In this document: one piece after another, positions 1-57,357 of the stretch
How the letters are laid out: the number at the start of each line of letters is the position of its first letter
How positions within the stretch are numbered: position 1 is the first letter of the stretch
Source: an uncultured Blautia sp.
GTDB taxonomy: Bacteria > Bacillota_A > Clostridia > Lachnospirales > Lachnospiraceae
Assembly: GCA_905209435.1 (NCBI GenBank)
Contig: CAJLTE010000010.1
Coordinates: forward strand, 1-57,357
Length of the DNA: 57,357 bases
Direction of reading: 5' to 3'
Position numbers and translations under genes: made by a program
The notes under the pieces: model-generated
The model's database searches: none
What the model was told of the DNA's origin: nothing
The model's input: the letters and a program-made list of their open reading frames with translations, nothing else

Positions 1-9
1 TTGGCATAA

Positions 10-58
10 AACAGGGCTGCCGCCCAGCAAAAATATTTGCTAATGCGACAGCCCCCTG
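10..58 (-). terminator. Terminator after the yitT-type gene
   Basis: On the minus strand an ACAGGG/CCCTGT-closed stem with internal CTG/CAG pairing and an AT-rich loop ends in GTTTTAT, 38 nt past the stop codon of the YitT-family gene. Positions 1-95 hold nothing else recognisable. Confidence 0.7.
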
Positions 59-95
59 TCAATTTATTATTAACGTTCTCAAATCTATTCCAAAA

Positions 96-959
96 TCAAT
101 AATCTGTCTTCTGATAGAATCGTCCGTTAATATAATCTGTCTTAATAATGTTTACAAAGGCTTTCGGATCAATTTCATGCACCTTTTTCACCAGAAACTT
201 GGCTTCTTCTGTGGATACAACCGAATAGATCATACTGGTCTTTTCATCCGTATAGCATCCTGTACCCTCGAAGCGGGTTGCTGTATGATTGGTAAGTTTA
301 AATATTTCCTCGTAAATCTGATACGGTTCCTTCGTAATAATAAATAGGGTATGCTTCTTATATCTCTGATGCAACATCTGTATCACCTGAGTAGAAGTAA
401 ACTGGAAGATGATAGAGTAAAGTGCTCTATCCCATCCGAAGAGTAAACCTGCAATTGTCAGAATTACTGCGTTTCCGCACAGGATATAGTTCCAGATATC
501 TCTTCCACTCTTCTCAGAAAAATAAATCGCAATAAAGTCCGTTCCACCTGTACTTGTGTTACCGATCAGGCAAAGACTAATACAGAAACCATTGATCAGA
601 CCGCCAAAGATACTGATCAGCAAAGTATCATAAGTGATCGGCTGACTCGGAATAATATCCGTAAGCAAACCGGAAAGCACGATCACACAGACTGAACTGA
701 TCGTAAATTTCTTACCGATAAATTTCAGACCAATAAATACAGGAATGGAGTTCAGCGTTACATTGATCAGCGTATACGGAATCGCAATCCCCGCAAACGT
801 CTGAAAAATATTCTGGATCAGTAGAGTAAGCCCTGTAAATCCGCCCGGAAAAAGACCGCCCGCACGTACAAAAGTTTTAATGTTCAACGCCATGATCGTC
901 GCAGCCAGAACTGCACAGCCGTAACGCTTGGCTTCATGTTTTAAATTAAGTTCTTTCAT
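96..959 (-). CDS. YitT family membrane protein (DUF2179 C-terminal domain)
   Basis: A 287-residue integral membrane protein. Roughly the first 185 residues contain five or six hydrophobic segments with the Gly-rich signature of the YitT/DUF161 family (RAGGLFPGGFTG near residue 32 and GNTSTGGTDFIA near 133). Residues about 195-280 are the soluble DUF2179 domain. The family is common in Firmicutes and often multicopy; no transport or binding activity is firmly established, so function is left open. It starts 26 nt after the methyltransferase stop codon and is probably cotranscribed with it; its own ribosome binding site is weak, which fits translational coupling. A terminator follows at 10-58. 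Confidence 0.88.
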   Translation of the reverse strand: MKELNLKHEAKRYGCAVLAATIMALNIKTFVRAGGLFPGGFTGLTLLIQNIFQTFAGIAIPYTLINVTLNSIPVFIGLKFIGKKFTISSVCVIVLSGLLTDIIPSQPITYDTLLISIFGGLINGFCISLCLIGNTSTGGTDFIAIYFSEKSGRDIWNYILCGNAVILTIAGLLFGWDRALYSIIFQFTSTQVIQMLHQRYKKHTLFIITKEPYQIYEEIFKLTNHTATRFEGTGCYTDEKTSMIYSVVSTEEAKFLVKKVHEIDPKAFVNIIKTDYINGRFYQKTDY

Positions 960-985
960 ATTTTATTTCACACCATTTTCTTTTA

Positions 986-1843
986 TTACGCTTCCCATCT
1001 ACCAGAAGCACCGCAAGGCAGCACCAGCCCATTAGAACTTACCGGAAGTCCGATTTCCTGAGAATCCACATGTCCGCCAAATTTCTTCAGCTCTGTAGAA
1101 AGCATATAAGTCAGAACTGCTGGCGCCAGACCGGTTGTATAAGAATTGATCAGGAAAAATAAAGGCTTATCACTGAGAATCTTTGTACAAAGTTTGATCA
1201 GATCATGGATACAATCCTCAATCTTCCAGATTTCCCCCTTCGGTCCACGGCCATAGGATGGCGGGTCCATAATGATCGCATCATAATGATTTCCTCTGCG
1301 GATCTCACGCTCAACAAACTTCACACAGTCATCCACCAGCCAGCGGATCGGCGCGTCCCCTAATCCAGAAGCAACCGCATTCTCTTTTGCCCAGGTAACC
1401 ATCCCCTTAGAAGCATCCACATGAGTAACAGAAGCTCCCGCTGCTGCAGCAGCCAGAGTCGCGCCTCCAGTATAAGCAAAAAGATTCAGCACCTTCACCG
1501 GACGACCCGCATTACGTATCTTATTACCAAACCAGTCCCAGTTCGTAGCCTGCTCCGGAAACAGCCCAGTATGCTTAAAACTAAACGGTTTCAGATGAAA
1601 AGTAAGATCCTTATAATGAATATCCCACTGCTCCGGCAGGTCAAAAAACTCCCATTCTCCGCCGCCCTTCTTACTTCTGTGATAATGACCGTTCATATGC
1701 TTCCAGCCTTTATTTGTCTTCGGTGTATCCCAGATAACCTGCGGATCCGGACGCACCAAAAGATAATCCCCCCAACGCTCCAGCTTCTCCCCACAGGAAG
1801 TATCAATCACTTCATATTCTTTCCAACCGTCTGCAATCCACAT
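986..1843 (-). CDS. RlmI-like class I SAM-dependent methyltransferase
   Basis: A 285-residue Rossmann-fold methyltransferase of the PF10672 group, which includes 23S rRNA cytosine-C5 methyltransferases such as RlmI. The SAM-binding motif I is visible as LFAYTGG (residues 121-127), followed by the acidic motif HVDASKG (141-147) and the catalytic-loop motif DPPSYGRG (193-200). The protein is about 110 residues shorter than RlmI because the N-terminal PUA RNA-binding domain is absent, so the exact RNA target cannot be inferred. The start is supported by TAGGAGGA 11 nt upstream. It probably forms a two-gene unit with the YitT gene downstream. Confidence 0.82.
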   Translation of the reverse strand: MWIADGWKEYEVIDTSCGEKLERWGDYLLVRPDPQVIWDTPKTNKGWKHMNGHYHRSKKGGGEWEFFDLPEQWDIHYKDLTFHLKPFSFKHTGLFPEQATNWDWFGNKIRNAGRPVKVLNLFAYTGGATLAAAAAGASVTHVDASKGMVTWAKENAVASGLGDAPIRWLVDDCVKFVEREIRRGNHYDAIIMDPPSYGRGPKGEIWKIEDCIHDLIKLCTKILSDKPLFFLINSYTTGLAPAVLTYMLSTELKKFGGHVDSQEIGLPVSSNGLVLPCGASGRWEA

Positions 1844-2032
1844 CTTAAAATTTATCCTCCTAAATAAACATACAGCAGATTACCGCATAATCCACCATAA
1901 TACTATTTTTCTACTGTATAGAGTATAAAGTAAAACTCCCTCCATGGCAAGCAAACCATCATAATTCGCAGTTGTAAACAAATAAAGCGCCTCCACCAAA
2001 CCCGCAAAATCCTCCCACACCCAACAAAAATG

Positions 2033-2130
2033 ACATAATTTTTTCCAACAACCAATACCACCACAAACCAACATAATTTTTCCAGCAACCAATACCACCA
2101 CAAACCAGCATAATTTTTCCAGCAGCCAGC
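2033..2130. repeat. 37-38 bp tandem repeat, about 2.6 copies
   Basis: The unit beginning ACATAATTTTTCCAGCAACC recurs at 2033, 2071 and 2108 (the last copy partial), with a period of 38 then 37 bp because of one extra T. It directly abuts the 215-nt palindromic element that starts at 2136. The rest of the gene-free stretch (1844-2032) shows no gene or other structure I can support. Open reading frames across the repeat are low-complexity and are not called. Confidence 0.8.
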
Positions 2131-2135
2131 AACCA

Positions 2136-2350
2136 GCGCGAAGCAGCATCTCTCTGCAGGTGAATTTGGAGGGAGCTTAGTAACTCTCAGGCGGAGAAAA
2201 TCCGCGTTATGAAGAAAAACAGCAACTTGTTTGAGCGAAGTTTGCAACGGAGCGAGTTTTGCGTTTTTCTTCATGCTTTTAGCGAATTTTCTCCGCCCTA
2301 GAGTTACTTAGCCCCCGGAACTGAACCTGCAGAGAGATGCTGCTTCGCGC
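2136..2350. repeat. 215-nt near-palindromic intergenic element, copy 1
   Basis: The outer 26 bases beginning GCGCGAAGCAGC at 2136 are exactly complementary to the last 26 ending GCTGCTTCGCGC at 2350. A second paired block follows inside (GTAACTCT with AGAGTTAC, then GGCGGAGAAAAT with ATTTTCTCCGCC) and an inner ATGAAGAAAAA/TTTTTCTTCAT pair. The whole can fold as one long interrupted hairpin. A second copy of identical length lies at 10970-11184. An apparent minus-strand reading frame is conserved between copies, but the conservation is explained by the base pairing. It could be a non-autonomous mobile element or a structured RNA. Confidence 0.85.
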
Positions 2351-2373
2351 GTCCCCCCTCTTTGCAACAAAAA

Positions 2374-2407
2374 AACAAGCCAAAGCCCTCCCGAGCCTCA
2401 GCTTGTT
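2374..2407 (-). terminator. Terminator of the ytfQ-type ABC transporter operon
   Basis: Minus-strand AACAAGC/GCTTGTT stem closing a GC-rich inner region and followed by seven T residues, 14 nt after the last permease stop codon. Confidence 0.75.
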
Positions 2408-2420
2408 CCATAATAATCAT

Positions 2421-3443
2421 TTATTTCCCTTTCTTCTTCATAGAAGCCACAACAGACTGAATAACAATAAAGAAGCAAAGCAATGCAGAAAGAATAATTC
2501 TTGTCCACCAGCTTGATAAAGTACCCTGAGTAGTGATCAGACTTGAAATCGTACCCTTAATCAGAACACCAAACAAAGTACCGATCGGTGTACCAACACC
2601 ACCAGAAAGAAGTGTACCACCAATAACCGCTGATGAAATCGCATCCATTTCAAGACCTTTTGCCTGCTCAACGAAACCGGCACAGCTGTTTAAGCAGAAC
2701 AGGAAACCGCCAAGACCTGCAAGAAAACCATCCAGAACATAAGCATTAAAAATAGTCTTTTTAACATTCAGGCCCATCATCAATGCACTCTGACGGTTAC
2801 CACCGATCGCATAAAGCTTACGTCCAAATTTGCGGTATTTCAGAAGAACTGCAATAATTACTACAACAATCAATGCGATCACAACTGTCGGCGGAATATA
2901 TGCCGGAATAAATTTACCTTTCTTACTGGTTGAACCAAAAGGCATATAGAAACGGTAATTTGCCCATTTCAGGAATAACTCATTCTTGATAGAAATCATA
3001 TCAGTACTGATGATAGCTGTCAGACCACGTCCGAAGAACATACCTGCCAGAGTAACGATGAATGGCTGGATATCCAGATAAGCTACCAGGAAGCCCTGAA
3101 CAATACCAAAAGCAACACCAATAAGCAGTGCAACTAAAACTGCTGCATATGCGTTCACACCTTTGTTCTCCATAAGGTCTGCAAGAACCATACATACAAG
3201 TGCAGTAACAGAACCTACGGAAATATCAATACCACCGGTGATCATAACGATTGTAAGACCACACGCAATAACCAGAAGACCCGCATTAGATACAAACAGG
3301 TTCAGAAACATCTGAGGTTTTGCAAAACCTTTATCAGCAAAAACAATCATACCTGCAACATACATTACTACAAATAATGCGATTGTGATCAGAAGCAGGA
3401 AGCCATTTCCCGTTATTTTCTTTTTCTGTACATTTGCTTTCAT
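2421..3443 (-). CDS. Sugar ABC transporter permease, YjfF-like
   Basis: A 340-residue polytopic membrane protein of the BPD_transp_2 (ribose/galactose) permease family, with the conserved GGIDISVGS motif near residue 70 and about eight to ten hydrophobic helices. It is the fourth gene of a binding protein-ATPase-permease-permease operon laid out like E. coli ytfQ-ytfR-ytfT-yjfF, with which it should form a heterodimeric channel. The start codon overlaps the upstream permease stop codon by one base (TAATG) behind a GGAGG site, showing translational coupling. By homology the substrate is a furanose sugar, but specificity lies in the binding protein. Confidence 0.88.
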   Translation of the reverse strand: MKANVQKKKITGNGFLLLITIALFVVMYVAGMIVFADKGFAKPQMFLNLFVSNAGLLVIACGLTIVMITGGIDISVGSVTALVCMVLADLMENKGVNAYAAVLVALLIGVAFGIVQGFLVAYLDIQPFIVTLAGMFFGRGLTAIISTDMISIKNELFLKWANYRFYMPFGSTSKKGKFIPAYIPPTVVIALIVVVIIAVLLKYRKFGRKLYAIGGNRQSALMMGLNVKKTIFNAYVLDGFLAGLGGFLFCLNSCAGFVEQAKGLEMDAISSAVIGGTLLSGGVGTPIGTLFGVLIKGTISSLITTQGTLSSWWTRIILSALLCFFIVIQSVVASMKKKGK

Positions 3444-4498
3444 TACTTCTGACCTCCTTCTGCTGCCACACTTCTTTTAGCCTTTAAGTTGGCAATATAT
3501 TTCTTAAATACATCACTCTGCAGTGTAACGATGATAACAACTACGATTGCCTTATAAACAGGAAGCTGGTCTGCTTTTACGTTCATCGCATAGAGTGTTG
3601 TGGTCAGAGCCTGAATAGTGTAGGCACCGATTACGGAACCGATCAGGCTGAATTTACCACCACCAAGGAAGTTTCCGCCAAGCGCAACTGCAAGGATGGC
3701 ATCCATTTCCAGGTTAAGACCAATGTTGTTTGCATCTGCAGAGTAGATACGGCTGGATGCCACAATACCGGCAATACCAGCCAGTACACCACAGATAACA
3801 TAGGTAAGGAATTTAATCATCGTAGAATTTAATCCCACAAGACGAGCTGCCTTTCCATTGATACCAACACTTTCAATGTAAAGCCCAAGAGCAGTCTTCT
3901 TCAAAATCAGGTACACAATAACAACTGTAATGATCGCAAAGAAAATAGGTGTAGGAATCGGGCATTTTCCAATATATCCACCAGCCATCTTAAAGGAATC
4001 CACACGAATATAAGTAATCTGTCCGTTTGTGATCAGCTGAGCAATACCACGACCGGCTGTGTAAAGGATCAGAGTTGCAACCATTGGCTGAATATTCAGC
4101 TTGGAAACCAGAAATCCATTAAATGCACCACATAATGCAGATGCAAGAAGTGCTGCGATAACAGCCAGGATCAGAGGATTCTGATAATCATTTACAGAAA
4201 CCTGTCCGCCGGAAAGAATCTGGCAGCATACTGCTGCGGCTACTGCCATAACAGCACCAACACTGATATCCTGTCCACCAGAAGCCGCTGTTACCAGTGT
4301 CATACCGATTGCAAGGATAACCAGCTCTGAAGCACGGTTGATAACATCAATAATGTAACCATAAAGTACACCGTTTCGGATAGATACGTTAAAGAAGTCC
4401 GGTGTCTTGATCACATTCAGTAAAAGTACTGCGATCAGGCACACGATAGGCAGAAACAGACGCGCACTTGTTATTTTCTTTAATTTGCTCTTATTCAT
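3443..4498 (-). CDS. Sugar ABC transporter permease, YtfT-like
   Basis: A 351-residue BPD_transp_2 family permease with GGQDISVGA near residue 70 and repeated hydrophobic helices. It pairs with the YjfF-like permease encoded immediately downstream. I use the ATG at 4498 rather than an upstream in-frame GTG/ATG alternative, because GGAGGTGA lies 8 nt ahead of it and the reading frame then begins with a typical basic cytosolic leader (MNKSKLKK). The start overlaps the 3' end of the ATPase gene by eight bases, so the two are translationally coupled. Confidence 0.88.
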   Translation of the reverse strand: MNKSKLKKITSARLFLPIVCLIAVLLLNVIKTPDFFNVSIRNGVLYGYIIDVINRASELVILAIGMTLVTAASGGQDISVGAVMAVAAAVCCQILSGGQVSVNDYQNPLILAVIAALLASALCGAFNGFLVSKLNIQPMVATLILYTAGRGIAQLITNGQITYIRVDSFKMAGGYIGKCPIPTPIFFAIITVVIVYLILKKTALGLYIESVGINGKAARLVGLNSTMIKFLTYVICGVLAGIAGIVASSRIYSADANNIGLNLEMDAILAVALGGNFLGGGKFSLIGSVIGAYTIQALTTTLYAMNVKADQLPVYKAIVVVIIVTLQSDVFKKYIANLKAKRSVAAEGGQK

Positions 4499-6017
4499 TC
4501 TTATCGTCACCTCCGGCAATTGCTTTCATAATTCCACTCTGAGAAAGTTCATCTTCCTCAAGCTCTCCTACCTTCTGACCGTCACGAAGGACTGCCATAC
4601 GTGAGCAGGTACGGAGCATCTCCTCAACCTCTGAGGAAATAAATGTAACTGCCATTCCCTGATCTGCAAGGTCAAGTACCAGCTTCTGGATTTCAGTCTT
4701 AGTACCGATATCAATACCACGGGTTGGCTCATCCAGAATCAGATAATCCGGATTTGTCAGAAGCCATCTTCCAAGGATAACTTTCTGCTGGTTACCACCT
4801 GACAGGCTCTTGATAGGAGTCTCACGGCTGGCTGTCTTAATCTGCAGCAATTTGATATATTTATCGGCTGCCTCATCCATTTCTTTTCTGCTCAACGGAT
4901 GGAACATACCTTTTTTAGCCTGGAGCGCTATAATAATATTTTCTCTTACAGAAAGATCTGCAATGATACCTTCTGCTTTTCTGTCCTCAGGAAGATAAGC
5001 CATACCAAGCTTCATTGCATCCAGCGGACTGTTGATCTTTACTTCTTTTCCTTTTACTTTCAGAGTTCCTGTATCAGCTTTATCTGCACCATAGATTGCA
5101 CGGACAAGTTCAGAACGTCCGGAACCAAGAAGTCCTGTAAGACCAATGACCTCTCCTTTATTAATAGTAAGATCAAATGGTTTGATAGTTCCTTTATGAG
5201 AAAGTCCGCTTGCTTCAATAACAGGTTCCGGTTTTTCCGTTTTTTTGTCCTTATGTTCACCTTTGATATCTGCAAGATCATCAAAGTCTTTACCCATCAT
5301 CTTGGCAACCAGCATAACTCGCGGAAGATCTTTTGTCTCATACTCTCCTACCAGTTCACCGTTACGAAGAACTGTAATCCTGTCGCAGACTGCATATACC
5401 TGCTCAAGGAAGTGAGTAACAAAGATAATTCCTACACCTTCGTCACGAAGTCTTCTCATAAGTACAAACAGTTTTTCAACTTCATCATCATCCAGGGAAG
5501 AAGTCGGCTCATCAAGGATCAGTACACGACACTTCATATCAACCGCACGTGCAATGGCGATCATCTGCTGAATAGCCAGAGAGCATTCCTCCAGCATCTG
5601 TGTTGGCGGCACATGAATGTCCAGGCTCTCAAGTAATTTTCCTGAGCGCTCATTCATCTGCTTCCAATCAATCATTCCCATTTTTCTCGGCTCACGTCCA
5701 ATGAAAAGATTTTCAGCAACTGTAAGGTTAGGGCAAAGGTTAACCTCCTGATATACAGTACTGATACCATTTGCCTGTGCTTCCTGCGGTGAATGGTTAA
5801 CGATCACATTACTGTTTCCGGCCATGTGAATTGTTCCGGTTTCAAATTCATGCACACCTGTCAGTACTTTGATCAGTGTGGATTTACCTGCACCATTCTC
5901 CCCCATCAGTGCGTGGATTTCACCTTTACGAAGGGTAAAGTCCACATGGGAAAGGGCACGGACTCCTGTAAAGTTTTTGCTGATATCACGCATTTCCAAT
6001 ACTACATTTTGTTCCAT
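4491..6017 (-). CDS. Sugar ABC transporter ATP-binding protein, YtfR-like
   Basis: A 508-residue protein with two fused nucleotide-binding domains, as usual for ribose/galactose-type importers. The first domain has Walker A GENGAGKST (39-47) and Walker B LILDEPTSSLD. Its signature loop is degenerate (ECSLAIQQMI in place of LSGGQQ), which is normal for the first half of this family. The second domain has a divergent P-loop (GLLGSGRSE) and a canonical signature SLSGGNQQKV with LILDEPTRGID. It energises the two permeases that follow. It is separated from the binding-protein gene by a 190-nt spacer holding a stem-loop. Confidence 0.92.
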   Translation of the reverse strand: MEQNVVLEMRDISKNFTGVRALSHVDFTLRKGEIHALMGENGAGKSTLIKVLTGVHEFETGTIHMAGNSNVIVNHSPQEAQANGISTVYQEVNLCPNLTVAENLFIGREPRKMGMIDWKQMNERSGKLLESLDIHVPPTQMLEECSLAIQQMIAIARAVDMKCRVLILDEPTSSLDDDEVEKLFVLMRRLRDEGVGIIFVTHFLEQVYAVCDRITVLRNGELVGEYETKDLPRVMLVAKMMGKDFDDLADIKGEHKDKKTEKPEPVIEASGLSHKGTIKPFDLTINKGEVIGLTGLLGSGRSELVRAIYGADKADTGTLKVKGKEVKINSPLDAMKLGMAYLPEDRKAEGIIADLSVRENIIIALQAKKGMFHPLSRKEMDEAADKYIKLLQIKTASRETPIKSLSGGNQQKVILGRWLLTNPDYLILDEPTRGIDIGTKTEIQKLVLDLADQGMAVTFISSEVEEMLRTCSRMAVLRDGQKVGELEEDELSQSGIMKAIAGGDDKNE

Positions 6018-6109
6018 ATTCTTTCCACCTGCTTTCTAAACTGGTTTACCCCTCATTTACTGAAAAGCTTCAGTAAAGCGGGTATCTGTAAATCATTTCG
6101 GCATAAAGA

Positions 6110-6157
6110 GAGCGTGATTCATAAATCCGGGTTTCTCCGAATTATGAACCACGCTCC
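6110..6157 (-). other. Intercistronic stem-loop between binding protein and ATPase genes
   Basis: The arms GAGCGTGATTCATAA and TTATGAACCACGCTC pair as a long imperfect stem. No U-run follows on the minus strand, so it resembles an mRNA-stabilising or partially terminating hairpin that raises the dose of the binding protein relative to the membrane subunits. Confidence 0.6.
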
Positions 6158-6206
6158 GGATTGTTTATATTTCTTCTATTACACGTCTATTATATGTTGT
6201 CAAAAA

Positions 6207-7265
6207 TTAGTATGCACGTCCGTCAATAATTTCCTGTGTGATAGGTGTTACGTCATATTCGCCCTCTTCATCAAGACTGTTTACAGCTTTAACTTTATCA
6301 ACTGTATCATCTGTAGCAAAGATTTCTTCATCTACATAGTTCAGTTTTTCAACTTCTTCACCAGCTTCAAGAGCTTTGATCAGTTCTTCTGCACGTGGTC
6401 CGTGTAATGGGTTACACTCAACATCGCATGCAATCTTGCCGGCTAATGTATCTGTTAAACCAGCATTTGTTGTATCAAAAGACATAACCATGATTTCACC
6501 GTTTGCGATATCAGATCCTACTGTTTTACCAGCTGCTTCGATAGCATCGATAGCACCGAATGCTTCGTTATCGTTCTCACAGTATACTACGTTGATGTTG
6601 TCATACTGTTTCAGCATAGACTCCATAACTTCCTGTCCTTTAGCCTGTGTGAATTCACCGGACTGCTGAGCAAGTAAGTTCCATCCATAGTTGTCAACGC
6701 CTTCTTCAAGACCTTTGGAACGTCCAATCTGAGCTGTGGATCCGATTGTACCCTGAATGTCAACGATATTAACATCTTTTGCATCGATTCCCTTAGCTGT
6801 TGTATATGCGTTCAGCCATTCAGCTGCTTTTCTACCTTCGAGTAAGGAGTCAGTTCCGATCCATGTTGTATATAAGCTGTCATCAGATACATCAACCATA
6901 CGGTCTACGATGATTACAGGAATATCAGCATCTTTAGCTTCCTGAAGAACTGTATCCCAACCTGTCTCTGTTACAGGAGCTAAAAGAATGTAATCAACTT
7001 CCTGCTGGATGAAGTTACGGATTGCTGTTAACTGGTTTTCCTGTTTCTGCTGTGCATCGTCGAAGATTAATTCATATCCGTTCTCTTCGCTGAATGTGGA
7101 TTTCATGGATTCTGTATTAGCTGTACGCCAGTCAGATTCAGCACCTACCTGTGAGAAACCAACTGTGATTGTGTCGTCCGCTGCTGCTACACCCACTGCC
7201 GGAACAACGCTCATACCGCATACCATTGTTGCTGTTAATAAAGCTGACACGATTTTTTTCTTCAT
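6207..7265 (-). CDS. Sugar ABC transporter substrate-binding protein, YtfQ-like
   Basis: A 352-residue periplasmic-binding-protein type 1 family member. Mature-region motifs (TVGFSQVGAESDWR, QQKQENQLTAIRNF, LAPVTETGW) closely match what I recall of E. coli YtfQ, the galactofuranose-binding protein, so a hexofuranose or pentofuranose ligand is the best inference. Residues 1-29 form a signal peptide with an Ala-rich cleavage region (VAAADD). There is a Cys in the hydrophobic core, but the context MVCGM is not a proper lipobox, which is odd for a Gram-positive binding protein. It is the first gene of the operon, preceded by GGGAGGA and a promoter at 7301, and lies beside the two-component genes likely to control it. 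Confidence 0.88.
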   Translation of the reverse strand: MKKKIVSALLTATMVCGMSVVPAVGVAAADDTITVGFSQVGAESDWRTANTESMKSTFSEENGYELIFDDAQQKQENQLTAIRNFIQQEVDYILLAPVTETGWDTVLQEAKDADIPVIIVDRMVDVSDDSLYTTWIGTDSLLEGRKAAEWLNAYTTAKGIDAKDVNIVDIQGTIGSTAQIGRSKGLEEGVDNYGWNLLAQQSGEFTQAKGQEVMESMLKQYDNINVVYCENDNEAFGAIDAIEAAGKTVGSDIANGEIMVMSFDTTNAGLTDTLAGKIACDVECNPLHGPRAEELIKALEAGEEVEKLNYVDEEIFATDDTVDKVKAVNSLDEEGEYDVTPITQEIIDGRAY

Positions 7266-7300
7266 TTTGTAAATCCTCCCGATTCATTTAAGATGTCTTT

Positions 7301-7341
7301 ATTATAGTAAAAATCCAGGAAAATTCCATAGAATATTTTCC
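7301..7341 (-). promoter_or_regulatory. Promoter of the ytfQ-type operon with a dyad over the -35 region
   Basis: A perfect TATAAT (minus strand, 7306-7301) lies about 35 nt upstream of the start codon, but there is no good -35 hexamer. In its place is a 24-bp imperfect inverted repeat (7318-7341) with GGAAAAT and ATTTTCC arms. A weak -35 overlapped by a dyad fits an activator-dependent promoter, with the neighbouring AraC-type response regulator as the obvious candidate. Between 7343 and 7615 the DNA is AT-rich, with no gene I can support. Confidence 0.55.
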
Positions 7342-7618
7342 GCAAAAAGTTTATTCTTCTATCATATTTTGTTCATAATTTATACAAAGTTTGTTTTTTT
7401 ATTTCAGAAGTTGGATTTTTTATTGTGCATTATAAATATAGAAATAAATTATCAACTATCTTTTGTATTCATATTGCACAATTCAACATTAGTTGACATA
7501 ATTCGTGTTTTCCATTATTTGGTCAATCTCAGTGACTCCCTATCGGCAGACTATAAAGCTATTATTAGGTATGAAGAATCAATAATATAATTAACTTTAT
7601 CTGCCTGCTCACATAATA

Positions 7619-7663
7619 AAAGCTACATGTCCATTAAAAATCTTAACTTCATGCAGCTTTTTA
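7619..7663 (-). terminator. Terminator after the histidine kinase gene
   Basis: Minus-strand AAAAGCTGCATG pairs with CATGTAGCTTTT, closing a 20-nt AT-rich loop 12 nt past the kinase stop codon. Confidence 0.65.
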
Positions 7664-7674
7664 TCCTTCACCGT

Positions 7675-9126
7675 TTATCTTGAATTATTATTCAGGTTAA
7701 TTTTTTTCGCCATATACACTTCCATAACTGTGCCTTCTCCCTCTGCGGAAGAAATCTTCAATCCATACCCAGGGCCATAATAGAGTGCAATTCTTTCTGA
7801 CACAGCGGCAAGTCCAAATCCGGCGCGTTCTCCGGTCCGGATGGCTTCCTGCACTTCATGGAGCCGTTCCGGTGTCATTCCCTGACCATCGTCAGTTACT
7901 CTCAACATCATGTCATCTCCCAGATCAAACCCTTCAATGAGAATCTTACCTTTTCCACGTTTATTTTTAATCCCATGATAAAGTGCATTCTCTGCAAGCG
8001 GCTGCAGAGTAAGTTTCGGAACCATAACCCCTTCCAGTTCTGATGGGATATTAATCTCGAACTCCATAATATCCCTGTATCTGGACTGCTGGATTTCAAG
8101 ATAACTTAATGTATGACGCTCTTCCTCAGAAAGTGGAATGATATCTTTCCCTTTGGAAAGCGAAGTTCGGAAAAATACCGACAGACTCGTAATCATATCC
8201 ACTGCATCCTGCTGCATACCGCCCTCTACCAGCCAGACAATGGTATCCAGTGTATTATATAAGAAGTGAGGATTTACCTGTGCCTGGATCAGCTGCAGTT
8301 CTGTCAAATGCTGCGCATCCTGTTCTTTGCGCACGTTTTCCAGCAAACCCTCGATCCTGCCAGCCATCTTTCGGGTACCTGCATCCAGTTCCTGAATCTC
8401 AATACAGTCTGCTGAAACCGGATTAATCGTCTTGTATTCTCCTTTTCCTACTTTCTTAATATTATGAAGGATTTCGGAAATCGGCTTCGTAATGCTGTAA
8501 GTCAGGCGGAAAGAACGTCGCATCAGGATAATCGTTGCGATCATGATTGCTGCGCACATAGTAATGATCGTCAGTCTCACATTTCCCGCAAGCTGAGATT
8601 CTACCTGTACTAACTGTGCCGCTTCCTGATAAATATAATTTTGCATTTCTTTTTCAAAAAGAGTCGTCAGGATTTCTGTATTGTTTGCCATAAATTCCTG
8701 GCGTTCCTGATAGTCCCTGATCTCAGTAAGCTGATTCATCCGTTTCTTTAGATTTTCCAGATAATTTGTCAAATATTTCAGAGAACGCAGGCTCTCTTTC
8801 TTTGTAGTAGTTTTCTTCAGTTTCTCTACTGTACTGATTGCTTTATTAACCTGTTCTATCGGAAGCCCGTCCTTTCCTCTTCGCCCAATACTTACATAAT
8901 AAATATCACGGTCAACTTCATTTTTGAAACTCATGTCACTGTTTGAACTTCTGTAATTAGCGTTATATTCTGTACTGACCGCCAGATTGTTAGATAACTG
9001 ATTGTATTCATTTGTATAATGCCAGAAAAAAACAAGAAGCACTATGATCAGTATTGCCATAGGAATCATAGTGCTCAGAAGCATCCACTTCATTTTGGTT
9101 TCCAGCTTTTCCTGCTTTTGCCTCAT
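7675..9126 (-). CDS. Sensor histidine kinase, YesM-like
   Basis: A 483-residue membrane histidine kinase of the LytS/YesM class. Transmembrane helices at about 14-36 and 184-203 flank a roughly 145-residue, mostly helical extracellular sensor. A HAMP-like linker follows (about 204-262), then a His_kinase domain with the phosphoacceptor in NPHFLYNTLD (His287) and a C-terminal HATPase domain (PLAENALYHGI, DDGQGM). The gene starts 3 nt after the response regulator stop codon, with AGGAGAGG inside the regulator's 3' end, so the two form one operon. The adjacent YtfQ-type transporter is the probable target. The ligand could be the sugar itself or the loaded binding protein. Confidence 0.9.
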   Translation of the reverse strand: MRQKQEKLETKMKWMLLSTMIPMAILIIVLLVFFWHYTNEYNQLSNNLAVSTEYNANYRSSNSDMSFKNEVDRDIYYVSIGRRGKDGLPIEQVNKAISTVEKLKKTTTKKESLRSLKYLTNYLENLKKRMNQLTEIRDYQERQEFMANNTEILTTLFEKEMQNYIYQEAAQLVQVESQLAGNVRLTIITMCAAIMIATIILMRRSFRLTYSITKPISEILHNIKKVGKGEYKTINPVSADCIEIQELDAGTRKMAGRIEGLLENVRKEQDAQHLTELQLIQAQVNPHFLYNTLDTIVWLVEGGMQQDAVDMITSLSVFFRTSLSKGKDIIPLSEEERHTLSYLEIQQSRYRDIMEFEINIPSELEGVMVPKLTLQPLAENALYHGIKNKRGKGKILIEGFDLGDDMMLRVTDDGQGMTPERLHEVQEAIRTGERAGFGLAAVSERIALYYGPGYGLKISSAEGEGTVMEVYMAKKINLNNNSR

Positions 9127-9129
9127 GAA

Positions 9130-10776
9130 TCAGACCTCTCCTCTCGTTTTTCGGTATTCACTCGGTGTCATACCCTGTGTTTTCTTAAAAAGATAACTGA
9201 AATAATGTGCATCTTTATATCCTACTTCTCCTGCAATCTCACTGGAACGCTTAGATGTACAGCGCAGCAGTTCCTTTGCTCTGCTCATTCGCAGAGCAGT
9301 CAGATATTCGATAAAGGTCTGTCCCATATTCTGACTGAAAAGTGCACTGAAATGATTGGCACTGACATTTGCCACATGAGCTACTTTGTTTAAAGAAATC
9401 TCCTCATCCATATAATGTTCGTTTATAAAATCCACTGCCTGTTTCAGCACACTTCTGTTCTGGTTACCGGCATTCTCATCACGGATCGAGATTGCCTTTT
9501 TCAGCAGATCCTCGGCATATGCAATAGAGGCTTCTGTAGACTGGCTTGTCTTTTCTACAATATCATCCGTCTCTTCTCTGGATAATTCCGCATCATCATA
9601 TCCTATTTTCTTAAGAAATGACAACACAGAAAAACGCACATTCAAAACCACATAATTACGGAATACCAGAGACTCCATAGGTTCCTGACCAATAGCATGG
9701 AAATAGTCGTGAACAAAACTGTCAACCTCATCCTCCAGACCGCTGCTTAAGAACTTCTGCAGAATTTCCGGATTCAGAGCATTGATATTCACATTCTTCA
9801 GCTGAACAGTCTCCGTTTTTGAAGTATCTGCTGAACTTTCTTTTACCTGCTCAAGCATATTATAATAAAGAATATGTCCGTCATACAGATAACGAAATGC
9901 ATAAGTTCTTGCTGCTGTATGATAGCTTTGTTTAATCCTGCTCAGACGGTCTGCCTCCTCACCAACTGCAATAAACCAGTCCGCATTCTTGCTGGTTTCC
10001 TCCATAATCTTTTTAATCGTTTCCACACATTCCCTGGTATTCGCTTCTATACTGTCACGTTGTCCCTTTACCAGAATTGCATAGCTGAATACCTGATGCC
10101 TGAAGAGCATTGCTACCGGATGACTGAGAAAATAATTTTCTATCTTCTTATGCACTTCAGCTTCCCAGTCAGAATATCCCTCTGATGAATTGCAGCTGCT
10201 GTCCGAAGTATCCGGACTAAAGATCAGAATATTGTACGCCTCTGCCACAATATCCAGATTCAGACGATCCGCCCTCTGATAAATCTCCTCCAGATTCGAA
10301 TCCGCCCGCACCAGAGCTTCAAAGAAATCCCTGCTTGCATTGCGCTCATACTCCTGCATCTCCAGGCGAAACTTCTCATAATACTCCATCTGCGTCTTCT
10401 CATGCTCATAACGATTATGGATCTCCTCCAGCCTCTCAATAAACGCATTCTTAGTAATCGGCTTCAGCAAATAATCCTCCACCCCGATACTGATCGCCTG
10501 CTTTGCATAATTAAAATCATCATAACCACTAAGAATGACAATCTTAATATTCGGCAGCTCCTTCTTCACCAGCTTACAAAGAGTCAGTCCATCCATAAAC
10601 GGCATCTTAATATCCGTGATCAAAAGATCCGGCTTACTCTTCAAAATCAAAGGCAGTGCCATCTCCCCATCCGACGCCTCCCCCGCAAGCTCAAAACCAT
10701 ACTGTTCCCAGGGAATCATCTTCTTGATCATCTCTCTGATCACAACTTCATCTTCCACCAAAAAAGTCTTTAACAT
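9130..10776 (-). CDS. Response regulator with AraC-type DNA-binding domain, YesN-like
   Basis: A 548-residue regulator: an N-terminal receiver domain (1-125) with the phosphorylated Asp55 in LLITDIKMPFMDG, a roughly 300-residue middle region of unknown role, and a C-terminal AraC/XylS double helix-turn-helix (about 445-545) with the motif AGEVGYKDAHYFSYLFKK. I start at ATG 10776, where GTAGGAGGAG sits just upstream and the receiver begins as MLKTFLVEDE; a longer in-frame extension has no ribosome binding site. It is paired with the YesM-like kinase directly downstream and probably activates the sugar transporter promoter at 7301. Confidence 0.92.
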   Translation of the reverse strand: MLKTFLVEDEVVIREMIKKMIPWEQYGFELAGEASDGEMALPLILKSKPDLLITDIKMPFMDGLTLCKLVKKELPNIKIVILSGYDDFNYAKQAISIGVEDYLLKPITKNAFIERLEEIHNRYEHEKTQMEYYEKFRLEMQEYERNASRDFFEALVRADSNLEEIYQRADRLNLDIVAEAYNILIFSPDTSDSSCNSSEGYSDWEAEVHKKIENYFLSHPVAMLFRHQVFSYAILVKGQRDSIEANTRECVETIKKIMEETSKNADWFIAVGEEADRLSRIKQSYHTAARTYAFRYLYDGHILYYNMLEQVKESSADTSKTETVQLKNVNINALNPEILQKFLSSGLEDEVDSFVHDYFHAIGQEPMESLVFRNYVVLNVRFSVLSFLKKIGYDDAELSREETDDIVEKTSQSTEASIAYAEDLLKKAISIRDENAGNQNRSVLKQAVDFINEHYMDEEISLNKVAHVANVSANHFSALFSQNMGQTFIEYLTALRMSRAKELLRCTSKRSSEIAGEVGYKDAHYFSYLFKKTQGMTPSEYRKTRGEV

Positions 10777-10969
10777 TCCACTCCTCCTACAGCCCAACCT
10801 CATCGGTTCCCGCTGTACTATATAAACATATTCACTCTGTTCTCCCAACAAATCTGATATAACTTTAATACATGTTGAATTATCAGGCAAGTCATTTTTA
10901 ATTTAAAAATCCCGTTTATCTACCTGCAGTCCCTCCCTTGCCTACAATCTCTCTTCATACCAGCCACCA

Positions 10970-11184
10970 GCGCGAAGCCGCATCTCTCTTCGGGTGAATT
11001 TGGAGGGGGATTAGTAACTCTTAGGCTGGAAAAATATGCGTTATGAAGAAAAATAGCAACCTGTCTGAGCGAAGTCAGCAACGGAGCGAGTTTTGCATTT
11101 TTCTTCATGCCTTTAGCAGATTTTTCCGGCCTTAGAGTTACTTATCCCCCGGAACTGAACCCGCAGAGAGATGCGGCTTCGCGC
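10970..11184. repeat. 215-nt near-palindromic intergenic element, copy 2
   Basis: Same length, orientation and fold as 2136-2350. The outer arms start GCGCGAAGCCGC and end GCGGCTTCGCGC. Differences from copy 1 are often paired: an A-T pair has become C-G and another A-T has become G-C in the outer stem, and an A-T and a G-C are exchanged in the inner stem. It occupies most of the gene-free stretch 10777-11309 and lies about 11 nt beyond the radical SAM terminator. Positions 10777-10969 should contain the response regulator promoter, but I cannot place it with confidence. Confidence 0.85.
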
Positions 11185-11203
11185 GTCCCTCCTGAAAAAA
11201 GCG

Positions 11204-11249
11204 AAAAAGCCTCCCACCCGGACAGGGGAGACCGGGCAAGAGACTTTTT
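11204..11249 (-). terminator. Terminator of the radical SAM gene
   Basis: Minus-strand AAAAAGTCTC pairs with GGAGGCTTTTT around an inner CCCGG/CCGGG stem and is followed by a second T-run, 60 nt after the stop codon. Confidence 0.8.
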
Positions 11250-11309
11250 CTGGCTTTAGCTAAGTTTTGAGTTAATGCTTTTTCTAGATTAATAGGATTA
11301 GTAAGTTAC

Positions 11310-12653
11310 TTATTTTGTCTGAAACAATTCCTCCGCCTTCGGTTTCCAATGCTCTGCATAAGCATCACACTTCGCACAAAGATGCTCAACAGATTCCGGA
11401 GACTGTAAGTCTGTAGACTTGGCGCCTGACTCTGCAACCATCTGACGCAGCTTCTGCGGGTTTTCAAGCATTGGACATGGACGAAGCATATTTTCATTAA
11501 ACGGCTGTCCATTATGATATGCCATAAAGATCGGACTCTTCAGCGCTTCAAGCAGAGTATTCTTGTAAATATTTGCATTGGAATAATGAATAAATACACA
11601 AGGATCAACATCACCGTTCGCATTAATATGCAGATAACGTCTTCCTCCTGCAATACATCCGCCAACATACTGCGCATCATTCTGGAAATCCATTCCGAAG
11701 ATTGCTTTTGTAGAACGATATTCTCTGATCTTATGGTACATCTTTTCACGCTGCTCCGGGTTAGGCATTAATTCTACTACAGCATCATTACCTGTCGGCA
11801 TATAATGGAAGAACCATACAAATAATGCACCGCAGTCAATAATATGATCAAAGAACTCTTCACTGCTTACGCTGTCAACATTAGCAGAGGTATAACAGGT
11901 AGATACACCAAACGGAAGTTTGTGAGCTTTCAGAAGTTCCATTGCATGCATAACTTTCTGGTATACACCATCTCCACGACGTCCATCGTTTGCTTCCTCA
12001 GATCCTTCAAGGCTGATAGCAGGTACGAAGTTCTTTACACGGAGCATTTCCTGACAGAATTCTTCATCGATCAGAGTACCATTTGTAAAAGAAAGGAACT
12101 CACAGTCCGGATATTTTTCGCAGATACGCATCAGGTCTTTCTTACGAACCAGCGGTTCACCGCCTGTATATATGTACATATAAGTTCCCATTTTTCTGCC
12201 CTGCTCTACGATAGAACAGATGGTGTCAAAATCAAGATTCAGTTTGTGACCATATTCAGCTGCCCAGCATCCTGTGCAGTGCAGATTACAGGCACTTGTC
12301 GGATCAAGTAGAATTGCCCACGGAACATTACAGTTATTTGCTTCTGCAGTTTCTTCCTGAAGAGCACTTCCCTTTAAGCTGGCATTGATAATAAAGTTTG
12401 TAAAGAATGCCTCACGTACACCCGGATCCAGATCATAGATTCTCAGGATCAGTTTATACCAGTTGCTGTCTTTATCCTGAATCGCATTACGGATTGCATT
12501 TCTCTGTGCTTCATACCATCCGTCCGGTACGAATTTATCTACAAGTTCCATCAGTTTCGGTATATTTACTTCCGGGTCCTTTTCCAGATAACCCAGACCT
12601 GTTTTAACTGCTGCTGCGAGTGCAGCCTGTTTTGCTTTGTCCATTAACTTCAT
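11310..12653 (-). CDS. Radical SAM protein with SPASM/twitch-like C-terminus, function unknown
   Basis: A 447-residue radical SAM enzyme. A helical N-terminal region (1-105) precedes the core, where Cys122, Cys126 and Cys129 form the CxxxCxxC site for the SAM-binding 4Fe-4S cluster in ACNLHCTGC. The GGEP motif follows (TGGEPL). The C-terminal part has further cysteines (GGCIAGG, DPCVF, RPCPM, LCAKC), as expected for a SPASM or twitch domain carrying auxiliary clusters. It starts behind AAGGAGGAG, 148 nt after a DUF308 gene on the same strand, and has its own terminator. No peptide precursor or biosynthetic partner is encoded nearby, so the substrate cannot be named; peptide or small-molecule modification are both possible. 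Confidence 0.85.
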   Translation of the reverse strand: MKLMDKAKQAALAAAVKTGLGYLEKDPEVNIPKLMELVDKFVPDGWYEAQRNAIRNAIQDKDSNWYKLILRIYDLDPGVREAFFTNFIINASLKGSALQEETAEANNCNVPWAILLDPTSACNLHCTGCWAAEYGHKLNLDFDTICSIVEQGRKMGTYMYIYTGGEPLVRKKDLMRICEKYPDCEFLSFTNGTLIDEEFCQEMLRVKNFVPAISLEGSEEANDGRRGDGVYQKVMHAMELLKAHKLPFGVSTCYTSANVDSVSSEEFFDHIIDCGALFVWFFHYMPTGNDAVVELMPNPEQREKMYHKIREYRSTKAIFGMDFQNDAQYVGGCIAGGRRYLHINANGDVDPCVFIHYSNANIYKNTLLEALKSPIFMAYHNGQPFNENMLRPCPMLENPQKLRQMVAESGAKSTDLQSPESVEHLCAKCDAYAEHWKPKAEELFQTK

Positions 12654-12801
12654 GTGATTTCTCCTCCTTGTTGTAATGTAATTATCTATTTTAACATCTG
12701 CACACCTGGATGCTTAAGATGCCGGGGTAAAGGTTACGCGGTTGCCCAACAGTCTTTCCGTTTACATCTCATATGCAAATACAGTTATCTGAAGCTCAGT
12801 A

Positions 12802-13392
12802 CTATCTTATTCTGTCTTCATCCATATCTATGATATCCTGTTTCTGATTATTGATAATTTTTACAGTGTAAACTGCTACGCACAAATTCAGAATTCCTTC
12901 AAACAGGATAGAAACTCCGACCAGAATCATCATTACCTCTGCTGCTTCAAAAGGTCTTACCAGAAGTATAAATCCCAGAACTCCTGTAAGAATCGCTACC
13001 GCAAGAATTCTCCACCAGAGATTTAATCCAAATTTCTTTGCATCTATTGATATCTGAATCTTAAAAAGTGCATCCGCAAGAATCAAAATACCAAAGATTC
13101 CAAAGATCAGATTAACTACCACATCCCTGCGCATAATAATGATCACTCCCACTGCCGCCAGCAGTACGCCAAAAGCAAGATCAAACTGAAATGCCAGACA
13201 GTAAAAATCTCTGGATAAATATCCTATAATCTTAATACATCCATATACAATAAGCATAATTCCTACTGCCGTGCAAAATACCGCCATCGAACAATCCGGC
13301 CATATGATCAGGCAGGCGCCCAGAATCATAAATAGAACAGACATGACAATATATCCATTTTTTGCTAATTTCAACTGTTTCAGTGCATTCAT
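12802..13392 (-). CDS. DUF308 (HdeD-like) membrane protein
   Basis: A 196-residue protein with six hydrophobic segments in three helical pairs, typical of the HdeD/DUF308 family. In E. coli, HdeD is linked to acid resistance, but the biochemical role is unknown. I choose the ATG at 13392 because AGGAGGAG lies 7 nt upstream; a start seven codons earlier would sit on top of that site. It lies between the TetR gene, separated by a strong terminator, and the radical SAM gene, with which it may be cotranscribed. Confidence 0.85.
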   Translation of the reverse strand: MNALKQLKLAKNGYIVMSVLFMILGACLIIWPDCSMAVFCTAVGIMLIVYGCIKIIGYLSRDFYCLAFQFDLAFGVLLAAVGVIIIMRRDVVVNLIFGIFGILILADALFKIQISIDAKKFGLNLWWRILAVAILTGVLGFILLVRPFEAAEVMMILVGVSILFEGILNLCVAVYTVKIINNQKQDIIDMDEDRIR

Positions 13393-13453
13393 AACGCCTC
13401 TCCTCCTTTCCATAGCCGTATTATAGCTGTGATTTTTTTAACAATAAATAGAC

Positions 13454-13492
13454 AAAAAAAAGCCCATGTCTAAAAACTAGACATGGGTTTTA
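13454..13492. terminator. Strong terminator after the TetR gene
   Basis: Perfect stem CCCATGTCTA/TAGACATGGG (13463-13487) with T-runs on both sides. On the minus strand it ends the TetR transcript; eight T residues follow the stem there. Confidence 0.9.
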
Positions 13493-13552
13493 TTTTGTAT
13501 AACAGTCAGATAAAGAAATTATCTGCATTAAAGCCAAACTCTGTACCGAAAT

Positions 13553-14107
13553 TCAGGACTTGTTCAGAATCGCATTCAATTCCGGATGACGTTCCAAAAG
13601 CTGCGCTGCCTCGCGCATTTCAGCTCCCAGATCATACTCAAGTCCATGATCCAGCCATTCCATCAGAATTCCTATGAACAAACATTTATAATATTTAATA
13701 AGAATCTGGATTTCCTCATTTTTCAGGTTAAACTTATCCAGATTTTTCTCAAAATACTCTGTAATAATATAAGAAGCAACTTCATTCATATAAATAAGAA
13801 ATGTATCTCTTTTTACTGATTTATAAACGTTCAGCATCAATTTTCGGTTATTTCTGACCAAAGCTGCCATCTCTTCCATACATTCCAGGATCGATGCTTT
13901 CTCATGAGGAGATTCCAGAATCTCATCCCATTTCTTTTTAAAAATAAACTCCACCACATCCGGAATATCCCTGAAATGATAATAAAAAGTATTTCTGTTT
14001 ACCCCACATCTCTCTACAATATCCTTCACTGTAACCTTAGACATGGGTTTCTCTTCCAGTAATTCTGTAAAAGTTCTTGCAATTATTTCCTTTGTAAAAC
14101 CAGACAT
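13553..14107 (-). CDS. TetR/AcrR family transcriptional regulator
   Basis: A 184-residue regulator whose N-terminal helix-turn-helix (residues about 20-50: VTVKDIVERCGVNRNTFYYHF) is the classic TetR DNA-binding motif. The C-terminal helical domain is of the dihydroxyacetone-kinase-activator-like type (TetR_C_8-like) with no identifiable ligand. I use ATG 14107 because the domain begins directly after it; the longer in-frame upstream extension overlaps the promoter and shows no domain. The target could be the downstream DUF308/radical SAM unit or the upstream GH3 gene. Confidence 0.87.
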   Translation of the reverse strand: MSGFTKEIIARTFTELLEEKPMSKVTVKDIVERCGVNRNTFYYHFRDIPDVVEFIFKKKWDEILESPHEKASILECMEEMAALVRNNRKLMLNVYKSVKRDTFLIYMNEVASYIITEYFEKNLDKFNLKNEEIQILIKYYKCLFIGILMEWLDHGLEYDLGAEMREAAQLLERHPELNAILNKS

Positions 14108-14234
14108 ATTATCTTCCCCATCACACTTTACACTGTACCAAGCGGTCTTTTTTGTATCCGCCCTGCTGCCTGTTCGCAACCACTTTTCACTGTAAATTCC
14201 GCACATTCTCCAGTGGGTTCCGAGTATTTTCATT

Positions 14235-14263
14235 ATTATGCCATAAAGATTATTTTTTTGCAA
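14235..14263 (-). promoter_or_regulatory. Predicted promoter of the TetR gene
   Basis: Minus strand -35 TTGCAA (14263-14258), 17-bp spacer, -10 CATAAT (14240-14235), giving a leader of about 120 nt before the start codon. Confidence 0.5.
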
Positions 14264-14281
14264 GCATTTCACAAATTGGTC

Positions 14282-17047
14282 TTACCTGTTGGGAATCAGT
14301 ACTATTTCTTTAATTTCCAGACTATCTGCACCATAAAAAAGTTTAATATAGTGATTATGTCCAAATCCCATATTCAGGATACGACTTTCTTCTACCCATT
14401 TTCCATTTGTTCCCTGCACAGAAACAGTCATCTTATGAATATTATCCAAAAATACAGAAACAGGAAGCTGAGCCAGTTCTCCAAGATCAGATTTAAGAGT
14501 AAATTTCATAGTGAAATCTCCCTCAAAGTCATTAGTCACTGCCAGCACATCCGCATTTCCCTTTGCAGGATGCAGCATAGAACCATCGATTACAATCTGC
14601 TGCGTCTGCGGATCACTAACCAGATTTACCAGACTTCCGGCATCTATGTCGTCCTCTTCTTTGGTATTCATAGCCTCCAGCTCTTCCTTGCAGATTCTGT
14701 CTGTCAAAAGCAAAATTGACGGACTCTTTAACAGAAATCCCAGGATATTTGCCGCATTTCTCTGCAGCTCACCCAGCGTAATCTTTCCTGCATGAAGCAT
14801 CTCCTCTACATCATCATTCTCCGGATTCGCTTTTGCATTACTTACTACCATATATATATCATTCTGGGCAGCAACCATCGGCGCTTTCACAGGAACTTCT
14901 GCCTGATGTCCCTCATAATTGGATTTCGCCCACCAGTCAGTCATAACAATACCATCAAATCCCCATTCTTTACGGAGAATCGTTGTACACAGATCATAAC
15001 TTCCCGCAGTCCAAAGTCCGTTTACGCTTCCGTAAGTAGTCATTACAGAACGCGCACCACCTTCTTTCACTGCAATTTCAAAGCCTTTCAGATAAATTTC
15101 ACGCAGACATCTCTCAGACATTACAGAATCAGAAGTACTTCTTCCTACCTCCTGATTGTTTCCGCAGAAATGCTTGATCGTACTTCCAATTCCAGATCTT
15201 GCCATCGCTTTTACCTGTGCTGCACAGATTCTTCCTGTAAGGATCGGATCCTCGGAAATGTACTCAAAGTTACGTCCATTCAGGGGATTTCTGTGAATAT
15301 TCATGCCAGGTCCAAGGAGGGAATCAATCTTGTTCAGACGAAGTTCTTTCCCTGTCATCTCATATAAATCACCTACAAGTTCCGTATTAAAAGTACAACC
15401 CAATAATGTTCCGTTCGGCAGAGAGAACGCTTTTGTGCCGCAGTCCATACGGATACCGGACGGACCATCTGAACAGCATCCAACCGGAACTCCAAGTGCC
15501 TGCAGGGATTCTGTTATACCCCCAAACGCAGCTGCCGTTCCTGCTGTAACTTTCGGGCTGCACATGCCTTCACCACGGAACATTGCGATCAGATCTTCTT
15601 CACTGATCTGTGCTACAAACTCATCCATAGAGACTTTCCTATCCAGCACATCAGCCAGCTTATAGCCTTTATCTCCTGTATAATCCAGAGTCTTTGGCAT
15701 CTCCTCTGATCTGCGCTTCTGTGTATCTACTGTACGCACCGGTACATCCTCTGTCACTGCCTCATATGTACCATCTGACATCAGAACAGCTTTCATTCTC
15801 TGAAATTTTTCAACCGGTGCATATGCCTCCTGTAACTGTTCAAGTACACGGAATTCTTCTTCATAAGTTCCTGCAGACTCTGCATTTCTCACATCACTGC
15901 CTACAAAAATCTCATACATTCCTTCTTCCAGAACATAGCAGGATTTATGACCTGTCACGCCGCTGTCATCATAAGAAGCCATATCATATTTCGGAATAAT
16001 GATCATAAGCTTCTCTGTCTCACCCGGTGCCAGTTCTTGTGTCTTGGCAAATCCGATCAGCTTTCTTGTCGGATTTCCAAGCTGGCCCTGCGGTACTTTT
16101 ACATAAATCTGAACGACTTCTTTTCCCTTTATACTGCCCGTATTGGTTACTGTGGCAGATACTGTAAGTTCGTCCTTTGTATTCTTAAAAATTTCAGCTT
16201 TTGTCTCGAATGTTGTATAGGATAATCCATATCCAAACGGATAAAGCACTTTATCCTTCGCAAAAGTCTCAAAGTAGCGGTAACCTACATAAATATCTTC
16301 CTTATAGTAGTTCTTAAAAGGGTCTCCGAAATTTGCTGTAGACGGATAATCCTTGATGTTTTTAGCAATAGTATCTGTCAGTTTTCCACATGCGCAGACT
16401 TTACCGGTCAGTACATCAGCAACTCCATTACCGCCTTCCTGACCGCCCTGCCATACATACAGAACAGCTTCCGGATGGTACTTCTCCACCCAGCTCATAT
16501 CAATAATATTACCCACATTCAGCACTACAACTGTACGCCTGCTGGCCTCACAGACACGGCGGATCATATCCTCCTCAGTCTCAGTCAGACAATAACTTCC
16601 TGCCTTCTCATTATTGTCCTGATCTTCACCTGCAGTTCTTCCGACGATAACCAGAGATACGTCATTGCTGCGGGCACAGTCCAGCATCTCATCAGTGACT
16701 TCCATCTCCTTCTGGCACCACGGCACACGGCCCCATCCCTGACCTTCATCAAAAGGATTCTCTTTGATCCAGTCTGCATAGATTCTCATCAGTTTCTCAT
16801 CCAGATGAATCTCCTTACATTCTTTTAACGCATCAAGAATTCCCACTACATATCTGGTATTTACCAAACCACCAGAACCAAGTCCGCTCTTATAATAATG
16901 AAAAGCCATGCGGCCAAAAACGGCGACTTTTTCTCCTGTCCTTAACGGAAGTGCCTGATCCTCATTCTCCAGAAGTACACATCCTTCAGCTGCCGCCTGT
17001 CTTGCCAACGCCGCATATTTCTCTAAATCCAGTTTGTAATCGTTCAT
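14282..17047 (-). CDS. Glycoside hydrolase family 3 enzyme with permuted domain order
   Basis: A 921-residue cytosolic GH3 enzyme (beta-glucosidase, beta-xylosidase or related). The usual order is reversed. The alpha/beta sandwich normally found in the C-terminal half comes first (about 12-250, AAEGCVLLENEDQALPL), followed by a fibronectin-III-like domain (about 265-410, VTNTGSIKGKEVVQIYV). The TIM barrel comes after that (about 480-800), with the nucleophile Asp704 in GIVMTDWW. A further beta-rich tail occupies about 830-921. Inverted GH3 enzymes are known in rumen and gut clostridia. Start ATG 17047 has GGAAAGGA upstream. It stands alone between the TetR gene and phoU. Confidence 0.88.
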   Translation of the reverse strand: MNDYKLDLEKYAALARQAAAEGCVLLENEDQALPLRTGEKVAVFGRMAFHYYKSGLGSGGLVNTRYVVGILDALKECKEIHLDEKLMRIYADWIKENPFDEGQGWGRVPWCQKEMEVTDEMLDCARSNDVSLVIVGRTAGEDQDNNEKAGSYCLTETEEDMIRRVCEASRRTVVVLNVGNIIDMSWVEKYHPEAVLYVWQGGQEGGNGVADVLTGKVCACGKLTDTIAKNIKDYPSTANFGDPFKNYYKEDIYVGYRYFETFAKDKVLYPFGYGLSYTTFETKAEIFKNTKDELTVSATVTNTGSIKGKEVVQIYVKVPQGQLGNPTRKLIGFAKTQELAPGETEKLMIIIPKYDMASYDDSGVTGHKSCYVLEEGMYEIFVGSDVRNAESAGTYEEEFRVLEQLQEAYAPVEKFQRMKAVLMSDGTYEAVTEDVPVRTVDTQKRRSEEMPKTLDYTGDKGYKLADVLDRKVSMDEFVAQISEEDLIAMFRGEGMCSPKVTAGTAAAFGGITESLQALGVPVGCCSDGPSGIRMDCGTKAFSLPNGTLLGCTFNTELVGDLYEMTGKELRLNKIDSLLGPGMNIHRNPLNGRNFEYISEDPILTGRICAAQVKAMARSGIGSTIKHFCGNNQEVGRSTSDSVMSERCLREIYLKGFEIAVKEGGARSVMTTYGSVNGLWTAGSYDLCTTILRKEWGFDGIVMTDWWAKSNYEGHQAEVPVKAPMVAAQNDIYMVVSNAKANPENDDVEEMLHAGKITLGELQRNAANILGFLLKSPSILLLTDRICKEELEAMNTKEEDDIDAGSLVNLVSDPQTQQIVIDGSMLHPAKGNADVLAVTNDFEGDFTMKFTLKSDLGELAQLPVSVFLDNIHKMTVSVQGTNGKWVEESRILNMGFGHNHYIKLFYGADSLEIKEIVLIPNR

Positions 17048-17174
17048 GTATTGTCCTTTCCTGCAGAAACAATATTTCTGTTTCAACTCATTATGATCAA
17101 TTTCCAATTCCCATCTTATCAGAAAAATACATCACTGAAAACACCAAATATTTACAGGAAAATAATCCACTAAA

Positions 17175-17216
17175 TTTGTATAATAGGAAATTCATGGAAA
17201 TTTCCTATTATACAAA
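17175..17216. promoter_or_regulatory. 42-bp palindrome with 18-bp perfect arms
   Basis: TTTGTATAATAGGAAATT and its exact reverse complement are separated by only six bases. Each arm contains TATAAT, so both strands carry a -10-like box. It lies between the phoU terminator and the GH3 start, 128 bp upstream of the latter. It could be an operator or simply an AT-rich hairpin; function unknown. Confidence 0.6.
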
Positions 17217-17243
17217 AAACTGCTCCACCAACGTGAAACAGTC
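17213..17243 (-). terminator. Terminator of the pst-phoU operon
   Basis: Minus-strand ACTGTTTCAC pairs fully (with wobbles) to GTGGAGCAGT around a GTTG loop, followed by six T residues, just past the phoU stop codon. Confidence 0.85.
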
Positions 17244-17251
17244 TCTTTATT

Positions 17252-17926
17252 TTACCAGTTTCTGATATAATCCTGATGCTCATTATTCCTGTGCTGTCCT
17301 GTAATGGAAAATTCTACCCATTCTGCAATATTAACAGCATGATCTCCAATACGTTCAAAATACTTCGCAGTCATAAGCAGATCCAGTCCTGTCTTAGCGT
17401 CCAGTTTCCCACCATAGATCAGGTCAGCCAGCTTCTCCTTGATCTCATTAAACGCATTGTCTACCACATCATCCCGTGCGATTACATATCTGCACAGTTC
17501 CAAATCGTTCTTAACAAAAGCATCCACACTCTCTGTTACCATCCGAACAGTATCTTCGGCCATCTGTGCGATCGTATCATCCTGTACAACACTGTCCTTA
17601 TCAATATGCAACGATAAATCTGCAATATCTGCAGCCTGGTCTCCAATACGCTCCATATCCGAAACCATCTTCAGTGCCGCCGAAATCTCTCTCAGATCCC
17701 TTGCCACCGGATGTTGACGCAACAAAAGACTCAGGCAGAGATTCTCAATTTCTCTCTCCTTAGCATCAATATCTCTGTCTGTCTCAAAAACCTGACGTGC
17801 AAGTCCTTCATTCTGCACTTCCCGAACAGCCTTCGCAGAAAAAGAAATCGCTTTTTCACAATAATTACCCAATGTGATCAGCTGGGCATGTAACTCCTCC
17901 AGCTGCTTTTCAAACATTTTCGACAT
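17252..17926 (-). CDS. phoU: Phosphate transport system regulator PhoU
   Basis: A 224-residue all-helical protein made of two PhoU repeats, each carrying the E/D-rich metal-binding pattern (for example MERIGDQAADIADL and FERIGDHAVNIAEW). PhoU links the Pst transporter to phosphate signalling and lowers uptake when phosphate is plentiful. It is the last gene of the pst operon. I use ATG 17926; a TTG two codons earlier, overlapping the pstB stop codon and also within reach of AGGAAGG, is an alternative start. Confidence 0.95.
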   Translation of the reverse strand: MSKMFEKQLEELHAQLITLGNYCEKAISFSAKAVREVQNEGLARQVFETDRDIDAKEREIENLCLSLLLRQHPVARDLREISAALKMVSDMERIGDQAADIADLSLHIDKDSVVQDDTIAQMAEDTVRMVTESVDAFVKNDLELCRYVIARDDVVDNAFNEIKEKLADLIYGGKLDAKTGLDLLMTAKYFERIGDHAVNIAEWVEFSITGQHRNNEHQDYIRNW

Positions 17927-17928
17927 AA

Positions 17929-18687
17929 TCAACCAAACCTTCCTGTAATATAGTCCTCTGTACGCTTATCCGCAGGCATGGAGAACAGCTTGCTCGTATC
18001 TGCAAATTCAATGACTTCTCCCAGTAAAAAGAACGCTGTCTTATCAGAAATTCGGGTTGCCTGCTGCATGTTATGAGTTACCATCACAATGGTATAATCC
18101 TTCTTTAACTCCATCGCCAGCTCCTCAATCTTGGAAGTTGAGATAGGGTCAAGTGCAGATGTCGGTTCATCCATCAGAAGTACTTCCGGCTGAACTGCCA
18201 GTGCTCTGGCGATACAGAGTCTCTGCTGCTGACCGCCGGACATGCCCAACGCACTTTTCTTCAGTCTGTCTTTCACCTCGTCCCAGATCGCTGCATCACG
18301 CAGAGACTTCTCTACAATATCATCCAGCTTAGCTTTGGAACGAATACCGTGAGTTCTTGGTCCATATGCGATATTATCATAAATGCTCATTGGGAAAGGA
18401 TTCGGTTTCTGGAATACCATTCCCACTCTTTTCCTGAGCAGATTGACATCCATATCTCCGTAAATATCCTCACCGTCAAGCTGTACTTTACCGGTAATCA
18501 CACAGCCCTCAACCAGATCATTCATTCTGTTTAAAGACTTCAATAAGGTAGATTTACCACAACCGCTTGGTCCGATAAAAGCTGTAATTTCTTTCTCTGG
18601 AATCTCCATATTAATGTTCTTTAATGCGTGGAATTTTCCATAATGTAAATTCATATTTTCAACTGTTATTTTTGCATTCCTACTCAT
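17929..18687 (-). CDS. pstB: Phosphate ABC transporter ATP-binding protein PstB
   Basis: A 252-residue ABC ATPase with Walker [10 protein letters not shown] (39-47), signature MSGGQQQRL and Walker [12 protein letters not shown]. The sequence through LNRMNDL and the characteristic PstB stretch [16 protein letters not shown] identify the phosphate-specific family. It drives phosphate uptake through PstC-PstA. It follows pstA by 5 nt and overlaps the alternative phoU start. Confidence 0.97.
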
Positions 18688-18692
18688 GATTC

Positions 18693-19598
18693 TTATCCTT
18701 TCGCAATTCGTTTGGCAACCGCTCCGGACAGGAAATTGATCACAAGAACAAATGCCAGAATAACAACTGCTGTCGCAGATGCCTGATTCATATGAAGGCC
18801 CTCACCTGACAATACATACATATGAAGTGCAAGTGTACGGCCGGAACCCATCAGGTTTGACGGAACTTCCGCAACTGTACCTGCAGTGTAGATCAGTGCT
18901 GCTGTTTCACCGATGACACGTCCGATCGCCAGGATCACACCTGCCAGGATACCAGGTACTGCTGACGGCAGAACAATAGTAAAGATCGTACGAAGTTTGC
19001 CTGCTCCCAGTCCGAAACTTGCCTCACGATAAGAATCTGGAACAGACTTCAAGGCCTCTTCTGCAGTACGCATGATCAGAGGAAGTATCATGATCACAAG
19101 CGTAAAAGCACCTGATAAAAGTGACAGTCCCCAATGCAGTGCTGTTACGAAAAACAACATACCAAAAAGACCGTATACAATAGATGGAATACCGGAAAGT
19201 GTCTCCGCTGTGATACGGATCACATTCACAAGTTTACTTCCTTTTTTCGCATATTCCACCAGATAGATCGCTGCAAAAATTCCTAACGGCGCTGCGATTG
19301 CAAGTGAAACTATGGTCAGGATAAATGTGTTGATCAGAGATGGAAGTAAAGAAAGGTTCTCTGAATTATAGGTTAAACTAAATAAGTCTGTAGAAAGATA
19401 CGGCACACCTTTCACAAGAATATATCCGATCAGAAAGAACAGTAATGCAAAAGTCAAAACTGCTCCCAGCACTGTAAGCAGTGCAAGAATAGCTGATCCC
19501 GGATGCTTCATGTATGCCTTCATCTGATCTGAGAAAGAAGACTCATTCTGCTTTTTTTCTTTTGTCCAGTCAATTTCTGCTGCTGCTTCAATTTGCAT
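18693..19598 (-). CDS. pstA: Phosphate ABC transporter permease PstA
   Basis: A 301-residue inner-membrane permease with six hydrophobic helices after a polar N-terminal tail of about 30 residues. The binding-protein-dependent transport EAA-like loop is visible as [20 protein letters not shown]. The start overlaps the pstC 3' end by 11 nt, with CAGGAGGG upstream, so the two permeases are translationally coupled. Confidence 0.96.
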
Positions 19599-20445
19599 GT
19601 TCTGCCCTCCTGTTCAGTAAAGAAAGACTAAGGTTAATGATCAGTATAAAGATAAACAGAACCACCGCTGTTGCGATCAGAGCCTCTCTGTGAAGTCCTG
19701 TTGCATATCCCATTTCAGTAACGATATTTGCGGTCATGGTACGGACACCTTTCAGGATTCCCTGTGGCATTCTCGGCTGATTTCCTGCAACCATGACAAC
19801 CGCCATTGTTTCTCCGATCGCACGGCCGATTCCCAGTACGACAGCTGCAAGAATACCTGATTTCGCTGCCGGAAGCATAACACAGAAAATACTTCTTTCT
19901 TTGGTTGCTCCCAGTGCAAGCGAACCCTCATAATAGCTCTCCGGCACACTGCGGATCGCAGATTCCGTGACACCGATGATAGTCGGCAAAATCATCATTC
20001 CGAGCAGAACACATGCTGCCAACATGCTGGTTCCGGTTCCGCCAAATGTCTGTCTGATCAGTGGAACAATAAGAACCAGTCCAAAGAAACCATATACAAT
20101 TGACGGTACACCAGCCATCAGTTCAATTCCTGATTTCAATGGTCTGTAGATTTTTTTCGGGCAATAACGCGCCATAAAAACTGAAGTAAATAATGCAATC
20201 GGCACACCCAGAAGAATAGCACCTGCAGTTACATAAATGCTCGCTACGATCATTGGAAGAATTCCAAAAATGTTATTTGACGGCTTCCACTTTGTTCCCA
20301 GCAGGAACTTCAGCGGACCGATCTTCCCGATAGCCGGGATTCCATTTGCAAACAGAAATGCACAGATCAGAAACACTGCCAGCACTGACGTACAGGCTGC
20401 GATCAGAAATACACATTTCATGGCCTTTTCCTTAAAGTGGTTCAT
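19588..20445 (-). CDS. pstC: Phosphate ABC transporter permease PstC
   Basis: A 285-residue permease with six transmembrane helices and the cytoplasmic coupling loop YEGSLALGATKERSIFCVML. It heterodimerises with PstA to form the phosphate channel. The start at 20445 is preceded by AAAGGTG. A 216-nt spacer with a stem-loop separates it from pstS, which probably lets the binding protein be made in excess. Confidence 0.96.
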   Translation of the reverse strand: MNHFKEKAMKCVFLIAACTSVLAVFLICAFLFANGIPAIGKIGPLKFLLGTKWKPSNNIFGILPMIVASIYVTAGAILLGVPIALFTSVFMARYCPKKIYRPLKSGIELMAGVPSIVYGFFGLVLIVPLIRQTFGGTGTSMLAACVLLGMMILPTIIGVTESAIRSVPESYYEGSLALGATKERSIFCVMLPAAKSGILAAVVLGIGRAIGETMAVVMVAGNQPRMPQGILKGVRTMTANIVTEMGYATGLHREALIATAVVLFIFILIINLSLSLLNRRAEHAN

Positions 20446-20492
20446 TCATTACACCTTTCTTTCTCTGTTTCCAAAAACTCTTCTCACATATA

Positions 20493-20533
20493 AACAGTCC
20501 GCCTGCTGCATTCCCGTAACCAGACGAACTGTT
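20493..20533 (-). other. Intercistronic stem-loop between pstS and pstC
   Basis: Minus-strand AACAGTTCGTCTG pairs over 13 positions (with wobbles) to CAGGCGGACTGTT. No strong U-run follows, so partial termination or mRNA protection is more likely than full termination. Confidence 0.6.
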
Positions 20534-20661
20534 TTTATTCTTATAATACATTGCACTACGGATTATGCTTCGCTATACAGCGTATGTGATTTTTCTTCTC
20601 TGCAATTCGTGCAGATCGTGTATCACTGCCGCAACCCATAGGTTGTTTCTCAAGATCCGGA

Positions 20662-21525
20662 TTATTTAGCAAGATCTTCCCATGTAGTAGTCTCACCTGT
20701 GTACACTGATTTTACCTGGTCACTTGTAAGTTCATCAATATCATTGTCTTTATTAACGATTACTGCAATACCATCTCTTGCGATAACAGTAGCTGTAAGT
20801 CCAAGGTCTTTTTCATCATCTTTCAGTTCACGGGATGCCATACCGATATCACATGTTCCTTCAGCTGCCATATTTACGCCTGTTGTAGAATCACTCTGCT
20901 GAACTTCTACTGTTACGTCTTTGTTTACTGCTTCATAACCTTCTGCAAGTTTCTCCATAACCGGTGTTACAGAAGAAGAACCAGCTACAACGACTTTACC
21001 GGAAACACCATCTGCTGCTTTATACGCTTCTGCATCAGCAGCTTCTTTGATATATCCGTTGTCCTCTACGATCTGCTGTCCGTCAGAACTCATGATGTAG
21101 TTTACGAAATCTTTTGCTGCATCGCTTTCTTTGTCAGATGTAAGAATGTTGAATGGACGTGCGATCTTGTAGGAATCATTGGAAACATTCTCTACAGTTG
21201 CTTCTACACCGTCAATCTTAACTGCTTTTACTGTATCATCCAGAGAACCAAGTGAAATATATCCGATTGCATTCTCATCACCTGCAACTGTTGTCATCAT
21301 AACAGATGTGCTGTTTGTAACACTTGCTTCATCTGTAGTCATATCTACTTTCTCGCCATCCTGCTCTTCCTGGATACCAAACAGTTCTACGAAAGCACCT
21401 CTTGTACCGGAACCATCCTCACGGGATACAACTGTGATGTCTCCGCTTGCTGCACTTACGATTGTTGTGAAAGCTGTTGCTCCGATAACTGCTGCTGTAA
21501 GGATTGTTGCGATTTTTTTCTTCAT
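20662..21525 (-). CDS. pstS: Phosphate-binding protein PstS, circularly permuted
   Basis: A 287-residue secreted phosphate-binding protein whose two halves are in reversed order. After a signal peptide (1-26, cleavage near VSA-AS) the protein opens with what is normally the second half: residues 29-165 with VVSREDGSGTRGAF, the Arg/Ser/Gly/Thr phosphate-binding loop. What is normally the first half follows (176-287), with VVVAGSSSVTPVMEKLA, CDIGMASREL and DGIAVIVN. The chain stops at TWEDLAK, which in ordinary PstS is directly followed by the segment found here at the N-terminus. All phosphate-contact motifs are present, so it should be functional. There is no lipobox cysteine. Start ATG 21525 has GAGGAGA upstream. 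Confidence 0.9.
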   Translation of the reverse strand: MKKKIATILTAAVIGATAFTTIVSAASGDITVVSREDGSGTRGAFVELFGIQEEQDGEKVDMTTDEASVTNSTSVMMTTVAGDENAIGYISLGSLDDTVKAVKIDGVEATVENVSNDSYKIARPFNILTSDKESDAAKDFVNYIMSSDGQQIVEDNGYIKEAADAEAYKAADGVSGKVVVAGSSSVTPVMEKLAEGYEAVNKDVTVEVQQSDSTTGVNMAAEGTCDIGMASRELKDDEKDLGLTATVIARDGIAVIVNKDNDIDELTSDQVKSVYTGETTTWEDLAK

Positions 21526-21634
21526 GATAATTTTCTCCTCTTCCAATGAGCCATGTTTTTTATAAAGTGAACGGCTCATTTTTTTGATTTAATATTTTAA
21601 TTTTTTATATCTTGTTGCCTCATTTACAAGTGCC

Positions 21635-21710
21635 ATTATAAAAACGAAAAGTAAAATCCAAAATCACGCTATCGTAAAATTTCTGTAAAAAAATACGCTC
21701 TCTTGTAAAA
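21635..21710 (-). promoter_or_regulatory. pstS promoter with Pho-box-like repeats
   Basis: A minus-strand -10 TATAAT (21640-21635) is preceded by TTTTACR-type repeats at 21679-21673, 21690-21684 and 21710-21704, plus TTTTACT at 21656-21650. Offsets of 23, 11 and 20 bp are close to multiples of 11, the periodicity of PhoB/PhoP boxes. This is the expected control of a pst operon. The remaining gene-free DNA to 21905 should hold the plus-strand promoter of the next gene. Confidence 0.6.
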
Positions 21711-21905
21711 CCTGTTTTATCGTGCTATCATGAAATCAGACGGATTATAATGAATGTACACTTCGTACTCTGTTTGATAAGAAAGATAAATATATGTATG
21801 AAAATAAACAGCAAAGCAAACTGGATCGTCAGAAGTCAGGCGGATATTCGCAATTGAAGCAGGGGACTTACTTGATTTGGTTAAATTATAAAGGAGAAAA
21901 TATAA

Positions 21906-22298
21906 ATGTCAGATTCAAGATGCGATAAAGCAATAGAAAAGAAACACAACGGATACAACTGCGCGCAGGCAGTTGCCTGTTCTTTCTGTGAGGAAGCTCA
22001 CATGGATGAAGAAACACTTTTTAACCTTACACAGGGATTTGGAGCAGGATTTGGAACTATGGACGGCACATGCGGCGCAATCTCAGGTGCTGCAGTTGTT
22101 GCAGGACTGATAAATCAGAACAGGATGGAAACTTCCAGAGATATCCGTTCTGTCATGAATCATTTTAAACAGCAGAATGGGTCCGTTATCTGTAAAGATC
22201 TTAAAGGCATTGAGACAGGGAAAATGCTCCGCTCCTGCGATGACTGTGTCAGAGATGCAGTGAAATTTCTGGAGAATGTATTGAACGAAGAGAAATAA
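21906..22298 (+). CDS. C_GCAxxG_C_C family protein (probable redox protein)
   Basis: A 130-residue soluble protein with seven cysteines (19, 25, 28, 56, 96, 111, 114). The central TCGAISGA matches the conserved core of the C_GCAxxG_C_C (PF09719) family, together with GYNCAQAV and the C-terminal CxxC (CDDC). Members are small redox or metal-binding proteins of anaerobes, sometimes fused to or beside electron-transfer proteins; the reaction is unknown. It is a single gene with a good AAAGGAG site and its own terminator, divergent from pstS. Confidence 0.88.
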   Translation: MSDSRCDKAIEKKHNGYNCAQAVACSFCEEAHMDEETLFNLTQGFGAGFGTMDGTCGAISGAAVVAGLINQNRMETSRDIRSVMNHFKQQNGSVICKDLKGIETGKMLRSCDDCVRDAVKFLENVLNEEK

Positions 22299-22323
22299 AT
22301 TATTTCCTATATAATAGCAGCAT

Positions 22324-22371
22324 AAATCGCTGTATGCCAGTTCTCTTATATCTGGTATACAGCGATTTTTT
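22324..22371 (+). terminator. Terminator of the C_GCAxxG_C_C gene
   Basis: Long perfect stem AATCGCTGTATGCCAG / CTGGTATACAGCGATT with one wobble, followed by TTTTTT on the plus strand. Confidence 0.9.
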
Positions 22372-22427
22372 AATTATGATTTTTCTCTGCATGACAAACT
22401 TAAATCGTCAGACAAAGGCAGTTCTAT

Positions 22428-24077
22428 TTATTTTACATCCGCATGCTCATCTGCTTCATAGTCAAAAAAATCAAAATCAGCAGTGTGAGAATGCATCATA
22501 CGGTCTCCGCATGTGATTCCTACGAAGGTTCCTGTGAATTCTCCGAAATTGGAATATTCATCAGAGAATTTGGATGTGTCGAAGCATGGTCCGATCTCAC
22601 TGTAATCTTCTCCATCGAGAGACCAGAAGAACTGTGAATTTCTTCCGTTGATCTTCAGCTTCATCCAGATATCTTTTCCATCCTCTACAAAGGTTCTGGA
22701 ATCTGAGAATTCTTTCTTCTCACCGTTCTCTACCTGCATAACAGCAATGGCACTGTGATTCAGTGTTTCGCTGAAATACTTATAGAGATAAACAAAATTC
22801 ATGTTGTCATAATACAGGATCAGTCCTGCTGTATGCTGATAGCTGAGCGGTGTAAAGTCCAGCTTTGTTCCAACTGTTGCCTGTACACTGGTAAGCTTTC
22901 TCGCAAGAATGCTCGCTTTATTCAGAGAGCATCCGGATTCCTGACCACGCAGTCTTGCCCAGCCTGGTCTTGCTTTCAGATCGACAAAGGAAAGTGGATC
23001 AATACGTGGTGCATAATATTGGATACCAAGCTCTTCAGAATCGAAATCATCATGAGAAGGAAGTGGTCTCACCGGTGCTTCCGGCAGACTGCTCTCTTCT
23101 ACAAATTCCTGTGCCAGATTTCCTCCATCTTTCATACGCAGCCATCCGTCTTCTGTCCACTCCATGCGCTGGATTGCAGTTTCACGGCCGAGTGTGCAGC
23201 GCAGTTCCGGTACGAAAGGACGGGAAGTCAGATGTACCAGCCAGGTTTCGCCATTCGGAAGATCCACATAGCTTCCATGTCCGGATTTCTGCAGCTTGCT
23301 TTCCGGGTTGAAGTATCTTGGTTTCAAATGATCCCAGTCAGCTCTCTCATTATAATCTCCAGGGCAGGAAGTTACGATCGGATTACACGGATCTGCCTCA
23401 TACGGACCATAAACGTTTTTGGAACGTCCCATAGTTACACCATGATAATATCCTGTGCCGCCTTCTGCGCACATAATATAATAATATTCACCACGTTTTG
23501 TCAGATGTGGTGCTTCGATACATCCACGGTCTGTACCGCCTCTCCAGAAACGTTTCGGCATACCTACAACTTTCTTTGCCTTCGGATCGTATTCTACAAT
23601 ACTGATCGGGCCTGGTTTCTCATATTCACTTCTTGTTTCCCATTCCAGTGCCACTACATATTTTTTGCCGTCATCATCATGGAACATGGAAGCATCAAAT
23701 CCTGTAGAATGAAGATAAACCGGTTCACTCCACGGTCCCTTTGGATCTTTTGCTGTGATAACGAAATTATCTACATCAAAGTATCTGGCATTCATAGAAT
23801 TCATCACACCATACACTACATAAAACAGGTCTTCTGCTTCACAATAAGTCAGGCACGGTGCCCAGATTCCTTTGGCACTTGGAAGTTTCTTCAGATCAGG
23901 ATCATCTGCATTCTGAAGTGCATGAGAATAAAGTTCCCAGTTTTTCATATCACGGGAATGATAGATCGGGATTCCCGGAAACCACTCAAAAGAGGAAACT
24001 GCAAGGTAGAAATCATCCCCCTTTCTGCAGATACATGGGTCGGCATGAAAGCCTGGAAGAATTGGATTTTGGATCAT
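22428..24077 (-). CDS. GH43 beta-xylosidase (XynB type)
   Basis: A 549-residue GH43 enzyme of the two-domain xylosidase type: a five-bladed propeller (1-320) followed by a beta-sandwich domain (about 350-545) that closes the active site. The catalytic triad is visible: general base Asp13 in HADPCICR, pKa-modulating Asp128 in GFDASMF and general acid Glu188 in GCIEAPHL. Absence of a signal peptide places it in the cytosol, acting on imported xylo-oligosaccharides; arabinofuranosidase side activity is common in this type. It is transcribed divergently from the AraC regulator at 24262, the likely activator. Confidence 0.92.
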   Translation of the reverse strand: MIQNPILPGFHADPCICRKGDDFYLAVSSFEWFPGIPIYHSRDMKNWELYSHALQNADDPDLKKLPSAKGIWAPCLTYCEAEDLFYVVYGVMNSMNARYFDVDNFVITAKDPKGPWSEPVYLHSTGFDASMFHDDDGKKYVVALEWETRSEYEKPGPISIVEYDPKAKKVVGMPKRFWRGGTDRGCIEAPHLTKRGEYYYIMCAEGGTGYYHGVTMGRSKNVYGPYEADPCNPIVTSCPGDYNERADWDHLKPRYFNPESKLQKSGHGSYVDLPNGETWLVHLTSRPFVPELRCTLGRETAIQRMEWTEDGWLRMKDGGNLAQEFVEESSLPEAPVRPLPSHDDFDSEELGIQYYAPRIDPLSFVDLKARPGWARLRGQESGCSLNKASILARKLTSVQATVGTKLDFTPLSYQHTAGLILYYDNMNFVYLYKYFSETLNHSAIAVMQVENGEKKEFSDSRTFVEDGKDIWMKLKINGRNSQFFWSLDGEDYSEIGPCFDTSKFSDEYSNFGEFTGTFVGITCGDRMMHSHTADFDFFDYEADEHADVK

Positions 24078-24207
24078 GGAAAATACCTCCTTTATAAATT
24101 ATTTATTCACAACAATAGATTTTTCATGGAATGTTTTCAATCAGATAAATACTATTCCTTTTTCCTGCTTTTATTATAAAATAATTGCATCTGCTCTGCC
24201 AGATGTG

Positions 24208-24240
24208 ATAGTATCTTTCTGACAGGTCAATAGTATCTTT
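24208..24240 (+). promoter_or_regulatory. Direct repeat, candidate AraC-family binding site
   Basis: ATAGTATCTTT occurs exactly at 24208-24218 and 24230-24240, a 22-bp offset that puts both copies on one face of the helix, as for AraC half-sites. It lies in the divergent region between the GH43 and AraC genes, 21 bp before the AraC start codon. Confidence 0.5.
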
Positions 24241-24261
24241 AATTTTTTTCGGGAGGATTAC

Positions 24262-25128
24262 ATGAAAAAAATTTTAACTCCGACCAATTATGAAATGATT
24301 CCTCTGAATGAGCTCACAAATGTACGTTTTTATACATCAACAGATCCCGGCAGTTATGTTGCTTCTCACTGGCATGATGCAGTTGAGATTCTTTATCTTC
24401 AGGAGGGCTCTCTGACTGTTACTCTGGAAAATATCTCTTTTCCTGTTGCATCTGGTCAGTGTATTCTGATTCCTCCGAACCAGATACACTCCACACTCTG
24501 CACCAGTCCCAACCGCGCGATCGTTTTTCAGATTCCGGTATCTTTCATTGAAAAATTTATTCCTGATGTAAAGCAGCTGCAATTTTCCCTTCAGGATCCG
24601 GTCAAAGACAGACATCTGCAGAAAAAGATCGAATTATTAAAAGATTCTCTCCTGAAAATGCAGTTTTTCATGGAGTCCGATTCTCCGGGATCTGTATTGC
24701 GTTTCAACAGTCTGCTGTTTGAAGTTCTTTTTCAGTTATATCAGAACTTCAGTTTTCATGCTTCTGCTCCGTCAAAGGATACTGCCAGAAGAAACCGAAA
24801 TCTGGAAAAGATCACTCCTGTTCTGAATTATATCAGGGAAAATTACAACCGTCTGATCCCGCTTTCGGAAATTGCAGACATCGCTGCGCTCCAGCCGAAA
24901 TACTTCTGCCGTTTCTTTAAGAAATGTATGGGAGTGACCTTTCTGGAATATCAGAATGAGATCAGGCTGTCATATATTTATAATGACCTTATAAGCACAG
25001 ATGATCCGCTCGCACTGCTCCTGGACAGACATGGATTCAGCAATTATAAATTGTTCCGCAGGATCTTTCGGGAACGCTTTCAATGTACACCAATGGAATT
25101 AAGAAAAGAAAGGATTGAAACACACTAA
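24262..25128 (+). CDS. AraC family transcriptional regulator (xylosidase locus)
   Basis: A 288-residue regulator with an N-terminal cupin-like sugar-sensing domain (about 10-110, with SHWHDAVEILYLQEG and IPPNQIHS) and a C-terminal AraC/XylS DNA-binding domain (about 185-285) with two helix-turn-helix motifs (LSEIADIAALQPKYFCRFFKK and a second in GFSNYKLFRRIFRE). It begins behind GGGAGGA and its stop codon overlaps the MATE start (TAATG). Divergence from the GH43 gene suggests that it controls xylo-oligosaccharide use and perhaps its own promoter. Confidence 0.9.
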   Translation: MKKILTPTNYEMIPLNELTNVRFYTSTDPGSYVASHWHDAVEILYLQEGSLTVTLENISFPVASGQCILIPPNQIHSTLCTSPNRAIVFQIPVSFIEKFIPDVKQLQFSLQDPVKDRHLQKKIELLKDSLLKMQFFMESDSPGSVLRFNSLLFEVLFQLYQNFSFHASAPSKDTARRNRNLEKITPVLNYIRENYNRLIPLSEIADIAALQPKYFCRFFKKCMGVTFLEYQNEIRLSYIYNDLISTDDPLALLLDRHGFSNYKLFRRIFRERFQCTPMELRKERIETH

Positions 25129-26219
25129 TGGAAAAAGCAGCAAAATCCAAAGAAATGGATATGCTGAATGGCGGGATTGCAGGAAAACTGATCCTGTTTG
25201 CAATTCCTCTGGCATTCAGCAGTATTTTGCAGCAGCTGTTTAACTCTGCAGATGTGGCTGTAGTTGGACGTTTTGCAGGTGATACAGCACTGGCAGCGGT
25301 TGGAAGCTGCGTGGCACTTGTCGGTATTTTTGTAAACCTTATCGTCGGGCTATCTGTTGGACCGAATGCTGCACTGGCTACTTTGATCGGACAGAAAAAA
25401 AGAAAGCAGATTAATGACATGCTCCATACGATCCTGACATTTGGTGCAGTTCTTGGACTTCTTCTTATGTGTCTGGGAATGCTTTCTGCCAGAGTTATTC
25501 TGGAGCTCTCTGGCACTCCTGAAAGTGTAATGAGCCAGGCACTTTTATACATCAGGATTTATTTTCTCAGTATTCCGTTTATGGTAATTTATAATTTTGG
25601 TTCCGCTATTCTCAGAAGTTTCGGAGACAGCCGGAGACCTATGTATTATCTGATCTTATCCGGAACTGTAAACGTGATCCTGAACTTGTTTCTGGTTATT
25701 TGTTTTCACCTTGGTGTTGCAGGTGTTGCGATCGCGACTGTGATTTCCAATGTACTCAGCTCTGCTTTGGCCATCATTCATCTGAGCCGGAGACCGGATG
25801 AATTTCAGTTCCGCTTCCGGGATATGAAAATTGAAAAGAACGCATTAAAAAAAGTTCTGGCAATTGTGTTTATGATCTGGGACGATTTCTTTGTAAGTAT
25901 CTATACTACCAGCAGTGCTGTCGCAGTTTACGGACTGATACGAATGCATCATGTATGTTCCCTTGAGGGACTGACTGCTACCTATGAAGTGGAAAGTTCC
26001 GCACTGCGAGGCATGGGCAAATCCCTGGAACCATCTATTATTACAATCCTCGGAACTGTGGTTTTCCGTCTGATTTGGATGGTGACTGTGTTTAAGTGGA
26101 TTCCTACTTATGATATGCTGATGAATGTGTATCTCGCTTCATGGATCTTTACAGGAGGAGCTATCTTTATTGTTTACTGGCATCATATGAAGAAAGTCAG
26201 TAAATACGGGATTCACTGA
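25128..26219 (+). CDS. MATE family protein with internal in-frame deletion, probably inactive
   Basis: A 363-residue MATE-type protein, about 90 residues shorter than the 450- and 461-residue MATE proteins elsewhere in this window. The N-terminal lobe is normal (LQQLFNSADVAVVGRFAG, LRSFGDSRRPMYY), as is the C-terminal end (LRGMGKSLEPSIITILGT). The segment after KKVLAI (about residue 246), which should hold TM7-TM9 and the SQNYGAG-like loop, is missing; the chain jumps to FFVSIYTTSSAV. The deletion keeps the reading frame, so the gene is still open. Loss of about three helices should destroy the twelve-helix transporter. It is coupled to the AraC gene by a one-base overlap. Confidence 0.8.
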   Translation: MEKAAKSKEMDMLNGGIAGKLILFAIPLAFSSILQQLFNSADVAVVGRFAGDTALAAVGSCVALVGIFVNLIVGLSVGPNAALATLIGQKKRKQINDMLHTILTFGAVLGLLLMCLGMLSARVILELSGTPESVMSQALLYIRIYFLSIPFMVIYNFGSAILRSFGDSRRPMYYLILSGTVNVILNLFLVICFHLGVAGVAIATVISNVLSSALAIIHLSRRPDEFQFRFRDMKIEKNALKKVLAIVFMIWDDFFVSIYTTSSAVAVYGLIRMHHVCSLEGLTATYEVESSALRGMGKSLEPSIITILGTVVFRLIWMVTVFKWIPTYDMLMNVYLASWIFTGGAIFIVYWHHMKKVSKYGIH

Positions 26220-26253
26220 TTACTGAATTTCCCTTGCAATACAGTATTCCTGC

Positions 26254-26360
26254 ATATATGATAGTTATATCGAGACTGTGAGAGTTACGTTGCGACTGTG
26301 AATGTTATATTATAATCGTGGAAATTACATTATGACTGTGAAAGTTACATTGTATTACAT
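26254..26360. repeat. 20-bp tandem repeat array, four good copies plus degenerate ends
   Basis: Units start at 26274, 26294, 26314 and 26334 with exact 20-bp spacing and the consensus GACTGTGAAAGTTACATTAT; a degenerate copy precedes at 26254 and a partial one follows at 26354. Each unit contains the near-dyad TGTGA-N3-TTACA. The array ends about 28 bp before the ArsC-like gene start, where its promoter is expected. It may be a stack of operator sites or a simple tandem repeat. Confidence 0.8.
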
Positions 26361-26387
26361 AAATATTATTATCTGGAGGACAGTAAA

Positions 26388-26756
26388 ATGATAGTATTTG
26401 TTTACCGCAAATGCAGTACCTGCATGAAAGCCCTGAAATGGCTGGATGAGCATGGAATCAGCTATGAAGAACGTGCCATTAAGGAAGAAAATCCTACCTA
26501 TGAAGAATTTAAAAAATGGTACACCAAAAGTGAACTGCCGCTGAAGAAATTCTTCAATACAAGTGGGATGCTCTATAAGGAAATGGGATTGAAAGATAAG
26601 TTAAAAGACATGTCTGAAGATGAACAGTTGAAACTTCTTGCCACAGACGGAATGCTGGTGAAACGTCCACTGGTAATCGGAGATGACTTCGTACTGACTG
26701 GATTCAGGGAAAAAGAATGGATTGAAAAAATGGCGGGAAATCCCGCCATAATTTAG
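26388..26756 (+). CDS. ArsC/Spx family protein (arsenate reductase-like)
   Basis: A 122-residue thioredoxin-fold protein of the ArsC/Spx/YffB family. The N-terminal CxxC (Cys9-Ser-Thr-Cys12) and the conserved KRPL motif (Arg93) are present. In classical ArsC these residues bind and reduce arsenate with glutathione or thioredoxin; in Spx the CxxC is a redox switch for RNA polymerase binding. No ars genes are nearby, so the substrate is open and a general thiol-redox role is possible. The ribosome binding site is CTGGAGGA. The last codons overlap a hairpin that serves as the terminator of the opposing urease operon. Confidence 0.85.
   Translation: MIVFVYRKCSTCMKALKWLDEHGISYEERAIKEENPTYEEFKKWYTKSELPLKKFFNTSGMLYKEMGLKDKLKDMSEDEQLKLLATDGMLVKRPLVIGDDFVLTGFREKEWIEKMAGNPAII
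26725..26749 (-). terminator. Terminator of the urease operon, inside the 3' end of the ArsC-like gene
   Basis: GGCGGGA/TCCCGCC stem immediately followed on the minus strand by ATTTTTTC, placed within the last codons of the convergent gene. The two stop codons overlap at 26753-26756. Confidence 0.85.
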
Positions 26757-27613
26757 TTCTGTTCTTTTTCGTATAACTTCTTAATCTTTTCTGCTACCTG
26801 CTGCAGTTTCTGAGCGCGGTGGCCGAAGATTCTCAATGCCAGATCTCCGGTTGTGAGGCGGGTGACGCCGCCGTCTATTTCTGGGTCTTCATCGAGAATC
26901 TGCCAGATTTTTTCCTGAAATTCCGGATTGGTTGCTGAATCTGCTGGTTTTACAGTTCCAGATTCCTGACTGCACTTTTCACTATCTCTGCTGCAGATTT
27001 TAGAGAGAAACAGGTTTGCCATATGTGTGTAACCTTCATACATTCCGATTCCTTCCATCGGCATTTTGTCCGGTTCGTAGCGGGTATTGTCGCGGTAGAT
27101 CAGTTTATCGCCTCTGTACAGCAGAACTTTTGAGGAAAATCTACGGTACTGAAAGCGTTCGTCGTGTGCAGTTCGACCGCAGGAGATGATTTCCAGCAGA
27201 AATAGACGGGAGGTTTCGTCTTCCAGGTGGATGGTCATTTTGCTGTCAAAGGCTGACTGCGCAAAGGGGATGACTGGCTGGGGATAGTAGTATAGTGTGG
27301 CGTTTTTATCTACCTGTACTTCGATGGTTCGGGCGGCTGAACCTTCGTCCATTTTGTGGATTTTCTCAAAGGACTGGGACAGGACTTCCAGGTCTGCGCC
27401 TTCCTTTACATGATAGGAAAATTCCTGGGAATCGCCTGCCATAATTCCTGCGGAAGCACAGAGCGGCATGATCTGGATCCCACCGTTTTCTTTTTCGAAA
27501 GGCATCATGATCTTGTATGGTGCTGTAAAAGACAGATCTTCCAGAATAGTCCTTCCGTCTTTTAAGGCTGCGCAGGCGCTGATGCGGGATATTTTTCCGA
27601 ATTTGTTATCCAT
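26753..27613 (-). CDS. ureD: Urease accessory protein UreD
   Basis: A 286-residue UreD/UreH family scaffold, recognised by SAGIMAGDSQEF near residue 50, FAQSAFDSKMTIHL, and by its place at the end of a urease operon. UreD binds apo-urease and recruits UreF and UreG for nickel insertion. I prefer the second of two close in-frame ATGs (27613) because AAAGGA lies 8 nt ahead; the ATG at 27619 would be too close to that site. It follows ureG with almost no gap. Confidence 0.88.
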   Translation of the reverse strand: MDNKFGKISRISACAALKDGRTILEDLSFTAPYKIMMPFEKENGGIQIMPLCASAGIMAGDSQEFSYHVKEGADLEVLSQSFEKIHKMDEGSAARTIEVQVDKNATLYYYPQPVIPFAQSAFDSKMTIHLEDETSRLFLLEIISCGRTAHDERFQYRRFSSKVLLYRGDKLIYRDNTRYEPDKMPMEGIGMYEGYTHMANLFLSKICSRDSEKCSQESGTVKPADSATNPEFQEKIWQILDEDPEIDGGVTRLTTGDLALRIFGHRAQKLQQVAEKIKKLYEKEQN

Positions 27614-27625
27614 AGGCATTTTCCT

Positions 27626-28234
27626 TTACATTCCTTCCAGGAGTACGTTTTTCTTGATCCACTCTACCACTTTATCTACGTTCTCATCTCCGCGAATATT
27701 TGTAAACTGGAATGGTCTGTCACCACGCATTTTTTTTGAGTCTCTTTCCATTACTTCGAGACTTGCACCTACATATGGAGCCAGGTCTATCTTATTAATT
27801 ACAAGAAGATCAGAACGTGTGATTCCAGGACCGCCTTTACGCGGAATCTTATCTCCTTCTGCTACATCAATGACGAAGATGGTTGCATCTACCAGCTCCG
27901 GACTGAATGTTGCAGACAGGTTATCTCCGCCGCTTTCGATGAAAAGAAGTTCAATATCAGGGAAGCGTTCCATCATCTCATCTACTGCTTCCAGATTCAT
28001 GGAAGCGTCTTCACGTATGGCTGTGTGAGGGCATCCACCTGTCTCTACACCAATGATCCTCTCTACAGGAAGAACGCTGTTCTTTGCAAGGAACTGGGCG
28101 TCTTCTTTTGTGTAGATATCATTTGTGATGACACCAATGCTGTAATCCTTTGCCATCTTTCTTGACAGTGCTTCAATAAGTGCTGTTTTTCCGGAACCCA
28201 CAGGTCCGGCAACTCCGATTTTTACGTATGACAT
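27626..28234 (-). CDS. ureG: Urease accessory GTPase UreG
   Basis: A 202-residue SIMIBI-class GTPase with P-loop [10 protein letters not shown] (10-19), the metal-binding Cys-Pro-His motif GGCPH (Cys68, His70), [21 protein letters not shown] and the base-recognition NKID. It couples GTP hydrolysis to nickel delivery into UreC. All residues expected for activity are present. It starts behind GAGGAAA and is separated from ureF by 152 nt containing a stem-loop. Confidence 0.97.
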
Positions 28235-28350
28235 AACCGATTTCCTCTTTTCTACTTTACTTGTTGATAGCTTCTTATAATCTGTTTACTGACTTTCCAC
28301 ATATTATTTTTGAAGATTTCATATTATACACATGATTCTGTTTCTATCCA

Positions 28351-28386
28351 CGCTTGAGCCTGGAATAACCTAATACCAAATTCAAG
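28351..28386 (-). other. Stem-loop between ureF and ureG
   Basis: GCTTGAATTTGG pairs with CCAGGCTCAAGC with one mismatch, directly abutting the ureF stop codon. No U-run follows. Likely an mRNA-processing or stabilising hairpin. Confidence 0.5.
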
Positions 28387-29079
28387 CTACGACATATATA
28401 GCCTGGAATACAGCTTCTCATGCTGGATTCCCCTGATATCAAATCCGGGTGCAGAAAGACATAAGTCTTCTTCGCTTCTGTTCATGACATCCTTTAATAT
28501 CTCATCAAATTCCCCATAGCATCCGCTCAGAAGCTGCTGCCCGGATGTCTGGCTGAGGGGGATTGTTTTTACGCAGTTGGTGACGATTGCAGATGTCTGG
28601 GCATATAGATAATGTGTCAGCGCCTCTTCCAGAGGAATCTGCATTTCTGCACAGAAAACTCCGTAAATACAGCAATGATTTACTGCTTTTCCCTTTCTTG
28701 CATCCAGATATTCTCTGAAAATCCCTGTTTCGCTGATGGAAAGTCCAAGCTTTTCAATGGTCTTGGCAAAACGGGAACCCATTTTTCTGGCAGCTTCTCT
28801 CTGTTCCATAGGAATTCTGGATGCTTCCAGAAGTTCTTCCAAGTACAGAAGTTCCTGCAGGTCTTTTTTCTCTGCAGCTTCGTATGCAAGTCTGGCTGCC
28901 AGAAGTTCTGTATACGCAAGATTCCATTTGATTTTGTGAGTGATGTACTCTCTGGCTGTGTCTACATTGTGGACAATTCCACGCTGAATATAAGTCTCAA
29001 GTCCCTGGGAGTGGGAATATCCTCCGATAGGGAACAGCGCATCATTTACCTGTAGAAGATAGAACTGTTTTTCTGACAT
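28387..29079 (-). CDS. ureF: Urease accessory protein UreF
   Basis: A 230-residue all-helical UreF protein with the conserved opening LLQVNDALFPIGGYSHSQGLE, the GxR-type middle region and the C-terminal ISxRGIQHEKLYSRLYMS-like tail that binds UreD/UreH. It acts as the bridge between UreD-urease and UreG. It starts behind CGGAGG; ureE lies 125 nt upstream. Confidence 0.95.
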   Translation of the reverse strand: MSEKQFYLLQVNDALFPIGGYSHSQGLETYIQRGIVHNVDTAREYITHKIKWNLAYTELLAARLAYEAAEKKDLQELLYLEELLEASRIPMEQREAARKMGSRFAKTIEKLGLSISETGIFREYLDARKGKAVNHCCIYGVFCAEMQIPLEEALTHYLYAQTSAIVTNCVKTIPLSQTSGQQLLSGCYGEFDEILKDVMNRSEEDLCLSAPGFDIRGIQHEKLYSRLYMS

Positions 29080-29204
29080 GAAGAACCTCCGTAATTAACA
29101 TTTATCGTCTCAAATATTTAATCCAATAACTATTTTGCAGTTTAGTCAAGCGGATATATCATCTGCCTTATAGCGTACTCATAACACTCTTTATGGGCAC
29201 GTTA

Positions 29205-29681
29205 TTAATGATGATGATTATGAATACTTGCAGAAATTCTCTTATCGAAGTCCAGCTTCAGTACTTCTTTTTCTGCCTTAACACCGTGGATTTTCTGGAG
29301 CATAACAAGCATTGGCTCGTTGTAGATAGTGATAAATGTATTATTCTCTCCCCAGAAAAGCGGTGCATGTCTGTTGCCAATTTCGTAGCAGACTTTTGCA
29401 GACATTTTCTCATGTCCTGGCGTAAGAGAAACACGGATTATTTCACACGGTGGTGTATTTACCACTACCAGTTTCTCCTCATCTGCGTAGATCACATCAT
29501 CCTGATACAGACCTCTGGCGAGAATGGAATCGTCCATGCGGATTCCCACTTCTGTTCCTTTGTCTGTTGTTTTTTTATGTATTTTCTTGAATGCTTCGTG
29601 CCATTCAATATCTACATATTCTATTGTTTTTCCTGTAGTATCAAAGTCATGAAGCTTTCCTAAAACCTGTTCACACAGCAT
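29205..29681 (-). CDS. ureE: Urease nickel metallochaperone UreE
   Basis: A 158-residue UreE protein: an N-terminal peptide-binding domain and a C-terminal metal-binding domain (about 75-145) with the interface-type segment ARGLYQDDVIYADEEKLVVV. It ends in a short His-rich tail (IHNHHH), shorter than the His10-type tails of Klebsiella but enough to bind nickel. It hands nickel to UreG. The ribosome binding site is CAGGAGG. Confidence 0.93.
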   Translation of the reverse strand: MLCEQVLGKLHDFDTTGKTIEYVDIEWHEAFKKIHKKTTDKGTEVGIRMDDSILARGLYQDDVIYADEEKLVVVNTPPCEIIRVSLTPGHEKMSAKVCYEIGNRHAPLFWGENNTFITIYNEPMLVMLQKIHGVKAEKEVLKLDFDKRISASIHNHHH

Positions 29682-29813
29682 TATTTTCGACCTCCTGTTT
29701 CTGCTTTGTGTAACTTATTATTTCCACTTATCCATTAATAATAAGTCCTGTTTCTTGCAGAATTTTTCTAAATTTATTTTCCCAGCAGGTATTTTATCAG
29801 CAAAATTATTTTC

Positions 29814-30320
29814 TTACCAAATCTGCAAGAGCATCATAACTCCAGGAATCCATGCAGTTACGATTCCTTCAAATACCTGAAGATATGGAACGAATTTTCC
29901 GAGTTTCTTTCCACAAATGTCTTCCACAAAAGCGGTTCCCCAGAGAATTGCCCACAGATACCAGATTCCTGCCCAGCGGATATCCGGTGTGATTCCCAGT
30001 GCAGTGCTTCCTGTAAATCCCTCGATAGTTCCGAAGATCACTGCATTGATAGCTACGAAAGTAGAAAACCATGCAAATGGGATCGGGCTTGCTTTCAGGA
30101 ATTTACTCAGGGCTACGAAAAGATAGGTAAAGCAGAACAGTAATCCTGTTCCTGCTGCATAATAATTGCCCTGCACCAGATTAACAAAGTTAATAAATAA
30201 GGAAAGACCACCCGTGAAGATGTTCATAATGGCGGTTGATTTTCCGTCTACGTTGTATAAGGAACACATGCCGTTATTGATCAGTACAATTCCTACAAAT
30301 AAAAGACAAACTCCTAACAT
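29814..30320 (-). CDS. ureI: UreI/AmiS family urea channel
   Basis: A 168-residue membrane protein with six hydrophobic helices, of the AmiS/UreI family (motifs LINNGMCSLYNVDGKS and WAILWGTAFVEDIC). In Helicobacter pylori, UreI is a proton-gated urea channel; here, placed inside a urease operon, a urea channel is the best call, but pH gating cannot be judged because the His-rich periplasmic loops are not obvious. I start at ATG 30320, preceded by GGAGAGGAG; an upstream in-frame ATG would add a non-hydrophobic tail. Confidence 0.9.
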   Translation of the reverse strand: MLGVCLLFVGIVLINNGMCSLYNVDGKSTAIMNIFTGGLSLFINFVNLVQGNYYAAGTGLLFCFTYLFVALSKFLKASPIPFAWFSTFVAINAVIFGTIEGFTGSTALGITPDIRWAGIWYLWAILWGTAFVEDICGKKLGKFVPYLQVFEGIVTAWIPGVMMLLQIW

Positions 30321-30346
30321 AATAATGCTCTCCTCTCCAGTAATCT

Positions 30347-30375
30347 GCCGCACAGAGAAACTTTCTCTGTGCAGC
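30347..30375 (-). other. Stem-loop between ureC and ureI
   Basis: The near-perfect 13-bp stem GCTGCACAGAGAA/TTCTCTGTGCGGC with almost no loop divides the structural genes ureABC from the channel and accessory genes. No U-run follows, so it probably protects the ureABC message or processes the operon. Confidence 0.65.
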
Positions 30376-30395
30376 AAAATCATGTTTATATCTGC

Positions 30396-32117
30396 TTAGA
30401 ACAGACTGTAAAGCTGTGTCAGCGGAAGTTTTTCTGCCGGTTTGGAAGTAATCTCTTCCCCGTCAACTGTAACCTTATAAGTTTCCGGATCTACAGTCAG
30501 TTCCGGTGTTCTGTCGTTAAATACCATGTCTTTTTTGCTGATGTTTCGGCATCCTTTTACAGGTACGACCGTTTTCTCAAGACCGTATTTCTCTTTTACG
30601 TTCTCATCCATAGCAGCCTGGGATACGAATGTCAGGCAAGCTTCGTTCTTAGCTTTTCCATGAGCTGCAAACATTGGCTGATAGAGAACCGGCTGTGTAG
30701 TCGGAATGGATGCATTTGCATCGCCCATCTTAGATGCAATGATCATACCGCCTTTGATGATAATATCCGGTTTTGCACCAAAGAATACAGGATTCCAGAG
30801 AACGAGATCTGCGAATTTACCTTCTTCTACAGAGCCCACATACTGGGAAATACCGTGTGTGATCGCCGGGTTGATGGTATATTTGGAGATATAACGTTTT
30901 ACACGGAAGTTGTCATTGTCATGTCCTGCATCTTCCGGAAGTGCACCTCTCTCATCTTTCATCTTACTTGCTGTCTGCCAGGTACGTGTGATAACCTCAC
31001 CTACACGTCCCATAGCCTGAGAGTCAGAGCTCATCATACTGAAGATACCCATATCATGAAGAACATCCTCTGCTGCGATTGTCTCAGGACGGATTCGGGA
31101 ATCTGCAAATGCAACATCTTCCGGAATTCTCTTGTCAAGGTGATGGCAAACCATCAGCATATCCAGATGCTCATCCAGAGTGTTTACTGTATATGGCATT
31201 GTAGGGTTTGTGGAGGATGGCAGTACGTTCGGAGCTGCTGCTGCGCGGATGATATCCGGTGCATGTCCACCGCCTGCACCCTCTGTATGATAAGTATGGA
31301 TGGTTCTGCCGCCGATAGCTGCAAGTGTATCTTCTACACATCCACCTTCATTTAATGTGTCTGTATGGATGGCAACCTGTACGTCATATTCATCTGCCAC
31401 ATTCAGACAGTGATTGATAACTGCAGGTGTTGCACCCCAGTCCTCATGGATCTTCAGTCCCATAGCTCCGGCCTTGACCTGCTCAATGAGAGGAGCTTCG
31501 TCTGAGCAGTTACCTTTTCCAAGGAAACCTAAGTTCATCGGGTATTCCTCGGCTGCCTTTAACATCATTTTTAAGTTCCATGGTCCAGGTGTACAGGTAG
31601 TTGCGTTTGTACCGTCTGCAGGGCCTGTACCACCACCGATCATAGTAGTTACACCGCTGTATAATGCACAGTCGATCTGCTGTGGGCTGATGAAATGGAT
31701 ATGGGTATCAATTCCACCTGCAGTTACGATCATTCCCTCTCCTGCAAGTGCTTCTGTAGATGCGCCCACTGTCATTCCAGGTGTGACGCCATCCATGATA
31801 TCCGGGTTTCCGGCTTTACCGATTCCTGCGATCTTGCCGTCTTTGATACCGATATCTGCTTTTACGATTCCTGTAGAGTCTATGATCAATGCATTGGTAA
31901 TTACCAGATCCAGATCTCCGTCTTTGCTGCAGGTTTTTACAGACTGTCCCATACCGTCACGGATTGTCTTGCCGCCGCCGAACTTTACTTCGTCTCCATA
32001 GGTTGTATAATCTTTTTCTACCTCGATCACAAGGCTTGTATCTGCCAGACGTACCTTATCTCCTGTAGTCGGGCCATACATTGCCGCATATTTGCTTCCG
32101 GAAATTTTTGTACTCAT
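30396..32117 (-). CDS. ureC: Urease alpha subunit UreC
   Basis: A 573-residue catalytic subunit of urease (urea + H2O to two NH3 + CO2). All active-site residues are in place: nickel ligands His139 and His141 (THIHF), the carbamylated Lys222 ([11 protein letters not shown]), His251 (AIHTDTLNE), His277 (HTEGAGGGH), catalytic-flap Cys324-His325-His326 (MVCHHLD) and Asp365 (SSDSQAMGR). The length is typical. It is the third gene of ureABCIEFGD and starts behind AAGGAGGG. Confidence 0.98.
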
Positions 32118-32129
32118 TATTGTCCCTCC

Positions 32130-32489
32130 TTACAGAAATCCTTTTAATTTCGCAGTTTCCATGGATGCTGCTTTTGTATCGTCAGTTGCCTGGGCGCGGG
32201 TGAGATCATTCAGTCCGAATACTCTCTGTCTGCCGCCCATTTCTGTAAGCTGAACCTCTTTTTCTTCACCCGGCTCAAATCTTACAGATGTTCCTGAAGG
32301 AATGTCCAGATGATATCCATAGGCTTTTTCCCTGTCAAAAGAAAGGCATTTATTTACTTCAAAGAAGTGAAAATGAGAACCGACCTGAACCGGTCTGTCG
32401 CCTTTGTTTGCCACTGTTACTGTCACTGTTTTCTTGCCTTCATTAAGTGTGATCTCACGATCTGCGGCCATAATTTCACCGATCTTCAT
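32130..32489 (-). CDS. ureB: Urease beta subunit UreB
   Basis: A 119-residue structural subunit with the conserved [21 protein letters not shown] and [16 protein letters not shown] stretches. It is a separate gene rather than fused to ureA, the layout seen in Klebsiella and most Firmicutes. I use ATG 32489, for which GGAGGAGA has proper spacing; the ATG two codons earlier directly abuts that site. Confidence 0.96.
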
Positions 32490-32503
32490 GCTCATTCTCC
32501 TCC

Positions 32504-32806
32504 TTACTGAATTGGATTATGTACTGTCACAAGCTTGGTTCCATCCGGGAATGTTGCCTCTACCTGAACTTCACCGATCATATCAGCAACACCGTCCATT
32601 ACGTCATCCTTTGTAAGGATTTTGGTTCCAAGCTGCATCAGCTCTACTACTGTTTTACCATCTCTTGCAAGCTCCAGGAGTTCAGAACTGATATACGCAA
32701 GTGCCTCCACGTAATTCAGTTTCAGACCTCTTTCCTTTCTCTCTTTTGCAAGATTTCCTGCCATATGAAGCATTAATTTTTCCTGTTCTTTGGGATTCAG
32801 CCTCAT
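32504..32806 (-). CDS. ureA: Urease gamma subunit UreA
   Basis: A 100-residue subunit with the typical [17 protein letters not shown] start and the motif [21 protein letters not shown]. It is the first gene of the urease operon, preceded by GAGGAGGA. UreA, UreB and UreC assemble as the (alpha-beta-gamma)3 core. Confidence 0.98.
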
Positions 32807-32855
32807 GATATTCCTCCTCTCGAATTGTGCGGGATCATTGAATTTTTTTGTGATA

Positions 32856-32883
32856 TGTATAAATATTTTCGCCAGGATGTCAG
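32856..32883 (-). promoter_or_regulatory. Candidate proximal promoter of the urease operon
   Basis: Minus strand -35 CTGACA (32883-32878), 16-bp spacer, -10 TATACA (32861-32856), giving a leader of about 45 nt to ureA. It lies downstream of the terminated transcript described at 32936-33041. Confidence 0.45.
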
Positions 32884-32935
32884 TAATTCATTCCATTTCA
32901 GAAGCATAAATGCTAAGTAGAATTTTATGAAGTAC

Positions 32936-33041
32936 GCAAAAAAGAGCAGACAACGGGATATCTTTTTCAGACCCCATTGTCTGCTCTTTACACGAAAATT
33001 CTTATATAGGGGATTATAACTTGTGTTGCTTTGATGGTCAA
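32936..33041 (-). ncRNA. Promoter-terminator unit upstream of ureA: small RNA or attenuated leader
   Basis: On the minus strand a near-consensus promoter, TTGACC (33041-33036), 17 bp, TATAAT (33018-33013), is followed about 20 nt after the expected start by a 19-bp stem (AAAGAGCAGACAATGGGGT with ATCCCGTTGTCTGCTCTTT, with wobbles) and TTTTTTG. The product would be about 70 nt. No minus-strand gene lies upstream that would need a terminator here. The transcript is either an attenuated urease leader or a stand-alone sRNA. There is no room for a riboswitch aptamer before the hairpin. Confidence 0.6.
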
Positions 33042-33135
33042 GATGTTTTTTGTGAACTTTTTTCGAATATTGTTAATAAGAAAGAATCATGCCCCATAAG
33101 GAACTGCCAACATCAGATTCTGCATCGCGAAGTGT

Positions 33136-33162
33136 GTTACTGGGCACAAAGTGAACAGTAAT
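33136..33162 (+). repeat. 27-nt dispersed hairpin repeat, copy 1
   Basis: GTTACTG and CAGTAAT arms enclose GGCAC-AAA-GTGAA, where CAC/GTG also pair. A homologous 27-nt hairpin with similar 12-nt flanking sequence occurs on the minus strand at 54041-54015. The stretch 33042-33301 otherwise contains only the promoter region of the next gene. Confidence 0.6.
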
Positions 33163-33301
33163 ATCATCACAAATTTCATACAAAATGACACAGGATTCCA
33201 TTGTTTTGCCGTAAATTTGCATGCTACACTTAGATTATATCTTATGGGCATTTTGCCCGCAAATAGAAAGGTTCAGGCCAGAAGGCCGGGAGGTTTTTAT
33301 A

Positions 33302-35332
33302 ATGATTATTTATGTTGATGCATCCGTGCTCCAGACCGGAAACGGAACAAAAGAAAACCCGTTCAAAACTATTCAGGAAGCTGCGGTGAAAGCACTTCCG
33401 GGAGATGAAGTCGTCGTTGCACCGGGATTATACCGCGAAGCAGTTAACCCGATCCACGCAGGAACAGCTGACAAACGTATCACCTACCGTTCTGCAGTAA
33501 AAGGACAGGCTCACATTACAGGAAGTGAAGCTGTCAAAGACTGGGAAAATATAGAAGGAACTGTATGGAAAACAGAAGTCCCAAACGGAATCTTCGGTGA
33601 TTATAATCCATTCACCACTCTGGTATCCGGAGACTGGTTTATTGCTACCTTTATCGCTCATACAGGAGATGTCTATCTGAATGAAAAGTCTATGTATGAA
33701 GTAACAACTCTGGATAAAGTTAAGAATCCACAGAAGAGCAGCATCTCATGGGATCCTGATTTCTCCGTATATACATGGTATGCAGAACAGGACAAAGCTA
33801 ATAACCAGACTGTTATTTATGCAAACTTCCATGAAAAAAATCCAAATAAAGAAAACGTTGAGATCAGTGTAAGAAGAAACTGCTTCTATCCGGAAAGTGA
33901 AGGAATCGGATATATCACACTCTCCGGTTTCCGTATCAGCCAGGCTGCTACTCAGTGGGCTCCTCCTACTGCTTATCAGGAAGGAATGGTCGGCCCTCAC
34001 TGGTCCAAAGGATGGATCATCGAAGACTGTGAAATCTATGAATCCAAATGCAGCGGTATTTCTCTTGGTAAATATCTGCAGCCGAAAAATGATAACAAAT
34101 GGTTAAAATGGAAATACAAAGACGGAACACAGACAGAACGTGACTGTATCTGCCAGGCTTCCTATGAGGGATGGGACAAAGAACATATCGGTTCCCATAT
34201 TGTGCGCAGATGTGAGATCCATGACTGCGGTCAGACAGGCATCGTAGGACATCTGGGCGGTGTATTTTCCATTATTGAAGACAATCATATCCATCACATT
34301 AACAACAAGCAGAATCTGGCAGGAGCAGAAATCGGCGGTATCAAAATGCATGCTGCAATTGATGTTATCTTCCGTCGCAATCATATCCACAACTGTACCC
34401 GTGGTCTGTGGCTTGACTGGCAGGCACAGGGAACCCGCGTTACAGGAAATCTCTTCCATGACAATGCTCTGCCAAATGATTTCGAAGCAGGCGATGACGC
34501 TGTTACAAGCGTAGGCGAAGATATCTTCGTTGAAGTTTCCCATGGTCCGACTCTGATCGACCATAATATTCTCCTGTCCGACCGTGCGCTGAAAATTGCA
34601 ACCCAGGGTGTTGCCCTTGTACATAACCTGATCTGCGGTGGTTTCGTTTCTGTTGGCATCGGTACTGACAATGGTGCACCAGATATTCCATCTCCGAGAT
34701 ATACTCCATATCACACAAAACATGGAACTCAGGTTGCAGGATTTATGACCATCCTTCACGGCGATGACAGATTTTACAACAACATCTTTGTTCAGAAACC
34801 AATCCGTCCATGCATGCAGGATCTGGCTGATCTCATGGGCAGCAACGGCAATATGTGGGATGACTGCAATATTCTCACAGGAACCTTCAGATTTAACGGA
34901 TATCCTACCTTTGATGAGTGGAATAAACAATTCGAAGGATACTGTGGAATGGGCTCTGAGACAACAGGTAACTGCTATTATGATCACCTTCCTGTATGGG
35001 CTGGTGGCAATCTCTATTTCAACGGAGCACGTGCATGGGAAAAAGAAACAGATGCTGTCACAGATACAGAACATTCTGTAGAAATCTCTGTTGAGAAGAA
35101 AGAAGATGGCTGGTACCTGAAGACCAACCTGTATGATATCCTGAAAGAAGAAACAGACGGTATCATCTCAACCGAAACACTTGGAATGGCATTCGAACCG
35201 GAACAGAAATACGAAAATCCTGACGGAAGCCCGATCATCTTTAACCAGGATTTCTTTGGAAATCACAGAGATGTCAAGACTGTCGCAGGACCATTTACAG
35301 ATAAAAAAGCAGCTGAGCAGAAGCTCTTTTAA
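33302..35332 (+). CDS. GH120-type beta-xylosidase (right-handed beta-helix)
   Basis: A 676-residue protein beginning IIYVDASVLQTGNGTKENPF, the typical start of a right-handed parallel beta-helix with carbohydrate-active role. Long stretches (GDWFIATF, RRNCFYP, WAPPTAYQ, GPHWSKGWIIEDCEIY, GHLGGVFSIIEDNHIHHI) match what I remember of the GH120 xylosidase XylC of Thermoanaerobacterium. The proposed catalytic pair appears as Glu343 (AEIGGIKMHAAID) and Asp372 (GLWLDWQAQG), 29 residues apart, the same spacing as Glu353/Asp382 of XylC. No signal peptide, so it acts on imported xylo-oligosaccharides. Start ATG 33302 has GGGAGG upstream; an upstream in-frame ATG lacks one. Confidence 0.82.
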   Translation: MIIYVDASVLQTGNGTKENPFKTIQEAAVKALPGDEVVVAPGLYREAVNPIHAGTADKRITYRSAVKGQAHITGSEAVKDWENIEGTVWKTEVPNGIFGDYNPFTTLVSGDWFIATFIAHTGDVYLNEKSMYEVTTLDKVKNPQKSSISWDPDFSVYTWYAEQDKANNQTVIYANFHEKNPNKENVEISVRRNCFYPESEGIGYITLSGFRISQAATQWAPPTAYQEGMVGPHWSKGWIIEDCEIYESKCSGISLGKYLQPKNDNKWLKWKYKDGTQTERDCICQASYEGWDKEHIGSHIVRRCEIHDCGQTGIVGHLGGVFSIIEDNHIHHINNKQNLAGAEIGGIKMHAAIDVIFRRNHIHNCTRGLWLDWQAQGTRVTGNLFHDNALPNDFEAGDDAVTSVGEDIFVEVSHGPTLIDHNILLSDRALKIATQGVALVHNLICGGFVSVGIGTDNGAPDIPSPRYTPYHTKHGTQVAGFMTILHGDDRFYNNIFVQKPIRPCMQDLADLMGSNGNMWDDCNILTGTFRFNGYPTFDEWNKQFEGYCGMGSETTGNCYYDHLPVWAGGNLYFNGARAWEKETDAVTDTEHSVEISVEKKEDGWYLKTNLYDILKEETDGIISTETLGMAFEPEQKYENPDGSPIIFNQDFFGNHRDVKTVAGPFTDKKAAEQKLF

Positions 35333-35340
35333 TCACAAAA

Positions 35341-35376
35341 TCCCCTGTACCTTGTGAAGAAGCAAGATACAGGGGA
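35341..35376. terminator. Bidirectional terminator between GH120 and the permease gene
   Basis: TCCCCTGTACCTTG pairs with CAAGATACAGGGGA around a short loop, followed by CTTTTATT on the plus strand; it can serve both converging transcripts. Confidence 0.85.
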
Positions 35377-35382
35377 CTTTTA

Positions 35383-36234
35383 TTAACCTTTAATACCAGA
35401 AGATGCGATACCTTCTACATAGTATTTCTGCATGAAAATGAACATAATGATCATCGGGATTGCAGAAACTACCAGAGCTGCCATGATAGCGCTGTAGTGT
35501 ACCGGCTGTGTTCCGAAGAAGGACTGAACTGCAAGCTGGATAGTACGTTTGTCCTCACCTGTCATAACCAGGAACGGCCACATAAAGTCATTCCAGTGAG
35601 CAACGAAGTCAAGGATAAATACAGTTGCATATACTGTCTTGGAGATCGGCATTACAATCTTAAAGAAGGTTCCTGCCGGGCGGCATCCGTCGATTGCAGC
35701 AGCTTCGATCAGGTCATCCGGGATATCGCAGAAGAACTGACGGAACATATAGATGGAGAAACATTTTGCAACAAAAGGAATTACCAGTGCAGCAAGTGTG
35801 TTAACCCAGCCAAGCTGTGACATTTCGATGTATAACGGGAGCATGATCGCTTCCATCGGAAGTACCATCAGGGCTACTACCAGGTTCATAACCAGTCCTT
35901 TGCCTTTGAAATCAAATTTCGCAAGCGCGTAACCGCACATGGAGTTTACCAGCAGATCCAGCACCAGGATAAGTGCAATGTAAAGTAATGTGTTCTTGAA
36001 TACCTGAGGAAGATTCATTCTGGTAAATACTTCTACATAGTTGCTAAGTGAAGCAGATGCCGGGAAAAATGTCTTTATGGAGTTCATGTTTGCAAAGATC
36101 AGAGCTTCCGGTTTCAGGGATGCAGAGATCATCCAGATCAGCGGAGAAACAAAGATAATACCTATAATGATATTTCCAAAGTAGAACATAAATTTGGAAA
36201 ACGCTGCTGAAAATTTCATTGATGATTTTTTCAT
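35383..36234 (-). CDS. Carbohydrate ABC transporter permease, MsmG/MalG-like
   Basis: A 283-residue permease of the MalG type (CUT1) with six hydrophobic helices and the coupling-loop EAA motif (DDLIEAAAIDGCRPAGTFFKIVMP). It pairs with the MalF-like permease encoded upstream. The C-terminus YVEGIASSGIKG is typical of MsmG-like oligosaccharide permeases. It starts behind AGGAGGA. The operon lacks its own ATPase, as usual for CUT1 systems in Firmicutes, which share an MsmX/MsmK-type ATPase encoded elsewhere. Confidence 0.92.
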   Translation of the reverse strand: MKKSSMKFSAAFSKFMFYFGNIIIGIIFVSPLIWMISASLKPEALIFANMNSIKTFFPASASLSNYVEVFTRMNLPQVFKNTLLYIALILVLDLLVNSMCGYALAKFDFKGKGLVMNLVVALMVLPMEAIMLPLYIEMSQLGWVNTLAALVIPFVAKCFSIYMFRQFFCDIPDDLIEAAAIDGCRPAGTFFKIVMPISKTVYATVFILDFVAHWNDFMWPFLVMTGEDKRTIQLAVQSFFGTQPVHYSAIMAALVVSAIPMIIMFIFMQKYYVEGIASSGIKG

Positions 36235-36252
36235 TTTTTTGTCCTCCTTCTC

Positions 36253-37149
36253 TTAATCTGTTGCAGTAGTTACTTTCTTCATTAACAGTGACATTGCCAC
36301 AACGATAACGAAGAATACAGTTGCGATTGAGCAGGCATAACCGAAGTTACCTTTCTGGAAGCCCTGTGTATAGATGTAATATACCAGAGTTTTGGTGGAG
36401 TTCTTTGGTCCGCCCTGTGTCATGATATATGGCTGTGTGAACAGCTTCATTGCCTGGATCATAGTGATCATAACAACATATTTTATAGTTCCTTTCAGTC
36501 CCGGAAGTGTGATATACAGGAACTGATTCCATTTGTTTGCACCGTCTACAGATGCTGCTTCGTACTGATCTCTTGGGATACCCTGCAGACCTGCCAAAAA
36601 GATCATCATCTGATAACCTGCACCCTGCCATGCAGACATGAAGATAATGGAATTCATGGCTGTATGTTCATTACTCAGGAAATTGACCGGGTTCATTCCC
36701 AATGATACCAGCAGAGAGTTAATCAGACCGGTATTTGGATTTGCATTGTAAAGTACTGACCACAAAACAGCGATAACAACCATTGATGTTAACTGTGGAC
36801 TGAAATACATGGTTCTGAATATTGCGACTCCACGGAATTTCTTGGAAACCAGAAGTGCCAGTGCAAGAGCCAGTGCACACTGTACAGGTACAACGACTAC
36901 AGTGAAATATACGGTATTTTTTAAAGCAAGCCAGAAGTTTTTGTCCTGGAACAATTTCTGATAGTTTTCAATACCAATCATCTTTATGGCATCCGGTCTC
37001 ATGATCTGATATTTAAATCCGGAATAGTAAACTGTATAGATCATCGGTATAACCAGAAATGCGATCAGAAGGATAACTGCCGGAGCGACAAATGCATATG
37101 CAGTGATTCTCTCGTCACGTTTTCTGCCGGTTAACTTCGTCTTAGCCAT
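36253..37149 (-). CDS. Carbohydrate ABC transporter permease, MsmF/MalF-like
   Basis: A 298-residue CUT1 permease with six hydrophobic helices and the loop YEAASVDGANKWNQFLYITLP. It has the short N-terminus of MsmF-like proteins rather than the long MalF periplasmic loop. It lies 18 nt before the MsmG-like gene and starts behind AAAGGGGGAAAGG. A double stem-loop separates it from the binding-protein gene upstream. Confidence 0.92.
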   Translation of the reverse strand: MAKTKLTGRKRDERITAYAFVAPAVILLIAFLVIPMIYTVYYSGFKYQIMRPDAIKMIGIENYQKLFQDKNFWLALKNTVYFTVVVVPVQCALALALALLVSKKFRGVAIFRTMYFSPQLTSMVVIAVLWSVLYNANPNTGLINSLLVSLGMNPVNFLSNEHTAMNSIIFMSAWQGAGYQMMIFLAGLQGIPRDQYEAASVDGANKWNQFLYITLPGLKGTIKYVVMITMIQAMKLFTQPYIMTQGGPKNSTKTLVYYIYTQGFQKGNFGYACSIATVFFVIVVAMSLLMKKVTTATD

Positions 37150-37206
37150 AATCCTTTCCCCCTTTTATTCAGATGCATTTAACCGCATCTATTTCAGATT
37201 TAACTT

Positions 37207-37263
37207 TGCCCGCTGCTATTGCTGCGGGACTTAAAACGGCCGCACCGCAGAAGCGATGCGGCC
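37207..37263 (-). other. Tandem stem-loops between binding-protein and permease genes
   Basis: On the minus strand GGCCGCATCGC-TTCT-GCGGTGCGGCC (37263-37238) is followed by CCCGCAGC...GCAGCGGG-like pairing (37228-37209). Neither has a U-run. They probably favour the upstream binding-protein message. Confidence 0.65.
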
Positions 37264-37278
37264 AGGTTTGTGTCCTGA

Positions 37279-38595
37279 TTATTCAGCGTAATATGTATCG
37301 TAGTCTTCTGTAAATGTTTCTGCTACTGTGTCAAGTTCAGACTGGATATAGTCGTCATCCACTTCTCCGTTTGTAGCTGCATCAGAGAGGATGTTTGTCA
37401 TTGCTTCTGCGTATGCAGAGGAGAATGTTGCATAGGAAGGTGTTCTTGGACGCGGAACTGCTGTATTGTTCAGCTGCTCAACCATGAGTGCACGTGTTCC
37501 GTCTTTGTAATCAGCCATTGCATCTTCATCATAAGCGGAGTTACGTGTTGCAGGTTTTGCAATTGCTGCTGCATATGTTGCTACGTTCTCGCTGTTCATC
37601 AGCCACTGAAGGAATTCACCTGCTGCATCTGCGTTCTCACAGTCTCTGCTGATTGCTGCAGCCCAGTCACCGCAAGGAGAAACAGCTGTACCAGTTTCAG
37701 ATACCGGATAATATGTTACACCCCAGTCGAAATCTGCACTCTCTTCCAGAGTTGCGATTTCCCAGGAACCGCCAAGCATTGTTGCGCATGCACCGTTTAA
37801 AAACTCATTTTCGATCGGATCAATGTTTGCATATCCTTTTGCAATAAGATCTGCAAGGTAAGAAGTTGTTTTTACTGCTTCTTCGCTGTTTACATATCCG
37901 TCTGCTTCTGTACCATCTTCGCTGATGTAATCTTTTCCTTCGGAGATGTACATTGGTTCCAATGCATATGGAAGACCTTCGCCGTGGTCCATGATGATGT
38001 GTGTTCCTACATAATCATCTGTTGTACACTTTTCAGCAATCTCTGCCATCTCATCCCATGTGATCGGGTTGTCTACTGTACGGGAATCAAGATCATCTGT
38101 GTCAACACCGCAATCTTTGAGGTAGTCTTTGTTGTAGTAGAAAGCTACGGAAGATTCTGTTGCACCGATTGCATATAACTTTCCATCATATGTGTTCTGA
38201 GCTACAGATGAAGGAACGAAATCGGAAAGATCATCTTCTGTGAAATAATCATCCAGCGGAATGCTGATTCCGTTTGCTGCATAGTAGGAAACCTGTGGTC
38301 CGTCTACATAGAAGATATCTGGAAGATCGTTGGATGTTACTGCTGTAGCGATCTTGTTATCGTATGCATAAGAGTCAGAACGGTCAATTGCTTCACGGGA
38401 TACCTGGATGTTCGGGTTTGCCTCGTTCCACTCTGCGATCTTATCTGTCCACCATGCTTCAACCTGTTCTCTGTCTGTAGGGCTCCAGATTGTAATGTTT
38501 ACAACATCACCGTCTTTTGCCATTGCCGGTACTGCACCGAGCATTGTAGTTGCAGCCATTGTAAGGGCAAGGATTACGCTCATTCTTTTTTTCAT
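37279..38595 (-). CDS. Extracellular solute-binding protein family 1 (oligosaccharide)
   Basis: A 438-residue CUT1-type binding protein with a 26-residue signal peptide (MKKRMSVILALTMAATTML, cleavage near AMA-KDG) and the SBP_bac_1 pattern ITIWSPTDREQVEAWW, followed by LPDIFYVDGPQV. There is no lipobox cysteine, unlike most Gram-positive members. Its neighbours (two permeases, GH32, LacI) point to fructo-oligosaccharides or sucrose as ligand, but the adjacent xylosidase leaves xylo-oligosaccharides possible. Its promoter has a LacI-type operator over the start of transcription. Confidence 0.9.
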   Translation of the reverse strand: MKKRMSVILALTMAATTMLGAVPAMAKDGDVVNITIWSPTDREQVEAWWTDKIAEWNEANPNIQVSREAIDRSDSYAYDNKIATAVTSNDLPDIFYVDGPQVSYYAANGISIPLDDYFTEDDLSDFVPSSVAQNTYDGKLYAIGATESSVAFYYNKDYLKDCGVDTDDLDSRTVDNPITWDEMAEIAEKCTTDDYVGTHIIMDHGEGLPYALEPMYISEGKDYISEDGTEADGYVNSEEAVKTTSYLADLIAKGYANIDPIENEFLNGACATMLGGSWEIATLEESADFDWGVTYYPVSETGTAVSPCGDWAAAISRDCENADAAGEFLQWLMNSENVATYAAAIAKPATRNSAYDEDAMADYKDGTRALMVEQLNNTAVPRPRTPSYATFSSAYAEAMTNILSDAATNGEVDDDYIQSELDTVAETFTEDYDTYYAE

Positions 38596-38673
38596 GATTC
38601 TTTCCTCCTGATAAAATTGGGTTTGAAGTTTTTTGCTTTACATTTCCTTTTTTCGTTCCGGAAATGTTATTTT

Positions 38674-38689
38674 ATGAAACCCGTTCCAT
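38674..38689. promoter_or_regulatory. LacI-type operator in the binding-protein leader
   Basis: ATGAAACCCGTTCCAT, a 16-bp imperfect palindrome of the ATGGWACC-SGTWCCAT type, 76 bp downstream (centre to centre) of the operator at 38750. Confidence 0.65.
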
Positions 38690-38749
38690 GTTGTCTCTTT
38701 TTTTACCACAGCTAAAATGCTGTGGTTTCAAGTGTTGTTTTCGTCTTTT

Positions 38750-38765
38750 GTGGAACCCGTTTCAT
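38750..38765. promoter_or_regulatory. LacI-type operator at the binding-protein transcription start
   Basis: GTGGAACCCGTTTCAT begins about 4 nt downstream of the expected transcription start, so repressor bound here would block the promoter at 38776-38804. Confidence 0.7.
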
Positions 38766-38775
38766 ATGATGGCTT

Positions 38776-38804
38776 ATAATAATCTTTCTGCCTTATTTTG
38801 TCAA
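38776..38804 (-). promoter_or_regulatory. Promoter of the oligosaccharide ABC operon
   Basis: Minus strand -35 TTGACA (38804-38799), 17-bp spacer, -10 TATTAT (38781-38776). The leader is about 170 nt and contains two operators. DNA between 38805 and 38983 shows nothing else I can support. Confidence 0.75.
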
Positions 38805-38983
38805 TAGATTTTACGCCAAAAATCCATATATCTCACTGATTCGTTCATTATCACAATATTCATTCATGATTTTTGTATATTATTCACATATTTTTCTTTA
38901 TCAAAACAATTTTCTATCTCCTGTCTCACATTTTTCTGGTCTATCGCTGATCAACCACATAAATTCCTCACAGGCAGAACAAA

Positions 38984-39038
38984 TATAAAAAAGAAAGAAC
39001 AAAAGCGTTCCTAAAGTGCTCCTTTGTTCTTTCTTTTC
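38984..39038 (-). terminator. Terminator of the GH32 gene
   Basis: AAAGAAAGAACAAA pairs with TTTGTTCTTTCTTT around a GGAGC-type inner region, followed by a T-run, so GH32 and the ABC operon are separate transcripts. Confidence 0.75.
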
Positions 39039-39068
39039 TCTTTTAAATCATTTATTTTTATATTTTTT

Positions 39069-39084
39069 ATGGAACCGTTACCAT
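39069..39084. promoter_or_regulatory. LacI-type operator downstream of GH32
   Basis: ATGGAACCGTTACCAT, the most symmetric copy of the locus motif, lies beyond the GH32 stop codon and about 300 bp upstream of the ABC promoter. It also resembles a catabolite (cre) site apart from two positions. Confidence 0.55.
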
Positions 39085-39174
39085 TTCGTTGCTATCTGCT
39101 ACAACATATCTATTGCCTGACTGATTCATATATTCAGATACAGCAAGATTTCGTGATGATCACAAATCTCATGA

Positions 39175-40821
39175 TTACTTCCAGATAGAGCTCATTTCGC
39201 AGACTTTTACTTTTGCTTCTGTCTCACTGTTCAGACAGAACACTCCCTTTCTGCCGCTGTTGTAGAAAAGTCTGGTTCCTACATCCTCTCCATCATTCAG
39301 ATATACTTCAATAGTTCTGCCGTCTACAAAAATTTCTGCATTTCTGCATTCAGATACTGAAGATACAAACTGAACCTTCTCGCTCTTAACTCCTGCCATT
39401 TTCAGAGATACTTTTCCCCCTTCAGATACCAGGCTGACGGATTTATCCCCATCCTGTCCCAGAAGAATGTTGAAATCCCCTGCTTTTTCAAATGATACGG
39501 ACGCATAATATCTGTTATCTGCAATTTCAGTCTTTACCTCAGTGCCGGTGCCTTCATATACAACATCTCCCAGAAGACTATAAACTTCCTTCACCGGTGT
39601 AGTGTATACATGCTCATTCTTCACATGGAGTTCTCTCGGTAGAGTCATACTTCCGTAAGCTCCCGGCTCTATCGCAACATGCTCTCCATAGAAATCACTG
39701 ACCCATCCGATCAGAATTCTGCGATTTTCATGCTGAAAACTCTGAGCTGCATAACAGTTACTTCCAAAGTCCACCCACTGCTGGGTATGAACATCCATTG
39801 CATCTCCATTCCAGTCTCCAACATAATATCTGCACTGCTGATATCTTCCATATTCATCATAATGACTCATCCATGCACCCATAACCACATATCTGTCATC
39901 CAATGGGAAGAAATCCGGGCATTCAATAGTTCTGATCTTGGTTTCTTCTGTGATCAGCGGGCACTTATATTTCCAGTTCTCTGCATCTTCTGACTCATAC
40001 AGAAGGAAGGTTCCTTTTTCATTTACACACGCGCCTAACACAATATAATACTTTTCACCGATTTTGATTGCCTTCGGATCACGAAAATCATAATTAGTTC
40101 CTTCCGGTTTCTCACGAATGATCTCTTTCTCCTGATCAAAATGAATCATGTCACGGCTCTTTGTCATTGTCTGATACTGAACAGTATCCCATCCGTCATC
40201 CTGTGGTCCGATATGTCTCGTGAGATAGAAGTACACTTCATCTCCCATAGGAAGCGCACTTCCTGAAAAAGCACCGCCCTTGATCGCAAGGTTATCCAGA
40301 ATCTCTTCCTGCGGCTGTAATACAACCGGGAGATGTGTCCAGTGCACCAGATCTTTGCTTGCTGCGTGTCCCCAGTACATATTATTCCATCCCTGTGCAA
40401 AAGGATTCAACTGATAGAACAGATGATAATATCCCTTAAACCAGCAAAGCCCGTTAGGATCATTGTTCCAGTTTACAACAGGTGAGAAATGAAACTGTTC
40501 TCTGTATGGAGTATCGATGAAATGATAGAATTTCTCCTTGTCCATTTCTTTGAAATTGTCTGTTGTATCCAACACACAGATTCCATTTTCCAGAATGTTT
40601 TCACACTCACTCAAATATGCAAATGTAATAGTAGAGTCCTGTGCGGTAATCTCATATTCTGTGTTTTTTTCTATCGGAAATTTGATCCAGTTTCCGTAGA
40701 TATGTGCCAGTTCTCTTGTTTCTGTTTTGTTTTCTTTTACATTTTTCAGGATCACGCTGCCTTTTTTGCCTTCGTCCGGTTTCACAAACAATTCCAGACA
40801 TTCATAATTCCCTGTATGCAT
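39175..40821 (-). CDS. GH32 beta-fructosidase (fructan/sucrose hydrolase)
   Basis: A 548-residue GH32 enzyme. A roughly 100-residue N-terminal beta-rich extension precedes the five-bladed propeller. The catalytic residues are visible: nucleophile Asp121 in WNNDPNG, the transition-state stabiliser in DFRDPKA and the acid/base Glu in ECPDFF. A beta-sandwich (about 400-545) ends the protein. Lack of a signal peptide makes it cytosolic, acting on imported fructo-oligosaccharides or sucrose; the missing PTS partner argues against a strict sucrose-6-phosphate hydrolase. It is monocistronic, with a consensus promoter and two LacI-type operators upstream. Confidence 0.92.
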   Translation of the reverse strand: MHTGNYECLELFVKPDEGKKGSVILKNVKENKTETRELAHIYGNWIKFPIEKNTEYEITAQDSTITFAYLSECENILENGICVLDTTDNFKEMDKEKFYHFIDTPYREQFHFSPVVNWNNDPNGLCWFKGYYHLFYQLNPFAQGWNNMYWGHAASKDLVHWTHLPVVLQPQEEILDNLAIKGGAFSGSALPMGDEVYFYLTRHIGPQDDGWDTVQYQTMTKSRDMIHFDQEKEIIREKPEGTNYDFRDPKAIKIGEKYYIVLGACVNEKGTFLLYESEDAENWKYKCPLITEETKIRTIECPDFFPLDDRYVVMGAWMSHYDEYGRYQQCRYYVGDWNGDAMDVHTQQWVDFGSNCYAAQSFQHENRRILIGWVSDFYGEHVAIEPGAYGSMTLPRELHVKNEHVYTTPVKEVYSLLGDVVYEGTGTEVKTEIADNRYYASVSFEKAGDFNILLGQDGDKSVSLVSEGGKVSLKMAGVKSEKVQFVSSVSECRNAEIFVDGRTIEVYLNDGEDVGTRLFYNSGRKGVFCLNSETEAKVKVCEMSSIWK

Positions 40822-40930
40822 ATATAAAAACTCCTTTCTGAATTTTATTATTGTAGTTATTTATATGAAATAACTGCTCCTACCTCTTGTTACAAGATAA
40901 AATCTCATATAAATACACTGTGCATTCTGC

Positions 40931-40946
40931 ATGGTACCCGTTCCAT
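40931..40946. promoter_or_regulatory. LacI-type operator, auxiliary, GH32 leader
   Basis: ATGGTACCCGTTCCAT, 58 bp downstream (centre to centre) of the operator at the GH32 transcription start. Confidence 0.7.
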
Positions 40947-40988
40947 ATATTTCAAAAAATATTACGCAGATTTCCTGCGTTTTTATAT

Positions 40989-41004
40989 GTGGTACCCGTT
41001 CCAT
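40989..41004. promoter_or_regulatory. LacI-type operator at the GH32 transcription start
   Basis: GTGGTACCCGTTCCAT starts about 2 nt past the predicted transcription start and 8 bp from the -10 box, the same placement as at the ABC promoter. Confidence 0.75.
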
Positions 41005-41012
41005 TTATCTGG

Positions 41013-41041
41013 ATTATATAATGAATAATACTATTTGTCAA
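41013..41041 (-). promoter_or_regulatory. Promoter of the GH32 gene
   Basis: Perfect sigma-A consensus on the minus strand: TTGACA (41041-41036), 17-bp spacer, TATAAT (41018-41013). Such a strong promoter needs a repressor, which fits the operator next to it. Confidence 0.88.
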
Positions 41042-41074
41042 CAGACTTCTGATTCTTCTCCATGTCTCACAAAT

Positions 41075-41124
41075 ATAGGAAAGCTCTTTGTACATTTTTC
41101 ACATATGTCAAAGAGCTTTTCTAT
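41075..41124. terminator. Terminator of the lacI gene
   Basis: ATAGGAAAGCTCTTTG pairs with CAAAGAGCTTTTCTAT over 16 positions with one mismatch, 26 nt past the LacI stop codon and just upstream of the GH32 promoter. Confidence 0.75.
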
Positions 41125-41149
41125 AGTTTTTCTGCCTGAATGCTGTCAC

Positions 41150-42139
41150 CTACAGATCCACAGGATATGTGGTCTGTCCCTGCCGCACTTCTACCGGAAT
41201 AATTTGCTTATGAGGCACCGGACGGCGTTCCTCGATAAGATCAACCACCGAGTTTGCACTGATTTCCGCAAGCATTTTTATGTTCTGGCAGATACTGGTT
41301 GCTTCCGGATAGCAAAGTCTGGTGATATCTGTTCCATCATAAGTAACAACCTTAAAGTCATCCGGAACTTTCCTTCCGGCTTCCATAGCCAGATGCATAT
41401 AATAAAGAGCAGGCTGGTCAGCCCCGAACACGCCATCTATCCCATCACATTTCTGCATCGCTTTTCTGGCTGTTTCCCAGTAATCTTCATGACCAAATTT
41501 GTTCCACTCCATGATCACATCCACAACTTCCACTCCATGCTCTGTCAGAATGGTCTCAAGAATGGCATGTCTGTCGTTAGCCGCAATATCCGGAGCCACA
41601 CCGGAAATATTCAGAACTTTCCTGCATTTATTTTTTATTAAAATATTAGCAGCCATTTCTCCTCCGGACATATGGTCGGATCCTACCATAGGAATTCCAG
41701 CGCCGAAATCTCTGTCAAGGGAAACAATTGTCTTCTTTCTCTTCAGATATTCATCACCCTCCAGCGTATGTGATCCGGTGATAATACCATCTACCATATT
41801 TCGGTCCAGCATATCCAGGAATTCCCGTTCCCTGTTGCTGATACCTATGGTATTTCCAATCAGTGTCTTGTATCCCATTTCATAAAGGGCTGCCTCTGTC
41901 TGTCTCACATAACTGGAGAAAAACGGATGATCCACATCTGGTACAAGAATGCCTACAATCCCGGTCTTATTGCGGAACAGATTTCGCGCCAGTTCATTAG
42001 GTTTATACTGTAATTCTTCAATTGCACTTTCTATCTTTTTTCTTGTATCTGCAGATACATAACCCGTTCCGTTTAAAACTCTGGAAACAGTTCCTACGCC
42101 AACCCCTGCCTTACGTGCTACATCTCTTATACTCGCCAT
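41150..42139 (-). CDS. LacI family transcriptional regulator
   Basis: A 329-residue repressor: N-terminal LacI helix-turn-helix (ASIRDVARKAGVGVGTVSRVLNG-type, residues 2-25), hinge helix (ELARNLFRNKT), then a periplasmic-binding-protein-like effector domain (60-329). It is followed by GH32 and preceded by a long structured leader. Repeated 16-bp palindromes at the GH32 and ABC promoters are its probable operators. I start at ATG 42139, where the helix-turn-helix begins, behind AAAGGAAA; a longer frame would run into the repeat element upstream. Effector inferred to be a fructo-oligosaccharide product. Confidence 0.92.
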   Translation of the reverse strand: MASIRDVARKAGVGVGTVSRVLNGTGYVSADTRKKIESAIEELQYKPNELARNLFRNKTGIVGILVPDVDHPFFSSYVRQTEAALYEMGYKTLIGNTIGISNREREFLDMLDRNMVDGIITGSHTLEGDEYLKRKKTIVSLDRDFGAGIPMVGSDHMSGGEMAANILIKNKCRKVLNISGVAPDIAANDRHAILETILTEHGVEVVDVIMEWNKFGHEDYWETARKAMQKCDGIDGVFGADQPALYYMHLAMEAGRKVPDDFKVVTYDGTDITRLCYPEATSICQNIKMLAEISANSVVDLIEERRPVPHKQIIPVEVRQGQTTYPVDL

Positions 42140-42185
42140 ATTTTCGTTTCCTTTTACAACTTTATAATCAATTATACATAATATC

Positions 42186-42375
42186 AGGGTCAAAAGATCA
42201 AAAAGCCGTTCGTGCTTGCACGATAAGGCGTTTGAACTTGGGACCCGCCAAACATGAGGAAGTAGCGATTTACGCAGTAAATCTGCGAATTCCAAATGTT
42301 TGAGAATTGCGAGAGCTGCTTAGCAGCGGAGCAATTCGTAGATATCAAGTTAGGGCCAAAATACCTTTTGACCCT
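42186..42375 (-). repeat. 190-nt multi-stem element in the lacI leader
   Basis: The element is bounded by perfect 11-bp inverted repeats AGGGTCAAAAG (42186) and CTTTTGACCCT (42375). Inside, read on the minus strand, are TTAGGG/CCCTAA, GAATTGC[GCTGC/GCAGC]GCAATTC, CAAACAT[GATTTAC/GTAAATC]ATGTTTG and a TCGTGC-AA-GCACGA stem ending in GGCTTTTTG. The left boundary repeat can pair either with its near neighbour TTTTGGCCCTAA or with the far boundary, so two folds compete. It lies entirely between the predicted lacI promoter and start codon. It may be a mobile repeat, a structured leader or an ncRNA. Confidence 0.7.
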
Positions 42376-42393
42376 AACATCATTATACATCCA

Positions 42394-42422
42394 AGTATAG
42401 CACCGGCTTTCTGTTGTTACAA
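42394..42422 (-). promoter_or_regulatory. Predicted promoter of lacI
   Basis: Minus strand TTGTAA (42422-42417), 17-bp spacer, TATACT (42399-42394). The leader would be about 250 nt and include the whole element at 42186-42375. Confidence 0.6.
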
Positions 42423-42462
42423 TTAACAACCTGCCGAAAAGTACTGCACTTCTTTCGTCAAT

Positions 42463-42478
42463 ATGGAACATGTTCCAC
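42463..42478. promoter_or_regulatory. Possible autoregulatory LacI-type operator
   Basis: ATGGAACATGTTCCAC contains a perfect 14-bp palindrome with the same GGAAC/GTTCC arms as the operators at GH32 but a different centre, about 40 bp upstream of the lacI -35 box. Confidence 0.5.
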
Positions 42479-42522
42479 TGCTTAATTTCAGCCTTTGTTC
42501 ACATTCTCTTTCTTCGCAGATT

Positions 42523-43875
42523 TCACTTTCTCTGTGCAGATTTCAGCATTTTTGTAGATTTACGGATACACCATAAACAAGTCGGGAAAATATAGCAGGT
42601 AGCTGTCACCCATGCAGTCTGGTCTGCGAAGCAGATGGCTGTAAAACCGAAGGTTCCTACAAATCCAAGGCTGACAACAGTTCTGGCGATCATTTCTGTT
42701 ACGCCGGAGAAAACAGCTCTGCCGGAATATCCAAGTCCCTGAGTTACCATACGGGAGGCATTCAGGATACCGAGACTCCAGTAGAAATATCCCATGCATC
42801 TGAGATATTTTGCAGATGCATCCAGAACTGCCGTTGCACTCTTTCCTACAAAAATCATAGAAAGCGGTCTGCCCGCAAGAATCATCAGAAGTCCGGCCGC
42901 AACACCGTATATGACACCGATTGCAATACCGTTGCGCAATCCTTTCTTAATCCTGTCTGCCTGTCCTGCTCCAAGATTCTGGCTGCAGAATACAGAAGCA
43001 GAAGTTGCGATCGCATCGAACGGACACATGGTAAACTGCTTGATCTTCATTGCCGCAGTGAAAGCTGATACATAGGTACTTCCCAGGCCATTGTTTGCCG
43101 ACTGCATGACCATACTTCCGATAGCAGTAATAGAAAACTGAAGACCTGTAGGCATTCCCATTCCCAGAAGTTCTTTTACTGCATCACTTTTTATTACTCT
43201 GTTTTCCTTCCTGAGCCACAGAAGTTTCATTTTGCGGATAATAAAAATAAGACACAAAATTCCGCTGATCGCCTGTGCGGAAATCGTTGCGATGGCAGCT
43301 CCGGCGCATCCAAGCTTCAGCACTACGATACAGAATAAGTCCAGAAAAATATTCAGAACAGCAGATAATGCCAGAAATATAAACGGAGTTCTGCTGTCTC
43401 CCACTGATCGTAAAATACTGGACAGATAATTATATAAAATCGTAAAAGGAATACCCAGAAAAATAATCAGCAGATAGCTGTATGCATTATCATAAATATC
43501 CTCAGGTACCGATAAAATATGTAAGATCTGCGGACACAAAATGCTGCACAGTGCTGTCAGGACAGCTGCAATCCCTGCACATAATACAGCTCCATTAAAG
43601 ATATAATCACGCATTCTTTCTATCTTATCTGCGCCAAAATATTTGGCTACAGGAACGCCGAAACCGGTGCAGCTTCCCATACAGAATCCCAGTACCAAAA
43701 ACTGAATACTGCTGCTGGCTCCTACACTTGCCAGTGCTTTCGCACCCAGGATCTGACCTACGATCGCAGCGTCAATAATATTGTACGTCTGCTGCAGCAG
43801 ATTTCCTAACAGTAAAGGAAACGCGAACTGCAGCATCAATTTCAGCGGATTTCCCTTTATCATAGATGTGGTCAT
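42523..43875 (-). CDS. MATE family efflux transporter
   Basis: A 450-residue twelve-helix MATE protein (DinF/NorM superfamily) with LLQQTYNIIDAAIVGQILG near residue 25, LRSVGDSRTPF near 150 and the second-lobe SQNLGAG. It should be a sodium- or proton-driven exporter of organic cations or metabolites; the substrate is unknown. It is monocistronic on the minus strand between the lacI leader and a GPH symporter gene and starts behind GGGGGT. Confidence 0.9.
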   Translation of the reverse strand: MTTSMIKGNPLKLMLQFAFPLLLGNLLQQTYNIIDAAIVGQILGAKALASVGASSSIQFLVLGFCMGSCTGFGVPVAKYFGADKIERMRDYIFNGAVLCAGIAAVLTALCSILCPQILHILSVPEDIYDNAYSYLLIIFLGIPFTILYNYLSSILRSVGDSRTPFIFLALSAVLNIFLDLFCIVVLKLGCAGAAIATISAQAISGILCLIFIIRKMKLLWLRKENRVIKSDAVKELLGMGMPTGLQFSITAIGSMVMQSANNGLGSTYVSAFTAAMKIKQFTMCPFDAIATSASVFCSQNLGAGQADRIKKGLRNGIAIGVIYGVAAGLLMILAGRPLSMIFVGKSATAVLDASAKYLRCMGYFYWSLGILNASRMVTQGLGYSGRAVFSGVTEMIARTVVSLGFVGTFGFTAICFADQTAWVTATCYIFPTCLWCIRKSTKMLKSAQRK

Positions 43876-44016
43876 TTTTATTTACCCCCATTTTTTCTGG
43901 AATGATCATAAATGAATTCCAGCCTGATTCTATCCTTATCATAGCAGACATACAAATAGTTTCAATAAAAAATTTTGACATCTTTATGCACTATTTTATC
44001 CTGTATAAATCTATGC

Positions 44017-44052
44017 AAAAAGGATGCCGGGAGCAAATCCGACATCCTTTTT
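44017..44052. terminator. Bidirectional terminator after the first GPH symporter gene
   Basis: AAAAAGGATGCCGG pairs with CCGACATCCTTTTT, with runs of T or A on both sides. Confidence 0.88.
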
Positions 44053-44094
44053 GTTATTATTTTATGAATATTAGAAATGATACACTTTATATTA

Positions 44095-45480
44095 TTATTC
44101 TCCTCTGTGTTTACCCTGAGACAGGTCTTCAACTACTTTTGCATAGTATTTATCTACGTTGAAGAATGCCATGCAGATTACACAAATTACAGATGTGATA
44201 ACCGGTACCCATGCGAATGCGATTGAAATAGATGACAGTGCAGACGCGCTCTGAACCTTAAGCTGTGCGTCAAATCCACCTGCTGCAAGAATCCAGCCAA
44301 GTGCTGCTGTTCCCACACCGGAACCAACTTTCATGCAGAAGGAAGAAGCTGCATTTCCCATACCTGCTGTACCGTATCCATTATACCATTCACCATAGGT
44401 GATCGCATCCTGAAGGCATCCAAACATAGTTGCTCCGCCGCATCCGAATCCAATACCCTTAATAACGGAAGACAGACAGATCAGAGAGTAGGAAGTTGTC
44501 AGTCCTGACAGCACGAAACCAACAGTTGCAACTGCCATTCCAGCCATAAACAGGTAACGCTTGCTGATCTTCTTCATCAGGAATGGTGTGATGAACAGAG
44601 TTACGATCTGTGCAATTGACAGAAGGTTGGATACCATTGCATAGTATCCGTCATTTCCCATATTGTACATTGTGAAATATACTGCTGAACCAAAGAAGCA
44701 GGACATCATAAAGTACATGGAGAACAGACTTACTACCATTAACAGCCAGTATTTATTTTTGAAAAGACCTGCAAGACCTTTTATAAAGGAAACCTGATTT
44801 TCGCCGCCTTCTGCGCTTTCTTCATGTACACGTTCCTGGCATACAAAGAACATGAACATGTTCAGTACGACAAATACGATCATCAGTACTACAAAAGTCA
44901 TCGTCCAGCCCTTCTGAGTGTAAGCATCTCCGCCACCAAAGAAACCTGTCATTTTCAGAACAACTGTGTTGATTGTCATAGTTCCGGCTGTAGCCAGAAG
45001 GTTACGGAAGTTTCCGAGAAGTCCTCTTTCATACTGGTTCATTGTCATCAGTCCCTGCATAGTTGCATATGGAACGTTAATACCTGTATAGAAGATTGTG
45101 GAAACAAGGTTATATGTAAGGAACATATATGCGATCTGCACTTTTCCTGCAAATGCAGACGGTACGCTGAACATTAAAACTGTACATACTGCCAGCGGAA
45201 TACATAATCTTGCGATCCATGGGCGGGCTTTTCCCCACTTACTGTGTGTATGGTCTACGATGTAACCCATTGCAAGGTCAGAAATTCCATCCAGGAATTT
45301 GGAAATTGCAATGATAGATGCTGCTGCCGCTGCACTTGCACCAATTACGTTTGTGTAATATACCAGCAGGAATGCACTGATTGCAGAGTACACCAGGTTT
45401 CCTGCATAGTCGCCGATACCATAAGCAAATCTCTCAAGGAAAGACAGCTTGGCGTCTGGATTCATGTTTACGTTCTTCAT
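44095..45480 (-). CDS. GPH family sugar:cation symporter
   Basis: A 461-residue transporter of the glycoside-pentoside-hexuronide group within the MFS, with twelve hydrophobic helices. The diagnostic motifs are GIGDYAGNLVYSAI near the N-terminus, FLDGISDLAMGYIVDHTHSKWGKARPWI after TM2, and GYGTAGMGNAASSFCMKVGSG in the second half. It should import a beta-glucoside or other oligosaccharide with Na+ or H+. It follows the GH5 gene by 80 nt with a stem-loop between, so the two form an operon. It starts behind AGGGAGAA. Confidence 0.92.
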   Translation of the reverse strand: MKNVNMNPDAKLSFLERFAYGIGDYAGNLVYSAISAFLLVYYTNVIGASAAAAASIIAISKFLDGISDLAMGYIVDHTHSKWGKARPWIARLCIPLAVCTVLMFSVPSAFAGKVQIAYMFLTYNLVSTIFYTGINVPYATMQGLMTMNQYERGLLGNFRNLLATAGTMTINTVVLKMTGFFGGGDAYTQKGWTMTFVVLMIVFVVLNMFMFFVCQERVHEESAEGGENQVSFIKGLAGLFKNKYWLLMVVSLFSMYFMMSCFFGSAVYFTMYNMGNDGYYAMVSNLLSIAQIVTLFITPFLMKKISKRYLFMAGMAVATVGFVLSGLTTSYSLICLSSVIKGIGFGCGGATMFGCLQDAITYGEWYNGYGTAGMGNAASSFCMKVGSGVGTAALGWILAAGGFDAQLKVQSASALSSISIAFAWVPVITSVICVICMAFFNVDKYYAKVVEDLSQGKHRGE

Positions 45481-45499
45481 AATCTTTTCTCCCTGTATG

Positions 45500-45531
45500 C
45501 TGTTGTGATTTTTTCATTCTCATCACAACAG
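45500..45531 (-). other. Stem-loop between GH5 and symporter genes
   Basis: CTGTTGTGAT pairs perfectly with ATCACAACAG around a 12-nt loop. No U-run follows on the minus strand. Probably protects the GH5 message. Confidence 0.6.
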
Positions 45532-45560
45532 GTGCTCTTTACTTTTCAATAAATCTGTTC

Positions 45561-46727
45561 TTATTTCTCGGTTGGAAACCATCCGAAGTCTGCACATCTG
45601 CCGAAATCCCAGCTGTCCCAGCCTACCCACCCAGGTGTGTTTACTGTATCTGTGAGAAGTTTGTAACTCCAGTAGAAATATCCACTTCCTGCGTTCCATG
45701 CATCAAGCTGAGCTTCTGCAACTGCATTGTAGATTTTCTTCTTTTCTTCAGCACTGACTGTTTCCTGTGCCATGCCTTCTACACCGTTGAGAACTGTCTG
45801 TCCACCCTTTGTATCACAGCCAACTGCAAGAGAGTTGAACAGGCACCATTCGCCGCAGATTACCGGGAAGTATTCCTGCATTTCTGCGATGTCTTTTTTC
45901 AGCTCTTTTACATATTTCACGTACTCTTCTACAGTCTGCTCGCAGCCGTTCATTTCTGCAACCATCAGATACTGGTGAGTATCCAGAACTACATTCTTAT
46001 ATTTGTCTTCACGCATGAAATCTTTCCATGCCTTTAAACGGAATGCATCATGGAATACCACATATTTATCTTCCGGCATATGTTTGCGGATTCTGTCGTA
46101 TGCTTCCAGGTAGAAGCCACGGACAAATTCCATAGTGTTTGGCTTTGTTCCTTTAGCTTTCTCAGGATCAACTGCAGGATAACGCTCTGCAACCTTCATA
46201 GATTCCCACATATCTTCCAGTACCGGCTCGTTCAGGATTTCGATTCCCCATAATCCTTTTCTTGTTCCGTATCTCTCTGCCAGTCTTTCCAGTACTGTAA
46301 GCTCAAACTCTACTTCATCCGGCTCCTGGGACCATTTGCATACACCGCTGATTCCGCCATTGTCAAATCCGTTCTGGCTGTCCGGTGCTGTGTGAAGGTC
46401 GATCAGGATCTGCAGTCCATATTTCTCTGCCCAGTTGAATGCTTTATCCAGTTCTTCGATACATCCGATGAATGGTTCTCTGTCTCCGAAGATGAAATAT
46501 GGAACCGGGATTCTCACTGCATCCATTCCCATGGATTTGATTCTTGTGAAATCTCTTTCTGTGATGTACTCAGAACGATGGATCTTGATTCTTGCTTCAT
46601 AAACTTCTTTGGAAAGCTGTGTCGGCAGATAGTATTCATCTTCTGCTGTTGTACCGTCAAATAAGGACGGGCTCATCCATTTTTCAAGTACCAGCCAGTT
46701 GCCAAGATTGACTCCTTTTACTTTCAT
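45561..46727 (-). CDS. GH5 glycosidase, exo-beta-1,3-glucanase-like
   Basis: A 388-residue GH5 TIM barrel. The opening VKGVNLGNWLVLEKWMSPSL resembles the yeast Exg1 exo-1,3-beta-glucanase group. The acid/base Glu167 lies in IEILNEP and the nucleophile Glu293 in VICGEW. No signal peptide, so it probably cleaves imported beta-gluco-oligosaccharides. It starts behind AGGGAGGA and is cotranscribed with the GPH symporter. The AraC regulator at 46930 is divergent. Subfamily and exact linkage cannot be fixed by eye. Confidence 0.87.
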   Translation of the reverse strand: MKVKGVNLGNWLVLEKWMSPSLFDGTTAEDEYYLPTQLSKEVYEARIKIHRSEYITERDFTRIKSMGMDAVRIPVPYFIFGDREPFIGCIEELDKAFNWAEKYGLQILIDLHTAPDSQNGFDNGGISGVCKWSQEPDEVEFELTVLERLAERYGTRKGLWGIEILNEPVLEDMWESMKVAERYPAVDPEKAKGTKPNTMEFVRGFYLEAYDRIRKHMPEDKYVVFHDAFRLKAWKDFMREDKYKNVVLDTHQYLMVAEMNGCEQTVEEYVKYVKELKKDIAEMQEYFPVICGEWCLFNSLAVGCDTKGGQTVLNGVEGMAQETVSAEEKKKIYNAVAEAQLDAWNAGSGYFYWSYKLLTDTVNTPGWVGWDSWDFGRCADFGWFPTEK

Positions 46728-46808
46728 GTTTTCCTCCCTGATATAAATGAACTTGTGTTTCAGTTGCTTTCTGATAAAAATTTATTTTTGCGCGCTCTTT
46801 ATTTTTCA

Positions 46809-46825
46809 GTCGTTATTTTAACGAC
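46809..46825. promoter_or_regulatory. 17-bp palindrome in the GH5/AraC divergent region
   Basis: GTCGTTA-TTT-TAACGAC lies in the 202-bp region between the two divergent genes; a candidate operator for the AraC protein or another regulator. Confidence 0.45.
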
Positions 46826-46929
46826 CAAAACATGAAAATTATATTATAATTCTCTGTTTTTTATCACATTTCTCAGCAAATATGGTATACTGCATATAGT
46901 TTACTAATACCAAAAAGGAGTATCCTGTT

Positions 46930-48174
46930 ATGAATCTGAATATTGATTACCTCCTTCACCATATTTCCTATGAATTACATACCATCGTCAAGACATGGAC
47001 AGAACCTTTATGTGCACATACAAAACCTTCTGTCGTCTGTTCCCGCAAAGACATAAATGATGAATATCTGCCTTTTTCTGTCTTTGCAGGATTTATTCTG
47101 AATGCAGAAAATATCCATGATCCCGCAGACAGTCCTGTTATTTTTTCTGCCGGTACTGCTGACCGTCAGGTTTTTTACGCATATGTAGCCGCAGGAGACA
47201 GATACCTGCTCATTGGACCTGTCACTTTTTCATCTTTTGTACAGATGAATTTACATATTGATCTGCCTTCTCTGGAACAGAAAGATCTTACTCCGATCCT
47301 CTGCTGTAATTTTTATTATTTCTGTTCCAATGTACTTCTGGCTCACAATCTTTTCAGTCCATCTCCTCTTATCCGGGATGAACTCATTTCTTCAAACTGT
47401 GTGAAAAAATCTGAAGAGTACGATGTCATGCGAAATTATTCCGCACTTATCTTCGAGCGTCAGGAGATGGATGAACCGCACAACCCCTATGACCAGGAAA
47501 TCCGAGAATCCGCAAGTATTGAGAATGGTGATATAGAAATGTACCGCAAGAGTATCAGTGAAGACTACACCGGCAAGCTGGGCACACTTTCGAAAGATGA
47601 GCTGCGAAATGCTAAGAATCTGTCGATTGTTCTCATGACGCTTGCCAGCCGTGCAGCCATCCGCGGCGGTCTGCTGCCGGAAGTAGCATTCTCCATGAGT
47701 GATATTTTTATTCAGAAAATCGAAGAAATGACAGATCCTATCGCAACAGTAAACCTGGCCCGACAGTTTCAGGTCGAGTATATCAAAGCTGTAGCAGAAA
47801 TACGCCAGCAGAAACAGGCTTCCAGGAGCCATTCCGAAAAGAATATCTGGGTGGAACAGGCCAAAACTTATATTTTCAAACATTTACACGAAAAAATTCG
47901 CATCCAGGATATTGCAGAGTTTCTGCATCTGAATGCGAATTATCTTTCTGAGCTGTTTAAACAGTGTGAAAGTATCACACTTACTGATTTCATTTTGAAA
48001 GAAAAGATGAAACTTACCAAGAATCTCCTGGCTTATTCACCTTACTCTTATATTGAAATAGCCACTTATCTGGGATTTTCTTCTCAGAGTCATCTCGGTA
48101 AGGTTTTTAAAAAGTATACCGGAATAACTCTGCGTCAGTATCGCCAGAAATACGGGCAGAATTTTGGCAGATAA
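46930..48174 (+). CDS. AraC family transcriptional regulator (GH5 locus)
   Basis: A 414-residue regulator with a roughly 300-residue N-terminal domain of no recognised fold and a C-terminal AraC/XylS DNA-binding domain (about 310-412: IRIQDIAEFLHLNANYLSELF and IATYLGFSSQSHLGKVFKKY). This layout is common in gut clostridia beside glycosidase genes. It starts behind AAAAGGAG and is divergent from GH5, its likely target. Confidence 0.88.
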   Translation: MNLNIDYLLHHISYELHTIVKTWTEPLCAHTKPSVVCSRKDINDEYLPFSVFAGFILNAENIHDPADSPVIFSAGTADRQVFYAYVAAGDRYLLIGPVTFSSFVQMNLHIDLPSLEQKDLTPILCCNFYYFCSNVLLAHNLFSPSPLIRDELISSNCVKKSEEYDVMRNYSALIFERQEMDEPHNPYDQEIRESASIENGDIEMYRKSISEDYTGKLGTLSKDELRNAKNLSIVLMTLASRAAIRGGLLPEVAFSMSDIFIQKIEEMTDPIATVNLARQFQVEYIKAVAEIRQQKQASRSHSEKNIWVEQAKTYIFKHLHEKIRIQDIAEFLHLNANYLSELFKQCESITLTDFILKEKMKLTKNLLAYSPYSYIEIATYLGFSSQSHLGKVFKKYTGITLRQYRQKYGQNFGR

Positions 48175-48218
48175 TCAATTGCTGTACTTATATTTCTCAG
48201 GAATTTGGGTCATGAGCT

Positions 48219-48677
48219 TCACACCATGCCATTCACTGTTTTATATTTGTACAGCATTTCTGCGTGGTTCTGTTCCTCAATCTGGATGTCTGCCAGAAGT
48301 TTGCGTACACCGCTGTCTCCAAAGGCAAACAGTTCATTGTTATATGTTCCTGATACCAGCTTTTCTGTTCCAATACAGTCGGTTGCCAGAAACGCATCGT
48401 GCTGTTTGTCTTCCGGTGAGCTCATAGCAGTATAGGTCGCTTTTGGCTGATAATCTCTGCCGGATGTATCATTACAGTCACATTCAGGAACAGTTCCTGA
48501 CAGAACCATGGACAGAGAATCATAATGTTCTCTTTCTTTCTGCTGAAGACTCTGGAAAAGTGTTCTGAGTTCCGGGTCTTTTGCCTGCTGCGCATATTTT
48601 CCGTATTTTTCAATGCAGCTTTTCTCCTGAGTCTGAAGGTCTTCAATTACTGTGCGTTCTTTTTCCTTTAATATCAT
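48219..48677 (-). CDS. CotF-like / ferritin-like spore coat family protein
   Basis: A 152-residue, mostly helical protein with two helix pairs rich in Glu/His (LQTQEKSCIEKYGKYAQQA, LADIQIEEQNHAEMLYKY) separated by a polar linker with CDCND. The pattern fits the ferritin-like Coat_F family found in spore formers; a coat or oxidative-stress role is possible. I prefer ATG 48677, 9 nt after AAGGAG; the ATG two codons upstream is too close to it. It converges with the AraC gene. Confidence 0.75.
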   Translation of the reverse strand: MILKEKERTVIEDLQTQEKSCIEKYGKYAQQAKDPELRTLFQSLQQKEREHYDSLSMVLSGTVPECDCNDTSGRDYQPKATYTAMSSPEDKQHDAFLATDCIGTEKLVSGTYNNELFAFGDSGVRKLLADIQIEEQNHAEMLYKYKTVNGMV

Positions 48678-48927
48678 AGTCATGTTCTCCTTTTTTACTG
48701 CAGAAATTATTTTCTGTTTTCTTCTGCCAGTATCTGCGATTTACTTACTTCTCCGGTTACCACATATTTTGTGAAATATTGGAACCGGTCATAACCACAG
48801 CTGGCTCTGATATGAGATATTATGGATAAAAAAATATATTTTATTCTAAAAAAAATACATTCTTCTTTTGGCACATTATGCTATACTGAACTCAAAGATT
48901 TTTGATAACTGAGGTGAACAAAATTAA

Positions 48928-50313
48928 ATGAAACGAATTGATTTTGAAAATGGAAGTGTTACAAGTAACATCCTGAATGCAGCTATTCCCATGCTGGTGG
49001 CTCAGATTCTGAATCTGTTATATAATATCGTAGACAGAATTTATATTGCACGTATTCCGGATGTAGGTACAACAGCTCTGGGTGCAGTAGGTTTATGTTT
49101 TCCCATTATTATGATCATTACAGCTTTCAGCAACCTTTTTGGTACCGGCGGTGCACCGATTTTCTCTATTAACCGCGGAAGAGGAGACTCTAAAGCTGCT
49201 GACGATATCATGAATACCTCTTTTACTATGCTGTGTGCCAGTGCACTTATCCTGATGGCTGTTGGTATGCTTTTTGCCAGACCTTTACTTGTTCTTTTTG
49301 GTGCTTCTTCAGAAGCTATGAGTTATGCTTATCCTTATCTGATGATTTATCTGCTGGGCTCTCTTCCATCTATGCTTGCATCCGGAATGAATCCTTTTAT
49401 CAATGCCCAGGGATATGCAACTATCGGCATGTTATCTGTTGCCATCGGTGCTGTATCTAATATCATTTTGGATCCGCTTTTTATTTTTGTATTTGGCCTC
49501 GGCATTACAGGAGCTGCAACTGCTACTATTATTTCTCAGATTCTGTCAGCCGCATTTGTATTTTATTTTCTGCATCAGAAAGCAGAATTAAAAGTAAGAC
49601 TTCTGCATTTGAATGAAGTATCATCCTGTATCGGTCATGCCAAAAATATCATCAGCCTTGGTACTGTCAGTTTTGTGATGCAGCTGACAACCAGTCTGGT
49701 AAACATTTGCTGCAACAGTGTACTTTCTGTTACAGGAGGAGATGTCTATATCTCGGTTATGACGATCGTTTCCAGTGTCCGCCAGATCGTTGAAACACCT
49801 ATCGGAGCTATGAATGATGGAACTTCTCCTATTATCAGTTATAATTACGGCGCCTGCCGTCCGAAACGTGTTAAGAAAGCAATTGTTGTACTGGCATGTC
49901 TGGTCCTTGTGTATACCGGAATTACCTGGAGTATTATCATTCTGGCACCTGAGCTTCTCATTGGAATTTTCAGTTCAGATAAGACTCTGATAAAAGATGC
50001 GATTCCAGCTCTGAAGCTTTATTTCATGGCATTTATTTTCATGGATCTGCAGTATATCGGGCAGACTGTGTTTAAATCACTGAATAAGAAAAAGCAGGCG
50101 ATTTTTTTCTCCCTGCTTCGTAAAGTATTTATCGTTGTTCCTCTGACTTATTTCATGCCGTATGTATTACATATGGGAACAGATGGTGTATTTATGGCAG
50201 AACCTGTGTCCAATCTCATCGGCGGCTCCATGTGCTTTATTACTATGCTGGTTACAGTGATGCCGGAACTAAAAAGAATGGAAAAGAGTACTTTTCTAAA
50301 GGTCGTACAATAA
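48928..50313 (+). CDS. MATE family efflux transporter
   Basis: A 461-residue MATE transporter with twelve hydrophobic helices. NLLYNIVDRIYIARIPD near residue 25, FINAQGYATIGMLS near 155 and the second-lobe GAMNDGTSPIISYNYGA mark a MepA-like branch. It probably extrudes drugs or metabolites by Na+ or H+ exchange. It is a single gene with AGGTG upstream, converging with the SseB-like gene. Confidence 0.9.
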   Translation: MKRIDFENGSVTSNILNAAIPMLVAQILNLLYNIVDRIYIARIPDVGTTALGAVGLCFPIIMIITAFSNLFGTGGAPIFSINRGRGDSKAADDIMNTSFTMLCASALILMAVGMLFARPLLVLFGASSEAMSYAYPYLMIYLLGSLPSMLASGMNPFINAQGYATIGMLSVAIGAVSNIILDPLFIFVFGLGITGAATATIISQILSAAFVFYFLHQKAELKVRLLHLNEVSSCIGHAKNIISLGTVSFVMQLTTSLVNICCNSVLSVTGGDVYISVMTIVSSVRQIVETPIGAMNDGTSPIISYNYGACRPKRVKKAIVVLACLVLVYTGITWSIIILAPELLIGIFSSDKTLIKDAIPALKLYFMAFIFMDLQYIGQTVFKSLNKKKQAIFFSLLRKVFIVVPLTYFMPYVLHMGTDGVFMAEPVSNLIGGSMCFITMLVTVMPELKRMEKSTFLKVVQ

Positions 50314-50325
50314 AGCGTTTATTTT

Positions 50326-50760
50326 TTATATATTTCCAAGAATAATATTGATCAGGTTCTTATCCAACATAATCGTGCGATTCCATGGATTGAGGATGAT
50401 TCCTTCAATCTCATTTACCTGCAATGATGAATTGAAAAGCTGACTGATATCTGTCAGAAAAGTAGACTGGACGCTTCCGCCGCCTTTCAGTTCTTCCTCA
50501 AAGCTGGTAAATGCTGCCCACCAGGTTTTGTTATCACCTGTTTTCACTGTACCGATCCGAAGCTGATCATCTCCGGTCGGTGGTTCTACTACAAGGATGA
50601 ACTGACCGTTTTCTTTCATTCTTCTGCGGATCACGGTCAGTGTATGAGCCAGCATTTCCTGGGTTGCCTCCTGCTGCAGGGCAGCAATTGCCTGCTCTAT
50701 TTTCTCATTTCCCTGGAGTCCTTTATCCTGATTTTTGTCTGTATTTTTATTGTCACTCAT
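50326..50760 (-). CDS. SseB-family N-terminal domain protein
   Basis: A 144-residue soluble protein with a charged, Asn/Asp/Lys-rich N-terminal tail. A domain resembling the SseB N-terminal domain follows, with VVEPP, a WWAAFTSFEEEL segment and the ending GIILNPWNRTIMLDKNLINII. The family is widespread and its function unclear. I start at ATG 50760 behind GAGAGG; a start five codons earlier overlaps that site. It follows the GH3 gene by 38 nt on the same strand and may be cotranscribed. Confidence 0.72.
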   Translation of the reverse strand: MSDNKNTDKNQDKGLQGNEKIEQAIAALQQEATQEMLAHTLTVIRRRMKENGQFILVVEPPTGDDQLRIGTVKTGDNKTWWAAFTSFEEELKGGGSVQSTFLTDISQLFNSSLQVNEIEGIILNPWNRTIMLDKNLINIILGNI

Positions 50761-50798
50761 GTTGTTACCTCTCATCTTTATTGATTCTTTGTATCTAT

Positions 50799-52901
50799 TC
50801 AGCCATCTGTTGGCTGCGAAACTACTGAACAGTTACGATTCTTTATAATATACCTCTTTAATGTATTTTTGTCACTGCTGTTTCCCAAATATATCGCATA
50901 ATCTGTATCTTCATGTACAAATTTATCCATTTTTTCATTATAATAGTCCAGAGCGCTTATTTTGCAGGATAAAATTACCTTCTGTGTCTCTCCTGGTTTC
51001 AGGAATATCTTCTGAAATGCCTGCAGGGTATATTCCGGTCTTTCTACTGCCGGATCTGAAACACCGACATACATCTGTACTACTTCTGTCCCTTCTCTTT
51101 TTCCGATATTTGTAACCGTAATCTCACCATAAAATTTCTCTTCATCCCTCCAGGCTCGTTCATTCTCCAGTTTAAATTCTGTGTATGACAGCCCAAACCC
51201 AAAAGGATAAGACGACACTTTTCCATTCTTATTCAGCAACGTATATCCATGATAATAATCATACCATATTTCCTCTGTATCCCAGTCCATTTGCGGCAGA
51301 TCAGACTCCTTTTCAGGTATTATAAATGGTAATTTCCCACCTGGATTATTCTCTCCGAAAATTGTCTCTGCCAATGCTGTTCCGCCCTCCATTCCCGGAT
51401 AATAAAGCATCAGGATTGCTCCCACTTTCTCTTTCCATGGTTCTACCATTATCGCACTTCCGCCAACCAGCACCACAACTGCATCCTGACGCAGTTCACT
51501 GATCTTTTCTATAATAGATAGTTCTTTTTGTTTCAGTCCCAGTGTCTCTGTTCTGTCTCCCCCTGCTCTGTCTGTTGAAACGTCATCTGCATCTTTTGCA
51601 ATACATTCTCCTTCATCCATATAGTCATTTCCTGCCACGATCAGAACAACATCTGCATCCTTTGCCAGCCGTCTGCAGTGTGTCAGGCTTTCCCCTGCAT
51701 AGTATACGATTTCTGCGTCTGCACCATACTGTGTCAGCCCCTGGATCACAGTGACAATATACGGTGCATAAACCTGGCTGGAACCTCTGTCCCCGATATT
51801 TTCACAATCTGCAAGATATCCCAGAACAACGATTTTCTTTCTTCCATTCTTACAGTCAAGCGGCAGAATCTGGTCTTTATTTCTGAGAAGTGTAATCCCT
51901 TCACGTGCACATTGCAGAGCAAGTTTCTGATGATTTCTGTAATCTATTTCTCCACGGTTTCTGTCAATTTCATCCTGATGAGCCAGCAATGTGCGAAGGA
52001 TTCTCAACGCAGACTGATGGATAACCGTTTCACTTACTTTCCCATCTTTTACAGCTTTCAACAGATTTTCCCCATAATAATGAGTGATTGGCATTTCCAT
52101 ATCCAATCCATTGCTGACAGACGCTTCCGTATCCTTAATCCCCCATACAAAATCACTAAGCACAAAACCGTCAAATCCCCATTCATCTCGCAAAACATGA
52201 TTCAACAAATAGTTCTGCTGCCCGCAGGGTTCCCCCTGATAACTATTATAAGCGCTCATAATAGCACCCGCGCCTGCTTCTACACATCGCCTGAAATGCG
52301 GCAAAAAAACTTCCTGTTCTGCTCTTTTGCTACAGTTTACAGATACCTTGAACCTCGAATTCTCCATAGAATTAAAAGCAAAATGTTTGACGCAGGCAAT
52401 CACTCCCTTTTTCTGTATACCTCTTATCAATGCAGTGCCCATTTCGCCAAGCAGAAAAGAGTCTTCCCCATAAGATTCCTGTGCTCTTCCCCAGCCCGGG
52501 TGATAAGGCACATTCACGCATACACCGCCAAAAAGATTTGCGCCTGCATCTATAACTTCTTCGGCAACTGCTTCTCCTATCTGCTCTTCCAGTTCAGGAT
52601 CAAACGTAGCACCTCTCATTGATACTACCGGAAAACAGGTAGACTTTTCCCTGCCACAGACAACCCCTCTTGTCCCATCCGCAAAATACATAGACGGAAT
52701 CCCCTTTTCTTTTATTCCACCTGCACGGTACGGAATTTCGTTGTAATGCATTTTTATTTTCTTTTGGATTGCACCTCTTACTTCTTCTTTAGTCTGTGAT
52801 CCGCTTAACAGAGAAATCTTCTCTTCCAGAGTTAGTTTATTTAAAATTTCTTCCGCTTTCTCTGTATAAGATAAACGATACTTTTTCCAGTCAGATACCA
52901 T
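50799..52901 (-). CDS. Glycoside hydrolase family 3 enzyme, normal domain order
   Basis: A 700-residue cytosolic GH3 enzyme: TIM barrel (about 15-320) with nucleophile Asp250 in GFVLSDFVWG and the KH motif VACVKHFAFN, alpha/beta sandwich (about 335-540, REGITLLRNKDQILPL) and a C-terminal fibronectin-III-like domain (about 590-680, VTNIGKREGTEVVQMYV). It is probably a beta-glucosidase or beta-xylosidase. The domain order is conventional, in contrast to the GH3 at 14282. It starts 10 nt after the AraC gene with GGAAGGA at the regulator's stop codon, so the two form an operon. Confidence 0.92.
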   Translation of the reverse strand: MVSDWKKYRLSYTEKAEEILNKLTLEEKISLLSGSQTKEEVRGAIQKKIKMHYNEIPYRAGGIKEKGIPSMYFADGTRGVVCGREKSTCFPVVSMRGATFDPELEEQIGEAVAEEVIDAGANLFGGVCVNVPYHPGWGRAQESYGEDSFLLGEMGTALIRGIQKKGVIACVKHFAFNSMENSRFKVSVNCSKRAEQEVFLPHFRRCVEAGAGAIMSAYNSYQGEPCGQQNYLLNHVLRDEWGFDGFVLSDFVWGIKDTEASVSNGLDMEMPITHYYGENLLKAVKDGKVSETVIHQSALRILRTLLAHQDEIDRNRGEIDYRNHQKLALQCAREGITLLRNKDQILPLDCKNGRKKIVVLGYLADCENIGDRGSSQVYAPYIVTVIQGLTQYGADAEIVYYAGESLTHCRRLAKDADVVLIVAGNDYMDEGECIAKDADDVSTDRAGGDRTETLGLKQKELSIIEKISELRQDAVVVLVGGSAIMVEPWKEKVGAILMLYYPGMEGGTALAETIFGENNPGGKLPFIIPEKESDLPQMDWDTEEIWYDYYHGYTLLNKNGKVSSYPFGFGLSYTEFKLENERAWRDEEKFYGEITVTNIGKREGTEVVQMYVGVSDPAVERPEYTLQAFQKIFLKPGETQKVILSCKISALDYYNEKMDKFVHEDTDYAIYLGNSSDKNTLKRYIIKNRNCSVVSQPTDG

Positions 52902-52911
52902 ATTTTCTAAA

Positions 52912-53832
52912 TCATCCTTCCAAAATTGTCTTTAGAATCTTCTTTAATTCTGCTGTTTCATAATCCAAATACCCTTTAAGCGCCTCATCGTAATGGTCTA
53001 CCTGACCTCTTTGACGGAACACATTTGGAGTAACTCCAGTTTCTTCCCTAAATACCCTGTAAAAAGTTTTTTCAGATCCAAATCCACATGCATCCAATAT
53101 GTAATTCATATTTTTGCTGGTATTTTTAAGCAGATTTTTTGCCTTCTCAATGCGCAGATTTTCTATCATTTCTTTTCCGGTTGTACCTAACGTCATCTTC
53201 AGGTTCCTATCTAATGATTTACGGCTGAGACCAAACTTTCTGCAGGTAAGTTCTACGATTTTCTCTTCTTCCAGATGCTGCTCCATAAACTCAATAATAG
53301 CTACTGTCAATTCCTGATCATTGCGCGTTGCCAGATCTCCGAAACGTACATCGTATACCACATAATCAAACAGATCTGCAATCAATGTACACACCTGAGC
53401 CCGTACTCTGAGCTGTTTATGCTTCTTTTCGCTCATAGATTCATATACAAGTTCCGCCATTTTCCGATAAAAATATGCAAATCCACATTCCGGTATTTCA
53501 TCACCTGTACTGTCCAGATAAAATCTGGTTTCTGTATCTTCCTGTTCTTCCAGTACAAATAATTCCCGACTCATTTGCACAAACATACACAAATTCGGCT
53601 CATTTTCACATTCTCTGATCGCATGGATCACGTTAGGATTGATCAGAAAAATATCCCCCTGTTTCAATTTCACTTCTTCTGATCCGACTCTGAGTATAAT
53701 ACTTCCTTTAAGAACGCCAACCAATTCATATTCATTGTGCCAGTGAAATGTGCTGCTCTGTACTGGAACGGCAAATACATTTACAGGAATCGTCTGATTA
53801 TTGCTGATCGATTCATAAATTGAAAACGCCAT
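52912..53832 (-). CDS. AraC family transcriptional regulator (GH3 locus)
   Basis: A 306-residue regulator with an N-terminal cupin domain (about 20-100; FHWHNEYELVGVLKG, GDIFLINPNVIHAI) and a C-terminal AraC/XylS domain (about 185-280; LTCRKFGLSRKSLDRNLKM and GFGSEKTFYRVFREETG). It is transcribed together with the GH3 gene downstream, so it probably controls its own operon and perhaps the GPH/GH43 operon upstream. It starts behind ATAGGAGA. Confidence 0.9.
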   Translation of the reverse strand: MAFSIYESISNNQTIPVNVFAVPVQSSTFHWHNEYELVGVLKGSIILRVGSEEVKLKQGDIFLINPNVIHAIRECENEPNLCMFVQMSRELFVLEEQEDTETRFYLDSTGDEIPECGFAYFYRKMAELVYESMSEKKHKQLRVRAQVCTLIADLFDYVVYDVRFGDLATRNDQELTVAIIEFMEQHLEEEKIVELTCRKFGLSRKSLDRNLKMTLGTTGKEMIENLRIEKAKNLLKNTSKNMNYILDACGFGSEKTFYRVFREETGVTPNVFRQRGQVDHYDEALKGYLDYETAELKKILKTILEG

Positions 53833-54014
53833 ACCTTCTCCTATCCCCTTTTGTTTTTCTTATTGTCCTGTCTGTTACTTTACCCCTGATATCTGTAAAT
53901 CCATTATCATAATTTCCCGTTATCCCATAAGACAATATCTGTTCTTATTATAATTGACAAAATCCACTTTTGTACAGCCAAAATCAACATACCATTCTAT
54001 GTGACACCCACATG

Positions 54015-54072
54015 GTTACTGTTCATTCCGTGCCCAGTAACACGATTTGCGAAATATTACCTATGAACAGTA
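54015..54072 (-). repeat. 27-nt dispersed hairpin repeat, copy 2, plus nested inverted repeat
   Basis: On the minus strand GTTACTG...CAGTAAC (54041-54015) is the second copy of the hairpin at 33136-33162. A further 10-bp element, ATGAACAGTA (54063-54072), is an exact inverted repeat of TACTGTTCAT (54017-54026) inside it. It lies upstream of the AraC gene, in a gene-free stretch (53833-54172) that otherwise holds only the terminator of the next operon. Confidence 0.6.
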
Positions 54073-54124
54073 GGCCTAGATAACCTGATATTAGCAGATT
54101 TCTCCTGATGCTATGAAAACAACA

Positions 54125-54147
54125 AAAAACTCCCAACACGGGAGTTT
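54125..54147. terminator. Terminator of the GH43-GPH operon
   Basis: AAAACTCCC-AACAC-GGGAGTTTT, perfect 9-bp stem, followed by TTTTTTG on the minus strand, 26 nt past the symporter stop codon. Confidence 0.92.
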
Positions 54148-54172
54148 TCTGTCTTATAAATTTTTAATATTT

Positions 54173-55528
54173 TTAGTTTTCTTTTGCGCGTTTTTCTTCC
54201 AGTCCTTTTGCAATCTGTGGATAAATCTTATCAAGATTGCAGAAGAATAATGCCACGATTCCTACTACAATCAAGATTGCAGGAACCATTGTAAATACTG
54301 TCTTGATTCCTGAAACAGTAACTGCTGTCTGTGCTGCCAGTTTTCCGTCATATGCAGCCCATGCAAGTCCCCATCCTACGATTGCAGAACCAATACCCGC
54401 ACCTACTTTCATACCGAAAGAAGTAACAGAGTTTGTCATTCCATCCAGACGCACACCTGTTTTCCATTCGCCGTAGTCAATAACATCAGCCACCATGGCA
54501 AATAATCCTGCATTATGAGGAATACCGCCAATTCCAAGACATACCAGACCAGCAACCGCAGTTGTAAAGGATGTCTCTGTGAATGCCATGATCAGAACGC
54601 CTGCAAGTTCAATACAGTAACCAATCATCATACTTTTCCATTTTCCAAGTACTTTGTTGATATATGGATAGATCAGATTTCCAATCAGTTTCGGAAGGAT
54701 AAAACATAAAGTAAGAGTTCCCATAAGGCCTGCGTTTCCAAGTACATCTCTTGCATAATAAATACGAAGCCCATTATTTACACCAAGGATTGTATAGTTT
54801 ACAACAAATACAACTGTCAATAACCAGAAATATTTATTTTTGAAAAGTAATTTAAATGATTTGCCAACACTTACTTTTTCTTCTGCATTCTGTTCTTTGG
54901 CAGTATTTTTTTCCAGATTTGTACGTTCCTGTGTACCTGCAAATGTGATCAAAAGCAGAATAATGGCAATTGCCCCGAAAATAACAGCCATTCCTGTCCA
55001 GCCGAATTTTGCTACAAAATTGTTGCAGTTATAATTAATAAAAAGTACCACTGACATAGTTACAAAGAAACGGATAGAGCTCATGGTCACACGGTCTTTT
55101 GGATCTGGTGCTTCCAGTGAAAGTAATGTATTATACGCCAGATTACATGCTGTATAAACTACTACAGCCATTAGTATGTAGGTAATGACTGCATACGTCA
55201 GCTTACCGCCGTCACTCAAACCTTTCGGTATACTGAACATAATTACAAGTCCGATGCCCATCGGAAGGGCAGTCCATAAAATCCATGGTCTTGCTTTTCC
55301 CCATCTTGTATGTGTACGGTCAATAATACTTCCCATGATCAGGTCGGAGATTCCGTCCAGTAATCGTGTTAACAGCATCATGGTTCCAATCGTTGCTGCA
55401 GCAAGTCCTACACTGTCTGTGTAATAAAGAGTCAGGTAAGAACCAATGGTTGTCCATACCAGATTGCATCCGCCGTCTCCTACTGCAAATGCGATGATTT
55501 CTTTCCACGTTGGTCGTTTGTTTTTCAT
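54173..55528 (-). CDS. GPH family sugar:cation symporter
   Basis: A 451-residue twelve-helix GPH transporter, similar in plan to the one at 44095: LLDGISDLIMGSIIDRTHTRWGKARPWI after TM2 and GIPHNAGLFAMVADVIDYGEW with TSFGMKVGAGIGSAIVGW in the second half. It follows the GH43 gene by 28 nt and starts behind AAGGAGGA, so symporter and hydrolase form a two-gene uptake-and-cleavage unit, probably for arabino- or xylo-oligosaccharides. Confidence 0.92.
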   Translation of the reverse strand: MKNKRPTWKEIIAFAVGDGGCNLVWTTIGSYLTLYYTDSVGLAAATIGTMMLLTRLLDGISDLIMGSIIDRTHTRWGKARPWILWTALPMGIGLVIMFSIPKGLSDGGKLTYAVITYILMAVVVYTACNLAYNTLLSLEAPDPKDRVTMSSIRFFVTMSVVLFINYNCNNFVAKFGWTGMAVIFGAIAIILLLITFAGTQERTNLEKNTAKEQNAEEKVSVGKSFKLLFKNKYFWLLTVVFVVNYTILGVNNGLRIYYARDVLGNAGLMGTLTLCFILPKLIGNLIYPYINKVLGKWKSMMIGYCIELAGVLIMAFTETSFTTAVAGLVCLGIGGIPHNAGLFAMVADVIDYGEWKTGVRLDGMTNSVTSFGMKVGAGIGSAIVGWGLAWAAYDGKLAAQTAVTVSGIKTVFTMVPAILIVVGIVALFFCNLDKIYPQIAKGLEEKRAKEN

Positions 55529-55556
55529 TTTCTTCCTCCTTGTCTGTTTTTCTTTT

Positions 55557-56963
55557 TTATTTACTTTTAAGATTCAGTGTTGATAGAGACAGGTGACCTT
55601 TTCCTCTGTATACCAGATATAAAACTCTGTCATTTACAAATGAAATTTCTGTTTCTGCTGCTTTCCACCATGCAGACGACATCAACTTTATAGTACCTTT
55701 TCGTTTATCACCAATCTCTGTATAAATCTCTAACTCTCCATCTGTATCTGTCTGATATATTACTTCTATTTTTCTTGTCTCTGTGAGATTAATGTATTTG
55801 TATCCAATCCTGTTTCCGTCTTTAATATTTGTGATATAACGTTCTCCATTCTCACAAGTCATATATGGGAAATCAACCTCTTTATTGGTCCTTCCCAGAG
55901 AAGATAATGCTCCCATATGTCCGTTTGTAAGATTGCAACAGTATACTGCCGGATAAGAAGCATCCCCTGATAACGGTTTTGGATTCATTCCACTGGTTGT
56001 AATAGTCACCTGCGGGATTTTCCCATTTTCATCAAAAAATATCCGTTCTGCACAGCCCTGACGATTATATTGATTCAGGTAAGTGTGACGATGATAGAAG
56101 ATATACCATTGTCCGTCTACTTCCACTAATCCTCCATGATTATTGCCTACAGACATCAGTTTTTCTTCTTCTTTCCGTCCGCTGTATCCTACATCCCCGT
56201 TGCTTACAATCACTCCTCCGAAAGTAAATCCTTCCATTGGTCTGTCACTGATTGCATAACAGAGCTGATGGGTGTTTACAGATGAATAAACCAGATAAAA
56301 TTTTCCATTTATCTTACGGATAGATGGTCCCTCAAAATATTCATTTCCTTCAAAAGATGTTCCCTTTCCATATTTCAGGCTTGGGATGATTACTTTGGGT
56401 CCTTCTTTCACTGTAAGCATGTCATTTTCTAACTGAAGAACACTGCCTCCTCTCAGATCCTGATCCTTATATCTTGGAATATTGATCATACATGGCGCAA
56501 ATCCAAAATAAAGAAAGTTTCCTTCTTCTGAACAGATAACAGACGGATCATAGGTCTGATTATCAGACATTACTCTTCCATCCTTATAGTGTACTCTTCC
56601 ATAAAATTCATATTTTCCTGCCGGACTATCACTCACTGCAACATGAATGGCATCCTGGAATTTTACACAGTAATATAAATAATATCTCCCGTCACGTCCC
56701 TTCACTACATCCGGTGCATACATAGGAAGCAAGTCTGTATTATATGGATCCTGATCTTTGCGATAAATAATTCCTTCGTACTGCCAGTCAGACAAATCAT
56801 TCGTTGGTGCAGACCATGCTACATAATCAAGCTCACAAAATTCATTTCCATTTTCAAGATCATGACTTCCAAACACATACAATCGGTTGTCAAATACATG
56901 AGGTTCTCCGTCCGGGATGTGCTCATAAAGCGGAAGATACGGATTATGGCACTGAGTTTTCAT
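55557..56963 (-). CDS. GH43 glycosidase (arabinofuranosidase/xylosidase type)
   Basis: A 468-residue GH43 enzyme. The propeller occupies about residues 10-330, with candidate base Asp18 (IPDGEPHVF), pKa modulator Asp139 (TYDPSVI) and acid Glu211 (EYFEGPSI). The C-terminal 120 residues form a beta-sandwich resembling a CBM6-like module. It is more similar to arabinan/arabinofuranosidase-type GH43 than to the XynB type at 22428. No signal peptide. Start ATG 56963 is preceded by GAAAGGAG; an earlier in-frame ATG falls in AT-rich leader sequence. Confidence 0.87.
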   Translation of the reverse strand: MKTQCHNPYLPLYEHIPDGEPHVFDNRLYVFGSHDLENGNEFCELDYVAWSAPTNDLSDWQYEGIIYRKDQDPYNTDLLPMYAPDVVKGRDGRYYLYYCVKFQDAIHVAVSDSPAGKYEFYGRVHYKDGRVMSDNQTYDPSVICSEEGNFLYFGFAPCMINIPRYKDQDLRGGSVLQLENDMLTVKEGPKVIIPSLKYGKGTSFEGNEYFEGPSIRKINGKFYLVYSSVNTHQLCYAISDRPMEGFTFGGVIVSNGDVGYSGRKEEEKLMSVGNNHGGLVEVDGQWYIFYHRHTYLNQYNRQGCAERIFFDENGKIPQVTITTSGMNPKPLSGDASYPAVYCCNLTNGHMGALSSLGRTNKEVDFPYMTCENGERYITNIKDGNRIGYKYINLTETRKIEVIYQTDTDGELEIYTEIGDKRKGTIKLMSSAWWKAAETEISFVNDRVLYLVYRGKGHLSLSTLNLKSK

Positions 56964-57232
56964 AGATTTGTTCTCCTTTCTTTTCTTATTTTTTATCATA
57001 TTTTAAAAAATTTCATGTTTCTCTCTTCTTGTTTACAAAAATTATTCTATCTTGAAACAGCAGATTTGTTCTGTCATTTTTCCCCTTTTTTACTGTCAAA
57101 AAGGGACAGCTTTCTGTGCATATTGTGATATATATCCAAATTATGCCATTCGTTTTTGTGTATATTGCATATTTAAAAAGCAATTTCTTAATCATGTTGA
57201 ACTTATTTTGATATTCCCCAAAAGATTTCTGA

Positions 57233-57270
57233 CACAAAAAAAGAGACAACCACGTTATATGATCATCTCC
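57233..57270 (-). terminator. Terminator of the gene entering from the right edge
   Basis: GAGATGATC pairs with GGTTGTCTC (with wobbles), followed by seven T residues on the minus strand, just past the stop codon at 57284. The remaining stretch 56964-57232 is AT-rich promoter DNA of the GH43 gene, where I cannot place a convincing promoter. Confidence 0.75.
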
Positions 57271-57283
57271 CTTATCCTTATAA

Positions 57284-57357
57284 TTATTTTTTTCTCAAAA
57301 TCTCATGCGGTGCTTCTATCTCATTTGCCAGCGTATGTTCTGTCAGCTCTGATAACA
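57284..57357 (-). CDS. C-terminal fragment of a gene cut by the window edge
   Basis: A minus-strand reading frame enters from the right edge and ends with LSELTEHTLANEIEAPHEIL and a short RKK tail at TAA (57286-57284). A terminator follows at once, which supports a real gene end. Too little is visible to name a product. Confidence 0.6.
   Translation of the reverse strand, partial: LSELTEHTLANEIEAPHEILRKK

What the first reader, a model, noticed from the sequence alone, without database searches (positions are those of the whole stretch)
2136..2350. 215-nt giant hairpin element with compensatory changes between two copies
Copies at 2136-2350 and 10970-11184 have the same length and pair end to end. 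By hand alignment at least four base pairs differ by double compensatory changes: outer stem A-T to C-G and A-T to G-C, inner stem A-T to G-C and G-C to A-T. One mismatch becomes a pair and one pair becomes a wobble. Selection on the fold, in RNA or single-stranded DNA, explains this better than coding. It could be a non-autonomous mobile element, or a new structured RNA or DNA family of Lachnospiraceae.
Basis: seen in the sequence. Interest (0 to 1): 0.72.

Follow-up and report, generated by a model that had tools for sequence, protein, structure and literature searches.

The report
Mobile giant DNA hairpins in Blautia
The two look-alike hairpins belong to a family of roughly 200-base folded repeats, scattered in up to about 40 copies per genome in gut bacteria of the Blautia group, whose paired bases change together from copy to copy and which behave like small mobile elements moved by an unknown enzyme.

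Summary
Window copies 2136-2350 and 10970-11184 fold end to end and differ at 8 consensus pairs by double compensatory changes, 1 by a wobble and 4 by breaks. They belong to a large family: 40 copies in one Blautia genome, carried by 12 of 64 Blautia genomes, with model matches in 37 of 397 Lachnospiraceae genomes. In 58 distinct copies, 61 of 72 pairs show double changes and 93.6% of cells pair, against 64.4% shuffled and 34-48% slid. Rfam has no fitting family.

Copies mostly share only the hairpin and about 10 flanking bases. Between genomes a site can be empty, deleted or hold a different copy. Orientation follows replication direction. Best reading: a non-autonomous mobile element that spreads as a folded single strand. 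The enzyme is unidentified: IS200/REP-type transposase and reverse transcriptase show no family-wide association. Settled copies show no clear preference for pair-keeping changes, though they change more slowly than flanks. RNA versus single-stranded DNA is unresolved.

The parts
2136..2350 (+). Hairpin copy 1, in the orientation with GCGTTAT on the left arm
   Evidence: Fold z -17.2; family alignment
2134..2135 (+). CA at the left foot of copy 1
   Evidence: Sequence; CA was imposed by my boundary search in other copies
2351..2355 (+). GTCCC at the right foot of copy 1
   Evidence: Sequence; GT was imposed by my boundary search in other copies, the C at +4 is in 67 of 68 loci
2187..2300 (+). 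Core of copy 1 matched by family model R1
   Evidence: 87.1 bits, E 9.9e-19; the sequence was among those the model was built from
10970..11184 (+). Hairpin copy 2, same orientation
   Evidence: Fold z -13.8; family alignment
10968..10969 (+). CA at the left foot of copy 2
   Evidence: Sequence
11185..11189 (+). GTCCC at the right foot of copy 2
   Evidence: Sequence
11021..11134 (+). Core of copy 2 matched by family model R1
   Evidence: 96.0 bits, E 6.2e-21; the sequence was among those the model was built from
2368..2407 (-). Terminator-like inverted repeat with a T run (minus strand) between the end of the gene 2421-3443 and copy 1
   Evidence: Read by eye; not scored
11203..11249 (-). Terminator-like inverted repeat with a T run (minus strand) between the end of the gene 11310-12653 and copy 2
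   Evidence: Read by eye; not scored

Best explanation
A family of non-autonomous mobile elements. Shown: each copy is an imperfect palindrome, about 200-220 nt in most Blautia copies, with a fixed architecture: a sequence-variable outer stem, an ATTTGCAG/CGAAACC internal loop, two CTTAG-on-CTTAG T.T mismatches about one helical turn apart, a GTT/CTTTTA internal loop, a variable inner stem and an apical CTGTCTGAGC...GCGAGTTT. Copies are dispersed, mostly share little beyond the hairpin, are present or absent between genomes, decay by internal deletion, are swapped for other copies at the same site, and are oriented with replication. Inferred: mobilisation needs one strand to fold; a trans-acting enzyme reads the internal loops and the foot (CA|GC...GC|GTCC) rather than stem sequence and inserts the element near gene 3' ends during replication; selection on pairing acts mainly on spreading copies. 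The enzyme is unknown. A single-strand-specific (HUH-like) nuclease is my first guess, at about 0.3.
For: Dispersed multicopy family. Covariation: 61 of 72 pairs with double changes, 93.6% of cells paired against 64.4% shuffled and 34-48% slid. Most within-genome similarity stops at the hairpin edges and 68 loci with unrelated flanks share only about 10 nt. Empty site for L100 in G001, and no element at the L134 site in G019 and G046 or at the L073 site in G016. Internal deletions at 3 sites. Whole-module replacement at 2 of 17 matched sites. Orientation agrees with replication direction: 30 of 40 in G064, and 15 of 16 at convergent sites. Outer-stem sequence differs completely between copies while pairing holds, which argues for recognition of structure.
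Against: No mobilising enzyme found: Y1 transposase in 10 of 24 carriers and 25 of 56 non-carriers, reverse transcriptase in 17 of 24 and 34 of 56; 7 of 24 carriers, including G363 with at least 9 copies, show neither at the thresholds used. Only one reasonably clean empty site, and its right junction is blurred. Elements change more slowly than flanks in 11 of 15 close site pairs, which could mean host constraint. Some G011 copies share over 600 bp, so not every repeat unit is the bare hairpin. Strand clues conflict.
Confidence: 0.7

Rival explanations
1. A structured non-coding RNA family with a host function (regulatory RNA or 3' UTR element), multiplied by duplication. The internal loops bind a protein and the stems covary as in any structured RNA.
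For: Very strong covariation with invariant loops. G.T exceeds A.C in the middle and core helices, 86 against 33, as expected if the '+' strand folds. Elements change more slowly than flanks, 52 of 3146 against 2015 of 67485 positions. Genes on the GTCCC side end toward the element in 61 of 87 crude calls.
Against: No promoter or terminator motif shared in the flanks of 68 loci. The G.T excess sits in a few columns: without the 12 columns with more than 4 such cells it is 54 against 49, and in the outer stem it is 33 against 37. Single changes in settled copies break pairs 17 times and keep them 13 times, and the loops change too (13 of 588 positions). Sites are lost or truncated in sister genomes. 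No Rfam match above a gathering score at the element.
Confidence: 0.17
2. The double changes are mutational, not selected: an extruded hairpin lets replication or repair copy one arm from the other, so long palindromes stay perfect while drifting. Exchange between copies does the rest.
For: 4 double changes among 15 close site pairs, more than independent hits would give by my estimate. Single-sided kept changes are rare beside double ones in every divergence class. Whole modules are replaced symmetrically.
Against: T.T and G.A mismatches and the asymmetric loops are not corrected and stay nearly invariant. Close site pairs mostly show single-sided changes, 30 against 4 double. Does not by itself explain dispersal or a fixed architecture across genera.
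Confidence: 0.1
3. A classical MITE cut and pasted by a DDE transposase in trans through its terminal inverted repeats.
For: Small, dispersed, palindromic, no gene inside.
Against: Terminal sequences differ completely between copies in one genome; only CA|GC...GC|GTCC is shared. No target-site duplication was visible at the one empty site.
Confidence: 0.03

Closest known systems
REP elements / BIMEs with TnpA_REP (RAYT) transposases
   Same: Dispersed intergenic palindromes with unpaired bases in the stem, a short conserved motif at the foot and no gene inside; inverted neighbour pairs also occur here. REP features from passages of PMC6006769 and PMC8266576.
   Different: REPs are 20-65 nt by those passages, here 200 nt and more; four or more conserved internal features instead of one bulge; foot motif GGGAC (minus strand) instead of GTAG; no Y1 gene association across the family.
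IS200/IS605 elements and their single-strand transposition
   Same: Recognition of hairpins, and strand bias tied to the replication fork (passages of PMC6006769), resemble what is seen here.
   Different: No transposase gene inside; one giant hairpin instead of two small subterminal ones; 7 carriers have neither Y1 nor reverse transcriptase at the thresholds used.
MITEs
   Same: Non-autonomous dispersed palindromes of 100-200 bp (recalled).
   Different: MITEs keep constant terminal repeats (recalled); here the termini are hypervariable.
Integron attC sites
   Same: Variable-sequence hairpins read by structure and unpaired bases (recalled).
   Different: Shorter, tied to cassette genes and an integrase (recalled); no recurrent neighbour gene that looks like a recombinase was seen here.

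Membership tests
REP / REPtron | Palindrome of about 20-65 nt | tested here: not met
   Hairpins are about 200-220 nt in most copies; REP size
REP / REPtron | GTAG-like tetranucleotide 5' of the hairpin foot | tested here: not met
   Minus strand reads G(G)GGAC at the foot
REP / REPtron | Y1 (TnpA) gene in the genome | tested here: not met
   10 of 24 carriers and 25 of 56 non-carriers at E 1e-20; within Blautia 10 of 12 carriers against 11 of 52 others at E under 1e-25
IS200/IS605-type single-strand mobility | Orientation tied to the replication fork | tested here: met
   30 of 40 in G064; 15 of 16 at convergent sites; 15 of 16 and 17 of 18 in two blocks in G019 and G011 C4 (borders by eye)
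IS200/IS605-type single-strand mobility | Insertion without target duplication | tested here: inconclusive
   One empty site, right junction blurred
IS200/IS605-type single-strand mobility | Demonstrated movement or mobilising enzyme | not testable with these tools
   Needs an experiment
MITE (DDE) | Constant terminal inverted repeats | tested here: not met
   Outer stem differs wholly between copies
Rfam RNA families | Match above gathering score | tested here: not met
   Window and 7 Blautia loci: no match at the element above a gathering score; miRNA precursor models hit it below theirs, best E 0.0015
Structured RNA | Compensatory change in the paired positions | tested here: met
   does not distinguish RNA from single-stranded DNA
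Structured RNA | Transcribed as a discrete RNA | not testable with these tools
   No expression data; no shared promoter in flanks

The most novel reading that the evidence does not exclude
A new class of mobile element that spreads only as a giant folded single strand. It is recognised by a fixed set of internal loops while its stems are free to change as long as both arms change together, and it is inserted in step with the replication fork by an enzyme that is neither a Y1 transposase nor a reverse transcriptase. Distant relatives on phage contigs and in other phyla share the apical CTGTYTGAGC...GCGAGTTT module.
Probability: 0.3. Interest if true: 0.82.

Novelty: new variant of a known kind. 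Interest (0 to 1): 0.66.

Why it matters
It is a repeat family in common human gut bacteria that occupies many intergenic regions, with no Rfam match in the loci tested and no description in the papers searched. The contrast between strict pairing across copies and loose pairing in settled ones offers a natural test of what a single-strand mobilising enzyme must see. It also warns that strong covariation need not mean a host RNA function.

Tried and rejected
Rfam: gathering threshold on the window; relaxed threshold on 7 Blautia loci (miRNA models below their gathering scores at the element, a T-box outside it) and on 6 relatives (Bp1_684 on one second hairpin). Two exact patterns in IMG/VR: no match. 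Plasmids: no match with two Blautia copies.

Y1 transposase as the mobiliser: attractive inside Blautia (10 of 12 carriers against 11 of 52 others) but not outside (10 of 24 against 25 of 56). In the 8 sampled Y1 loci the apical motif is absent. Reverse transcriptase: 17 of 24 against 34 of 56, p 0.45 (one search used a miscount, 18 and 33). Non-carrier here means no match of R1 at E 1e-4 with at most 9 candidates scored, so some may be carriers. DUF559 nuclease, a guess from memory: 1 weak match in 80 genomes. Recurrent neighbour gene: the largest protein clusters looked to me like a common ABC transporter and reading frames over rRNA genes (judged by eye). Genes between close opposite-oriented pairs look like ordinary host genes by eye.

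Polyangium match L003 looks like coding DNA and was set aside as chance. The G012, G031 and G041 matches lack the apical motif and were not counted. L222, L224 and L225 look like chance matches in coding DNA.

Literature: searches showed no description of the family; only open-licence PMC text was searched. Two papers were seen as passages (PMC6006769, PMC8266576); the others as listings only.

Rows dropped: one search found 88 places; 79 had clean ends; L101, L128 and L136 were left out and copies over 93% alike merged, giving 59; L045 (276 nt) was left out, giving 58. The model used 47 of the 58. The close-site count uses 15 of 17 site pairs; the two left out are the swapped ones. The convergent-site count uses 16 of the 28 '>E<' cases: 3 orthologous repeats were removed, 7 had no skew value, and L104 and L107 were left out although both agree. 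Of the 30 loci returned, 24 were displayed as folds.

Full report
WHAT IS THERE. They fold end to end far better than shuffles, z -17.2 and -13.8, and are 88% identical. On the family structure they share 59 of 72 pairs unchanged, with 8 double compensatory changes, 1 single change that stays paired and 4 broken pairs. Rfam has nothing at either place.

SOURCE. No whole genome is held for the window. A pattern from the apical region hit Blautia wexlerae MSK.20.46 (6 loci) and Blautia sp. MSJ-9 (2 loci), plus one place in Polyangium that I count as chance. These two Blautia records are genomes G001 and G002. The pieces of the window that align to the stretch of genome G064 that I fetched are 88.6% identical over 30.5 kb in 12 pieces, so the window is a relative of that genome rather than the same species. 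Both window sites are filled in G064, 8.8 kb apart. In MSJ-9 both sites hold only remnants (L024 and L026, matched by eye).

FAMILY. Of 64 Blautia genomes, 15 match a core pattern and 12 of them carry the real motif; the reversed control pattern gave 0. With the core model R1 (106 positions) G064 has 40 copies, G011 21, G019 16 and the distant genome G110 10. R1 matches 37 of 397 Lachnospiraceae genomes at E 1e-4, with at most 9 candidates scored per genome. In a phylum-wide sample 4 of 398 match at E 1e-5: G001 itself, one genome already in the family sample, and two weak ones. The 24 of 30 distant loci that I displayed keep the layout, with small motif variants and an outer stem of about 50 bp in L203.

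ARCHITECTURE ('+' orientation). CA | outer stem of about 26-28 bp in most, freely variable | ATTTGCAG opposite CGAAACC | 6-7 bp | CTTAG opposite CTTAG with a central T.T, twice, about one helical turn apart | about 17 bp | GTT opposite CTTTTA | inner stem, freely variable | apical CTGTCTGAGC-loop-GCGAGTTT | back | GTCCC. In 58 distinct copies, 61 of 72 pairs have double changes and 93.6% of cells pair; 500 shuffles average 64.4% and none reaches the observed value; sliding the partner gives 34-48%. Copies are related, so the shuffle count is not a probability. The size of the effect and the slid control carry the weight.

BOUNDARIES. Most pairs of copies in one genome are alike only over the hairpin and its immediate edges (150 of 705 rows shown). 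Exceptions: L128 and L131 in G011 share 642 bp, two G047 copies share 370 bp and two G018 copies 352 bp. Across 68 loci with unrelated flanks, information stays below 0.4 bits beyond 10 nt on the left and 8 nt on the right, with a weak shortage of G at -15 to -20. CA and GT were imposed by my boundary search; the A at -8 (59 of 68) and the C at +4 (67 of 68) were not. No shared promoter or terminator motif appears in the 40 nt examined on either side.

MOBILITY AND DECAY. One site filled in G064 (L100) is empty in G001 and keeps the CAACAACCA edge; about 35 nt of right flank do not align cleanly, so the junction is blurred. G019 and G046 lack the L134 element of G011 and have what looks like an ordinary terminator there. 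G016 lacks the L073 element. Three sites show internal deletion of the core (L158, L148, L171). Of 17 matched G064-G001 sites, two hold elements far more diverged than their flanks. In L087/L115 the outer stem is kept and the core replaced; in L075/L118 the core is kept and the outer stem replaced on both arms. This is turnover or exchange, not slow drift.

DOES SELECTION SEE SETTLED COPIES? In the 15 other site pairs the element differs at 52 of 3146 positions, against 2015 of 67485 in flanks; it is slower than its flank in 11 and faster in 4. That counts against pure neutrality. But single changes break pairs 17 times and keep them 13 times, near what I would expect by chance (an estimate), and the otherwise invariant loops change too, at 13 of 588 positions. 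There are also 4 double changes. My reading is that pairing and loops are policed mainly in the copies that spread.

ORIENTATION. In G064 30 of 40 copies point the same way relative to replication, with the switch set at 2.2 Mb because local skew is positive in 12 of 13 fetched loci below 2.0 Mb and negative in all from 2.3 Mb on. In G019 and on G011 contig C4, 15 of 16 and 17 of 18 fall into two orientation blocks; borders were set by eye but agree with local skew. Over the fetched loci, 43 of 54 elements follow local skew. Because leading-strand genes confound this, I looked at sites between convergent genes: 15 of 16 follow the skew (crude gene calls). The gene on the GTCCC side ends toward the element in 61 of 87 cases. 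A strict terminator scan finds 8 of 72 on that side, 3 of 72 on the other and 0.7 expected, so the terminator link is weakly measured. Six neighbour pairs closer than 5 kb in G064 are all in opposite orientation.

WHICH STRAND, WHICH ACID? In the middle and core helices G.T mismatches exceed A.C, 86 against 33, favouring the '+' strand as the folded one. In the outer stem they are equal, 33 against 37, and without the 12 most affected columns the total is 54 against 49. Replication orientation would put the '-' strand on the lagging template (my deduction). These clues disagree, and I leave it open.

ENZYME. Not found. Y1 transposase and reverse transcriptase show no family-wide association. 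Seven of 24 carriers have neither at the thresholds used (E 1e-20 and 1e-10), among them G363 with at least 9 copies.

RELATIVES FURTHER OUT. Four IMG/VR contigs (L220, L221, L223, L226) carry the apical module, each with a second hairpin downstream by eye, of differing sequence. R1 scores them weakly: E 2.3e-4 for L226, 0.0095 for L223, 0.011 for L221, 0.19 for L220. L221 encodes phage portal, terminase and capsid proteins by Pfam; L226 looks like phage DNA from its reading frames only. Hairpins like the second one of L226 occur in 8 plasmid records at 39 places, mostly Caballeronia and also Ilyobacter, and one matches the Rfam sRNA family Bp1_684. A cross-phylum link is suggestive, not shown.

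VERDICT. Real, a coherent large family, not described in what I could search, and best read as a non-autonomous mobile hairpin with an unknown mover.

Noticed in passing
window 31669-31966: Rfam 5_ureB_sRNA (a urease antisense RNA family) matches at 131 bits. Probably it only reflects a conserved urease gene on the other strand; I did not check the gene.
   Followed up: no
window 42179-42347: Rfam Clostridiales-1 sRNA match, 117 bits.
   Followed up: no
L096, just inside the right arm of its hairpin; also L001 about 475-640: A second palindromic repeat of about 160 nt (TATAGCAGTCC...GCTATAA) sits inside the right arm of this hairpin copy in G064; the same site in G001 (L110) lacks it. Pieces of it recur in the flanks of other copies and at many places in Blautia genomes (query bases 1321-1374).
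   Followed up: partly
   Followed up: no
L001 (MT839563.1): A 'Bacteriophage sp.' faecal scaffold whose flank resembles a B. wexlerae chromosomal site (L029); probably bacterial DNA filed as phage (judged by eye).
   Followed up: partly
right flanks of L050, L091, L131, L140: Short tandem duplications of the right foot and adjoining flank (for example CTATGCGTCCCTTTT repeated in L091).
   Followed up: no
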